Source of the DNA: Saccharicrinis sp.
Lineage (GTDB): Bacteria; Bacteroidota; Bacteroidia; Bacteroidales; Marinilabiliaceae
Assembly (NCBI GenBank): GCA_024635555.1
Contig: JAGXIO010000037.1
Coordinates: 1 to 41,190 of the forward strand
DNA length: 41,190 bases
Reading direction: 5' to 3'
Numbering within the stretch: position 1 is the stretch's first letter; every line of letters begins with the position of its first letter. The notes beneath the pieces were generated by a model. The model saw nothing but the letters and a program-made list of their open reading frames with translations, was not told the origin of the DNA and made no database searches. This document shows, piece after piece, positions 1-41,190 of the stretch. The position numbers and the translations under genes were made by a program.

Positions 1-395
1 TCATAACGTTTTGAAACAAAACCTCTTTCACCGTTTGCCGATCGTCCTGAAGGTAAGGTGTATTCTTCCCATAAGTATTCCGGAGTATATTTTACGCCGC
101 CTCTAAACGATTTGTCTTCCAGGAAAACAATCAGGAATTTTATCGCATTCTCTACGTTTTTCAGATCGGCTTCAATTTTAGAAAAATCATACACGCCCTT
201 TGCTGTCTCCAGACTTCTCCAAGTATATCTGAGTTGAACACCTTTTAATCCGGGTGTTTCTAGTAAGTTGTGCAAATCGGACAATGTAAAATTATTCTCC
301 AGCGTTGCATAATGTCCTGGATGAAACTTATCCATGCCAATTGCATTCGAAAAATTCAACAACAGAAATACACACAATAAAAAATAGTTCTTCAT
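1..395 (-). CDS. Secreted TIM-barrel glycoside hydrolase-like protein, N-terminal part (runs off the window)
   Basis: This is an open minus-strand frame of 131 codons with no stop before the window edge, starting at the ATG at 393-395. The first ~19 residues (MKNYFLLCVFLLLNFSNA) form a classic signal peptide. The mature part contains GVQLRYTWRSLETAKGVYDF, the pattern seen at the start of TIM-barrel hydrolases of the GH5/GH10/GH42 type (tryptophan, then 'LE-x-x-KG-x-YDF'). The catalytic residues would lie in the missing part, so neither family nor substrate can be set. The hydrolase-like reading is inference from this one motif. It is separated from the PUL by the plus-strand ROK gene, so it belongs to a different transcript. 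Upstream lies the palindrome array. Confidence 0.7.
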   Translation of the reverse strand, partial: MKNYFLLCVFLLLNFSNAIGMDKFHPGHYATLENNFTLSDLHNLLETPGLKGVQLRYTWRSLETAKGVYDFSKIEADLKNVENAIKFLIVFLEDKSFRGGVKYTPEYLWEEYTLPSGRSANGERGFVSKRY

Positions 396-408
396 AAAAA
401 ATAGATTT

Positions 409-568
409 GAATGATTTTAACCTGCCCTATTCATAAATTTTATGAATAAGGCACCAAAGGCCGATTCTGCCTAAGCAGAATCGAGGGGTTAACCCTCGAA
501 AAAGTTTACTTAAACTTTTTCGGCTTTCCACCTATGATAGCGGAAAGTGAAAAATGCTTGCATTTTTC
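409..568. repeat. Run of six short-loop palindromes
   Basis: Six inverted repeats follow each other almost without spacer: 428-437/439-448 (10-bp arms, 1-nt loop), 462-470/475-483 (9-bp arms, loop CTAA), 482-487/493-498 (6-bp arms), 497-508/511-522 (12-bp arms, 2-nt loop), 524-529/542-547 (6-bp arms, enclosing the small palindrome CTATGATAG), and 549-557/560-568 (9-bp arms, 2-nt loop). The 16-mer GAATGATTTTAACCTG at 409-424 and the last hairpin with its GGAAAGT flank both recur near 25459-25500. It lies 5' of the left-edge hydrolase gene. Its function is unknown; a dispersed palindromic (REP-like) element is the simplest reading. Confidence 0.8.
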
Positions 569-599
569 TGGTTAGCATATTTTGAGCATCAAAGATAAA

Positions 600-775
600 A
601 TAAATTTCCTACAGGTGGGACGGTTCAGTTCCAGGGGCGAACAGTCCTTTAGGAATCAGTTCAATAAGAAATTTGATTTTGCTGCTTCTACAAGCAATTA
701 ATAAACGATGTTTCCCCGGGTGAACGAATCGTTGCGCTGGATCCAAGTTACATTCTCAAAGCAGGCAAATGCTGG
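600..775 (+). pseudogene. Decayed DDE transposase fragment
   Basis: Frame +3 from about 600 reads NFLQVGRFSSRGEQSFRNQF and continues to STSN before a TAA at 699-701. Adding one base near 697-700 would restore the reading into LINDVSPGERIVALDPSYI and then LKAGK. The stretch ALDPSYI-x-K-x-GK, preceded by a 'GEQ-x-FRNQF' region, matches my memory of the first catalytic aspartate region of Bacteroidota DDE transposases (IVAxDPSYIxKSGK). After GK the similarity ends, consistent with further deletion. No terminal inverted repeats could be tied to it. It is a remnant only; the family name is not certain. Confidence 0.5.
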
Positions 776-783
776 AAGGTTAA

Positions 784-957
784 GCAATTGTGGAAATCAA
801 CGATTGTAAAAATGTCACAGCCTCAAATATCAAGTCCTTTTTCGATGTTAACCGGAATAATCAGGAATGGTATCTGATTAAAGAAACTTTTAACGGGAAA
901 ACACATGTTGTTATAGCAGACGAAGAAATCCGCCTTTTAAAGTTCCACCGGGAATAA
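784..957 (+). pseudogene. Unidentified coding scrap
   Basis: An in-frame stretch follows directly after a TAA at 781-783 and runs to the TAA at 955-957. It includes VEINDCKNVTASNIKSFFDV and later KETFNGKTHVVIADEEIRLL. The composition is protein-like, and the segment resembles the tail of a repetitive beta-structure protein such as a parallel beta-helix. I cannot assign it. A GTG at 790 could start a 55-residue product, but no full domain is present. It is more likely the 3' end of a lost gene. Confidence 0.35.
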
Positions 958-1157
958 TTAGATATTTTAATCTCGTCCAATCAGGCTTTGTCATCTGCAG
1001 TAAATATTTAAATGGCCAAAAACAAAGCAATGACTGGCGAATAGTTCGAAGATAATTCATTATTTAGTAGGTTTTTAAATCCAAACCGCTAATTCCAAAA
1101 AAAATTTAATAACTTTACAAAGTCGAAAATGTAAAACCACAAAAACAAAGAACCACC

Positions 1158-2378
1158 ATGAGTCCAAGATCGGTATTGACAGTAACCAATGAAATTAGCA
1201 ACCATACCAGACAGGCCAAACAAAAGAACAAAATCGTAAAAGCACTCTCTAAATCAGAGAGTCCATTGACCATACCCGACCTTCAAAAAGAGATCAAAAT
1301 TAGCACACCCACCATCATCAAACTACTGAACGAATTAATGGCCGTCAAATTGGTAGTAGAAGAGGGGAAAAAAGAGACGGAGAACGGGCGCAAACCAACG
1401 CTATATGCGCTTAACATCGACCATTTTTACACCATGGGGGTTGAAATTCTTTTCAAGCGCATAAGCATTTCCGTTATTCGTTTAGATCAAACGGTGGCCT
1501 ACAAAAAACAGGACCAAAATTTCAGGCTCGAAGACACGCCTAAATGTTTAGATCAGGTCATCACCCAAATCAAGACTGCTTTTAAGGAGTGTAAAATTTC
1601 CCCAGACCATATTTTAGGGGTTGGTATCGGCCTCACAGGGCGAATAAACAGCAACACCGGTGAATCCTTCAACTTCTTTACATTTACCGACGTTCCGCTG
1701 GCTCAACATTTATCAATCGCGCTAGAGACCCAAGTATTTATCGACAACGACACCCACATAATTGGTTTGTCCGAACAAGTATTTGGGGAAGCCAAAGAGG
1801 CAAAAAATGCATTGGTTTTGAACTTGGGCCGAGGATTGGGTATGACCATCATTGCGAACCGAAGAAAAGTGACTGGAGGGATGGGTTTTGCGGGAGAGTT
1901 TGGACACATGCAAATGGGCCTATCGGACAAACTATGTATCTGCGGCAAACGAGGCTGTCTGGGGATGGAAGTATCGGGTCATGCATTGGAAGAGAATTTC
2001 AAAAGCGCCATTGCCAACAATGAGACCTCTTTGGTAATGGAAGAGGGGAAGAACATTTCGGAAATACGCTATGACGAAATACTACTGGCAGCCAACCAAG
2101 GGGACGGACTGAGCATTTCCCTCCTTCAATCGATGGGCGAAAAACTTGGCATCGCCCTCGGAAATATCGTAAATCTCCTCAATCCAGAACTAATCATTAT
2201 TGGCGGAAAATTCGCCCAAGCCGGCCATGTATTTTGCGACTCTATAAAAACCGGCATGTATAAAACAGCCCTAACGGCACCGTTGCGCTTCTTGGAAATA
2301 AAGACCTCCAAACTGGGTAACGACATTGGTTGCCGAAGCGCCGCAACGCTCGTATTCAGACAGATGGACCTCCTTTAA
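1158..2378 (+). CDS. ROK-family transcriptional regulator (NagC/Mlc/XylR type)
   Basis: This is a DNA-binding repressor or activator that senses a sugar through a ROK domain. Residues ~22-75 form the winged helix-turn-helix (LTIPDLQKEIKISTPTIIKL). The ROK fold follows from ~90, with FIDNDTH at 195-200 and the zinc-binding region GEFGH (H250) then CICGKRGC (C260, C262, C267). The usual glutamate after GCL is a glycine here (GCLG). The length of 406 aa is normal for two-domain ROK regulators. It starts at the ATG at 1158; no strong Shine-Dalgarno is present, as is usual in Bacteroidota. It is the only regulator beside the large minus-strand PUL and converges on it with a 9-bp gap, so it is the likeliest local controller. 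That is inference, since no operator was identified. Confidence 0.9.
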   Translation: MSPRSVLTVTNEISNHTRQAKQKNKIVKALSKSESPLTIPDLQKEIKISTPTIIKLLNELMAVKLVVEEGKKETENGRKPTLYALNIDHFYTMGVEILFKRISISVIRLDQTVAYKKQDQNFRLEDTPKCLDQVITQIKTAFKECKISPDHILGVGIGLTGRINSNTGESFNFFTFTDVPLAQHLSIALETQVFIDNDTHIIGLSEQVFGEAKEAKNALVLNLGRGLGMTIIANRRKVTGGMGFAGEFGHMQMGLSDKLCICGKRGCLGMEVSGHALEENFKSAIANNETSLVMEEGKNISEIRYDEILLAANQGDGLSISLLQSMGEKLGIALGNIVNLLNPELIIIGGKFAQAGHVFCDSIKTGMYKTALTAPLRFLEIKTSKLGNDIGCRSAATLVFRQMDLL

Positions 2379-2387
2379 CTCCATCGC

Positions 2388-3809
2388 CTAAACCTTCATA
2401 AACAAACCCTTCTGAGCGGCCTTGGTACTGATCCATGAAACCAGCAAGGTAATAAAAACTGCCCGGACCGTTTGAAGCAGAACAGGGCAACAATCTATTT
2501 CAAAAACCTTATCCACCCCCGACAAAACCAAAATGGGGATTACCAAATTGCTGCCCACCACGTAGGCCAGCATGGCATTTTTACCGGATCCGGTGAGTAG
2601 AAACAAACCTTTGTTAATTTTAATAACCTCTATTATCACCACAAAAGCAAACAACGTTACCAAAGCCAGCCCCGCGGTGAGGAGCAGATAACTTAAGGTG
2701 GCAGAATCCTTTTTGATGCCGCCGTGCATAGGCTCCAACAAATAGCCACCAACAATCAATACAATGGCCATCGGCAATAACTTCATGAACACGGGTCGCC
2801 ATTGGTTTTCCCATTTCCAAACGGCGAAAAAGAGCAGTACCACCAGCAATAGGGTCAACACAAACGACCAGACCATTTCCCTCCAATACAAACCAATAAC
2901 AGCCACAAGCACCAAGGCAACCGAAGCCATTACAACGAGGTAATCGGCGAAGCTTCTTCGGTTGTCCACATTGGTTTCACTTATGGTTTTAATGGCGTCG
3001 CGAATGACAATCCCCGTATAAATACCGGGAATAACTATTACCATATACTTGAGGTAATTCCATGAAATTAACCACGAAAGAGGCGACCAATTGTATATAT
3101 CGGCAACCCAATTGCCGCCATCACGAGCAGAAAGAAAAAAAGCCACCATAAGGGCAAATCCCACCCAAAGGGCATTGTAGAAACGGCGATAAACGGCGTA
3201 CAACAAGCCACCTCCCAAAGCCGTGTTAGCCAATATCATGATGATGACGTCAAACCGGGTAAGCCGAAAAGAAAGAATTCCTTGCCAGTGAAGACTCCCA
3301 AAGAGCAGGACTAAGAGTAGGCATCCAGTTGCAACCACAATTTTTCGGTTTTTCCTCCACCACCCCTCTGAAGGAACAGCAAACACCAATAGCATTCCCA
3401 CCATCGCAATCAACGCAAAAAGCCATCTAAGCCATGAATCAACAGCCATACCCCATGGTCTGGCATGTTGCGAAACGATGGCGAAAATTGCCAACCCAGC
3501 AAAACGCACGAGCAATCCCCAGCCAATTTCCCTTGAAGGGATGCCTCGGTCAATTTTTCCACCCAATGAAAAAGGAATGGCAGCCCCCATGGAAAAGAGG
3601 AAAAAGGGAAAGACCAAATCGACCCAGGTGATGCCGGGCAGTTCGGGTTGAAAAAAATGCCCGGGAGGCGGAACCTGTGCATGGTACATCCATCCGGGCA
3701 ACGAACCACCAAAGGGAATGGTTCCCGACAGAATCATCATCAAGATGGCCAACCCGCGAAGCGCGTCAAGGGATTGAAATCGTATTTTTGGTATATGTGC
3801 TGCGTTCAT
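2388..3809 (-). CDS. DUF5009 / HGSNAT-like multi-pass membrane acyltransferase
   Basis: This is an integral membrane protein with about ten to twelve hydrophobic segments. It opens with FQSLDALRGLAILMMIL, the start typical of the heparan-alpha-glucosaminide N-acetyltransferase (HGSNAT) clan. The DUF5009 signature follows: YHAQVPPPGH (H43 from this start), then LPGITWVDLVFPFFLFSMG. HGSNAT enzymes move an acetyl group from cytosolic acetyl-CoA across the membrane onto a glucosamine end; whether this bacterial branch does the same is not known. I chose the ATG at 3807-3809 because the conserved N-terminus begins right after it; an in-frame ATG at 3857 would add 16 unlikely residues. It is the last gene of the PUL, behind the SGNH remnant, and could modify an amino sugar released by the locus. 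Confidence 0.85.
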   Translation of the reverse strand: MNAAHIPKIRFQSLDALRGLAILMMILSGTIPFGGSLPGWMYHAQVPPPGHFFQPELPGITWVDLVFPFFLFSMGAAIPFSLGGKIDRGIPSREIGWGLLVRFAGLAIFAIVSQHARPWGMAVDSWLRWLFALIAMVGMLLVFAVPSEGWWRKNRKIVVATGCLLLVLLFGSLHWQGILSFRLTRFDVIIMILANTALGGGLLYAVYRRFYNALWVGFALMVAFFLSARDGGNWVADIYNWSPLSWLISWNYLKYMVIVIPGIYTGIVIRDAIKTISETNVDNRRSFADYLVVMASVALVLVAVIGLYWREMVWSFVLTLLLVVLLFFAVWKWENQWRPVFMKLLPMAIVLIVGGYLLEPMHGGIKKDSATLSYLLLTAGLALVTLFAFVVIIEVIKINKGLFLLTGSGKNAMLAYVVGSNLVIPILVLSGVDKVFEIDCCPVLLQTVRAVFITLLVSWISTKAAQKGLFMKV

Positions 3810-3924
3810 TGAAAGTAATTTATTTTTTTTAATTATCGCATGCCAGCCGGTAGGCAACTTCAGGATTGCTATGCTATTGAAGTTGTTGTTTATTCGCCAT
3901 CATGCATGATTCATTATTTCTGAA

Positions 3925-4233
3925 TTACTCGTAAATCTCAGAAGCATCAGTACTCCAATTTAAAACCATACTCATGGATTGAAACAGTTGACCAGCAATT
4001 TTTTTGTGCCCATGATAAGATGGGCGTGAGTCGGAACCCAGGTCCTCCCCCAAATTGAGCAAACCACCGGGCAATCCTACAAAAAATAGGTTTGCATCGG
4101 TATAGAGGATGCGAAATACTTCGACCAATTCCCTCACGTGAGAAGAACAGGCCTCCTTAATCATCGGACCCACCACGCAAAAAATGGAAACATTGCCATT
4201 GGCCTCTCTTATTTTTAAAATCGAAGGCAGGGA
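3925..4233 (-). pseudogene. 5'-truncated SGNH-type carbohydrate esterase remnant
   Basis: The frame immediately after the TGA of the oxidoreductase gene (4234-4236) stays open to 3925. It reads like the last third of an SGNH/GDSL acetyl esterase: IFCVVGPMI, a conserved middle, then LFFVGLPGGLLNLGEDLGSD and RPSYHGHKKIAGQLF. Intact relatives carry GSD-W-H-P near the end with the catalytic histidine; here this is GSD-S-R-P, so the histidine is arginine. The whole N-terminal half with the nucleophilic serine is missing. An 83-residue product from the GTG at 4174-4176 is possible but would not be a working esterase. It implies the PUL once removed acetyl groups here. Confidence 0.75.
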
Positions 4234-6129
4234 TCAATCATTTAAAAATTGACCGGAATGATTAATTGGGACATTACTAAATGGATCCACCATTCGGTCA
4301 AGAATCACCGCACATTGGGCTCGGGTAATCACTTCCTGCAAACCAAAGACTCCAAAACTACTTTCTGCCCAAAGCGCTTCGGCAAGGGCAACATTTGCGG
4401 TGGAATCCGCTTCGCTTGAAAGGTGATTTACTAGCTGCAAAACCTCCTCAACCGTTACAACGTGGCCTGCGAAATCAAAGGTAATTCCTGGATAAATATC
4501 GCTCAAGCCATCCTTGAACTCCTGAGCAGTTAACATTGAATCGGGATAAAAAAAGGTAAGATTCTCCCAACCTACATTTTGTCCTTTCCCTTTGATAATA
4601 CCTGTTGCACCAATTCGCTGAACGGCTTTAAAGCTAGCATCCTGCTTCGTTACATCCACATAAGGCATTAAATAGGCATCGTTCTCCAGCAATTGTTGCT
4701 GAACCATGCGAACAGGAACTTCGCTAGGGTTAACCGACATTTTAACGGCCAAAGCGGCTAGTACCCCTGCAGCCTGCCCTATTTGCAAAACCACGGGTTG
4801 CAAGCGTGTGGAACCATTGAGGAGATTGGAAACCGAAATGGATTTTTCGCCCACGATTAAACCCTCAACATCTTTGGGAATCAGTGCCCCCAATGGCAAA
4901 TTGTAGGAGGGCACGGGATAGAAATGCAAGTCGGGCAATGTTTCCCATTCCGGATAACGATTATGGTGATGGTCAATAGGATAATCGCCCACGGCAATGC
5001 CAGTGCGGTAAAGGGCTTCAGCTTGATCGAAGGGCTTTGATACATGATTCACATTAAAACGGACCAACCCGTGAATTCGTCGGCTTTCGCGATGATAGGG
5101 AATAAACGGGAATTTATCCACCGTCGGAAATTCGTCATCGGCAAGGTCAAATGTTGAAAAACCAAGTTCCGTTTGCAAGTAATAGAGGTAACAAAGGGAA
5201 AATTGCTTGGCTTTTTCCAAGGCCTCTGCGCGAGCATCATCGTCCATTTCTATGATGTTCACATAATAATCGTTTCCCTCGATGGGCCAATTAATCATGT
5301 ATTTATTATTGGGCAATTGGCCGTAACGAATCATTTGGTCGGCGCTCCAAAGGACTTGTCCGGGTTTTGGGTCGGTGCAGTTATCCGACTGGGCCGTACA
5401 ATAGAAAAAACTCGGATCATAACTTGCAGGTTTAGAAATGGTTTTATCCACGCCATAATCTTTCAAAATCATCACGTAAGTCAAATCCTGAATGATATCG
5501 TTGGCCTCTTCGGGTGCAATTTCTTCGCCGCTAATAGCACGAGCTTCCATGCCAATGTCGTATTTCACGCCACAATACTTGGCCACGTCTCCCAATTCAG
5601 TGGCATCGATCAATACTTTGGTTTGGATTACCTGCTTTTCCCCATCTTTTTTTACCGTTACTGCCCAACCCTTCATAGTCTTTTCTGCCGAAAGAAACTT
5701 AGCATTGTGCCACACCGATAAATGCTTTTCGGCTTTTGCCATCCTTTGAAAAATGGCATTTCCCACAGAAGGCTCAAACAATACATTGCTTACCCACCCT
5801 GTTTTCAAGGCTTCGGCGCTGCCATAATGGGCAACCAGGCTATCGCGAAATTCGCCAAACAAACCCGAAGGCAATTTATAGTTCCCGTCAATGGCCGAAA
5901 CGCCTGCCGAGGTCAGCATACCGCCGAGCCATGGCGTTTCTTCAACAATGAGCGTATTTGCGCCCATGCGCGATGCTTGTAAACCGGCTGTGGTACCGCT
6001 TGCGCTTCCACCAACTATTAAAACGTCGTACCCAATTTCCTTTTGACAGGACACGAGCGACAAAACCATCACCAAAGAAAAAAGCCAACCCAAGGCATCT
6101 TTTAACCCCATACCCTTATATTTTCCCAT
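4234..6129 (-). CDS. FAD-dependent oxidoreductase lipoprotein (FAD_oxidored family) with SLH-like tail
   Basis: A signal peptide ends in a lipobox (SLVSC, C28), so the protein is probably membrane-anchored outside the cytosol. YDVLIVGGSASGTTAGLQAS at ~34-53 is the FAD-binding Rossmann start with a GGxxxG variant, followed by VEET and GGMLTSAGVSAIDG, typical of the FAD_oxidored family. The C-terminal ~130 residues (from MPYVDVTKQDASF to ITRAQCAVILDRM) look like one or two S-layer-homology repeats. The start could be the ATG at 6129 or an inner ATG at 6111, which gives a tighter signal peptide. The substrate is unknown. In this operon, oxidation of a sugar or a sugar acid is the obvious idea but is inference. 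The family also includes enzymes acting on very different compounds. Confidence 0.85.
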   Translation of the reverse strand: MGKYKGMGLKDALGWLFSLVMVLSLVSCQKEIGYDVLIVGGSASGTTAGLQASRMGANTLIVEETPWLGGMLTSAGVSAIDGNYKLPSGLFGEFRDSLVAHYGSAEALKTGWVSNVLFEPSVGNAIFQRMAKAEKHLSVWHNAKFLSAEKTMKGWAVTVKKDGEKQVIQTKVLIDATELGDVAKYCGVKYDIGMEARAISGEEIAPEEANDIIQDLTYVMILKDYGVDKTISKPASYDPSFFYCTAQSDNCTDPKPGQVLWSADQMIRYGQLPNNKYMINWPIEGNDYYVNIIEMDDDARAEALEKAKQFSLCYLYYLQTELGFSTFDLADDEFPTVDKFPFIPYHRESRRIHGLVRFNVNHVSKPFDQAEALYRTGIAVGDYPIDHHHNRYPEWETLPDLHFYPVPSYNLPLGALIPKDVEGLIVGEKSISVSNLLNGSTRLQPVVLQIGQAAGVLAALAVKMSVNPSEVPVRMVQQQLLENDAYLMPYVDVTKQDASFKAVQRIGATGIIKGKGQNVGWENLTFFYPDSMLTAQEFKDGLSDIYPGITFDFAGHVVTVEEVLQLVNHLSSEADSTANVALAEALWAESSFGVFGLQEVITRAQCAVILDRMVDPFSNVPINHSGQFLND

Positions 6130-6202
6130 TTGTTCACTTACTATATTATGCGTAAAAATTTCTCTGTAAAGTTCTGTATTTTCTCAGGAAGTCCAACCCG
6201 AG

Positions 6203-7366
6203 TCAATTCAATTTTTCCAATACCTGCCAGCATTGGTAAAGGCCACGGGGCACGTGAAAACAACCCTTCCATTTCCCGCCTTTAAGGTCGAGGAGTACTT
6301 CCCCTTGTCGGTTAAGGTATCCGTACCATTCGGGAAACTCTCCATCGCGGAAATGCGACCATGTATATTCGTGTACTTTCTTGAACCACTCCAGGCATTC
6401 GGGCGATTTGGTGAGATGATAACCTTTCAGAAGCGTTATGAGCGTTTCGATGTGAACCCACCAAAGTTTTTGATCCCATTCGAGCTGCTGTGGCGGATGG
6501 CCTTTTACATCCATAAAATAAAAGATACCACCATGTTTCTGATCCCACCCGTGTTTCAGCGTATTGAGCGCAATTTTCACGGCCTTTTCGATGATCTCCA
6601 TCCGGTTAAGTCGTTCGCCCAAATCCATAATGAACCACATGGCTTCGATGGCATGTCCGGGATTCAGGAGACGCCCTTCAAAGGTGTCGGAAAAGGATCC
6701 ATCCAAATGCACATTCTCCAAAATCAGCCCATATTCGGGGCGATAGAAAACCTCAAGCACCTCATGGATAACCCCCTCGGCGGTTTCGTTGACTAGTTTG
6801 GCGCCCAGAAGGTGCTCCATTTCTAAAGCCAGGTTGCACATGATCATGGGCAACGCAAAATTCTTAAGGTTCCGGGTTTCGGGATAGGCTTTGTTGTAAT
6901 GCCCTTTAGGATTCTCCTGCTTTTCCAGAATCAGGCTGAAGGTGCCGGTGGCGATTTTCGCATATTCCTTGTTTCCCGTGGCCAGGCTCAACTGGGCAAA
7001 GGCCATGGCGGCAAAGGTGTAGGAGAAAATATTGTAAGGTTGCACGAGCGGCTTTCCCTCTTGGGTTAGGCTGAAATACCAGTTTAATTGGCCGTCGTGC
7101 CCATGTTTTTTCAGGAACTCGGCACCTTGGATGGCACACTCGAGCCATTCGGGGCGTTTCTCAACCTTGTTATAGAGCATGGAAAATAACCAAACCTGCC
7201 TAGCCTGTAGCCAAATGAATTTATCCGTGTCAAAAACCTTTCCTTGTCGATCGAGACAGGTAAAATAACCGCCAAAATCAGCATCTTGGGAGTTATTGAG
7301 CCAGAAAGGCACCACTCGATCCAATAACTCGCTCTTATATTTTTCTGCCAGTTTCGAGAAATCCAT
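6203..7366 (-). CDS. AGE-family epimerase/isomerase (N-acylglucosamine 2-epimerase-like)
   Basis: A 387-residue soluble (alpha/alpha)6-barrel enzyme with no signal peptide, so cytosolic. Conserved features are LQARQVWLFS (R57), GRLLNPGHAIEAMWF (H239), WWVHIETL (H305) and GCFHVPRGLYQCW (H371). The spacing of H239 and H371 fits the two catalytic histidines of known N-acylglucosamine 2-epimerases. The superfamily also includes mannose isomerases and cellobiose or mannobiose 2-epimerases, so ManNAc/GlcNAc interconversion and mannose/mannobiose conversion are both open. It starts 4 bp after the stop of the DUF4434 gene, so the two are probably co-translated. Since the PUL encodes an alpha-mannosidase, a manno-configured substrate is reasonable. 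Confidence 0.9.
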   Translation of the reverse strand: MDFSKLAEKYKSELLDRVVPFWLNNSQDADFGGYFTCLDRQGKVFDTDKFIWLQARQVWLFSMLYNKVEKRPEWLECAIQGAEFLKKHGHDGQLNWYFSLTQEGKPLVQPYNIFSYTFAAMAFAQLSLATGNKEYAKIATGTFSLILEKQENPKGHYNKAYPETRNLKNFALPMIMCNLALEMEHLLGAKLVNETAEGVIHEVLEVFYRPEYGLILENVHLDGSFSDTFEGRLLNPGHAIEAMWFIMDLGERLNRMEIIEKAVKIALNTLKHGWDQKHGGIFYFMDVKGHPPQQLEWDQKLWWVHIETLITLLKGYHLTKSPECLEWFKKVHEYTWSHFRDGEFPEWYGYLNRQGEVLLDLKGGKWKGCFHVPRGLYQCWQVLEKLN

Positions 7367-7370
7367 TGCT

Positions 7371-8315
7371 TTATACTTTATGATCGTTGATATATTCCGA
7401 ATAGCGGTTGTACAAATGCCCTGCCTGCAAATAGGCCGATTGGGGACTCATGAAATGAGAGAATTCAAAGGTTATTCCGTTTTCGATACCGGCCTTTTCG
7501 GCCATTTCAAGCTTCAACCTCAACTTCTCCCACTTGATGGGCAAAAATTTGATAGGCATGTCCCTGTCGAAGGTTTCAGAATTGGTCCAACATTCCAACC
7601 CAAATTTATCAGCCAGCGCTTTGTTGATTTTCAAAAAGTCGGTCAACTCATCGATGTCCACATGTCCATCCTGAAAAGCGACAATATCGACGGCATCTTT
7701 AATACCTTCAAAAATTTCGCTCCAATCGTCTTCATGCTTTTTCAAGGAAACCCCTGTTGCCCGAACCGTGTCCGAAGTATATTGGCTTATGTTCTTTATT
7801 CCGTCGATGTAAGGAGAAATCATGGTGGGCAGTCCGCCGGACACCTCTTTGCAATATCGCCCCAGGCTGGCATACAGGTCGATGATTTGTCCGGTTTTAC
7901 GGCTACACTCCTGCGATAAATACCAGCCTTTAAAAGCCGGCATATGACCGTACAACTGCCAAACTTCATCGATCACCCGTTTATTCAGCTCTACCTCTTT
8001 TTCATAATCCCCGTTGATCCAGTATTTACCCGAATCATACAACCCAAAATAAAAGGCCATACCATGCTTTTCACTCAATTCAAGAAACATCTTTACCAAA
8101 TCCTCAGCCGGTATGTGTGCGCTTTCCTCGGCCGACAAAACCCTTGAGGGAAAAGTGATCCATCTTTTATAGCCACAACGAATCATTATTACCGTATTGA
8201 TACCCACCGCTTTCATACTACCAAAATCCTTGTCCCACTCATTTCTCCCCCAATTTTGGTGCGGAATATCGTGGCTTATCTCGTCTAAAAATGTTCCTTT
8301 GATTCTCATAACCAT
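7371..8315 (-). CDS. DUF4434-family TIM-barrel protein (putative cytosolic glycosidase)
   Basis: A 314-residue protein without signal peptide. The start IKGTFLDEISHDIPHQNWG and the following VIMIRCGYKRWITFPS are characteristic of DUF4434, a family in the TIM-barrel glycosidase clan. Acidic residues at strand ends (FYFGLYDSGKYW, FKGWYLSQE, IVAFQDGH) are candidate catalytic positions. There is no proven activity for the family that I can cite. It starts at the ATG at 8315; a second ATG two codons later is equally possible. It is placed between the symporter and the epimerase, which suggests it acts on an imported oligosaccharide in the cytosol. Confidence 0.8.
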   Translation of the reverse strand: MVMRIKGTFLDEISHDIPHQNWGRNEWDKDFGSMKAVGINTVIMIRCGYKRWITFPSRVLSAEESAHIPAEDLVKMFLELSEKHGMAFYFGLYDSGKYWINGDYEKEVELNKRVIDEVWQLYGHMPAFKGWYLSQECSRKTGQIIDLYASLGRYCKEVSGGLPTMISPYIDGIKNISQYTSDTVRATGVSLKKHEDDWSEIFEGIKDAVDIVAFQDGHVDIDELTDFLKINKALADKFGLECWTNSETFDRDMPIKFLPIKWEKLRLKLEMAEKAGIENGITFEFSHFMSPQSAYLQAGHLYNRYSEYINDHKV

Positions 8316-8407
8316 ATTTTTATTTTCCTAAGTTTCTCTGTGTTCTTCAACGCCATCATGTTTGGCAACTGATGCCTCTATGTATCTCTTCAATTTAAAA
8401 ACCGATT

Positions 8408-10282
8408 CTATGATTCCGAATTATCCTGGTTGCCGTGAACAATGTAAGCACTCTTTTCGTCGACGGTTTTAAGGTGGTCGTACCAGGTAAATTTTAAAAT
8501 GGTGCTAAGGATTGCAAACACCACCAGCGTAATAATTAATGAATTGCGCTCCTTGATAACAAAAAAGATAGGTGCAATGACCAGACACATCTGCCATGCA
8601 ATTCCAATAACCACATTGAATGCATCTCTTCCCAAATCACGGTTACCCTCAAAAGTTGGATCTTGTGCCACCACCTTTTCGTGAACGGGTTTCCAAAAAC
8701 CCCATGGACGCACGCTTCGATAAAAGCTCATCAAAACCTCTTCGTCGTCGGGAGGGGTGAGCAAGCTTCCCAGAATACAGCCAAGGAAAGAGATGCCTAG
8801 AATGACGGGGAAAAAATAGATGTCGACCACCGAACCAAAAAAAGTCAGTTTGACGCTAGAAACAATCAATCCCACAAGCATTCCCCAGAAATACCCGTGG
8901 CCGTTGAAGCGCCACCAAATCCATTTCAGCACGTTGGCCGCAGCGTAACCGCCATACAAGGATGCCGTTAACCAAAGGGTTAGCGTATTGAGCGAACCGG
9001 CCACAAAACCGAATGAAACGCCAATCACCACAAGAGTAATGGAGGCGATATAACTCATGCGTACATATTCCTTGGCGGTACCGTTGGGTTTGATATATTT
9101 TTTATACAAGTCGTTGACGATGTAGGCAGGAGCCGAATTTACAAAAGCGGCAAAAGTGCCCATAAAGGCGGCAATCAGTCCGGCCAGCAAAAGGCCTTTT
9201 AAACCCACGGGCAGAAATTCGTTGATGGCCATTGGCAAAATCACCTCGAAATCGACGGAACTGCCCATTTCGGCCAACATTGGCTGAAGGTAAACCAGCG
9301 ACAAGACGGCCAATCCGGCCACCATCAAATACCTTGGGGCAAATAATACCAGCATGGTGAAACCACTCATTTTGGCGGCATCAGACGGCGAGCGGGTGGA
9401 GAGAATCCGTTGCATGTCATAACTCGGCACAGGTCCGGCCAAACTTGAAAACACCCCTTTAAACACCATCATCATCACCAAAGTGCCAAACATGCCGTAG
9501 CCATCCGATTCAATCTTGTCGTTTACGGCAGGGAGAATTTCCGACCAGTCCAAATCGAGTTCCCAACCAAAGAAGAAATTTTTCCATCCCTCCGGAACGG
9601 CGGCGGTAATTTGCTCACCCGTAACACTGGTATAGGCAATATAACCGATTACCAAGCAGGATGCGGACATAATCAAAAATTGAAAAATATCGGCGGCCAC
9701 CACGCTAAACATCCCCCCCTTCATGGTGTACAAAGTGGTTACCCCAATAATTATCAAGGCATAGGAATGGGCTGAGGTGAGCGAGATACTACCCAACTGC
9801 ACGGAGAGATCCCACGGCAAAATGCCGGTGGCAAATTTTCCGACTCCCTCGAAGAAATAGGCCATGAAACCAATGGTGCTGATGATGGCAAACAGCACCA
9901 CCACGATATGCGACATTTTTCCACCGCGCCCCGAAAAGCGCGTCAATATCCACTCGGCGCCGGTCATCACATTAGAACGCCGCATCCAGATGGCCAGAAA
10001 AACCATTACGAACACTTGGTTCCAGACGGGCCACAACCAAGGGATCCAGGCACTTTTGACGCCATACACAAACAATAGGGAAACCGTCCACATTGTGCCG
10101 GCAATGTCGAACATGCCGGAGGCGTTGGACAGCCCAAGAAAGTACCACTTGATGGTGTTGCCGCCCAAAAAGTAAGCTTCAATATTTTTAGAGGCCCGCT
10201 TAGACAACCAGAACCCGATAAAAATAGTCAAGGCCAAGTAGGCCAGCACGATTACGCCATCAATCCAAGATATATTCATCAT
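8408..10282 (-). CDS. Sodium:solute symporter (SSS family)
   Basis: A 624-residue inner-membrane transporter with about 14 or 15 hydrophobic segments. The N-terminus (WIDGVIVLAYLALTIFIGFW, then EAYFLGGNTIKWYFLGLSNA) is typical of SSS transporters from Bacteroidota PULs. The family moves sugars, sialic acid, amino acids or similar solutes with sodium. The soluble-looking C-terminal part (around MSFYRSVRPWGFW) is also common in this group. It starts at one of two adjacent ATGs (MMNIS). As the only inner-membrane importer in the locus it is the likely entry point for the products of the extracellular enzymes; the exact solute is not visible. Confidence 0.92.
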   Translation of the reverse strand: MMNISWIDGVIVLAYLALTIFIGFWLSKRASKNIEAYFLGGNTIKWYFLGLSNASGMFDIAGTMWTVSLLFVYGVKSAWIPWLWPVWNQVFVMVFLAIWMRRSNVMTGAEWILTRFSGRGGKMSHIVVVLFAIISTIGFMAYFFEGVGKFATGILPWDLSVQLGSISLTSAHSYALIIIGVTTLYTMKGGMFSVVAADIFQFLIMSASCLVIGYIAYTSVTGEQITAAVPEGWKNFFFGWELDLDWSEILPAVNDKIESDGYGMFGTLVMMMVFKGVFSSLAGPVPSYDMQRILSTRSPSDAAKMSGFTMLVLFAPRYLMVAGLAVLSLVYLQPMLAEMGSSVDFEVILPMAINEFLPVGLKGLLLAGLIAAFMGTFAAFVNSAPAYIVNDLYKKYIKPNGTAKEYVRMSYIASITLVVIGVSFGFVAGSLNTLTLWLTASLYGGYAAANVLKWIWWRFNGHGYFWGMLVGLIVSSVKLTFFGSVVDIYFFPVILGISFLGCILGSLLTPPDDEEVLMSFYRSVRPWGFWKPVHEKVVAQDPTFEGNRDLGRDAFNVVIGIAWQMCLVIAPIFFVIKERNSLIITLVVFAILSTILKFTWYDHLKTVDEKSAYIVHGNQDNSES

Positions 10283-10349
10283 TTATTTTTTACATTAGTA
10301 GTTCAAAATCACACATTCTACTTCCGATCCATCTTTTATTCCAATAACA

Positions 10350-11555
10350 TCAATCCTTGGATCTTAAAAGAGTTGGAAAGGTCGCTTTTTCTAAATATAT
10401 CTCCTGCAAAACAGTTCTGATGGCAGAATCCTTTAGGCCTTCGTTATAAAAAAAGATTTCCCCATGGGTTTTAAGTTCCCTATTGATCAACAGTTGTTCT
10501 TTAAGTACTTCCGGGGAAATTTTCATCTCCCCATCGGCACGAAGAATAATGCCGGGCACAAACAGCGTGCGTTCTCCGTTGGCCGGCAAATGCGACATAG
10601 CTTCGACGACCGTGTTCCTATAACTTTCGGCAGTAGATCTGTAACATTGGACAGCCAATAGATCGCAAATTCCGTTTTCGACCCAATTGGGCCATTCTTG
10701 CATGAGTTTTTCGAGACACCAAGGATAGGGATTGGGAGCGAAACTGATCATTACATTTGGATTTTTTGCGGTAACCTCGTCAAAAACCATTTTCCCAAAA
10801 CCATTTAAGATGTCCAGCCGCCAGCGCACCCATGCCTCCTCATTTTCATCAAAGGGCGGATTGCTTCCGTCGTGCTCAAGTTGATACTTAGCAACAGTGT
10901 ACGGATCATAACCAGAATTTCGTGGCATTGCGGGCATTCTGTCGTCCCCTTGAATGCCGTCTACGGATGGATACAATTCAATGGATTCCAGAATCAAATC
11001 TTTTAAATAACTCTGAACAGCCGTATCATAGGCATTAAAATAGTAATCGTTGTTATAATGTGCCGGACTTCCATCATTGCCAATTCCCAACCATGTTGGA
11101 TTTTTTGCCAGGATCGGATTTCCTTCGCCAATGGGTTTGATATCGCCCATAAAGCCAAATTCAAACCAGAAGAAGACCTTAATATTTCGCCGATGCGCCT
11201 CATCCAATAAATCCTGAACCGGATCGCCGGTTGGGCTCTGGAGGGAAAAATCATAGGACTCAAAATAGGGAGCCATTAACGAGGTGGAATCCAAATGGGT
11301 GTAGTTGGTATTTTTGAGTAAGTGCGGACTCTTAAAGATGGTTTTTGATCGGGCATAAGATGCTAAAAAAATGGCATTTAGATTTAAATCATCCACCATA
11401 TCCACAAATTCGACAACGTTATTATACGAATGCAAAACCGATGTGTGAGAAGGATCCGGCACCCAAATACCTCTAACCTCTTCCACCACCACTGCAGGTT
11501 TGTTGCAACCCATTACGACCACTATCGTCACGAAAAAAAAACAAAGCTTCATCAT
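10350..11555 (-). CDS. GHL10-family (DUF187) glycosidase-like lipoprotein, copy 1
   Basis: The signal peptide ends in a lipobox (VVMGC, C17), so this is a lipoprotein. From residue ~28 it is a single GHL10 (PF02638-type) TIM barrel: RGIWVPDPSHTSVLHSY at its start, IKVFFWFEFGFM, then DGIQGDDRMPAMPRNSGYD and VMISFAPNPYPW. The acidic DGIQGDDR cluster is the best candidate for the active site. It is clearly a paralogue of the C-terminal half of the 13767-15482 product, sharing long identical blocks (PDPSHTSVLH, DGIQGDDRMPA, PRNSGY, NPYPW, FFYNEGLK). GHL10 proteins have been linked to peptidoglycan and glycan cleavage in other bacteria; the substrate here is unknown. Confidence 0.87.
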   Translation of the reverse strand: MMKLCFFFVTIVVVMGCNKPAVVVEEVRGIWVPDPSHTSVLHSYNNVVEFVDMVDDLNLNAIFLASYARSKTIFKSPHLLKNTNYTHLDSTSLMAPYFESYDFSLQSPTGDPVQDLLDEAHRRNIKVFFWFEFGFMGDIKPIGEGNPILAKNPTWLGIGNDGSPAHYNNDYYFNAYDTAVQSYLKDLILESIELYPSVDGIQGDDRMPAMPRNSGYDPYTVAKYQLEHDGSNPPFDENEEAWVRWRLDILNGFGKMVFDEVTAKNPNVMISFAPNPYPWCLEKLMQEWPNWVENGICDLLAVQCYRSTAESYRNTVVEAMSHLPANGERTLFVPGIILRADGEMKISPEVLKEQLLINRELKTHGEIFFYNEGLKDSAIRTVLQEIYLEKATFPTLLRSKD

Positions 11556-11688
11556 AAATCTAATTGTTGTATTTTTTTAATTTTTTACTTTACTCTATTC
11601 GTTTTTTTAGAGCCGGATGGCCTCTCCCTTTTCGTGGCCATTGGCATCTTTTAATTGGAGTTACCCATGATAATTTTAGCTGCTTCGA

Positions 11689-13713
11689 TTACTTGACAAA
11701 CTTCTGATTAAGGAACACATTTTTGTTGGAAACATTCACGATAACCACACGCCGTTTGAGAAACCCAATGGGAATAATCTTCCTGTCGGATTTTGATGTC
11801 ATGGCCCAGGTGGTTTGGTAAATCACCTGGCCCGACACGTCATACATTGTGACGAGTAAGTTTTCTGGCTGATCCAGGGTGAGGTTTAAATGCAATTCAT
11901 CCGAATTGTTTGAAAAGAGAACCAATTTACTATTGTTGTCCATTGGCGATTCAACACTGGTTTTGCCCAATGCGATACGCAATAATTTCGCGAATTTTTC
12001 GGGTGTAACAAATTCAACATCAGCTCCAACTTCAAGATCGTTTTGTATGGAATTCATAATTGTTTTAAGCCTTGGTAATGTAATATCTGAAGCATTGTTC
12101 GGACCGATACTGATTCCATCTTGTCTAAACCGATTGTATCCCCCCAGAGTAAAACTGGGCTTCGATTTGGACTGAAGAGTGCCCACAATGCGGTCGCGCA
12201 CCTTGTTTAAGTCGCTTACGTCGCCATAAAAGGTGTCGTCGCCAATGTGGTTAAACAGAACGCCGTCATAATTGGTATAGGCCGTTTGGGTTTGCAAAGC
12301 AGGATCGAACAACAGTGTAAGCTCATTGTCGGTGGCATCGGCGAAGCGACCCATTTTGGCAAAATTAAAATTGTTTGAAATGGTTACTCCCCTGAAAACG
12401 GAAACCCCTGCCCCATTGTAATGCTTGTAAGCGTAAACGGCAGGGATCTCAAATTTGGTGGCAAGCCCGAGGGTTTTTTCGGTGGCATCATCCCAATAGG
12501 ATTCGGGAAAAAGATCGGGAAAAGCAAACCCCAGCGGTGTTGTCACCGCAACAAAGCCATCATTCGCCGTGGCCGACCGAAAATAATATTGTCCCAGAAA
12601 GGGAAATTCCTCGAACATTTGAAAATTAAACCCCCAACCCAGGGGAATATCCCCGCGGGTCGAGGAGTTCCATGCGCCACCCTGAAACCCGGCCACCCAG
12701 TTACCAGCATCGCCTTCCGAAGAAATAAACAGAAGGTAATGCTTGTCCTCCAAAACCAAATCCTGGGTAGCCACGGAGGATGGGCGGCTGTAATCAAAAT
12801 CGGCATCAACGGGAAAAATGGCATGCCATGAAAGATTGCAGAACAACGTTTCATGAAAGCTTCCGCCGTAAGCCGAAATCCATTGAACCAATGGCTCAGG
12901 CCGCATCCACCCATACACATGGAAAATTTCACCGGGATGAGACGCTCGCATGTAAGCCATGACGCGTTCCATCTTTTCAGCCTTTATATCACTCAATGAA
13001 TTGAAATATAGTTCGTGCGTACCACCGATGTTTAACTGAAACATTCTCTGGTTAATGGCCCAGTCGGTAATTTCTCGGAGATAGAACTTTTGGGTATTGC
13101 ATCGATCGAGCAAATGATCCAAAGCCCAATCCAAATTTGCCAAATATCGTTCTTCCGGATTGAGCGAAGGATTGTTCCATGGATGAGAAGCCAGTTCCAA
13201 TTGGGCGGTGACCTGAAGGGGATCCTTCCCATTAAAATAATCAGGAACCTCCACGGCCACCAACTTATTGATATTTATCTTGGTATCGTTATAGGGAAGG
13301 GGAATGCAATCCGTTAGCCCACCCAACATGGCTGCTATTTCGGCTTGCCACCTGAAACTTTGACCGGTAAAGTTCCCGTACGTGAGCGCGGGATCATATG
13401 TAATGGCTCCGTTGATAAAGCTTTTAAAATGCTGAACCAGCTCGTCCGTTTCAGAAATCACCGTCCAATTCACGTTCCCGTCACTGGCATAAATATCCCG
13501 CCAATGTTCATCCGTCTGACTATAGCTCCATGTTTCGTATACATTTAACAGATACAACTTGGGGACCTCCCGGTTAACAATACCGGCAACCGCCATGGCA
13601 ATCAATTTTTCCTCCGCAGCTTTCCCTCCCCCGTTAAATAGTACGGCATCAATAGCCAGAAGAGGTTTTAAAGGCAAACAAAAAAAAACAAAAAGGATAA
13701 AAAACCTAGTCAT
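11689..13713 (-). CDS. GxGYxYP-family putative glycoside hydrolase with type IX-like sorting tail
   Basis: A signal peptide (MTRFFILFVFFCLPLKPLLA) is followed by a long GxGYxYP-type protein: an N-terminal domain with VAGIVNREVPKLYLL, and a C-terminal domain with LLFISSEGDAGNW then RGDIPLGWGFN, matching the 'DGDN ... IPLGW' pattern of that family. The last ~85 residues (NLLVTMYDVSGQVIYQTTW to a KFVK end) look like a type IX secretion C-terminal domain. If so, the protein is exported to the surface or medium, unlike the lipid-anchored partners. The start is placed at the ATG at 13711-13713, which gives a clean signal peptide; an upstream in-frame ATG at 13752 would add 13 residues. Activity is unproven for the family. 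Confidence 0.83.
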   Translation of the reverse strand: MTRFFILFVFFCLPLKPLLAIDAVLFNGGGKAAEEKLIAMAVAGIVNREVPKLYLLNVYETWSYSQTDEHWRDIYASDGNVNWTVISETDELVQHFKSFINGAITYDPALTYGNFTGQSFRWQAEIAAMLGGLTDCIPLPYNDTKININKLVAVEVPDYFNGKDPLQVTAQLELASHPWNNPSLNPEERYLANLDWALDHLLDRCNTQKFYLREITDWAINQRMFQLNIGGTHELYFNSLSDIKAEKMERVMAYMRASHPGEIFHVYGWMRPEPLVQWISAYGGSFHETLFCNLSWHAIFPVDADFDYSRPSSVATQDLVLEDKHYLLFISSEGDAGNWVAGFQGGAWNSSTRGDIPLGWGFNFQMFEEFPFLGQYYFRSATANDGFVAVTTPLGFAFPDLFPESYWDDATEKTLGLATKFEIPAVYAYKHYNGAGVSVFRGVTISNNFNFAKMGRFADATDNELTLLFDPALQTQTAYTNYDGVLFNHIGDDTFYGDVSDLNKVRDRIVGTLQSKSKPSFTLGGYNRFRQDGISIGPNNASDITLPRLKTIMNSIQNDLEVGADVEFVTPEKFAKLLRIALGKTSVESPMDNNSKLVLFSNNSDELHLNLTLDQPENLLVTMYDVSGQVIYQTTWAMTSKSDRKIIPIGFLKRRVVIVNVSNKNVFLNQKFVK

Positions 13714-13766
13714 AAAAATTGAGTTAAATGACTCACCAAAAAGCCCTGTCATTGGTTAAATGTAAT

Positions 13767-15482
13767 TCAATTGTCGGTTGGAAAAAGCGCTTTCCCTGTA
13801 TAAAAGGATTTAATAACCCGTTGATTTCCGGAATTTTTTAATCCTTCATTATAGAAAAAGGTTTCTCCGTTGGTTCCCAGTTCTCGATTGATCTTCATCT
13901 GTTCCGTAAAAACAGACTCCCACGCTGAGGTATTCCGAAGATAAATGCCAGGGTTAAGCAGGTTTTTATCGGTATTTTGTTTAACGTAATCGTTGGTTTG
14001 CTCTACGGTATAACGATAGGCTTCGGCGGTTTCGCGGTAGCATTGAACCGAAATAATTTCTACAATGCCATCCTTGATCCATTTGGGCCAATCTTGCATC
14101 AGGTTTTGCTCGCTCCAGGGGTATGGATTTGGCGAAAAGCAAACGATCAGGTTTTGGTTTTTGGTTTTTATTCGGTTATACATGCTAACACCGAACGCAT
14201 TAAGCTGATCCAGGCGCCATCGAACCCATTGCGTGTCGTTATAATTTTGGGGGGGATCTACACCTTTATCTTGCCGATACAAAGCTTTTGTGGTCTCGTT
14301 GTACCCGGAATTTCGCGGGGCGGCAGGCATGCGGTCATCTCCCTGAATTCCATCCACCTCGGGATACAGGTCGATTGATTCTTCAATCAACTTTAACATA
14401 AACTCCTGAACGGCGGGATCGTAACTGTTTAAATAATAATCGGTTCCGTTGTAATTGGAGGCGGTACCAAAGCTGTTAATACCATCCCAATCGGGGTTTA
14501 CCGAAAGCAATGGGTGTGTGGCCGGGGGATTAGAACCACCGCTACGCATAAACCCATATTCATACCAGAAAACAACTTTTATGTTTTTCTCGTGGGCAAG
14601 GGTAATTAAATCCTTGATGGGATCGCCGCTTGGGCCGTCGTAATTTAGGCCCTTCAACAGCCATCCGTCTTCCACGGAGGGGTAATTGCTGTTTGACTTT
14701 AAAACATTGCTTTTGAACAAGGTCATTTCCCGCACCCAAGTGGCCAGATAAACAACATTCAAATTCAACTCATCCAACAATTTTACAAAATCCTGAAGAT
14801 TCTGGTAATTATGCAAAACACTCGTATGTGAAGGATCGGGCACCCAAACACCACGAACCATGGTTTCCTGTGGAAGAATGGAGGCTTTCACTACAAATTT
14901 CTTTGTTGCACCAGCTACGTTTGCTACTTCGTAAAAGAAATCTTTTGAAAGATCAACCTCGGTATTGGAGGCAGGAGAAATGGTTAATCCCGCCGGAATT
15001 TTTATGGTTGGAACAATTTTGGTCAAGTCAGTTCCAAAACTAAATGCGATGTTGATAATTGTATCGGCTACAATGCCTATTTTGTAATACTGTGGAACTT
15101 CGAACGAAGTTATTATTGGCGTTTGTTGAACAGACACCGTATATGAAACGTTTTGGTCGCCCTTTGTTAGGGAAAAAACTACGGGACTGGTAAAATTATA
15201 AGAATAGCCACTTTCCGGAGAAAGGGTAGCCCCTTCCGTAAATTCGGCTTCTACTTTAAGTAGTTTAACATTGACATCTGCGTCCACTAAAAAGTCAATG
15301 GTTTTATTTTCATGATGGATGCTTCCTTCAAGCGAAGGGGTTACGCTGGTAATCTGGAACCTTGTTATTTGGATTACCTCGGGATCGCTTGTACCCATCT
15401 CATCTTTGCAAGAGGCAAGAAGGGCAAAAGTAACAAACACCAAGGATAGAATCCCTAAAATTGATTTTAAATGAATAGTCAT
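13767..15482 (-). CDS. GHL10-family glycosidase-like lipoprotein with N-terminal Ig-like (DUF5018-type) domains, copy 2
   Basis: A lipobox signal peptide (LLASC, C25) comes first. Two beta-rich domains occupy residues ~38-205, with the phrases FTEGATLSPESG, GDQNVSYTVSV and GATKKFVVKAS that mark DUF5018-like bacterial Ig repeats. The GHL10 barrel starts at RGVWVPDPSHTSVLHNY (~210) and keeps IKVVFWYEYGFM, DGIQGDDRMPAAPRNSGY, FSPNPYPW and FFYNEGLK. The barrel duplicates the gene at 10350-11555, while the Ig-like part is extra and is similar in style to the next lipoprotein upstream in the operon. This suggests surface display with glycan-binding or spacer modules. The substrate is unknown. Confidence 0.87.
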   Translation of the reverse strand: MTIHLKSILGILSLVFVTFALLASCKDEMGTSDPEVIQITRFQITSVTPSLEGSIHHENKTIDFLVDADVNVKLLKVEAEFTEGATLSPESGYSYNFTSPVVFSLTKGDQNVSYTVSVQQTPIITSFEVPQYYKIGIVADTIINIAFSFGTDLTKIVPTIKIPAGLTISPASNTEVDLSKDFFYEVANVAGATKKFVVKASILPQETMVRGVWVPDPSHTSVLHNYQNLQDFVKLLDELNLNVVYLATWVREMTLFKSNVLKSNSNYPSVEDGWLLKGLNYDGPSGDPIKDLITLAHEKNIKVVFWYEYGFMRSGGSNPPATHPLLSVNPDWDGINSFGTASNYNGTDYYLNSYDPAVQEFMLKLIEESIDLYPEVDGIQGDDRMPAAPRNSGYNETTKALYRQDKGVDPPQNYNDTQWVRWRLDQLNAFGVSMYNRIKTKNQNLIVCFSPNPYPWSEQNLMQDWPKWIKDGIVEIISVQCYRETAEAYRYTVEQTNDYVKQNTDKNLLNPGIYLRNTSAWESVFTEQMKINRELGTNGETFFYNEGLKNSGNQRVIKSFYTGKALFPTDN

Positions 15483-15575
15483 AATACCCTACAATTTTTC
15501 AATAAAAAAAATGAGTAAATATATGGGCAGATAATGTATTATCTGCCCATATAAAACTAAAGAATGCGGGAAAAC

Positions 15576-17300
15576 CTATTTACCAAATTCGTAAACGGCA
15601 CCACCATATTGAGCAACAAAACCAAATACCAATACCTTGTCGTTCATGATTTTAACACTACTTGATGTAGCAACCCAAACGGCGCCAACAGTTGCATTGG
15701 TAGTAATTGGTTTTTTGTAAGCACGGATATCATCCATCGATTTTTCTTTGATGGCTTCAAGTCCTTCAACAAAATTATCACCTTCGGTGAGGGCCACGAT
15801 TTCAATAAAAGCATCGTTGGCAGCCCACTCGCGGTTCACGGTATAAGCCATGTAGCGAACACCGTTGTATTCGAACAAAGTAGGATCATAGGCACGTCCT
15901 TGTATTGGGGTATCGCGTTCTACTTGAACCAAACTTGCCCAGTTTTTGTCGTAGATCTGGATGCCGGATGCGCCACCGGTTACCAAATAATGATCGCTAC
16001 CGGGAACTCCGTTAACCCTGGCATATTGACCCAATGATTTATCGGAAGCACTTGGAGCTGTAAATTTGTCAACCAACTCAACCACTACTGGTGCACTTGC
16101 AACAGCAACACCACCTACAAATTCCCAATGGTAGAATTGACCTTGCTGAGCGTTGTTAAACGGAAAGTTAGACGCAAAAATATGTCCGTTTGTTTTTGGG
16201 TCGCCAACAATAGATAAAGCATCACCAATACGAACGGTAGTTGCAGGAGCTACAGGATTGGTAACGGTATACTCAACCACTTTTTCAGGGGTGTCGTCCG
16301 AAACATCATCCCATCGGTAAACGATGAATTTAGAATCCTTAGCGTTCACCATGTTGGAAACGTAAATATTCCCGTTGCTGGCAACTCGAACATCACTTAT
16401 CACCCAAGTACCGCCGGCAACAATGCCTGTACCCATATTCAGTACCTTTCTTTCTTTGGTGGCATCGGTTATGTCATAATAGTAAATGTTATTACCACCT
16501 TCGCGCGAAGCATAGAAAACATAACGGCCATCAAAATAGGCACCCCTTGTGTTACCGGTACCTAAGGCGGGATCCAGGTTAGAACCTAAAATTTGGTCGT
16601 GCACCAAACTTTCGGAAGCAACATTTAAACCAGCTGAATTAATGGTGGCGGTGATGGTGTATTTAACTTCTGTGGCACCATTTTGAATGGTGATGGACTT
16701 TTCGCCTTGCGAGGCAAAATCTACAGTCATAAGGTCCACATCGTCAACCGTTTCCATTGCAGGCATCGATTCCTTAACGGAGGCGCTTGCAGGGTTAAGC
16801 ACAAATTCGGACAAAGTGGCCGTTGTACCAGTTACGTTGGCAAAGGTCACATGGATTTTTTTCTCGCCATGCAAAATCTCAACCTCTGGAAAACTAACGC
16901 CTGAAACTTTCAAACTTTTAATCACCAGCTCATCCACAAAATCGGAAGCAGTAACCTTTACCATGTAAGTTTTTGTTTCAGAGCCTTTAGAGGCAATTAC
17001 AGTCTGCATTCCGTTATTGGCCTCAAAATCGATGGTGGTGCCAGATTCAGGCGTAACGGTAGATCCGGCATTGGGCACTATTTCTAATTGGAGCGATTTC
17101 ATGTTTGACAGGGGCGAAACCACAATTTCAAACATATCGCCCACCAAGTTGCCATCCACGCGGGTTTGCATATCTTCACCCGAATTTAGAACGGCTACAC
17201 TTTTGATTCCAACCAATTCTATTGGATCGTCATCGTCTTTACATCCAACAAAAATTAATGCTGCGAGCATAAATATGCTCAATCCTTTAATTAGCTTCAT
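15576..17300 (-). CDS. SusE/F-position surface lipoprotein (DUF5018-like N-terminus, DUF4623-like C-terminus)
   Basis: The signal peptide ends in FVGC (C20), followed by KDDDDP, an acidic run after the lipid cysteine that matches the surface-export signal known for Bacteroidota lipoproteins. Residues ~25-230 hold two or three Ig-like repeats (SKGSETKTYMVKVTAS, NGATEVKYTITATI). The C-terminal ~340 residues look like a beta-propeller: RGAYFDGRYVFYASREGGNN, NGNIYVSNM, GHIFASNFPF. This fits my memory of DUF4623 proteins, which sit next to SusC/SusD. The position after susD suggests a glycan-binding accessory role like SusE/SusF, with no sequence similarity claimed. The family name is less certain than the location. 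Confidence 0.75.
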   Translation of the reverse strand: MKLIKGLSIFMLAALIFVGCKDDDDPIELVGIKSVAVLNSGEDMQTRVDGNLVGDMFEIVVSPLSNMKSLQLEIVPNAGSTVTPESGTTIDFEANNGMQTVIASKGSETKTYMVKVTASDFVDELVIKSLKVSGVSFPEVEILHGEKKIHVTFANVTGTTATLSEFVLNPASASVKESMPAMETVDDVDLMTVDFASQGEKSITIQNGATEVKYTITATINSAGLNVASESLVHDQILGSNLDPALGTGNTRGAYFDGRYVFYASREGGNNIYYYDITDATKERKVLNMGTGIVAGGTWVISDVRVASNGNIYVSNMVNAKDSKFIVYRWDDVSDDTPEKVVEYTVTNPVAPATTVRIGDALSIVGDPKTNGHIFASNFPFNNAQQGQFYHWEFVGGVAVASAPVVVELVDKFTAPSASDKSLGQYARVNGVPGSDHYLVTGGASGIQIYDKNWASLVQVERDTPIQGRAYDPTLFEYNGVRYMAYTVNREWAANDAFIEIVALTEGDNFVEGLEAIKEKSMDDIRAYKKPITTNATVGAVWVATSSSVKIMNDKVLVFGFVAQYGGAVYEFGK

Positions 17301-17343
17301 GTTTTGTATATTAAATGGTTAACAATAAAAAAAAATAAAAATA

Positions 17344-18807
17344 CTATTTGTTGCTGTCCCACCATACTCGGTGGTAGTGTGTGTCGCCTCCCATTCGATC
17401 GATGGCCTCCTTAACATTTACAGGGTTGTAACGAACCTCATCGGTCGAATAAGAATATCTGCGGGGCATCTCCGAATTTTCGGGCCAGTGGTAAATCAAA
17501 GGAGCAATGTCAGGTTTGCCAGTACGGCGAACCAGATTCCATGCCTGGGGGCCGTTAGGGAAAAGAGCGATCCACATTTGTTCATACAGGTTTTGTTCAT
17601 TAAATGGAACTGCTGTTATAAAGGTGGTTGCGTCGGCCTCTGCAATTCCAAATTGCTCCATTGAAAGGGCAATTGCTTTGTCATAAAACGCTGAGGCGCT
17701 TCCTGGGATAAACCCTTTATGGGCGGCTTCTGCCAAAAGGAAATTAATTTCCGCAGCACTCATCAGCATAAAAGGAGAATCTCCCTGCAGAAAATACGCT
17801 CCTATATCGCAATATTGGGGAATGTAAATATCAGTATACCCAGCGTTCAAAGCGCCAATGGGTTGGCCATTGGGCAACCCCACAAATTCGCCATCGACAT
17901 TGGGTGCCATAAAGACCGGGATTCTTGGATCGCTGTTTTTATCCAGACGATCAAAAAAAGTTTTGCTGATTCTCATTTCTTCCCATCCCGCCACAAATGC
18001 ATAAGGGTTTTTCACATGGTAAGTTGGTCCGACCGAATCAGGAATGATTTGGGCGTTATCTTCGTTATCGGAAAGGAATTGACTTGGATCGGTAAAATCG
18101 ATATCGGCCAAGACTGGCCGGGAAATGGTATTCTCGGCCACATTTGAGGATTGCATCGCTAAGCGTAACAACATTGAATTGCCAAATTTTATCCATTTGT
18201 CGATGTTGCCGCCGTACAACACGTCTGCCGACCCAAATGTGGGATAACCCGAATTCCTATTATCCTTTAAAAGAGCCACGGAGGTCTGAAGCTGGGAAAT
18301 CAAATCGTTGTAAATGGATTCCTGTGTATCATATTTGGGCACAATAGCTTTGAAAGCCTCGGTATAGGGGATGTCGCCAAACATATCGGTCATGTACTGA
18401 TACATATAAGCTCTCCAAATACGCGCCATGGCTTCATGAATGGGATTTTCCACCTGTTGTGACAGCGAAATGGCATGTTCACTTAAATGAAGCCCTGCGA
18501 AAGCCTCCTCTGAATACCACCATTTCCATATCGCGCTTTGCGGTCCGGGCTCGTAATGAGCCTGCGTAAAATTTGATTTTATGGTAGCAACATATTGGGT
18601 CCAGTCCAGCGTTGTGAGCTGATTGGTGTTTTGCCAAATACCAACCGACATGCCGCTGCCTGTAACCAACGAACGGGTAAATATGGGATCCGGAGCAATT
18701 ACGGCAGAGGTGGTTTTTGGAAAATCAAGCTCCTCGTAATGATCGGTGCATGCCGTAAACGAAGCAAATATGGCTCCAATTGCAAGGACTTTTATTTTGG
18801 TTTTCAT
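17344..18807 (-). CDS. SusD/RagB-type glycan-binding outer-membrane lipoprotein
   Basis: A 487-residue lipoprotein (FTAC, C20) of the SusD-like_2 branch: helical TPR-like segments including NPIHEAMARIWRAYMYQYMT and MFGDIPYTEAF, then LLRLAMQSSN and MSAAEINFLLAEAA. Proteins of this type form the lid of the SusC channel and present oligosaccharides to it. It follows susC by 49 bp and precedes the DUF4623-like gene by 43 bp, as in a normal PUL. The length is in the usual range. The recognised glycan cannot be read from the sequence. Confidence 0.93.
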   Translation of the reverse strand: MKTKIKVLAIGAIFASFTACTDHYEELDFPKTTSAVIAPDPIFTRSLVTGSGMSVGIWQNTNQLTTLDWTQYVATIKSNFTQAHYEPGPQSAIWKWWYSEEAFAGLHLSEHAISLSQQVENPIHEAMARIWRAYMYQYMTDMFGDIPYTEAFKAIVPKYDTQESIYNDLISQLQTSVALLKDNRNSGYPTFGSADVLYGGNIDKWIKFGNSMLLRLAMQSSNVAENTISRPVLADIDFTDPSQFLSDNEDNAQIIPDSVGPTYHVKNPYAFVAGWEEMRISKTFFDRLDKNSDPRIPVFMAPNVDGEFVGLPNGQPIGALNAGYTDIYIPQYCDIGAYFLQGDSPFMLMSAAEINFLLAEAAHKGFIPGSASAFYDKAIALSMEQFGIAEADATTFITAVPFNEQNLYEQMWIALFPNGPQAWNLVRRTGKPDIAPLIYHWPENSEMPRRYSYSTDEVRYNPVNVKEAIDRMGGDTHYHRVWWDSNK

Positions 18808-18856
18808 TTGTGTATATTTTTTATGTTATTGATCAAATGGAACTTGCGTGAATAAT

Positions 18857-21800
18857 CTAGAAGGATACATTTACGCCAAAAATGAACTGCATGGTTTCTG
18901 GCATCGAAAAGATTTCAATTCCCGAGGCGTTTCCTGTTGATGAGGAGGATTCCGGGGAAAAATTGTCCGTTTTCTTCATCAAATAGACCAGGTTATTCGC
19001 ACTGGCATTCACCGATATCTTATCCAAAAAACTTATTCCATGCTGAACTTTCAGAAAGGTATAGGAAAGGCTTAACTGTCGGAGGCGCAAATAAGAGGCA
19101 TCATACACCCACATCTCGTTAATACCCTTCACCTTTTGCCAGTATTGTTGGGGATCGACCGAGTAAGTTCCAAAAACACCCGCCTTTGATCCCTCAATTT
19201 GATAACCCATGTTGGGCAGCACGCCGGTGGTGTTATAAATCTCCTTTGCGACTTCCCATTCATCACGTCCCAACGTTGTTGAAGCAAGAGCGCCAAGTTC
19301 GGATCCCACGGCATTGGAATAAGAATAGATGTTGTGACCCAATTTTCCATCCGCCAATATTGAAAGGCTTACTCCTTTATAGGTAAAACCGGTTTTTAAA
19401 CCCACCAACCAATCCGGGTAAATTTTTCCCAAAATACGGTGGTCATCATTAACTCCACTCTCATTCTTCATTATGGTGGGCAAATTGCCCGCATCCAATA
19501 TTAACCGTCCTTCTGCATCTCTTTCGAATGCGGTTCCTTGCATACTTCCAACGGCCAATCCGTTTTGGGCATTGATGGTCATTCCTTCAATACGGCCAAA
19601 AGTTATAACGGGGACATCGTCCGGAAGATCTTTCACCTCATTCCATTGGTAAGTAATGTTGGCGCCTGCCCACCATTCAAAGGAGGAACGCTTTAACAGC
19701 ACGCCACGGATCTGCGATTCCAGACCAGAGTTTGAAATCTTTCCAGCGTTAATTAGGCCACTGCTGTAACCCGAACTTGGAGCAAGCGGTGCCGTGAAAA
19801 TTTGGTTTTTTGTTTCAGTGTTGTAATAGGACAAATCTATATTCAAACGAGATCTAAACATGACCAGGTTAGCGCCAAATTCTGTAGAGACCGTAAACTC
19901 GCTTTTTAAATTGGGATTCACCCTTCGGTCTGGAATAAACCCGTAGGGTAATCCATGAAATTGATTGGCACTGGTGCCATACACATTGTACCGGCTGGAG
20001 GTATAATTTCCGCCATTGCCAACGGCAGCCCATGACGCCCTGAACTTTAAAAGATTAACGACAACTCCCAGGTCAAACGTTTCGTTCACGATCCAGCTAC
20101 CACTTACCGATGGATAAAAAATAGATTCGTTGTCAGGCGACAGAACCGAGGTCCAGTCGTTACGCGCCGTTACATCCAGGTAAAATTGATTGTTCCAGTC
20201 AAAAGACAAAAAGGCATATAAAGATTGTAGTTCTCTTTGGGCGATACCTTGGGAGGTAACCACGTTATTGAAATTCTGAATCACGTAATTCCCTTCCTTA
20301 TTAATCATGCCTGATTCGGAACCAGATTGCGTAATATATTGGTTAATATACATCACGTTTCCACCCAAATAAGCATTAAAACCGAAATTTCCGAAACGTT
20401 GTCCACCACGAATTAAAAAATCATAGTTTTCTTCGGTGAAATCGCTGTCCAAAAGAGAGATTGTTGCCAAACCGGTCATCTTGTAATAGGTATTGGATGC
20501 TGTTTGGCGTTGTCGCTCATCCGTATAATAATCAATGCCGCCTCTGGCTTTAATGCCCAGCGTAAAAGACAGACTCAATAGTTTTTTTAGGTCAATGTCG
20601 GCCTCCACAAAACCGATTAAGCGCCTCCTATTGTCGTAATTGGTGTTTAAATTTTCGCTCCAATAGGGGTTGCTCAACAAGGGTGCTTTTGCAAAAGCAA
20701 AGTCGGAAGGAGGTAAAATACTTCCATCCTCAGATGTAGAATACTGTTTCATCCAAATAATGGGCAATCCGGAATTGGTTCTATAATCTTCCATCATACC
20801 AAAATCTACCGACTTGGGCATGTGCCACATGGAATAGATGGGATTATCAGGACTGCCGCCCAAATTGGGTCGATTCTCGGCGCGTTGATCGATGTAGTTG
20901 GCCTTTGCGTCAAGGGTGATAACCCCGCCTAGCTCGGTATCAAAACGCATCATTAACGAGTTCTTGTCAATCTTGTTTCCGGGAATGAGTCCCTTATCTT
21001 CCGTATTGGTAAACGAAAAATAAACGCCCGCCTTCTCGCCTCTGTTGTTAATTGCAAGCGAGTGGTTGTTCGAAACACCCATCTGAAGATATTCGTGGTA
21101 AGGATTTTCAACAGATACCAACGCTTGTTTTTGACCAAGGAAATTAGTGACTTCCTGTCCTTGCATTTTGGCACCCCAACTTCTGGAATCGGTGGCCATA
21201 AATTTGCCGGCTGAACCTTGGGAATAACTCTCTTGAAAATCAGGCACCTCCATTGGCAGGCTCAATTGCGTTTGAAATCCGTAAGAAATGCCCATCAATT
21301 CATCCTTTTGGGATCCCTTTTTGGTGGAAATCATAATCACACCATTTTGTCCGCGAGAGCCATACAATGCGGCGGCCGCACCTCCTTTAAGAACAGAAAT
21401 AGACGCAATATCGTCGGGATTGATGTTGTTGGCGGCACTTCCGTAATCGGTACCTCCATATTGAGCACCACTTGCACCACCACTGTTGTCCATTGGTATT
21501 CCGTCGATTACGTAAAGGGGCTCGTTGCTACCCGTTAAGGAGCTTACCCCCCGAATGGTTACTTTGGAAGAGCCCCCTGCGCCGCTACCGCTTCCACTGA
21601 TGTTTAAACCGGCAACTTGCCCACTCAAGGCTTCAATAGGGCTGACTTTCGAAAACTGGGCGATGTCGCCGCCATCAACCTTGGAAACCGCATACCCTAA
21701 AGCCTTTGTGTCCCTTGTTATACCCAAAGCGGTTACAACCACCTCTCCAAGAAGTTCCACATCTTCTATAAGCGTGACATTCAAGAAGGTTTTATCCTCT

Positions 21801-22039
21801 AGTAAAATCTCTACTGTTTCCAAGGCAATGCTTGAAAAAACCAAAACATCACCTTTAGAGGCATTGATAGAAAATCTTCCATCCATATCAGAGACCGTTC
21901 CAAGGGTTGTGCCTTTAATCAGGACATTCACCCCTGGCAGTGGACCCGTTTTGTCGCTTACTACACCAGATACAGCCATACTCTGACCATATAGAATACC
22001 GGAACAGAATATGAGGAACAACGTTAAAAAACTTTTCAT
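18857..22039 (-). CDS. SusC/RagA-type TonB-dependent outer-membrane transporter
   Basis: A 1060-residue protein with a signal peptide (ending near GILYGQS), then a carboxypeptidase-regulatory-like beta domain (VSGVVSDKTGPLPGVNVLIK), and the SusC plug with YVIDGIPMDN and GGAAAALYGSRGQNGVIMIST. The rest is a beta-barrel ending in FIFGVNVSF with a terminal aromatic residue, as usual for BamA clients. It imports oligosaccharides through the outer membrane with energy from TonB. The gene follows GH92 by 50 bp and is paired with susD. No extended N-terminal signalling domain is visible, so an anti-sigma loop is not expected. Confidence 0.96.
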   Translation of the reverse strand: MKSFLTLFLIFCSGILYGQSMAVSGVVSDKTGPLPGVNVLIKGTTLGTVSDMDGRFSINASKGDVLVFSSIALETVEILLEDKTFLNVTLIEDVELLGEVVVTALGITRDTKALGYAVSKVDGGDIAQFSKVSPIEALSGQVAGLNISGSGSGAGGSSKVTIRGVSSLTGSNEPLYVIDGIPMDNSGGASGAQYGGTDYGSAANNINPDDIASISVLKGGAAAALYGSRGQNGVIMISTKKGSQKDELMGISYGFQTQLSLPMEVPDFQESYSQGSAGKFMATDSRSWGAKMQGQEVTNFLGQKQALVSVENPYHEYLQMGVSNNHSLAINNRGEKAGVYFSFTNTEDKGLIPGNKIDKNSLMMRFDTELGGVITLDAKANYIDQRAENRPNLGGSPDNPIYSMWHMPKSVDFGMMEDYRTNSGLPIIWMKQYSTSEDGSILPPSDFAFAKAPLLSNPYWSENLNTNYDNRRRLIGFVEADIDLKKLLSLSFTLGIKARGGIDYYTDERQRQTASNTYYKMTGLATISLLDSDFTEENYDFLIRGGQRFGNFGFNAYLGGNVMYINQYITQSGSESGMINKEGNYVIQNFNNVVTSQGIAQRELQSLYAFLSFDWNNQFYLDVTARNDWTSVLSPDNESIFYPSVSGSWIVNETFDLGVVVNLLKFRASWAAVGNGGNYTSSRYNVYGTSANQFHGLPYGFIPDRRVNPNLKSEFTVSTEFGANLVMFRSRLNIDLSYYNTETKNQIFTAPLAPSSGYSSGLINAGKISNSGLESQIRGVLLKRSSFEWWAGANITYQWNEVKDLPDDVPVITFGRIEGMTINAQNGLAVGSMQGTAFERDAEGRLILDAGNLPTIMKNESGVNDDHRILGKIYPDWLVGLKTGFTYKGVSLSILADGKLGHNIYSYSNAVGSELGALASTTLGRDEWEVAKEIYNTTGVLPNMGYQIEGSKAGVFGTYSVDPQQYWQKVKGINEMWVYDASYLRLRQLSLSYTFLKVQHGISFLDKISVNASANNLVYLMKKTDNFSPESSSSTGNASGIEIFSMPETMQFIFGVNVSF

Positions 22040-22089
22040 TTCACTTTGTTTTTAAAGATTACGACTTAAGTATATCGACCATGTAATTA

Positions 22090-24375
22090 TTAATCAGAAA
22101 ATCGACCATGGATTCCTGAATCTGTTTTATTGGTAAACAATTTGTTAGGTTCCGGTCCCATTGTAAATACAAGCTCACCACCCATCATAATTTCCTCATG
22201 GGTTATAAAAATCTTTTCGTATGCACTACCGTTCAGGGTGGCGCTTTGAATGTATTTATTGATCTTGGAATTATTTTTGGTCTTCACGGTAAAACTTTTC
22301 CCGTTTAAAAGCTGAAGGGTTGCCTTTTCGGCGATGGGAGAACCAAAAACATAGATGCCGTTCACCGGATTAACGGGGTAAAAACCGAGGGCCGAAAAAA
22401 TATACCATGCAGACATTTGCCCACAGTCTTCGTTTCCAATCAACCCATCGGGGTCATCAAGGTAAAACTGGTCCATTACCTGACGTACCTTCTCAGCCGT
22501 TTTCCATTGCTCGCCTGCAAACGCATACAAATAAAGAATATGATGACTGGGCTCATTGCCATGGGCGTACTGCCCTATCATGCCTGTAATGTCGATAGAA
22601 GCGCCTTCATTCAACTCAGAACTCACTAAGAACAGGCTGTCAAGCTTATTAATAAATTTTCGTTCGTCCCCGAACAGGCCAATCAACCCGTCTACATCGT
22701 GAGGCACCAGCCAAGTGTATTGCCAAGCGTTGCCTTCTACATAATCGTCTTCAAGATGAATGCTGTGAAAAGGGTTGAAATTTTCACGCCAAGAACCATC
22801 GCTAAGTTTACCCCTCATAAAACCAACCGAAGCGTCGAAATAAGCCGCATACGATTTCGACCGCTTGAGGTACTTTTCATATTCCTCCATTTTACCTAAA
22901 TTCTTTGCAAGCATGGCAATGCCATAGTCGTCGATGGCGTATTCCAAACCCTTTGCAACCGACCAAAGCTCTTGATCTGCGGGAATGTATCCCATTTCTC
23001 TTTGCGCCTTCAGGCCTCTTTCATTTCGCGTTTCAAATGAAACTATGGCATTGTATATCTTATCCTTGTCAACACCGTCAATTCCTTTTAAAGCCGCATC
23101 AACCATCACCGGAATAGAATGAACCCCCACCATGGCATCTGTCTCGTTGCCCACCAAGTGCCAAACAGGCAAGCGACCTTGCTGTTTCGTAATGGCCAAC
23201 AAAGAATTCACGTAATCCGGAGTCCTTTTATCAATTATGGTCGCCAGCGGATGCATTGCCCGATAGGTATCCCACAATGAAAAGATGGTATAGGGAGTAA
23301 AGTCACCTGCAGAATAAATTTTTCCGTCAGCCCCACGGTATGCGCCATCCACATCATCAAACACGGAAGGTGAAAATTGCAAATGGTAGAGAGCGGTATA
23401 AAAAATCCGCATCTCACGGTTGTCCGGATGGTAGAAGCGTATCACAGAGAGCGATTCGTCCCATTTATCTTTGGCCTTTGCAGCCACTAAATCAAAATCC
23501 CAAGTTGCACCTTCGGTACTGAGATTCAATTCTGAGGCGGCGATGGAGGTGTAAGAAATCCCTGTTTTCACAAGCACTTCATTGTTCTCGGCATTTTCGA
23601 ACCTTAGTATTGCCTTTAAATCGCGTCCGGTGGCTTCCCTACCCTCAACCAAAGCACTATCGAGCTGGATTTTATAGGAGGTTATGGGGCTGGAGAAACG
23701 CGTCGTAAAATAAACCCGATGATCGGAGGCCCACTCGTTGGATATCCTATAACCCTCTATCGTGGTATCATTCACAATGCGCAACCACGCCTCAAGCGTT
23801 CCTTCCCGGTTAAGCGATTTTGCCCCTTCGTGCATATCCACTATAATGGATGCCACTTTATCCTTTGGATATAAATATCGGTGGTACCCCACTCTTTCGG
23901 TAGAGGTAAGCTCTGCCTTTATATCATATTTATCTAGCAATACGGAATAATATCCCGGCCTTACAATTTCATTTATCCGCTGAAATTTCGAAACAAAACC
24001 TTTGGTTAAGTCCGAAAAATCGCCTTGGAACAACTCGGGACTTCCAGTAATGGGCTGAAAAAGAATATCTCCCAAATCGGCAATTCCAGTGCCGCTTAAA
24101 TGGGTATGCGCAAAACCAACAATTGTGGAATCCGAATAATGATATCCCGAGCTCCAATCCCATCCCTTTGAAAGATTGTTGGGGCCTAACTGCACCATTC
24201 CATGAGGAACGTTGGCACCAACAAACACATGCCCATGACCCGCAGATCCAATCATCGGATCCACCCATTTTGAAAAATCCTTTTCATCTTCGTTAGCAGA
24301 AACCAGCGTGTTGCATCCTGCGAAAAAAAATAAAACCGGAAATAAAACGGAGATGGAAAAAAGAATCTGCTTCAC
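22090..24375 (-). CDS. GH92-family exo-alpha-mannosidase, lipoprotein
   Basis: Hydrolyses terminal alpha-linked mannose (alpha-1,2 and related linkages in characterised GH92 members), using calcium. The signal peptide ends in FFAGC (C21). The N-terminal beta domain starts WVDPMIGSAGHGHVFVGAN and includes GFAHTHLSGTGIADLGD. The (alpha/alpha)6 part has YVEGNAWQYTWLVPHDV, GNEPSHHILYLYAFAG and the acidic signature IGNEDCGQMSAWYIFSALGF. The length of 761 aa is typical. The start codon is GTG at 24373-24375: there is an in-frame stop 15 bp upstream of it and no ATG between. It is the first gene of the operon and gives the strongest hint of substrate, namely a mannose-bearing glycan such as an N-glycan or yeast-type mannan. 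Confidence 0.95.
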   Translation of the reverse strand: MKQILFSISVLFPVLFFFAGCNTLVSANEDEKDFSKWVDPMIGSAGHGHVFVGANVPHGMVQLGPNNLSKGWDWSSGYHYSDSTIVGFAHTHLSGTGIADLGDILFQPITGSPELFQGDFSDLTKGFVSKFQRINEIVRPGYYSVLLDKYDIKAELTSTERVGYHRYLYPKDKVASIIVDMHEGAKSLNREGTLEAWLRIVNDTTIEGYRISNEWASDHRVYFTTRFSSPITSYKIQLDSALVEGREATGRDLKAILRFENAENNEVLVKTGISYTSIAASELNLSTEGATWDFDLVAAKAKDKWDESLSVIRFYHPDNREMRIFYTALYHLQFSPSVFDDVDGAYRGADGKIYSAGDFTPYTIFSLWDTYRAMHPLATIIDKRTPDYVNSLLAITKQQGRLPVWHLVGNETDAMVGVHSIPVMVDAALKGIDGVDKDKIYNAIVSFETRNERGLKAQREMGYIPADQELWSVAKGLEYAIDDYGIAMLAKNLGKMEEYEKYLKRSKSYAAYFDASVGFMRGKLSDGSWRENFNPFHSIHLEDDYVEGNAWQYTWLVPHDVDGLIGLFGDERKFINKLDSLFLVSSELNEGASIDITGMIGQYAHGNEPSHHILYLYAFAGEQWKTAEKVRQVMDQFYLDDPDGLIGNEDCGQMSAWYIFSALGFYPVNPVNGIYVFGSPIAEKATLQLLNGKSFTVKTKNNSKINKYIQSATLNGSAYEKIFITHEEIMMGGELVFTMGPEPNKLFTNKTDSGIHGRFSD

Positions 24376-25394
24376 TTTAAAAATTTTTCGTTACAACTTA
24401 GTTTCAAATTCACCTTTTTATTAAAAAAAAGAATCATCTAGGTGCATATTAATTATTAGAACAAATACACATCTTAAAAGCAACTCCTTTTCACACAAAA
24501 CATTTAAAATTTCCTTGTTGTATCTTTTCAAATGCAAATAAGGTTTTTTAAATATTTTTATTTTCAGCAAATCTATTAATAAATTATTTTAAAAACAAAA
24601 TTTGTTTTAATAATTTAAAAAAAGAATATTTAGGAATTTAGATACCGCAATAAAATAAAGATATTTGGAAAGGAAATTAAGTACAGCGCAGCTACATGTG
24701 GTGCATAGTACATTCAACAATCGTCTCTCATTAAATCCTGATAAACAGACACTCTATCGCTTTAATAGCAGCAAAAACAGAAGAAAACGCATAGCCAGAA
24801 GCCAAAAGAGATTCGACAAAAGAACCGACAAAATGGATGAAATGAAACATTCCCTGTTAAGAAGGAATGCATAAAAGTAGAGACTCAAAAAAACAGCGAA
24901 ACCATTTGATGCCCGAAAAAATTCGTTCACAGGAGGTGAACAAGGGCAAAACCAGAAAATAAACAAGCACAAAATTAAAATTTTAAATAACCCCTAAGAC
25001 ACCAAAGAATCTTGAAGCATTTTTAAGGGGTGGGATTCATTTTGGAAGGTGACTTGGAAATAAAGGTGGGTTGTTCCTGTTAAAGCAAAAAAGGTGAGGG
25101 TAAAATAATTGAGTAGGTCTTCCTCAAAAACCTTTTCGGGTGAGTCGCATGGCTCTAGGCTCATCCTAAGGTTGGATTCCGTCACATCTAGTTCCGTACA
25201 TATTTCATCATAAAATATTTAACCGTACGGAAACATAACTAAGCAAAATCAATTACTGACAAGCAATTGCCACCAGCCATTCCTATGCCCAAACCAAAAA
25301 GACATTTGGATGGCCTACCGAAAAAAGACATACGCCGAAACGTTGAGCATTCCTTATTCCATAAATAAAAAAGATGTTTGGAGCAGGAGGTTTT
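24376..25394. other. 1.0-kb gap with no convincing gene
   Basis: This AT-rich stretch lies upstream of the GH92 gene and should contain the PUL promoter on the minus strand, but I could not pick a clear -33/-7 pair. The frames at 24665-24874 (+), 24754-24972 (-) and 24994-25185 (-) show no recognisable domain or family pattern. A short plus-strand run at 25285-25371 reads MPKPKRHLDGLPKKDIRRNV and then HSLFHK before a stop, and may be a gene scrap. Confidence 0.5.
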
Positions 25395-25500
25395 AATTGA
25401 GGTACCTAAATTGTTTTATAAAATTATTAGTTTTTGAGTAAGAGTACTACTCATATCTGAATCATTTTAACCTGAAAAATGCACGCATTTTTCACTTTCC
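25395..25500. repeat. Second palindrome cluster, sharing parts with 409-568
   Basis: Four palindromes are seen: 25395-25412 (18 bp around GGTACC, one mismatched pair), 25414-25423 (TTTTATAAAA, perfect), 25436-25452 (GAGTA/TACTC arms), and 25474-25493 (9-bp arms GAAAAATGC/GCATTTTTC with a 2-nt loop). Positions 25474-25500 match the reverse complement of 542-568 at 26 of 27 bases, and GAATCATTTTAACCTG at 25459-25474 matches 409-424 at 15 of 16. The last hairpin lies 13 bp past the stop of the VIT1-type gene and could also end its transcript. Confidence 0.8.
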
Positions 25501-25513
25501 GAAACTTGAGGCA

Positions 25514-26227
25514 TTAAATATTTACACCAAACAAATATCCAACAAATGCTGTTAATCCCATGGCTACTGTACCCCAAAATGTAATCCTGATTATTGCTCT
25601 CCTTACACTTGAGCCACCTGTTTTAGCGGCCAACACACCCAAAATAATTAAAAAGAAAAGAGCAAAACCATAAAGAGAATATTCCATACTTTTTAATGGT
25701 AATAATAACACTACAATAAGCGGAAGCAAACCCCCAACCGTAAATACTGCACCTGAAGCAAATGCTGCTTGCATTGGTTTTGCCTGACTTATTTCATTAA
25801 TTCCCAATTCATCTCGAATATGTGCAGCTAAAGCATCTATTTCGCTTAACTCTTTTGCTACAGTCAATGCGGTTTCCTTTTTTAATCCTCTTTTTTCGTA
25901 AATCTCTGCTAATCGTTGCAATTCAATTTCGGGCATTTCTTTTAATTCATCCTTTTCTCTTTCTATATCAGCATTTTCTATGTCAGTTTGGGAGCTAACG
26001 GATACATATTCTCCAGCTGCCATGGATAAGGCACCGGCTACCAATCCTGCTATCGTAGCTAGCACAATTGGGTCTCTAGTATCACTTGCAGCCGCAACTC
26101 CAATGGCAAGACTTGCAGTTGATAAAATACCATCATTTGCACCCAAAACTGCTGCTCGTAACCAGTTACTTTTGTGTATGAAATGATTGTCTAAATAATT
26201 GTCCTTCGGCTTTTTTGTTTCATTCAT
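25514..26227 (-). CDS. VIT1/CCC1-family Fe2+/Mn2+ transporter
   Basis: A 237-residue membrane protein with five likely membrane spans. The N-terminal FIHKSNWLRAAVLGANDGIL and GLVAGALSMAAGEYVSVSSQ are hallmark VIT1/CCC1 sequences, with the glycine-rich first helices and the E of AAGEY. The cytosolic middle (residues ~80-150, ERE, E..E and H pairs) is the metal-binding domain. The C-terminal helices hold FASGAVFTVGGLLPLI and FWGTVAMGLTAFVGYLFG. The family moves ferrous iron or manganese out of the cytosol or into compartments. It is a single gene, with no partner in the same direction. Confidence 0.93.
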   Translation of the reverse strand: MNETKKPKDNYLDNHFIHKSNWLRAAVLGANDGILSTASLAIGVAAASDTRDPIVLATIAGLVAGALSMAAGEYVSVSSQTDIENADIEREKDELKEMPEIELQRLAEIYEKRGLKKETALTVAKELSEIDALAAHIRDELGINEISQAKPMQAAFASGAVFTVGGLLPLIVVLLLPLKSMEYSLYGFALFFLIILGVLAAKTGGSSVRRAIIRITFWGTVAMGLTAFVGYLFGVNI

Positions 26228-26473
26228 TTTTGTGGTTTATTTTAGTTACACACCTCGTAAAGATATACAAATCATTTATTCCGTCAATATAATGCAGATG
26301 TGTATCACTAGAGCTAGGAGAGTTTTCTATATCCGGGAAAAAGTGATGATAATGGCGAGTTCCACGCCTGCACCGTGTAGGCATATGGCAAATAAAAGCA
26401 AGAAGTAAAAATAATTATAAAAAAGAGAGAATCATTGCCTAGAGTTTCGCATTTTTGCAGCTGAAAAATTAAT

Positions 26474-27655
26474 ATGAATAATACAGGTTGGACAAAGGTG
26501 CAAAGCAATAACCATTATATATCCACATACAAACTATTGGCTCTATCGGTTTACTTAATAGTCTCAATATTTTCAGGACTTAACGATATTTATGCTCAAG
26601 ACAACGAAGCGACGATTCCAAATCAACATGCTGTTTCGGTGCTTTACCATCATGGAATAGTGATTCCGCATCATGCCAACATGATTTATTTCATTGATGA
26701 CTTTTCGAGAGGTGTTGAGGTCAACTATAGCTTACTGCGATTCGACAAAGACGGCTGGCAGCAGTGGTACAACTTCCCCGAAGTGGGCATCGGTCTCTTT
26801 TACAACTCATACGGTAATCCGCAAATTTACGGTCAGGGCTTAGCATTATATCCTTATCTTCATTTCCCTATTGTCCGAACACCACGATTTTCGTTAAAAA
26901 ATAAGTTAGCATTAGGGCTAGGATATACCAACCGACCATTTGACTACCAACACAATCCTGAAAATCAAATTTTTGGTGCCCACTTTAATGCCTATATAGG
27001 TTTGGGCTTATACGCCTCTTACCGCGTTTTAAAGAATTGGTCGGTAAGCACTTCCGCTTCGCTCAATCACATGTCGAATGGAGCCAGCCGCAAACCCAAC
27101 AACGGCATCAACACTTTAACACTTGGGGTGGGCGCCGCCTACCATTTTAACCCGCAATTACCACCGCTCTTATCACGGCAAGAGGCTCCTGCAAGCAACC
27201 GACGGGATATTGAAGTATTTATGAACTATGCCCGCAGTCAGGCTGCCGAGTATAACTTTAACATCTATTCCTCCGCCAGCCTAAGCATACATCATGTGTG
27301 GCATCCTTCAGTTAAATCGGCATGGAGTGCGGGTTTAGACCTATTTTATTTCGGTGCAGCCCCCTTTGTTTATCAAGAGTTTAACCATGAGGATGTAGGT
27401 GCACAACGTCTCTTTTACGGAGCCAGTGGTGGAAAACAATGGATTATGGGTTCAACAACTGCTTTTGTAAATGTGGGCGTTTATCTTTACTCACAAATAG
27501 ATACGCCTCAACCTATTTATCCCAGAGTGGGATTGCGCCATAATATTATACCAAACCTGTTTGCTAATTTCAGTATTAAAGCCAGTTTTTTCAGGGCCGA
27601 ATTTATTGAGTTTGGCTTAGGCTACCGATTTAATTATAAAAAGAATAGCTTATGA
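26474..27655 (+). CDS. Outer-membrane acyloxyacyl hydrolase / lipid A deacylase (PagL-like)
   Basis: A 393-residue protein whose signal peptide ends near IYAQ (A41). It is a predicted beta-barrel: alternating strands such as FPEVGIGLFYNSYGN and FSLKNKLALGLGYTNRPFDY. The PagL-type active-site motif LNHMSNGASRKPNNG holds H199 and S201. PagL enzymes remove the 3-O acyl chain from lipid A. This protein is about twice the size of Pseudomonas PagL, as is usual for the Bacteroidota group, and the extra C-terminal half continues the barrel pattern. It overlaps the next gene by 4 bp (ATGA), so the two are one operon. Confidence 0.85.
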   Translation: MNNTGWTKVQSNNHYISTYKLLALSVYLIVSIFSGLNDIYAQDNEATIPNQHAVSVLYHHGIVIPHHANMIYFIDDFSRGVEVNYSLLRFDKDGWQQWYNFPEVGIGLFYNSYGNPQIYGQGLALYPYLHFPIVRTPRFSLKNKLALGLGYTNRPFDYQHNPENQIFGAHFNAYIGLGLYASYRVLKNWSVSTSASLNHMSNGASRKPNNGINTLTLGVGAAYHFNPQLPPLLSRQEAPASNRRDIEVFMNYARSQAAEYNFNIYSSASLSIHHVWHPSVKSAWSAGLDLFYFGAAPFVYQEFNHEDVGAQRLFYGASGGKQWIMGSTTAFVNVGVYLYSQIDTPQPIYPRVGLRHNIIPNLFANFSIKASFFRAEFIEFGLGYRFNYKKNSL

Positions 27656-28398
27656 AGAGTTGTGGCTTTTGCCTAATAGTGTTGGTATTATTTCTGTTGG
27701 GTTGTAATTATATGGATGCGCTTACCAGCGACGATGATACTGTGTTTAAAACATTGCCGCTGGAGCCTTTTGATAATGTGGTGATAGAAACTTCGGTGAA
27801 ATTAATATTGAAAAATGACACGGTGTATAATGCAAGGCTCGAAGGACTTGCCTTTGTTGTTTCCGACCTAAAAATAAGGCAAAATGGAAGAACTATCCAT
27901 GTGGAGGCAGATGGCAAAGGATTTAGAAAAAAGCAGGCTGCCGAAGTAACATTGCATGCTCCATCGTATAAAAACATAACCTCTAACTGGCCTGCTGAGA
28001 TTGCAACCCTAGATACGTTAAAGCTTGACAATTTTTCGATGGTAATTAATGGTAGGGGGGCATTTACCAACAGTAATATGACGATTAAAGCCAAAAACCT
28101 ATCCATTGCGGCGTACGGCAGCAATGTGGGAACACATATTTTTAAAGGAGAGGCAGAGGTTTTTAGCGCGACTTCGGAGGGACTCGCTTCAATAGATGCC
28201 CGTGAGTTGGTTGCAGGTAAAGTGAAATATATCCAACGATCGGTAAACCCAGGCTATGTTTTTGCTACAGAAAATCTGGATGTAGAAATGGCTGCTGCGG
28301 GAAATATCTATTTTACAGGCAATCCGCGGATTAGTGTTGATAACCAACCACCATCTTACCAAGTGGAATTGGGAAAAGTGGTGGAGCTGAATCATTGA
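27652..28398 (+). CDS. GIN-domain (DUF2807-type) head lipoprotein
   Basis: The lipobox is LLGC (C18). The rest is a beta-helix-like GIN domain: LPLEPFDNVVIETSVKLILK, then VSDLKIRQNGRTIHVEADGK and ITSNWPAEIATLDTLKLDN. The domain is common in putative Bacteroidota adhesins and envelope lipoproteins of unknown role. Its start ATG overlaps the stop of the PagL-like gene (27652-27655), which implies translational coupling and a shared outer-membrane job. The product is 248 aa and complete. Confidence 0.8.
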   Translation: MKSCGFCLIVLVLFLLGCNYMDALTSDDDTVFKTLPLEPFDNVVIETSVKLILKNDTVYNARLEGLAFVVSDLKIRQNGRTIHVEADGKGFRKKQAAEVTLHAPSYKNITSNWPAEIATLDTLKLDNFSMVINGRGAFTNSNMTIKAKNLSIAAYGSNVGTHIFKGEAEVFSATSEGLASIDARELVAGKVKYIQRSVNPGYVFATENLDVEMAAAGNIYFTGNPRISVDNQPPSYQVELGKVVELNH

Positions 28399-28476
28399 TT
28401 AAGTCTCGTTTAAATTATAATATATTGAAAACATTTAAGCCTATTTATTCTTCTACTTTTTCCAATAGTTGATAAA

Positions 28477-29070
28477 ATGAAGTATTTGCTAAAATATTTT
28501 GTTGCTATAATCGTGCTCTCTTTCATGCAGCAAAGTAATGCGCAAGAAACTGGGTTTAAAACCTTATCCGCAGCAGCAATGGAACTTACAGAACAAGAGG
28601 TGAGTTACGACGGTAGATATTTCTCCATACCTTATCCCAATGGGGATGTTCCCAGTAACAAGGGCGTTTGCACAGATGTCATCATTAGAGCCTACCGAAA
28701 GCTAGGCATCGATCTTCAAAAACTCGTTCACGAAGATATGAAAGCTAATTTTAGTAAATATCCAAACAACTGGGGCTTAACAAAAACGGATACGAATATA
28801 GATCACCGCCGGGTTCCCAACCTAATGACATTTTTTTCTCGCTTTGGAACTGAAAAGAACATTACTGAAAATTCAAATGATTATGTACCCGGGGATATTG
28901 TTGCCTGGGATTTGGGGCAAGGCCTAACCCATATTGGCATTGTGGTAAACGAGAAAACCAAAGACGGAAAGCGGTATTTAATTGTGCATAATATTGGTGC
29001 CGGGCAGGTAGTTGCAGATTGTTTGTTCGATTTTAAAATAATAGGCCATTATAGATTTATGCCAAATTGA
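28477..29070 (+). CDS. DUF1287-family protein (papain-like fold), secreted
   Basis: A 197-residue protein with a signal peptide ending near SNAQ. The DUF1287 pattern is clear: YPNGDVPSNKGVCTDVIIRAY with C65, a middle part, then DYVPGDIVAWDLGQGLTHIG with H152 and HNIGAG. Cysteine and histidine match the NlpC/P60-type catalytic pair. The family is thought to cut cell-wall amide bonds, but few members are tested. It lies 78 bp after the GIN gene; a small hairpin at 29225-29242 follows its stop. Confidence 0.87.
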   Translation: MKYLLKYFVAIIVLSFMQQSNAQETGFKTLSAAAMELTEQEVSYDGRYFSIPYPNGDVPSNKGVCTDVIIRAYRKLGIDLQKLVHEDMKANFSKYPNNWGLTKTDTNIDHRRVPNLMTFFSRFGTEKNITENSNDYVPGDIVAWDLGQGLTHIGIVVNEKTKDGKRYLIVHNIGAGQVVADCLFDFKIIGHYRFMPN

Positions 29071-29310
29071 TATTATGCCAAACAAAAACTGTTTGCAAGA
29101 ATATGCAAAAAACCGGACATCGGCCATCATTTTGCCAGACATGTAATTAACACCAGAATAAAACAAAAGGCTCTACCAACGAACTATCCTTTTAAATAAT
29201 TACTATTTTAGCAGATAAAATAACCATTTCATAGTTGAAATGATGGTAATGTATATGAGGTTATTTAAAAGTTAGCCTTCGGCAAAACCAAACACTAGTT
29301 TAGATAAATA
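29071..29310. other. Gap between DUF1287 gene and antitoxin gene
   Basis: No gene is seen here. A hairpin at 29225-29231/29236-29242 (CATTTCA/TGAAATG, 4-nt loop) may be a weak terminator or simply a palindrome; it lacks a U-run. Confidence 0.4.
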
Positions 29311-29328
29311 GTAAACAATATCGTTTAC
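29311..29328 (+). promoter_or_regulatory. Probable antitoxin operator
   Basis: GTAAACAATATCGTTTAC is an 18-bp palindrome (6-bp arms GTAAAC/GTTTAC, inner ATAT, one mismatched pair). It covers the probable -33 region of the promoter whose -7 box is at 29346-29353. Binding by the downstream HigA-like protein would block RNA polymerase, which fits the autorepression usual for antitoxins. Confidence 0.6.
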
Positions 29329-29345
29329 AAGGTGAATATTTTTCA

Positions 29346-29353
29346 TACCTTTG
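29346..29353 (+). promoter_or_regulatory. Bacteroidota -7 promoter box (TACCTTTG)
   Basis: TACCTTTG matches the TAnnTTTG consensus exactly. GTTTAC in the operator lies about 18 bp upstream, as the -33 element. The antitoxin ATG follows 25 bp downstream, leaving a short leader. Confidence 0.6.
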
Positions 29354-29378
29354 TATAGAAGAACATAAAAACATAGAT

Positions 29379-29888
29379 ATGTTACCAGAGCTTGAAAAGA
29401 TAAAAGGTATTCATCCAGGATACATTCTTAAAAGAGAATTAAAAAATCGTGGATTAAAGGGTAGCCAGCTAGCATCTTCTATAGGTGAACACAAACAAAC
29501 AATTAGTGCCATATTAAATAGAAAAAGAAAGATTACGCCAATTCTATCGATTAAACTTTCAAAAACCTTTGATGTAGATCAAGACTATTTCATGCTCTTA
29601 CAGGCTAGTTATGAAGTAAATGCTGTTGCCGCAGGAAGCGCCAATAAAAACAAGTCAAATCTTGGTAAGTTTCGTCAAATATTATTTTGGGATACAGATA
29701 TTAATACCATTGATTGGGAAAAACAAAAAAGGACAATAATCAAGCGTATATTGGAGAGAGGAAATGATGATGAAATTAACGAACTAATTAGTTTCTATGG
29801 AAAGCAAACAGTTTCGGCTGAAATAAAACAAATAAACAATCCTAGATTAGCTAGATTTGATCAAAATATTATTCATCACGAACTGTAA
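29379..29888 (+). CDS. HigA-like XRE antitoxin fused to a DUF6922-like domain
   Basis: Residues ~10-70 are a HigA-type helix-turn-helix: IHPGYILKRELKNRGLKGSQ, then IGEHKQTISAILNRKRKI. After a linker (~80-95) comes a second conserved block at ~98-150, FRQILFWDTDINTIDWEKQK and RILERGNDDEINELISFYGK. From memory this matches the short DUF6922-type domain found beside AbiEii/AbiGii nucleotidyltransferase toxins in Bacteroidota. The pairing of the two in one protein is noteworthy. It has its own promoter and operator. The AT content looks higher than in the PUL. It would be expected to bind DNA and neutralise a partner toxin, but only a toxin scrap follows. Confidence 0.75.
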   Translation: MLPELEKIKGIHPGYILKRELKNRGLKGSQLASSIGEHKQTISAILNRKRKITPILSIKLSKTFDVDQDYFMLLQASYEVNAVAAGSANKNKSNLGKFRQILFWDTDINTIDWEKQKRTIIKRILERGNDDEINELISFYGKQTVSAEIKQINNPRLARFDQNIIHHEL

Positions 29889-29894
29889 TCGTAT

Positions 29895-30035
29895 ATGAAT
29901 TTATTTTTAAATAGTTTGACAAACTTTGATACTGCCGAAAATGATTTTACCCCCATTTGCTATAAAGATAAGATTTGGGAAATAATCAAACTTGACTTCG
30001 AAGAGATTGCTCAAGAAATAAGGACGAAAGACTAA
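29895..30035 (+). pseudogene. C-terminal scrap of an AbiEii-type nucleotidyltransferase toxin (probable)
   Basis: A 46-codon frame starts 6 bp after the antitoxin stop, in the place where a toxin gene is expected. It reads FLNSLTNFDTAENDFTPICY and ends WEIIKLDFEEIAQEIRTKD. The pattern 'aLt-Y/F-F-D/E-x-AE-D ... P ... W-x-x-I/V-K-x-x-F/D' is what I recall at the C-terminal end of Bacteroidota AbiEii toxins. The catalytic nucleotidyltransferase core is absent, which suggests an internal deletion that left the first codons and the last ~45. A small functional protein is the alternative. Confidence 0.5.
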
Positions 30036-30191
30036 AGAAATAGATGCCTGACTGTCCTTTGACCGCCATTGCACCTCTCCCATTTTATCCCAATATAAGT
30101 TTTGTGAGATTTTCCTTTCTGAAAAATCGACAAAACCATGGACAGATTTTGACAAATCCCAACTCGAAAATCTTCTTTACAAAGTTTCCCA

Positions 30192-31313
30192 TCACCGGGT
30201 CTTTTTATAGCCCCAAACCGTTATAACATTTAATGCTAAAGCATATCCTGCAATTACAGCCAATTGTCTGGCGATATCCCAAAAACCGGAACCCTTTAAC
30301 ATCACCATACGGATGATTTCGACAAAATAACGAATGGGATTTAGATAAGTGATTTTTTGTGCCCAAACGGGCATACTTTCGATGGGAGTAAAAAGACCGC
30401 TGAGCAATATAAATATCACAATAAAAAACCAAGCGATAAACATAGCTTGCTGCTGGGTATCGGTATAATTTGATACCAACAAACCCATTCCCAAAATCAA
30501 TAGCAAATACACGGCGGTAAAAAGATACAACAAAGCTACGCTACCCACCATAGGAACCTGAAACACCAGTTTGGCGAGCAGAAGTCCCACCGTTAAAAGT
30601 ACCAATCCTAACACCCAAAAAGGAAATAATTTGCCAATGATGAACTGGTACTTTTTGATGGGCGTTACGTTTATCTGTTCCAAGGTGCCTGTTTCTTTTT
30701 CGCGTACAATATTCATCGCCGATAGGAACAACGTGACCATAGTGACCAGCAGCACCAATATGCCGGGCACCATAAATGTTTTATAATCTAATTCCTTGTT
30801 GTACCAAAAGGCGGGCACGCTGACCACATTGGCTGCCATTACGGCTCTCTCCGTCGAGGATAAATATTTCAATTGCACTTGCTTACTAAAACTTTGCACA
30901 ACCTGGTTCACATAAACATTTTCGACCCCAGCCTTTGCGCCGTCGATGGCATTTATGTAAACCCCTATCGCTGTGCCTTTTCCCAGACTTAGATCTTGCT
31001 CAAATTTTTTAGGTATTTCCAGTATCACATCCACCGTCCCATTTTCCATCGCCTCATAGGCTTTTGCGTGCGAAGGTTCCATGCCAAGTACTTTAAAATA
31101 ATCGGAAGCATCAAAGGAATTGATCAATGCCCTGGAGGTTGAGGTTCTGTTGTTATCAACATACGACAATCGAATGTTTTTAATGTCGAATGTTGCCGCA
31201 TTGGAAAGAATAAGCAATTGTAGAATAGGCATAACGAAAATAATAGGCAACATGGCCTTATTCCTAAAAATCTGCCGGAATTCCTTTTGTACTATGTAGC
31301 CTATCGTCTTCAT
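30192..31313 (-). CDS. ABC-2 type permease (YbhR/YbhS-like), distal
   Basis: A 373-residue permease with one N-terminal membrane helix, a large extracytoplasmic loop (residues ~40-185) and five C-terminal helices. MNIVREKETGTLEQINVTPI is the conserved cytoplasmic motif of ABC-2 permeases, and LNPIRYFVEIIRMVMLKG is the usual C-terminal signature. The start overlaps the stop of the other permease (TAATG), so they are co-translated. It forms the membrane part of the tripartite exporter together with its neighbour. The loss of drug sensitivity or membrane role cannot be read from sequence. Confidence 0.92.
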   Translation of the reverse strand: MKTIGYIVQKEFRQIFRNKAMLPIIFVMPILQLLILSNAATFDIKNIRLSYVDNNRTSTSRALINSFDASDYFKVLGMEPSHAKAYEAMENGTVDVILEIPKKFEQDLSLGKGTAIGVYINAIDGAKAGVENVYVNQVVQSFSKQVQLKYLSSTERAVMAANVVSVPAFWYNKELDYKTFMVPGILVLLVTMVTLFLSAMNIVREKETGTLEQINVTPIKKYQFIIGKLFPFWVLGLVLLTVGLLLAKLVFQVPMVGSVALLYLFTAVYLLLILGMGLLVSNYTDTQQQAMFIAWFFIVIFILLSGLFTPIESMPVWAQKITYLNPIRYFVEIIRMVMLKGSGFWDIARQLAVIAGYALALNVITVWGYKKTR

Positions 31314-32458
31314 TACTCTAAACGGATTTTATATTTTTTTACACTTAAAACGATAAAAAATACGGTCATACCCAACAGTATAAGCGTCTCTTTCCAAAGG
31401 AACTGGAGACCCACACCTTTGATCATCACACCTTTTAAAATCAAGTTATACCATTTGGCGGGGATAATATTGCTGATGGCCTGCAGCGGCCAAGGCATGC
31501 TGGAAATAGGAAAAATAAAATCGCTCAAAAGGATAATTGGTAACATCAATCCCATAAGTGAAATCATCATAGCTGCTTGCTGCGTTTTTGATATGGTGGA
31601 TATAAGAATGCCCAATGACAAGGCACAAAGAATAAACAAAATCGTTTCGAGTGCCAGCAAAAAAAAGCTTCCCTGCACCGGCATACCAAATACTACAAAG
31701 CCCAGCAGCAAGATGACGATAGCGTTTATAATGGATAAAAAGATATAAGGAAACACCTTGCCAAGGATAACTTGAAAAGGTTTTAAAGGCGAAACCAAAA
31801 GCACTTCCATAGTGCCTTGTTCTTTTTCGCGGGCGATGGAGATGGAGGTCATCATGGCCGACACCAGCATCAGAATAACCGTCATAACACCGGGGAGGAA
31901 ATTAAAAACACCTTTCAGTTCCGGGTTATAAAACATCCGCGAACGCACTTCTATTGGCGTCGTTGCGGGAACACCCAAGTTAATCTCGCGTTGGTAATCC
32001 TGCAAAATAGATTGGATGTAATTAGTAACCGTATTGGCCGTATTGGGATCGGTGGCATCGCTGATGATCTGAACATTGGCCTGGTTTGTAGATCGTAGAT
32101 TTTTCCCGAAATCTTTTTCAAATACCAACACGGCCTTCACTTGGCCCTTTTTAAAAATAGCTTCTATTTGCTGCTCACTGCTCACAATATTTTTTATCTT
32201 AAAATATGGCGAAGAGCTTATTCTGTTTGTGATATGTATGGTTTCCGAATCTTTTGATTTATCCAAGATGCCAATGTTCACGTTTTTAATTTCGTTAGTT
32301 ATGGCAAAACCAAAAAGCAGAATTTGGGCAATGGGCATACCAAACAGGATAAACATAGAACGCTTATCCCTAAAAATATGATAGAATTCTTTTTTCACAA
32401 ATCCCTTAAACCGTTTAAAGTTTGTGCCGAAGAATTTCGATTTAAAATTATTCCACAT
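31313..32458 (-). CDS. ABC-2 type permease (YbhR/YbhS-like), proximal
   Basis: Same architecture as the next gene: KGFVKKEFYHIFRDKRSMFI at the N-terminus, a loop of ~150 residues, then SIAREKEQGTMEVLLVSPLK and IPAKWYNLILKGVMIKG. I place the start at the ATG at 32456-32458 (MWNNF), which overlaps the end of the ATPase gene by 11 bp, as in a coupled operon. An in-frame start at 32503 would lengthen it by 15 residues with no family support. Two unequal permeases with two unequal ATPases suggest a heteromeric transporter. Confidence 0.92.
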   Translation of the reverse strand: MWNNFKSKFFGTNFKRFKGFVKKEFYHIFRDKRSMFILFGMPIAQILLFGFAITNEIKNVNIGILDKSKDSETIHITNRISSSPYFKIKNIVSSEQQIEAIFKKGQVKAVLVFEKDFGKNLRSTNQANVQIISDATDPNTANTVTNYIQSILQDYQREINLGVPATTPIEVRSRMFYNPELKGVFNFLPGVMTVILMLVSAMMTSISIAREKEQGTMEVLLVSPLKPFQVILGKVFPYIFLSIINAIVILLLGFVVFGMPVQGSFFLLALETILFILCALSLGILISTISKTQQAAMMISLMGLMLPIILLSDFIFPISSMPWPLQAISNIIPAKWYNLILKGVMIKGVGLQFLWKETLILLGMTVFFIVLSVKKYKIRLE

Positions 32459-33185
32459 TGCGCGCCAGTTTTTGGAATACCCCATCCATAGACGAAGCAT
32501 CAAATTGTTTTTTAAGATTTAGGGGTGAGTCCAGGGCTTCAATTTTACCTTCCACCATAATGGATACCCGGTCGCAATATTCGGCTTCGTCCATATAATG
32601 GGTGGTTACAAAAATGGTGGTTCCTTTATCGGCCTCGGCATAAATCATCTCCCAAAACTGTCGTCGGGTGATGGGGTCGACCCCACCTGTTGGCTCGTCC
32701 AGAAATACCACTTTAGGCTCGTGTATCAAGGCCACAGAAAAGGCCAATTTTTGTTTCCATCCCAACGGCAGTGAGCCCACCTGCTTTTTAGCAACATCCT
32801 GCACGCCAAGCTTTTCTATCACCGCTCCTCCCCTTTCCTTTATCTCCTTTCGCGACAAGCCATATATCCCGCCAAAAAAAGTGATATTTTCCATGATATT
32901 GAGGTCGTCGTACATCGAAAATTTTTGGCTCATGTAGCCGATGGTCTTTTTTACTTTCTCGGGTTGTGTTATCACGTCGAACCCGTTTATGACAGCTTCG
33001 CCGGAGGTAGGCTTAGATATGCCTATCAACATTTTCATGGCGGTGGTTTTGCCTGCTCCGTTGGCTCCCAAAAAACCAAATATCTCCCCTTTGCCTGTCT
33101 CAAAACTAATATTATCCACGGCGGTAAAACTTCCGAATTTTTTGGTGAGTTCTTTTACTACGATTACCTTTTCTGTCTCCTTCAT
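32448..33185 (-). CDS. ABC-transporter ATPase (YbhF second-half-like)
   Basis: A 245-residue ATPase with Walker A GANGAGKTT (40-48), Q-loop near GYMSQKFS, signature LPLGWKQ (139-145) and Walker B VVFLDEPTGGVDP. The signature has LPLGW instead of LSGG, which I recall as common for one of the two ATPases of this exporter type, so it could make one of the two ATP sites weaker. It overlaps the other ATPase gene by 4 bp (ATGA). The two are separate polypeptides here, while E. coli YbhF has both in one chain. Confidence 0.92.
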   Translation of the reverse strand: MKETEKVIVVKELTKKFGSFTAVDNISFETGKGEIFGFLGANGAGKTTAMKMLIGISKPTSGEAVINGFDVITQPEKVKKTIGYMSQKFSMYDDLNIMENITFFGGIYGLSRKEIKERGGAVIEKLGVQDVAKKQVGSLPLGWKQKLAFSVALIHEPKVVFLDEPTGGVDPITRRQFWEMIYAEADKGTTIFVTTHYMDEAEYCDRVSIMVEGKIEALDSPLNLKKQFDASSMDGVFQKLARNVE

Positions 33186-34102
33186 TGTTGTACCTCCTTC
33201 TTTTCTGACAACGCCATAAATACATCCTCTATCCCAGCCTTGGCTTTGCCTATTCTTATATCCTCATGCCCTTTTTCATTCAAGTATTCACTTAACTTCT
33301 CTTCAGAAAAATCATTGTTGGAATGGGTATAGTGGATGAATTCACCAAAAGCATACACACTCTTTTTGCCTTCGAAATTTTTCAAATCGCCAATGAGCTT
33401 ATAGGTGCTTTTGGCAGCTATCTTGTACAAGGCATATTTATGGTTGGCAACAATATTTTCAGGTGTATCCACGACTAGTATTTCGCCTTCTTGTATTAAT
33501 GCAATCCTGTCGCACAGCGCGGCTTCATCCATGTAGGGCGTGGATACCAGAACGGTGATGCCTTTGGCGTTAAGACGTTTGAGCATTTCCCAAAACTCCT
33601 TACGCGAAACTGGGTCTACACCAGTTGTCGGTTCATCCAAAAAAAGCACCTTGGGTTTGTGAATCAGCGCACACGAAAGCGCCAGCTTTTGTTTCATACC
33701 TCCCGAAAGATCCCCGGCACGGCGTTTTTTAAAAGGCTCTATCTGAATGTAAATGTCTTTTATCAAATCGTAATTCTCCTCTACCGTAGTGCCAAAAATC
33801 GTAGCAAAAAAATCCAAATTCTCCTCCACACTTAAATCTTGGTACAACGAAAAACGCCCCGGCATATAGCCCACAGCCTTGCGGATGTCGCGGTAATCTT
33901 TCACCACGTCCATACCGGCTACACTTGCCGTTCCTTCATCGGCAAAAAGCAGGGTGGTGAGAATGCGGAACAGGGTTGTTTTACCTGCACCATCCGGGCC
34001 TATCAAACCAAAGAGTTCGCCCGGCTTAACCTCAAAAGTAATGTCACGCAACGCTTCCACCGTTCCGTAGGATTTGCTAATATGTTGTATTTTTATGCCC
34101 AT
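33182..34102 (-). CDS. ABC-transporter ATPase (YbhF first-half-like)
   Basis: A 306-residue ATPase with Walker A GPDGAGKTT (35-43), canonical signature LSGGMKQ (132-138) and Walker B VLFLDEPTTGVDP (152-164). The GPDGAGKTT variant (aspartate for asparagine) is the same as in YbhF-type exporters. The extra ~60 C-terminal residues may contact the partner ATPase. It starts at the ATG at 34102. The 207 bp between it and the adaptor gene upstream contain inverted repeats. Confidence 0.92.
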   Translation of the reverse strand: MGIKIQHISKSYGTVEALRDITFEVKPGELFGLIGPDGAGKTTLFRILTTLLFADEGTASVAGMDVVKDYRDIRKAVGYMPGRFSLYQDLSVEENLDFFATIFGTTVEENYDLIKDIYIQIEPFKKRRAGDLSGGMKQKLALSCALIHKPKVLFLDEPTTGVDPVSRKEFWEMLKRLNAKGITVLVSTPYMDEAALCDRIALIQEGEILVVDTPENIVANHKYALYKIAAKSTYKLIGDLKNFEGKKSVYAFGEFIHYTHSNNDFSEEKLSEYLNEKGHEDIRIGKAKAGIEDVFMALSEKKEVQQ

Positions 34103-34123
34103 TTTCAGTAATCAGTTATCAGT

Positions 34124-34199
34124 TGGAGCGAAGCGACCCCGAAGTAAGGTAAATTAAAAGTATCGGGATTTGACTATGTCGATTTCCGCTTTGCTCCAA
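34124..34199. repeat. Inverted repeat between adaptor and ATPase genes
   Basis: TTGGAGCGAAGCG at 34124-34136 pairs with CGCTTTGCTCCAA at 34187-34199 (12 of 13). Inside it, CCCGA (34138-34142) pairs with TCGGG (34163-34167). A second pair (TCCCGTCA/TGACGGGA) lies just beyond, around 34217-34250. The rest of the gap to 34310 shows no gene. It looks like a small palindromic element inside an operon. Confidence 0.65.
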
Positions 34200-34309
34200 T
34201 TCACTTCGTTCAACATCCCGTCACCTTATTCAAATTTATTTCTTGACGGGAAAACAGTTAGCAATAAACAGTCTTCAAGCTCCTTGCTCCTTACCCCTTG
34301 CCCTGATCT

Positions 34310-35191
34310 CTATTTAAAATAAACCTCCCCGGGCATACCTATTTTTAGGCTACCATCATTTTTTACTTTAATGTTAACGGCATACACCAGATTTATGCGT
34401 TCTTCTTTGGTTTGTATTATTTTAGGGGTAAATTCAGCGGAAGACGAAACCCAGCTTATCTTTCCTTCATAACTTTTTGTATCCTCTCCAAAGTCAATGT
34501 TCAAATTCGCTTTTTCGCCTATTTTAATCTGTGACAGCTGCGTTTCGCTGATATAAACCCGCAAGGTCATTTCATCCAGATTGGCAATTTTATAAAGTGG
34601 TTTGCCAAAGGCCGTTATCTCGCCAGGCTCGGCATATTGGTTGAGCACGGTGCCGTTTACGGGATTGGATATTTTACTATCTTCTATTTGATGCTGTATT
34701 TGCGCTATCTGAGCCTCTATACTATTTACTTCGCTTACGATAGGTGCATTCTGCGTTTTTACGTTATCCATTCTTTTTTGCAGCACCTCCACTTCGCTCT
34801 GTGCTCGGTCGAGCTGCCGGCTGGTGGCCGCCTCCTCATTAAACATGTTTTGCACCCTGTTCAATTCCGATTCGGCAGTTTTTAACTGCGATTGCAACAC
34901 CGCTATCTGCGACCATATATTTCCCGATTTTGACCGTACCACCTCTTTTTGAGCCAAAAGCTGCATCTTATTCAAATACAAGGTCATGGTGTCTATGAGA
35001 CCCACGATGGCATTCTTCTTTAAAATACTGCCTTCCTCAAGGTTTAAATTCTTTATTTCGCCCTGACCTTTTGCCGAAACCGTTATCTCGGTCGCTTCAA
35101 AATTCCCGTAGGCATCGGCAGTAGGTTCTTGTTTGCAGCCTGTGGATAAAGCGGCAATTATGGTGATAGTAATTAAAGTGAATGTTTTCAT
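34310..35191 (-). CDS. Periplasmic adaptor (HlyD/membrane-fusion family) lipoprotein
   Basis: From the ATG at 35189-35191 the signal peptide ends in STGC (C19). The chain has the usual order: first lipoyl half (FEATEITVSAKGQGEIKNLN, EGSILKKNAIVGLIDT), a coiled-coil hairpin (~70-165, QSQLKTAESELNRVQNMFNE), second lipoyl half (SNPVNGTVLNQYAEPGEITA), and a beta-barrel with LRVYISETQLSQIKIGEKAN. It links the inner-membrane permeases to TolC. An earlier ATG at 35218 would not make a lipoprotein signal. It lies between the TolC gene and the ATPases. Confidence 0.92.
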   Translation of the reverse strand: MKTFTLITITIIAALSTGCKQEPTADAYGNFEATEITVSAKGQGEIKNLNLEEGSILKKNAIVGLIDTMTLYLNKMQLLAQKEVVRSKSGNIWSQIAVLQSQLKTAESELNRVQNMFNEEAATSRQLDRAQSEVEVLQKRMDNVKTQNAPIVSEVNSIEAQIAQIQHQIEDSKISNPVNGTVLNQYAEPGEITAFGKPLYKIANLDEMTLRVYISETQLSQIKIGEKANLNIDFGEDTKSYEGKISWVSSSAEFTPKIIQTKEERINLVYAVNIKVKNDGSLKIGMPGEVYFK

Positions 35192-35203
35192 ACTTTTAAA
35201 ATT

Positions 35204-35247
35204 AGTATCAAGATACAAATATCAAGTATCAAGACTGATAACTACTG
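35204..35247. repeat. Low-complexity ATCAAG-type degenerate repeat
   Basis: The stretch repeats variants of TATCAAG (agtatcaagatac, atatcaagtatcaag, actgataact) in the gap between the TolC and adaptor genes. It is a short degenerate repeat with no coding sense. Confidence 0.5.
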
Positions 35248-35327
35248 GTGTTCTGAATGTTAATATTTACTCTCGCTTATTGACTCCCAAGTATAGCGAA
35301 TATTTCCTTTTATTAGCGACAACCGTT

Positions 35328-36590
35328 TTAATCGGGACAACCTTGTACAATTCTATAATTAGCCTTAGCAAGCTCCAACTGCAATTCGTGCAATTTCTGA
35401 TTTATACCGGCACTGTACAATTTGTTAAATTCCGTAAGATATTCCGAAGCGGTAATGGCTCCATTTTTTAATTGCGATTGACTGGAGACAACAATGGAAT
35501 GCCTTAAAACCACAATTTCCTGATCAGCCTCCAAAAGTGCACTGTATTTATCAATTTCGTTTAAGGCCTGCTGCATTTCTATGTTGTTGTTCAGTACAAA
35601 AGTTTCTTTTTCGGTGACCATCATTTCTTTAGATATTTCGAGGGCTTGTTTTTTATCCCGGGTTCTGCCCCAGTCAAAAAAACTCCATTTTAGCCGGGCA
35701 CCGAGTATGTAAAAATCATCAAAACTATTATTCAGCATGTTCAGTCCGGGATTACCGTAACCTGCTTGTGCAAAACCCGAAAGACGAGGATAGTTTTCTA
35801 TGCCGAGCAGTTTCTGTCGCTGGGTAAGCTCTTCGTTTTTTAAATCATAAAACTTTAGTTCTGGCCGTTGCAAATCCTTTGGCTGCGCAACAGATAGGTC
35901 AGGTTTTTGGAGACGTACAGCCGAATCTATTTCAGTAGAAATCAAAGCCGAGAGCTGACTTAAAGCCGTTTCCTTATCCTTTTTAACGCGGATAATATCT
36001 TGACGTGTCAATAAAACTTCAGCTTGCAAAACACTTTTTTCCGATGACAACACCGTTCCAAATTTCACAGCAGAGGCCACTTCTCCCATTCGGGCTTCCA
36101 GTTGCTTATGCTTAGCTTCCAGTAAATCGGTTTGCTCCTGAAGCAGCAAGGCATTGAAAAAATATTGGTTTACACGATTTTTGAGGCCATACAAGGTGAT
36201 TTCAACCTGTTGCTGCTCAGATAGCGTTTCGGCTTCCTTTAGTGCAGAGCGTTTAGCAATGCTATTACCATTATAAATTAGTTGCTCCAAATCTAAAGTA
36301 GCCTGATACTGGTCCTTGTTGGGATAATTAATAGTTGTGCCGGGTATTTTCAGTGGAATTTGAATCACTTCCGATTGCCATGTAGCCTTGCCGTTCAAGC
36401 TTAGTTGAGGCAAAGCGTTCTTTTTAATTTCTGACTGTTCGTATGTTGATTTTTCTCCAAGCAAATCGCTTTGTCTCGATATGGGGTGCGCCTTCTCGGC
36501 TAGGATGTAGCACTCCTCCAAACCAAGTGGTTTCTGGGCCACGGTGTTCAAACTCAACATGATTGATATCAGTAAAAAAACTTGTTTCAT
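35328..36590 (-). CDS. TolC-family outer-membrane efflux protein
   Basis: A 420-residue protein with a signal peptide (MKQVFLLISIMLSLNTVAQ) and two outer-membrane efflux repeats, each with long helices: QKPLGLEECYILAEKAHPIS, LKNRVNQYFFNALLLQEQTD, and the second half with LKWSFFDWGRTRDKKQALEI and ITASEYLTEFNKLYSAGINQ. It forms the outer-membrane channel of the tripartite exporter. It precedes the adaptor, with a 136-bp gap. Length is typical for Bacteroidota TolC homologues. Confidence 0.92.
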   Translation of the reverse strand: MKQVFLLISIMLSLNTVAQKPLGLEECYILAEKAHPISRQSDLLGEKSTYEQSEIKKNALPQLSLNGKATWQSEVIQIPLKIPGTTINYPNKDQYQATLDLEQLIYNGNSIAKRSALKEAETLSEQQQVEITLYGLKNRVNQYFFNALLLQEQTDLLEAKHKQLEARMGEVASAVKFGTVLSSEKSVLQAEVLLTRQDIIRVKKDKETALSQLSALISTEIDSAVRLQKPDLSVAQPKDLQRPELKFYDLKNEELTQRQKLLGIENYPRLSGFAQAGYGNPGLNMLNNSFDDFYILGARLKWSFFDWGRTRDKKQALEISKEMMVTEKETFVLNNNIEMQQALNEIDKYSALLEADQEIVVLRHSIVVSSQSQLKNGAITASEYLTEFNKLYSAGINQKLHELQLELAKANYRIVQGCPD

Positions 36591-36606
36591 CCTATTCGTA
36601 TTTAAT

Positions 36607-37020
36607 TCACATAATTATCGCAGTCTCAATTTTTTCGCACCTCTTGCTAATGGTGAAAAATGCAACTGCCGTAAACAAGAGTGTAAAACCAATTCTAAAA
36701 GCAATTGCTCCAACAGTTTTAACTTCATACAGCCCTCCGGCATTCATGTACCAAAACAAGCCTGCATACGCGACAATAAGAATGATGGCCGAAGAACCCA
36801 GAAGTTTGAAAGTCCATCTTTTGCGTTGAACAAACCCATAGGCCGAGATAAGATAAAGCATACTGCTAATGAAGTTTGCCCAAATAATAAACGGTACATA
36901 ATTGCCTTCCATAGCTCTGATCCCAAATAAATCGAGAATAATCGAAGTAGTTAAAAACAGCGTTACTAAACCAAAAACGGCCAGAAACGTCACAGCAAGA
37001 TAAAGAATCGTTTTTTTCAT
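36607..37020 (-). CDS. Small four-helix membrane protein of unknown function
   Basis: From the ATG at 37018-37020 this gives 137 residues with four hydrophobic segments: ILYLAVTFLAVFGLVTLFLT, the YVPFIIWANFISSMLYLISA region, LLGSSAIILIVAYAGLFWYM, and AIAFRIGFTLLFTAVAFFTI. I do not recognise the family. It is placed between the TetR gene and tolC in the export operon, so it may be regulated with it. The longer start at 37059 adds a polar, unlikely N-terminus. Confidence 0.7.
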   Translation of the reverse strand: MKKTILYLAVTFLAVFGLVTLFLTTSIILDLFGIRAMEGNYVPFIIWANFISSMLYLISAYGFVQRKRWTFKLLGSSAIILIVAYAGLFWYMNAGGLYEVKTVGAIAFRIGFTLLFTAVAFFTISKRCEKIETAIIM

Positions 37021-37069
37021 TCTACTATAAATATTACTATCATTGTTTACAATTTTCAAGTTTAAATTT

Positions 37070-37645
37070 TCAAACTATTACCTTTAAAATTGTATCAATC
37101 AAAGCTTGTCCCTTTTTATTAAGGTCGAAACCATAATTACTCACCTTCCATTTGCGCACCAACAGCCTTACCGAACCGAATAAAAAAATGATGAATAATT
37201 CAGGATCTGTATCTGCTATTTTTTTATTGAGGGGTAAATCCTTTAGCATAGTAAATAATACTTTTTCGCTGGCTTCTTGTATCTCCCTAACTTTAGTTGT
37301 GAGTGCAGCCTCATTTTGAAATATCTCTTCCGCAAAAATCACCGAAACAAGGGCAGGCTTAATACTCAACATCATAAATACCGTGCTAAAAAACTCTTTT
37401 ATCTGCACTTCAGCTGCATCGTTACTATCCTTATCTTTGCTTTGATGGTACGCGTTCATACCCTCTTTAAAAGTATCCAAAATGGCACTCAGTATTATCA
37501 CCTTACTATCGAAATGACGATAAATACCCGGCTCTGATATTCCAATCTCCTTTGATAAATTTTTAATTGTGAATCCCTGAATACCTTTTTGATCAATTAA
37601 ATCTATGGAGGCTTCTATTATTTGTTGCTGGCGTTCTGTAAGCAT
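37070..37645 (-). CDS. TetR-family transcriptional regulator
   Basis: A 191-residue regulator. The N-terminal helix-turn-helix is textbook TetR: IIEASIDLIDQKGIQGFTIK, then LSKEIGISEPGIYRHFDSK. The C-terminal part is the ligand-binding helical domain, not assignable to a ligand. It is the first gene of the export operon and very likely represses it. An inverted repeat 15 bp ahead of its start codon (37661-37676) is the probable operator. Confidence 0.93.
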   Translation of the reverse strand: MLTERQQQIIEASIDLIDQKGIQGFTIKNLSKEIGISEPGIYRHFDSKVIILSAILDTFKEGMNAYHQSKDKDSNDAAEVQIKEFFSTVFMMLSIKPALVSVIFAEEIFQNEAALTTKVREIQEASEKVLFTMLKDLPLNKKIADTDPELFIIFLFGSVRLLVRKWKVSNYGFDLNKKGQALIDTILKVIV

Positions 37646-37660
37646 TATTAAAATACGTTA

Positions 37661-37676
37661 GTTAGTATTCGCTAAC
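37661..37676 (-). promoter_or_regulatory. Probable TetR operator
   Basis: GTTAG-TATTCG-CTAAC: 5-bp arms with a 6-bp centre, 15 bp upstream of the TetR start codon. Size, symmetry and place fit a TetR-family autoregulatory site. A -7 box could not be fixed with confidence. Confidence 0.5.
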
Positions 37677-37770
37677 AAGGTAAACACATTATTTTTAATT
37701 GTGCAAATATTTACGTTGAAAAGTATAAAACGTTACTATCTATTTTGTTTTCATCTCGAACTTGGACAAG

Positions 37771-37858
37771 ACTGAAAAGCATCAAGAGTATCAAGCCATA
37801 AACTAGCGGCTAACAGCTATAAGTTAACGGCCACTAGCCACTAGAAATTAGCCCCCAG
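37771..37858. repeat. Degenerate CTAGC/TAACAGC-type simple repeat
   Basis: The gap after the binding-protein gene holds short imperfect reiterations (aagcatcaagagtatcaag; ctagcggctaacagct; ccactagccactag). No coding or structured RNA signal is seen. It is the same kind of low-complexity filler seen at 35204-35247. Confidence 0.45.
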
Positions 37859-38851
37859 CTACTTACTACCCCAATCTTCAATAGAACCTTCAGAAACTAC
37901 GGTCATTTTAATATTCTCGCGGTGCACCACCTGTGCAGGCAACAAAATAGTAGGACCCAGATGCTTACCATTATTGATGGTTAAGTTCATATCTGATGGA
38001 GCTTTTCCATGGGCAATTTTAATGGCTGCATTGGCTGCGGCAAAAGCCATGGATTCGATGGGTTTAGAAATAGTTATAGTTTGGTTTCCTGCTACTATAT
38101 TTCTAATGGCTTGCATTTCGGCATCCTGCCCTGCTACTAGCACTTTGCCCTCCATATGATGTTCTTTAAGCGCACTAATAACGCCCGCCGCCAACACATC
38201 ATTGCCCGCAATTACGGCATCCAGTTGAGCACCGTCTTTATTAAGATAGTTGTTGGTAATTTTATATCCTTCGTGTAATGACCAGCTATCTGAATACTGA
38301 CTAAAAACAATTTCTATATCTCCTTTTTCCACCAGAGGCTGCAAAATATTCATCTGTCCCAAATAAAGTAGGTGCGCATTGTTATCAATCATAGAACCGC
38401 CTACAATTCCGTACTTACCTTGTGGTTTTATCCGGCTAAGATAATTGGCTTGCAGCTCACCAATCTCTATATTATCAGTTGCTATGTAATAATCGAGCAT
38501 GCAATTTTTGATTAGGCGGTCGTAGGAAATAACGGGCACATAATTTTGATGTGCATAAGTAACAATATCGCAGGCCTTTTTCGAATCTACCGCTACTACA
38601 ATCAGCACTTCAACTCCATTTGCAATCATTTCCTTTGCCTGTTCCAATTGCTTTTCGGCGTCGGAATTGGCAATAGCTACTGTACATGTACCTCCCAGCT
38701 TTTTTATATTTTCCTCAATAAGGTTCATGTCCTTTTCCCATCGTTCCGTTTGCAGGCTATCCATAAGCAAACCTATGCTGGGCTTTTGTTTGCATCCAAA
38801 CATAAAAAACAGTGCAAACGCAAAAATAAAAATACTTTTAAGATTTTTCAT
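37859..38851 (-). CDS. Xylose-type (XylF-like) sugar-binding lipoprotein, orphan
   Basis: A 330-residue periplasmic-binding protein with a lipobox (MFGC, C20). The type I fold is clear: IGLLMDSLQTERWEKDMNLI, VLIVVAVDSKKACDIVTYAH, VISYDRLI, YIATDNIEIGELQANYL and VIAGNDVLAAGVISALKEHH. YDRLI and DNxxxG are characteristic of D-xylose/ribose-type binders. No ABC permease or ATPase of the sugar-uptake kind is near. It may work with a remote transporter or as the sensory part of a signalling system. The ligand is unknown. Confidence 0.85.
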   Translation of the reverse strand: MKNLKSIFIFAFALFFMFGCKQKPSIGLLMDSLQTERWEKDMNLIEENIKKLGGTCTVAIANSDAEKQLEQAKEMIANGVEVLIVVAVDSKKACDIVTYAHQNYVPVISYDRLIKNCMLDYYIATDNIEIGELQANYLSRIKPQGKYGIVGGSMIDNNAHLLYLGQMNILQPLVEKGDIEIVFSQYSDSWSLHEGYKITNNYLNKDGAQLDAVIAGNDVLAAGVISALKEHHMEGKVLVAGQDAEMQAIRNIVAGNQTITISKPIESMAFAAANAAIKIAHGKAPSDMNLTINNGKHLGPTILLPAQVVHRENIKMTVVSEGSIEDWGSK

Positions 38852-38963
38852 AATGGTAGTATTTTAGGTAGTTTAAATACTTAAATAATTTACGAAAAAT
38901 GATTTACAATGTAAAGGTTTAGTTTAAAAAGTTATTTATTACAATTTTAATTTCCGTCTAAGC

Positions 38964-39737
38964 TTATTCCATTCTTTTTGCCTCGTCCCATATTTTGTCC
39001 ATCTCTTTGAGCGACATACTTTTTAAATCTATGCCTTGTGTAATGGTTTTTTCTTCGAGATAATTAAAGCGCGATATAAACTTGCGGTTGGTTCGCTCCA
39101 GCGCATTTTCCGGATTCACGCCATATAACCGGGCGGTATTGATGATAGAAAACAGTAGATCTCCAAACTCAGCTTCAATCTTATCCGCATCGCCCTTGGC
39201 TATTTCTACTTTCACTTCGTCCATCTCTTCCTGTACCTTATCCCATACCTGCTCCCTATTTTCCCAATCGAAGCCCACTCCACGAGCCTTATCCTGTATC
39301 CGATTGGCCTTAACCATGGCAGGCAGCGAATCGGGCACACCACCCAATACCGTTTTATTACCCCCTTTTTCCTTCAACTTTAATCGCTCCCAGTTTTCTT
39401 CTACTCCTCTGGCATCATTCACCACAGTATCCCCAAAAATATGTGGATGACGATACACTAACTTCTCATTAAGCGCATCAATCACATCTTTAATGGAAAA
39501 TTGATTTTTCTCCTCGCCAATTTTGGCGTAAAACACAATATGAAGGAGGAGATCACCCAATTCCTTTTTAATCAGCCCAGCGTCGTTTTTAATAATGGCA
39601 TCAGCCAACTCATAGGTTTCTTCAATGGTAAGGGTTCTTAAGGTTTCATTGGTTTGTTCTTTATCCCAAGGACATTTTTCCCTCAGCTCGTCCATTATAT
39701 TGAGTAGCTCTTCAAAAGCAGTTAGTTTTTTTTGCAT
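38964..39737 (-). CDS. mazG: MazG nucleoside triphosphate pyrophosphohydrolase
   Basis: A 257-residue two-domain MazG protein. Domain 1 has MDELREKCPWDKEQTNETL and TIEETYELADAI, then ELGDLLLHIVFYAKIGEE. Domain 2 has EEMDEVKVEIAKGD and EFGDLLFSIINTARLYGVNP. The E-x-x-E plus E-x-x-D metal-binding pairs are present in both. It hydrolyses NTPs to NMP and pyrophosphate, as a house-cleaning enzyme. The length matches E. coli MazG. It is divergent from phoH. Confidence 0.95.
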   Translation of the reverse strand: MQKKLTAFEELLNIMDELREKCPWDKEQTNETLRTLTIEETYELADAIIKNDAGLIKKELGDLLLHIVFYAKIGEEKNQFSIKDVIDALNEKLVYRHPHIFGDTVVNDARGVEENWERLKLKEKGGNKTVLGGVPDSLPAMVKANRIQDKARGVGFDWENREQVWDKVQEEMDEVKVEIAKGDADKIEAEFGDLLFSIINTARLYGVNPENALERTNRKFISRFNYLEEKTITQGIDLKSMSLKEMDKIWDEAKRME

Positions 39738-39823
39738 TAGTATATTTTGTAGTGAATTATTATAAACTTTAAATGTAACAATATTTGTTGTTTATTTGTA
39801 ACCGTTATTACTCATTTTACCAT

Positions 39824-40762
39824 ATGATAGAAAAACTGATATACCTAGAATCGATAGATTTAATTGAATTTTTGGGCGTTAAAAACGTTAAGCTCGATTT
39901 GCTTAAAAATAGGTTTCCCAAACTCCGCATCATTGCCCGTGGCGACTGGCTCAAGGTAATGGGAGAGGAAGAGGAAGTGAATAATTTTGAAGAGAAGGTT
40001 CATCTTTTACTCGAACATTATAACGAATATAATGTGCTAAGCGAACACTCCATGCTCGAAATTATCGAAAGTGGTGCTGTGGGCCGCACGGTGGAAGGAA
40101 ATGATGTAATTTTATACGGCATCAACGGAAAACCCATCCGAGGCCGCACGCCAAACCAAAAGTTGTTTGTGCAAGAGTACGACAAAAATGATCTTCTCCT
40201 TGCCGTGGGACCTGCCGGTTCCGGAAAAACATATACAGCTATTGCTCTTGCTGTGAGGGCTTTAAAGAAAAGAGAAGTGCGCCGTATCATATTAAGTCGC
40301 CCGGCAGTGGAAGCTGGCGAAAAACTTGGTTTTTTACCGGGCGACATGAAGGAGAAGATTGATCCCTACCTGCAACCTTTGTACGATGCCTTGCAGGATA
40401 TGCTTCCCGCAGCCAAATTAAAGGAATACATGGAAAACGGTACCATACAAATTGCGCCATTGGCCTTTATGCGCGGACGAACACTCAACGAGGCTTTTGT
40501 TATTTTAGATGAAGCGCAAAACGCCACTACCAACCAAATTAAAATGTTCCTAACACGCATGGGTCAAAGCACCAAATACGTGGTAACTGGTGATATCACA
40601 CAGATTGACCTACCTCGAAAATCCATGTCGGGATTGGTACAGGCCATGCGTATTTTAAAAGATATAAAAGGGATTAAAATAATACTTTTTGATATAAACG
40701 ATATTGTGCGTCATCCCTTAGTACAAAGAATTGTGGAAGCCTACGACAAGCTAAAACCTTAG
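39824..40762 (+). CDS. PhoH-family ATPase / RNA-helicase-like protein
   Basis: From the ATG at 39824 this gives 312 residues. An N-terminal KH-like region (~1-105) is followed by the PhoH domain with Walker A GPAGSGKTYTAIALAVRALK, LSRPAVEAGEKLGFLPGDM, and Walker B FVILDEAQNATTNQIKMFLT, then VTGDITQIDLP. This is the PhoL/YbeZ type found near ybeY in many bacteria, which takes part in RNA metabolism; ybeY is not in the window. An upstream in-frame ATG at 39785 would add 13 residues but is less likely. Confidence 0.93.
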   Translation: MIEKLIYLESIDLIEFLGVKNVKLDLLKNRFPKLRIIARGDWLKVMGEEEEVNNFEEKVHLLLEHYNEYNVLSEHSMLEIIESGAVGRTVEGNDVILYGINGKPIRGRTPNQKLFVQEYDKNDLLLAVGPAGSGKTYTAIALAVRALKKREVRRIILSRPAVEAGEKLGFLPGDMKEKIDPYLQPLYDALQDMLPAAKLKEYMENGTIQIAPLAFMRGRTLNEAFVILDEAQNATTNQIKMFLTRMGQSTKYVVTGDITQIDLPRKSMSGLVQAMRILKDIKGIKIILFDINDIVRHPLVQRIVEAYDKLKP

Positions 40763-40763
40763 A

Positions 40764-40842
40764 GGATGTGATGATTTGATGATGTGATGATGTGATGATG
40801 TGAGGATTTGGGGATGTGAGGATTTGGGGATGTGAGGATGTG
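40764..40842. repeat. GATGTGATG-type tandem repeat
   Basis: A low-complexity stretch right after phoH: repeats of gatgtgatg in the first half, then GAGGATTTGGGGATGT twice in tandem (40802-40817, 40818-40833). It has strong G/T strand bias. It is not a CRISPR (no spacers). Confidence 0.85.
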
Positions 40843-40981
40843 TCTTAAAAAGATGTAAATAAAAGATATTGAGACTGGCGATTTATTTTTATACAGAACC
40901 CTAACCACGCAACCATTTGGTATTTTCTAACTCTATAGCATTACATAAAAAGATAAGACAAGATATTTAAACAATTAAAGA

Positions 40982-41086
40982 ATGAAAATGAAAAATACAA
41001 TATTAATTATTTTTGCGTTTGCACTGGCCCTAACAAGTTGCAAAAAAGAGGTAACTACTCAGCAAGCATCAACTGTTAATAATTAA
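40982..41086 (+). CDS. Tiny lipoprotein (34 aa)
   Basis: Starts ATGAAAATGAAAAAT and encodes a signal peptide ending in LALTSC, followed by a short tail KKEVTTQQASTVNN. The lipobox cysteine is at residue 20 and the mature peptide is only 15 residues. It is of the 'entericidin-like' or stub size. An inner ATG at the third codon is the alternative start. The function is not known. Confidence 0.6.
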   Translation: MKMKNTILIIFAFALALTSCKKEVTTQQASTVNN

Positions 41087-41190
41087 GGTGATATGCTTTG
41101 AATATTTTGGGTGTAGGAAAATTTCGAGTTGTTCTATTCGATTGTCGCGGTCTGGATTTTAAAAACGTAAATTATTGCGTACTTTGTGGA
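41087..41190. other. Right-edge sequence without a recognisable gene
   Basis: No coding frame can be supported in the last ~100 bp. TACTTTG at 41180-41186 resembles a -7 box of a plus-strand promoter for a gene beyond the edge, but the -33 element is not clear. Confidence 0.3.

Follow-up and report, generated by a model that had tools for sequence, protein, structure and literature searches.

The six consecutive hairpins near the start of the window (the whole stretch of 41,190 nucleotides analysed here) lie within one copy of a repeat that is dispersed in the host genome, is intergenic, and has CCTG...CAGG ends related to those of the IS1380 family; matching 4-bp NTAR sequences, mostly TTAA, stand on its two sides. 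Very probably, this element is a MITE that relies on an IS1380-type transposase acting in trans and inserts mostly at intergenic TTAA sites. It shows features by which a MITE is recognised: (i) a length of about 150 bp without a transposase gene, (ii) multiple copies, and (iii) fixed ends with a target-site duplication. Judged from its sequence, it represents a putative new family of MITEs; its ends are of the IS1380 type, its kind is ordinary, and its hairpin chain is unusual.

Genomic copies, ends and target sites

Search of the host genome (G000, 259 contigs) revealed 57 matching pieces, the window included. Within the window and the 34 fetched loci, 35 rows measure 34 nt or more; 22 of them are two-ended and 13 are partial. 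Two rows, L010 and L030, have identical flank letters and are probably one copy split over two contig ends, so the rows correspond to about 34 genomic places. None of the 35 rows lies within an ORF of at least 100 amino acids, and some contigs stop at the element; at two loci (L009 and L017), the upstream ORF terminates at the TAA of the target site. For the window element, no ORF of at least 80 amino acids is listed across its approximately 150 bp. The element had no match in the plasmid collection searched, and a left-end pattern of 20 bases had no exact counterpart in viral contigs.

Alignment of the flanks defined the element as TTAA-CCTGCCCTATTCATAA...CATTTTTCAGG-TTAA, with four bases outside each end. 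The CCTG terminus is common to both ends, which read as inverted CCTG...CAGG; beyond CCTG the ends have little in common (8/16 and 8/13 identical positions). The sequence is T-rich before the insertion site and A-rich after it. Identical 4-bp flanks were found in 20 of the 22 two-ended copies, 18 of 20 being scored by a script and the other two (L026 and L028) by eye from the printed flanks. TTAA stands on both sides of 17 copies, whereas the matching flanks differ from TTAA in L018 (ATAA/ATAA), L023 (TTAG/TTAG), and L025 (CTAA/CTAA). Unequal flanks characterize the window copy (TTAA/TTAG) and L021 (TTAA/TTTA). TTAA being the preferred target as well, information on duplication comes only from the 5 copies that have a non-TTAA letter, and the flanks match in 3 of them.

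The initial annotation had rightly described one dispersed and probably mobile unit that differs from a simple terminator. The intergenic position would also suit ordinary bidirectional terminators that are alike by chance, but the rows other than the window itself share 84-97% identity, which in the two-ended ones extends over about 160 bp, and this long identity, together with the fixed ends and matching flanks, refutes look-alike terminators; we assign this reading practically no probability.

The hairpin chain and its conservation

In the window copy, the element body of 151 bp occupies positions 421-571 on the forward strand, with limits taken from the repeat alignment; its left end is CCTGCCCTATTCATAA and its right end is ...GCATTTTTCTGG, where most copies have CAGG. 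The unstranded target duplications are TTAA at 417-420 and, on the right, TTAG at 572-575, where most copies have TTAA. The six hairpins follow one another at 423-568 on the forward strand, all inside this one repeat. Hairpin 1 (423-453; 15-nt arms, 93% complementary) is made up of the left terminal repeat and, after it, a near-inverse of this repeat. Hairpin 2 (462-483) has 9 bp with the arms CGATTCTGC/GCAGAATCG, and its last bases are common with the first bases of hairpin 3 (481-499; 7-bp arms), a palindrome centred on an internal GGTTAACC that appears to be a unit boundary and is the start point of four partial copies. Hairpin 4 (497-522) has 12-bp arms and a 2-nt loop, the interrupted hairpin 5 (about 523-548) combines CTTTCC/GGAAAG with an inner stem, and hairpin 6 (549-568; 9 bp) is the right terminal hairpin.

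Folding of the 409-580 region as single-stranded DNA gave -40.2 kcal/mol, compared with -15.2 (sd 3.0) for shuffled sequences (z -8.49; 0 of 200 shuffles equally stable). The hairpin search and the folding together reproduce the succession of six hairpins that had been noticed initially. The two sequence matches reported with it were also correct in their coordinates: 542-568 is identical at 26 of 27 positions to the reverse complement of 25474-25500, and 409-424 differs from 25459-25474 by one change. The latter 16-mer had been taken for an internal part placed in a new order, but it comprises the T-rich flank, TTAA, and the CCTG terminus; we take the leftover likeness of the two stretches, GAAT.A, to be a coincidence of host flanks. 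Thus, of the inverted and reordered second site that had been proposed, the match stands and the reordering does not: the 25459-25501 site is a truncated right end in the opposite orientation. This right-end-only copy (25466-25501, reverse strand) comprises hairpin 6, CAGG, and TTAA, and its 36 nt are 100% identical to the copy in L012.

To describe pairing across copies, the structure was placed by hand on alignment A3, since the automatic consensus structure of alignment A2 and the model R1 derived from it missed hairpins 1 and 4. A3 contains 15 of the 22 two-ended copies and the partial copy L032 from the host genome, along with 5 copies from G005 and G006. Copies with deletions or an insert and partial copies were omitted, namely L009, L011, L013, L014, L015, L021, and L023 from the host, and L055, L056, L057, L062, L063, L064, L066, L067, L068, L070, L175, and the second L059 copy from the relatives. 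The 21 copies of A3 give 1152 pair cells, and 92.4% of these are paired. Double-sided changes affect 10 of 55 pairs, compared with 3.2 upon shuffling, and 16 cells, compared with 3.5 (0 of 500 shuffles in each case).

Such paired changes, and the linker ACCAAAGG that is identical in most diverged copies, are what one would expect if an RNA structure under selection, a terminator, or a regulatory element had been dispersed through this transposition or through duplication and had kept its hairpins for an RNA function. The excess is modest, however, because slid controls that preserve relatedness also yield 3-9 double-changed pairs and 3-10 cells. In the RNAalifold consensus of 14 copies, 5 of 30 pairs are double-changed and the covariation term is unfavourable (+1.47 kcal/mol), and not all six hairpins survive in several diverged copies from G006. 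Rfam search of the window revealed no family at the gathering score, the mir-506 match (E 0.034) being far under the cut-off. ORFs within 300 bp turn their 3' end towards the element 24 times and their 5' end 22 times, which is no bias. On this balance we regard selection for RNA as an unlikely explanation of the hairpins.

Another source of paired changes is seen in L029, where template copying would make them without selection. In this copy, hairpin 6 is paired without a break over 22 nt, starting at the loop, crossing CAGG and TTAA, and ending 6 bases inside the host flank, whereas pairs 11 and 12 are unpaired in 30 of 31 other rows and L021 reaches 14. The inner arm in L029 is rewritten and contains an inverted copy of host flank DNA, so this arm reads as the mark of a template switch that took place at a DNA hairpin once the element had been inserted. 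More generally, template-switch copying may contribute to hairpin upkeep. Under the MITE interpretation, the chain may have arisen from terminal repeats lying beside their own inverse copies and from the joining of two TTAA-separated units; the hairpins would extrude in DNA and be kept palindromic partly by template-switch copying, for which one copy displays a clear event.

IS1380-type ends and the candidate source of transposase

The only IS1380-type transposase gene found in the host genome (PF13701, searched at E 0.001) is located on contig C245 and is decayed by stops and gaps; the PF13701 profile search found no intact IS1380 gene in this assembly. The borders of the decayed IS resemble the ends of our element: CCTGAAATATGCATAA is identical to the right end at 12 of 13 positions, and CCTGCTTAATTCATAA to the left end at 13 of 16 positions. 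As a background, we scored 10,663 16-mers starting with CC in 34 loci of the same genome against the left end: 5 score 12, none scores 13, and the 26 that score 14-16 are presumably element copies themselves. The flanks of the decayed IS, ATAG/TTAG, differ by one base.

Comparable elements were observed in other genomes, where the IS ends are identical to those of our element at up to 14 of 16 positions. The congener G008 has an open 454-aa IS1380 transposase ORF (NF033539, E 1.3e-108) bracketed by CCTGAATAATTCATAAA and CCTGAACTATTCATAAA, with CTAG on each side, and the IS of G016, whose gene is interrupted by one stop, has CTAT on each side. In a scan of 29 PF13701 loci (L107 and L127-L154) that sought likeness to the left end of this element and hence was not blind, such end pairs surround the gene in 4 loci (L107, L127, L128, and L154), and the flanks are equal in 2 of them; the four are the decayed IS of the host and the elements of G008, G016, and G003. 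In G006, which has many copies of the element, the open IS1380-type gene in L131 is without such ends. In G003, L154 (1357-1644) contains an IS1380 derivative of about 290 bp that retains the transposase start and has the flanks CTAC/TTAC, one base off.

The interior of the element is a different matter. A tblastn search with the G008 transposase, a single query representing only the coding part of an IS, gave no match in the window and L009-L042. As the interior lacks likeness to this transposase, the element appears on sequence grounds to be of the IS1380 type by its ends only. With this one query, an origin as an internal-deletion derivative of an IS1380 element is not supported, since such likeness is absent from the interior, unlike in the G003 derivative. 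In the mechanism that we propose, an IS1380-type DDE transposase would come in trans from an element that has since decayed in this genome or that the assembly lacks, would cut at CCTG/CAGG, and would insert the element at T-rich|TTAA|A-rich sites.

The initial annotation had instead suggested a REP-like element mobilised by a RAYT, and we considered a REP/REPIN-like element moved by this Y1 tyrosine transposase through single-stranded hairpins. Like REPs and REPINs, the element is a many-copy intergenic palindrome, and the genome has 10 matches to Y1_Tnp (PF01797), two of which, both on C166, seem to be fragments of a single gene. On contigs C209, C124, and C47, the element and a Y1 gene are about 4.5-6 kb apart, a proximity that we read as chance. 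None of the 10 Y1 loci fetched, with up to 1.5 kb on either side, contains the element at E 0.01. The 4-bp flanks match in nearly all two-ended copies, which is not expected of Y1 transposition, and the element ends match IS1380. A DDE transposase fits the inverted CCTG...CAGG ends with their 4-bp flanking duplications. The tags GTAG and CGTC, given for REPs in the excerpt of PMC3733652, are absent from both strands of the two copies tested. Therefore, mobilisation by a RAYT is not supported, and we hold it to be highly improbable. Integron attC sites and IS200/IS605 ends were dropped after inspection by eye.

Modules, relatives and known mobile elements

The IS1380-type MITE interpretation leaves the two-unit layout of the element to be considered. 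The internal sequence between hairpins 2 and 4 is GGGTTAACCC, and four partial copies start at this boundary, L035, L037, and L038 with TTAACC and L036 with TAACC, each in a different flank; a fifth partial copy, L033, starts three bases earlier. Right units occur alone four times, and the informative two (L036 and L038) are without matching flanks.

A second multi-hairpin family, with the left end TAACCTGAACTATTCATAA and the right end GG-NTAR, was observed to have the same layout of two TTAA-separated units. It is represented by L042, L109, L110, L111, L113, L114, and L116 in the host genome, by L157, L162, L166, and L170 in G022, and by L158 in G020. Its organization is [TTAA-CCTGAACTATTCATAA...]TTAA[CCC...GGG]TTAA, in which both the left and the right unit vary (L109, L110, L111, and L114). 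Among the two-ended non-TTAA rows of this family and its relatives, flanks match in 3 of 6: L109 (CTAA), L158 (CTAA), and L166 (TTAG) match, and L042, L157, and L162 do not. The TTAA-separated units seem to be exchangeable; either nested insertion or recombination at TTAACC could bring this about. In L111 (reverse strand, from 1222) and L062 (1942-2125), hairpins are extended by symmetrical extra arms with the arm base kept, and in L111 the CTTG loop is kept as well; L062 and L041 both contain GTTCGGCGCAGCCAAT.

Distribution of the element was analyzed in related genomes. Clear DNA-level copies are present in 3 of 9 genomes of the genus (G000, G005, and G006). A structure-aware search with model R1, as had been advised at the outset, was scored with stricter filters in 71 genomes of the family and gave matches in 6 of them: 33 in G000, 16 in G006, and 4 in G005, while the weaker matches in G022 (4), G020 (1), and G023 (1) belong to the related second family. 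Both flanks of the L012 locus are found together in 3 of 8 congeners (G002, G007, and G008) at 69-77% identity with the junction unaligned, and these loci contain no element at E 1; this absence points to a possible empty site, and no exact one was seen in the alignment. For the L023 locus, no orthologous flank was found.

Public species genomes, including Bacteroidales, Aminicenantes, and a Motiliproteus, contain the left-end pattern TAACCTGCCYTATTCATAAA in 20 stretches, and these stretches have no match to the G008 transposase. In the Bacteroidales MAG Zod_Metabat.37, a further repeat has the same left end (L076, L078, L081, L084, L087, L088, and L089); CTAA stands on both sides of it in L087 and L089, and the contig starts at or within it in L078, L084, L088, and L089. 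In an Aminicenantes MAG, L092 contains at about 1012-1274 a stretch of about 260 bp, TTAA-CCTGCCTTATTCATAAA...GTGAATAAAACAGG-TTAA, which is likely a MITE in another phylum.

Known systems close to the element include IS1380-family IS (PF13701, NF033539) and bacterial MITEs. With the former it shares CCTGNNNNATTCATAA-like ends and 4-bp NTAN duplications such as those of G008 and G016, whereas it has no transposase, measures about 150 bp against about 1.7 kb, and shows no transposase likeness in its interior. RUP, NEMIS/Correia, and ERIC are bacterial MITEs. So are, in excerpts of the respective papers, MITEPye1 of Paracoccus, with IS1182-type ends (PMC11578231), and BrickBuilt of Porphyromonas (PMC4596501). 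Like all of these, the element is short, non-coding, mostly intergenic, multicopy, and foldable, with flanking duplications; its own ends are inverted in CCTG/CAGG, and it differs in having IS1380-type ends and six tandem hairpins in two TTAA-separated units. The 4-bp duplication is not general to the IS1380 family, since a 5-bp duplication is listed for its Paracoccus member IS1247 in the part of PMC3281130 consulted. No IS1380 MITE with this layout appears in the portions covered of the open-licence literature (including PMC10140906, PMC3733652, PMC4596501, PMC4133298, PMC3281130, and PMC11578231).

The preference for TTAA is shared with piggyBac, a group of eukaryotic TTAA transposons, and an extract from PMC10140906 describes IS1380 transposases as its distant relatives in prokaryotes. 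Our element is bacterial and also uses other NTAR sites. A further-reaching reading, to which we give a low probability, is that the chain consists of two exchangeable TTAA-bounded palindromic modules with their own working ends, that this class spans several families and genera, and that extrusion is a part of IS1380-type end recognition or generation. If true, it would connect the IS1380 MITEs of bacteria with TTAA transposons and their hairpin chemistry.

The element adds a MITE family tied to IS1380. It may also serve as a natural record of hairpin-templated mutation, and it cautions against taking paired changes in dispersed palindromes as proof that an RNA structure is under selection.
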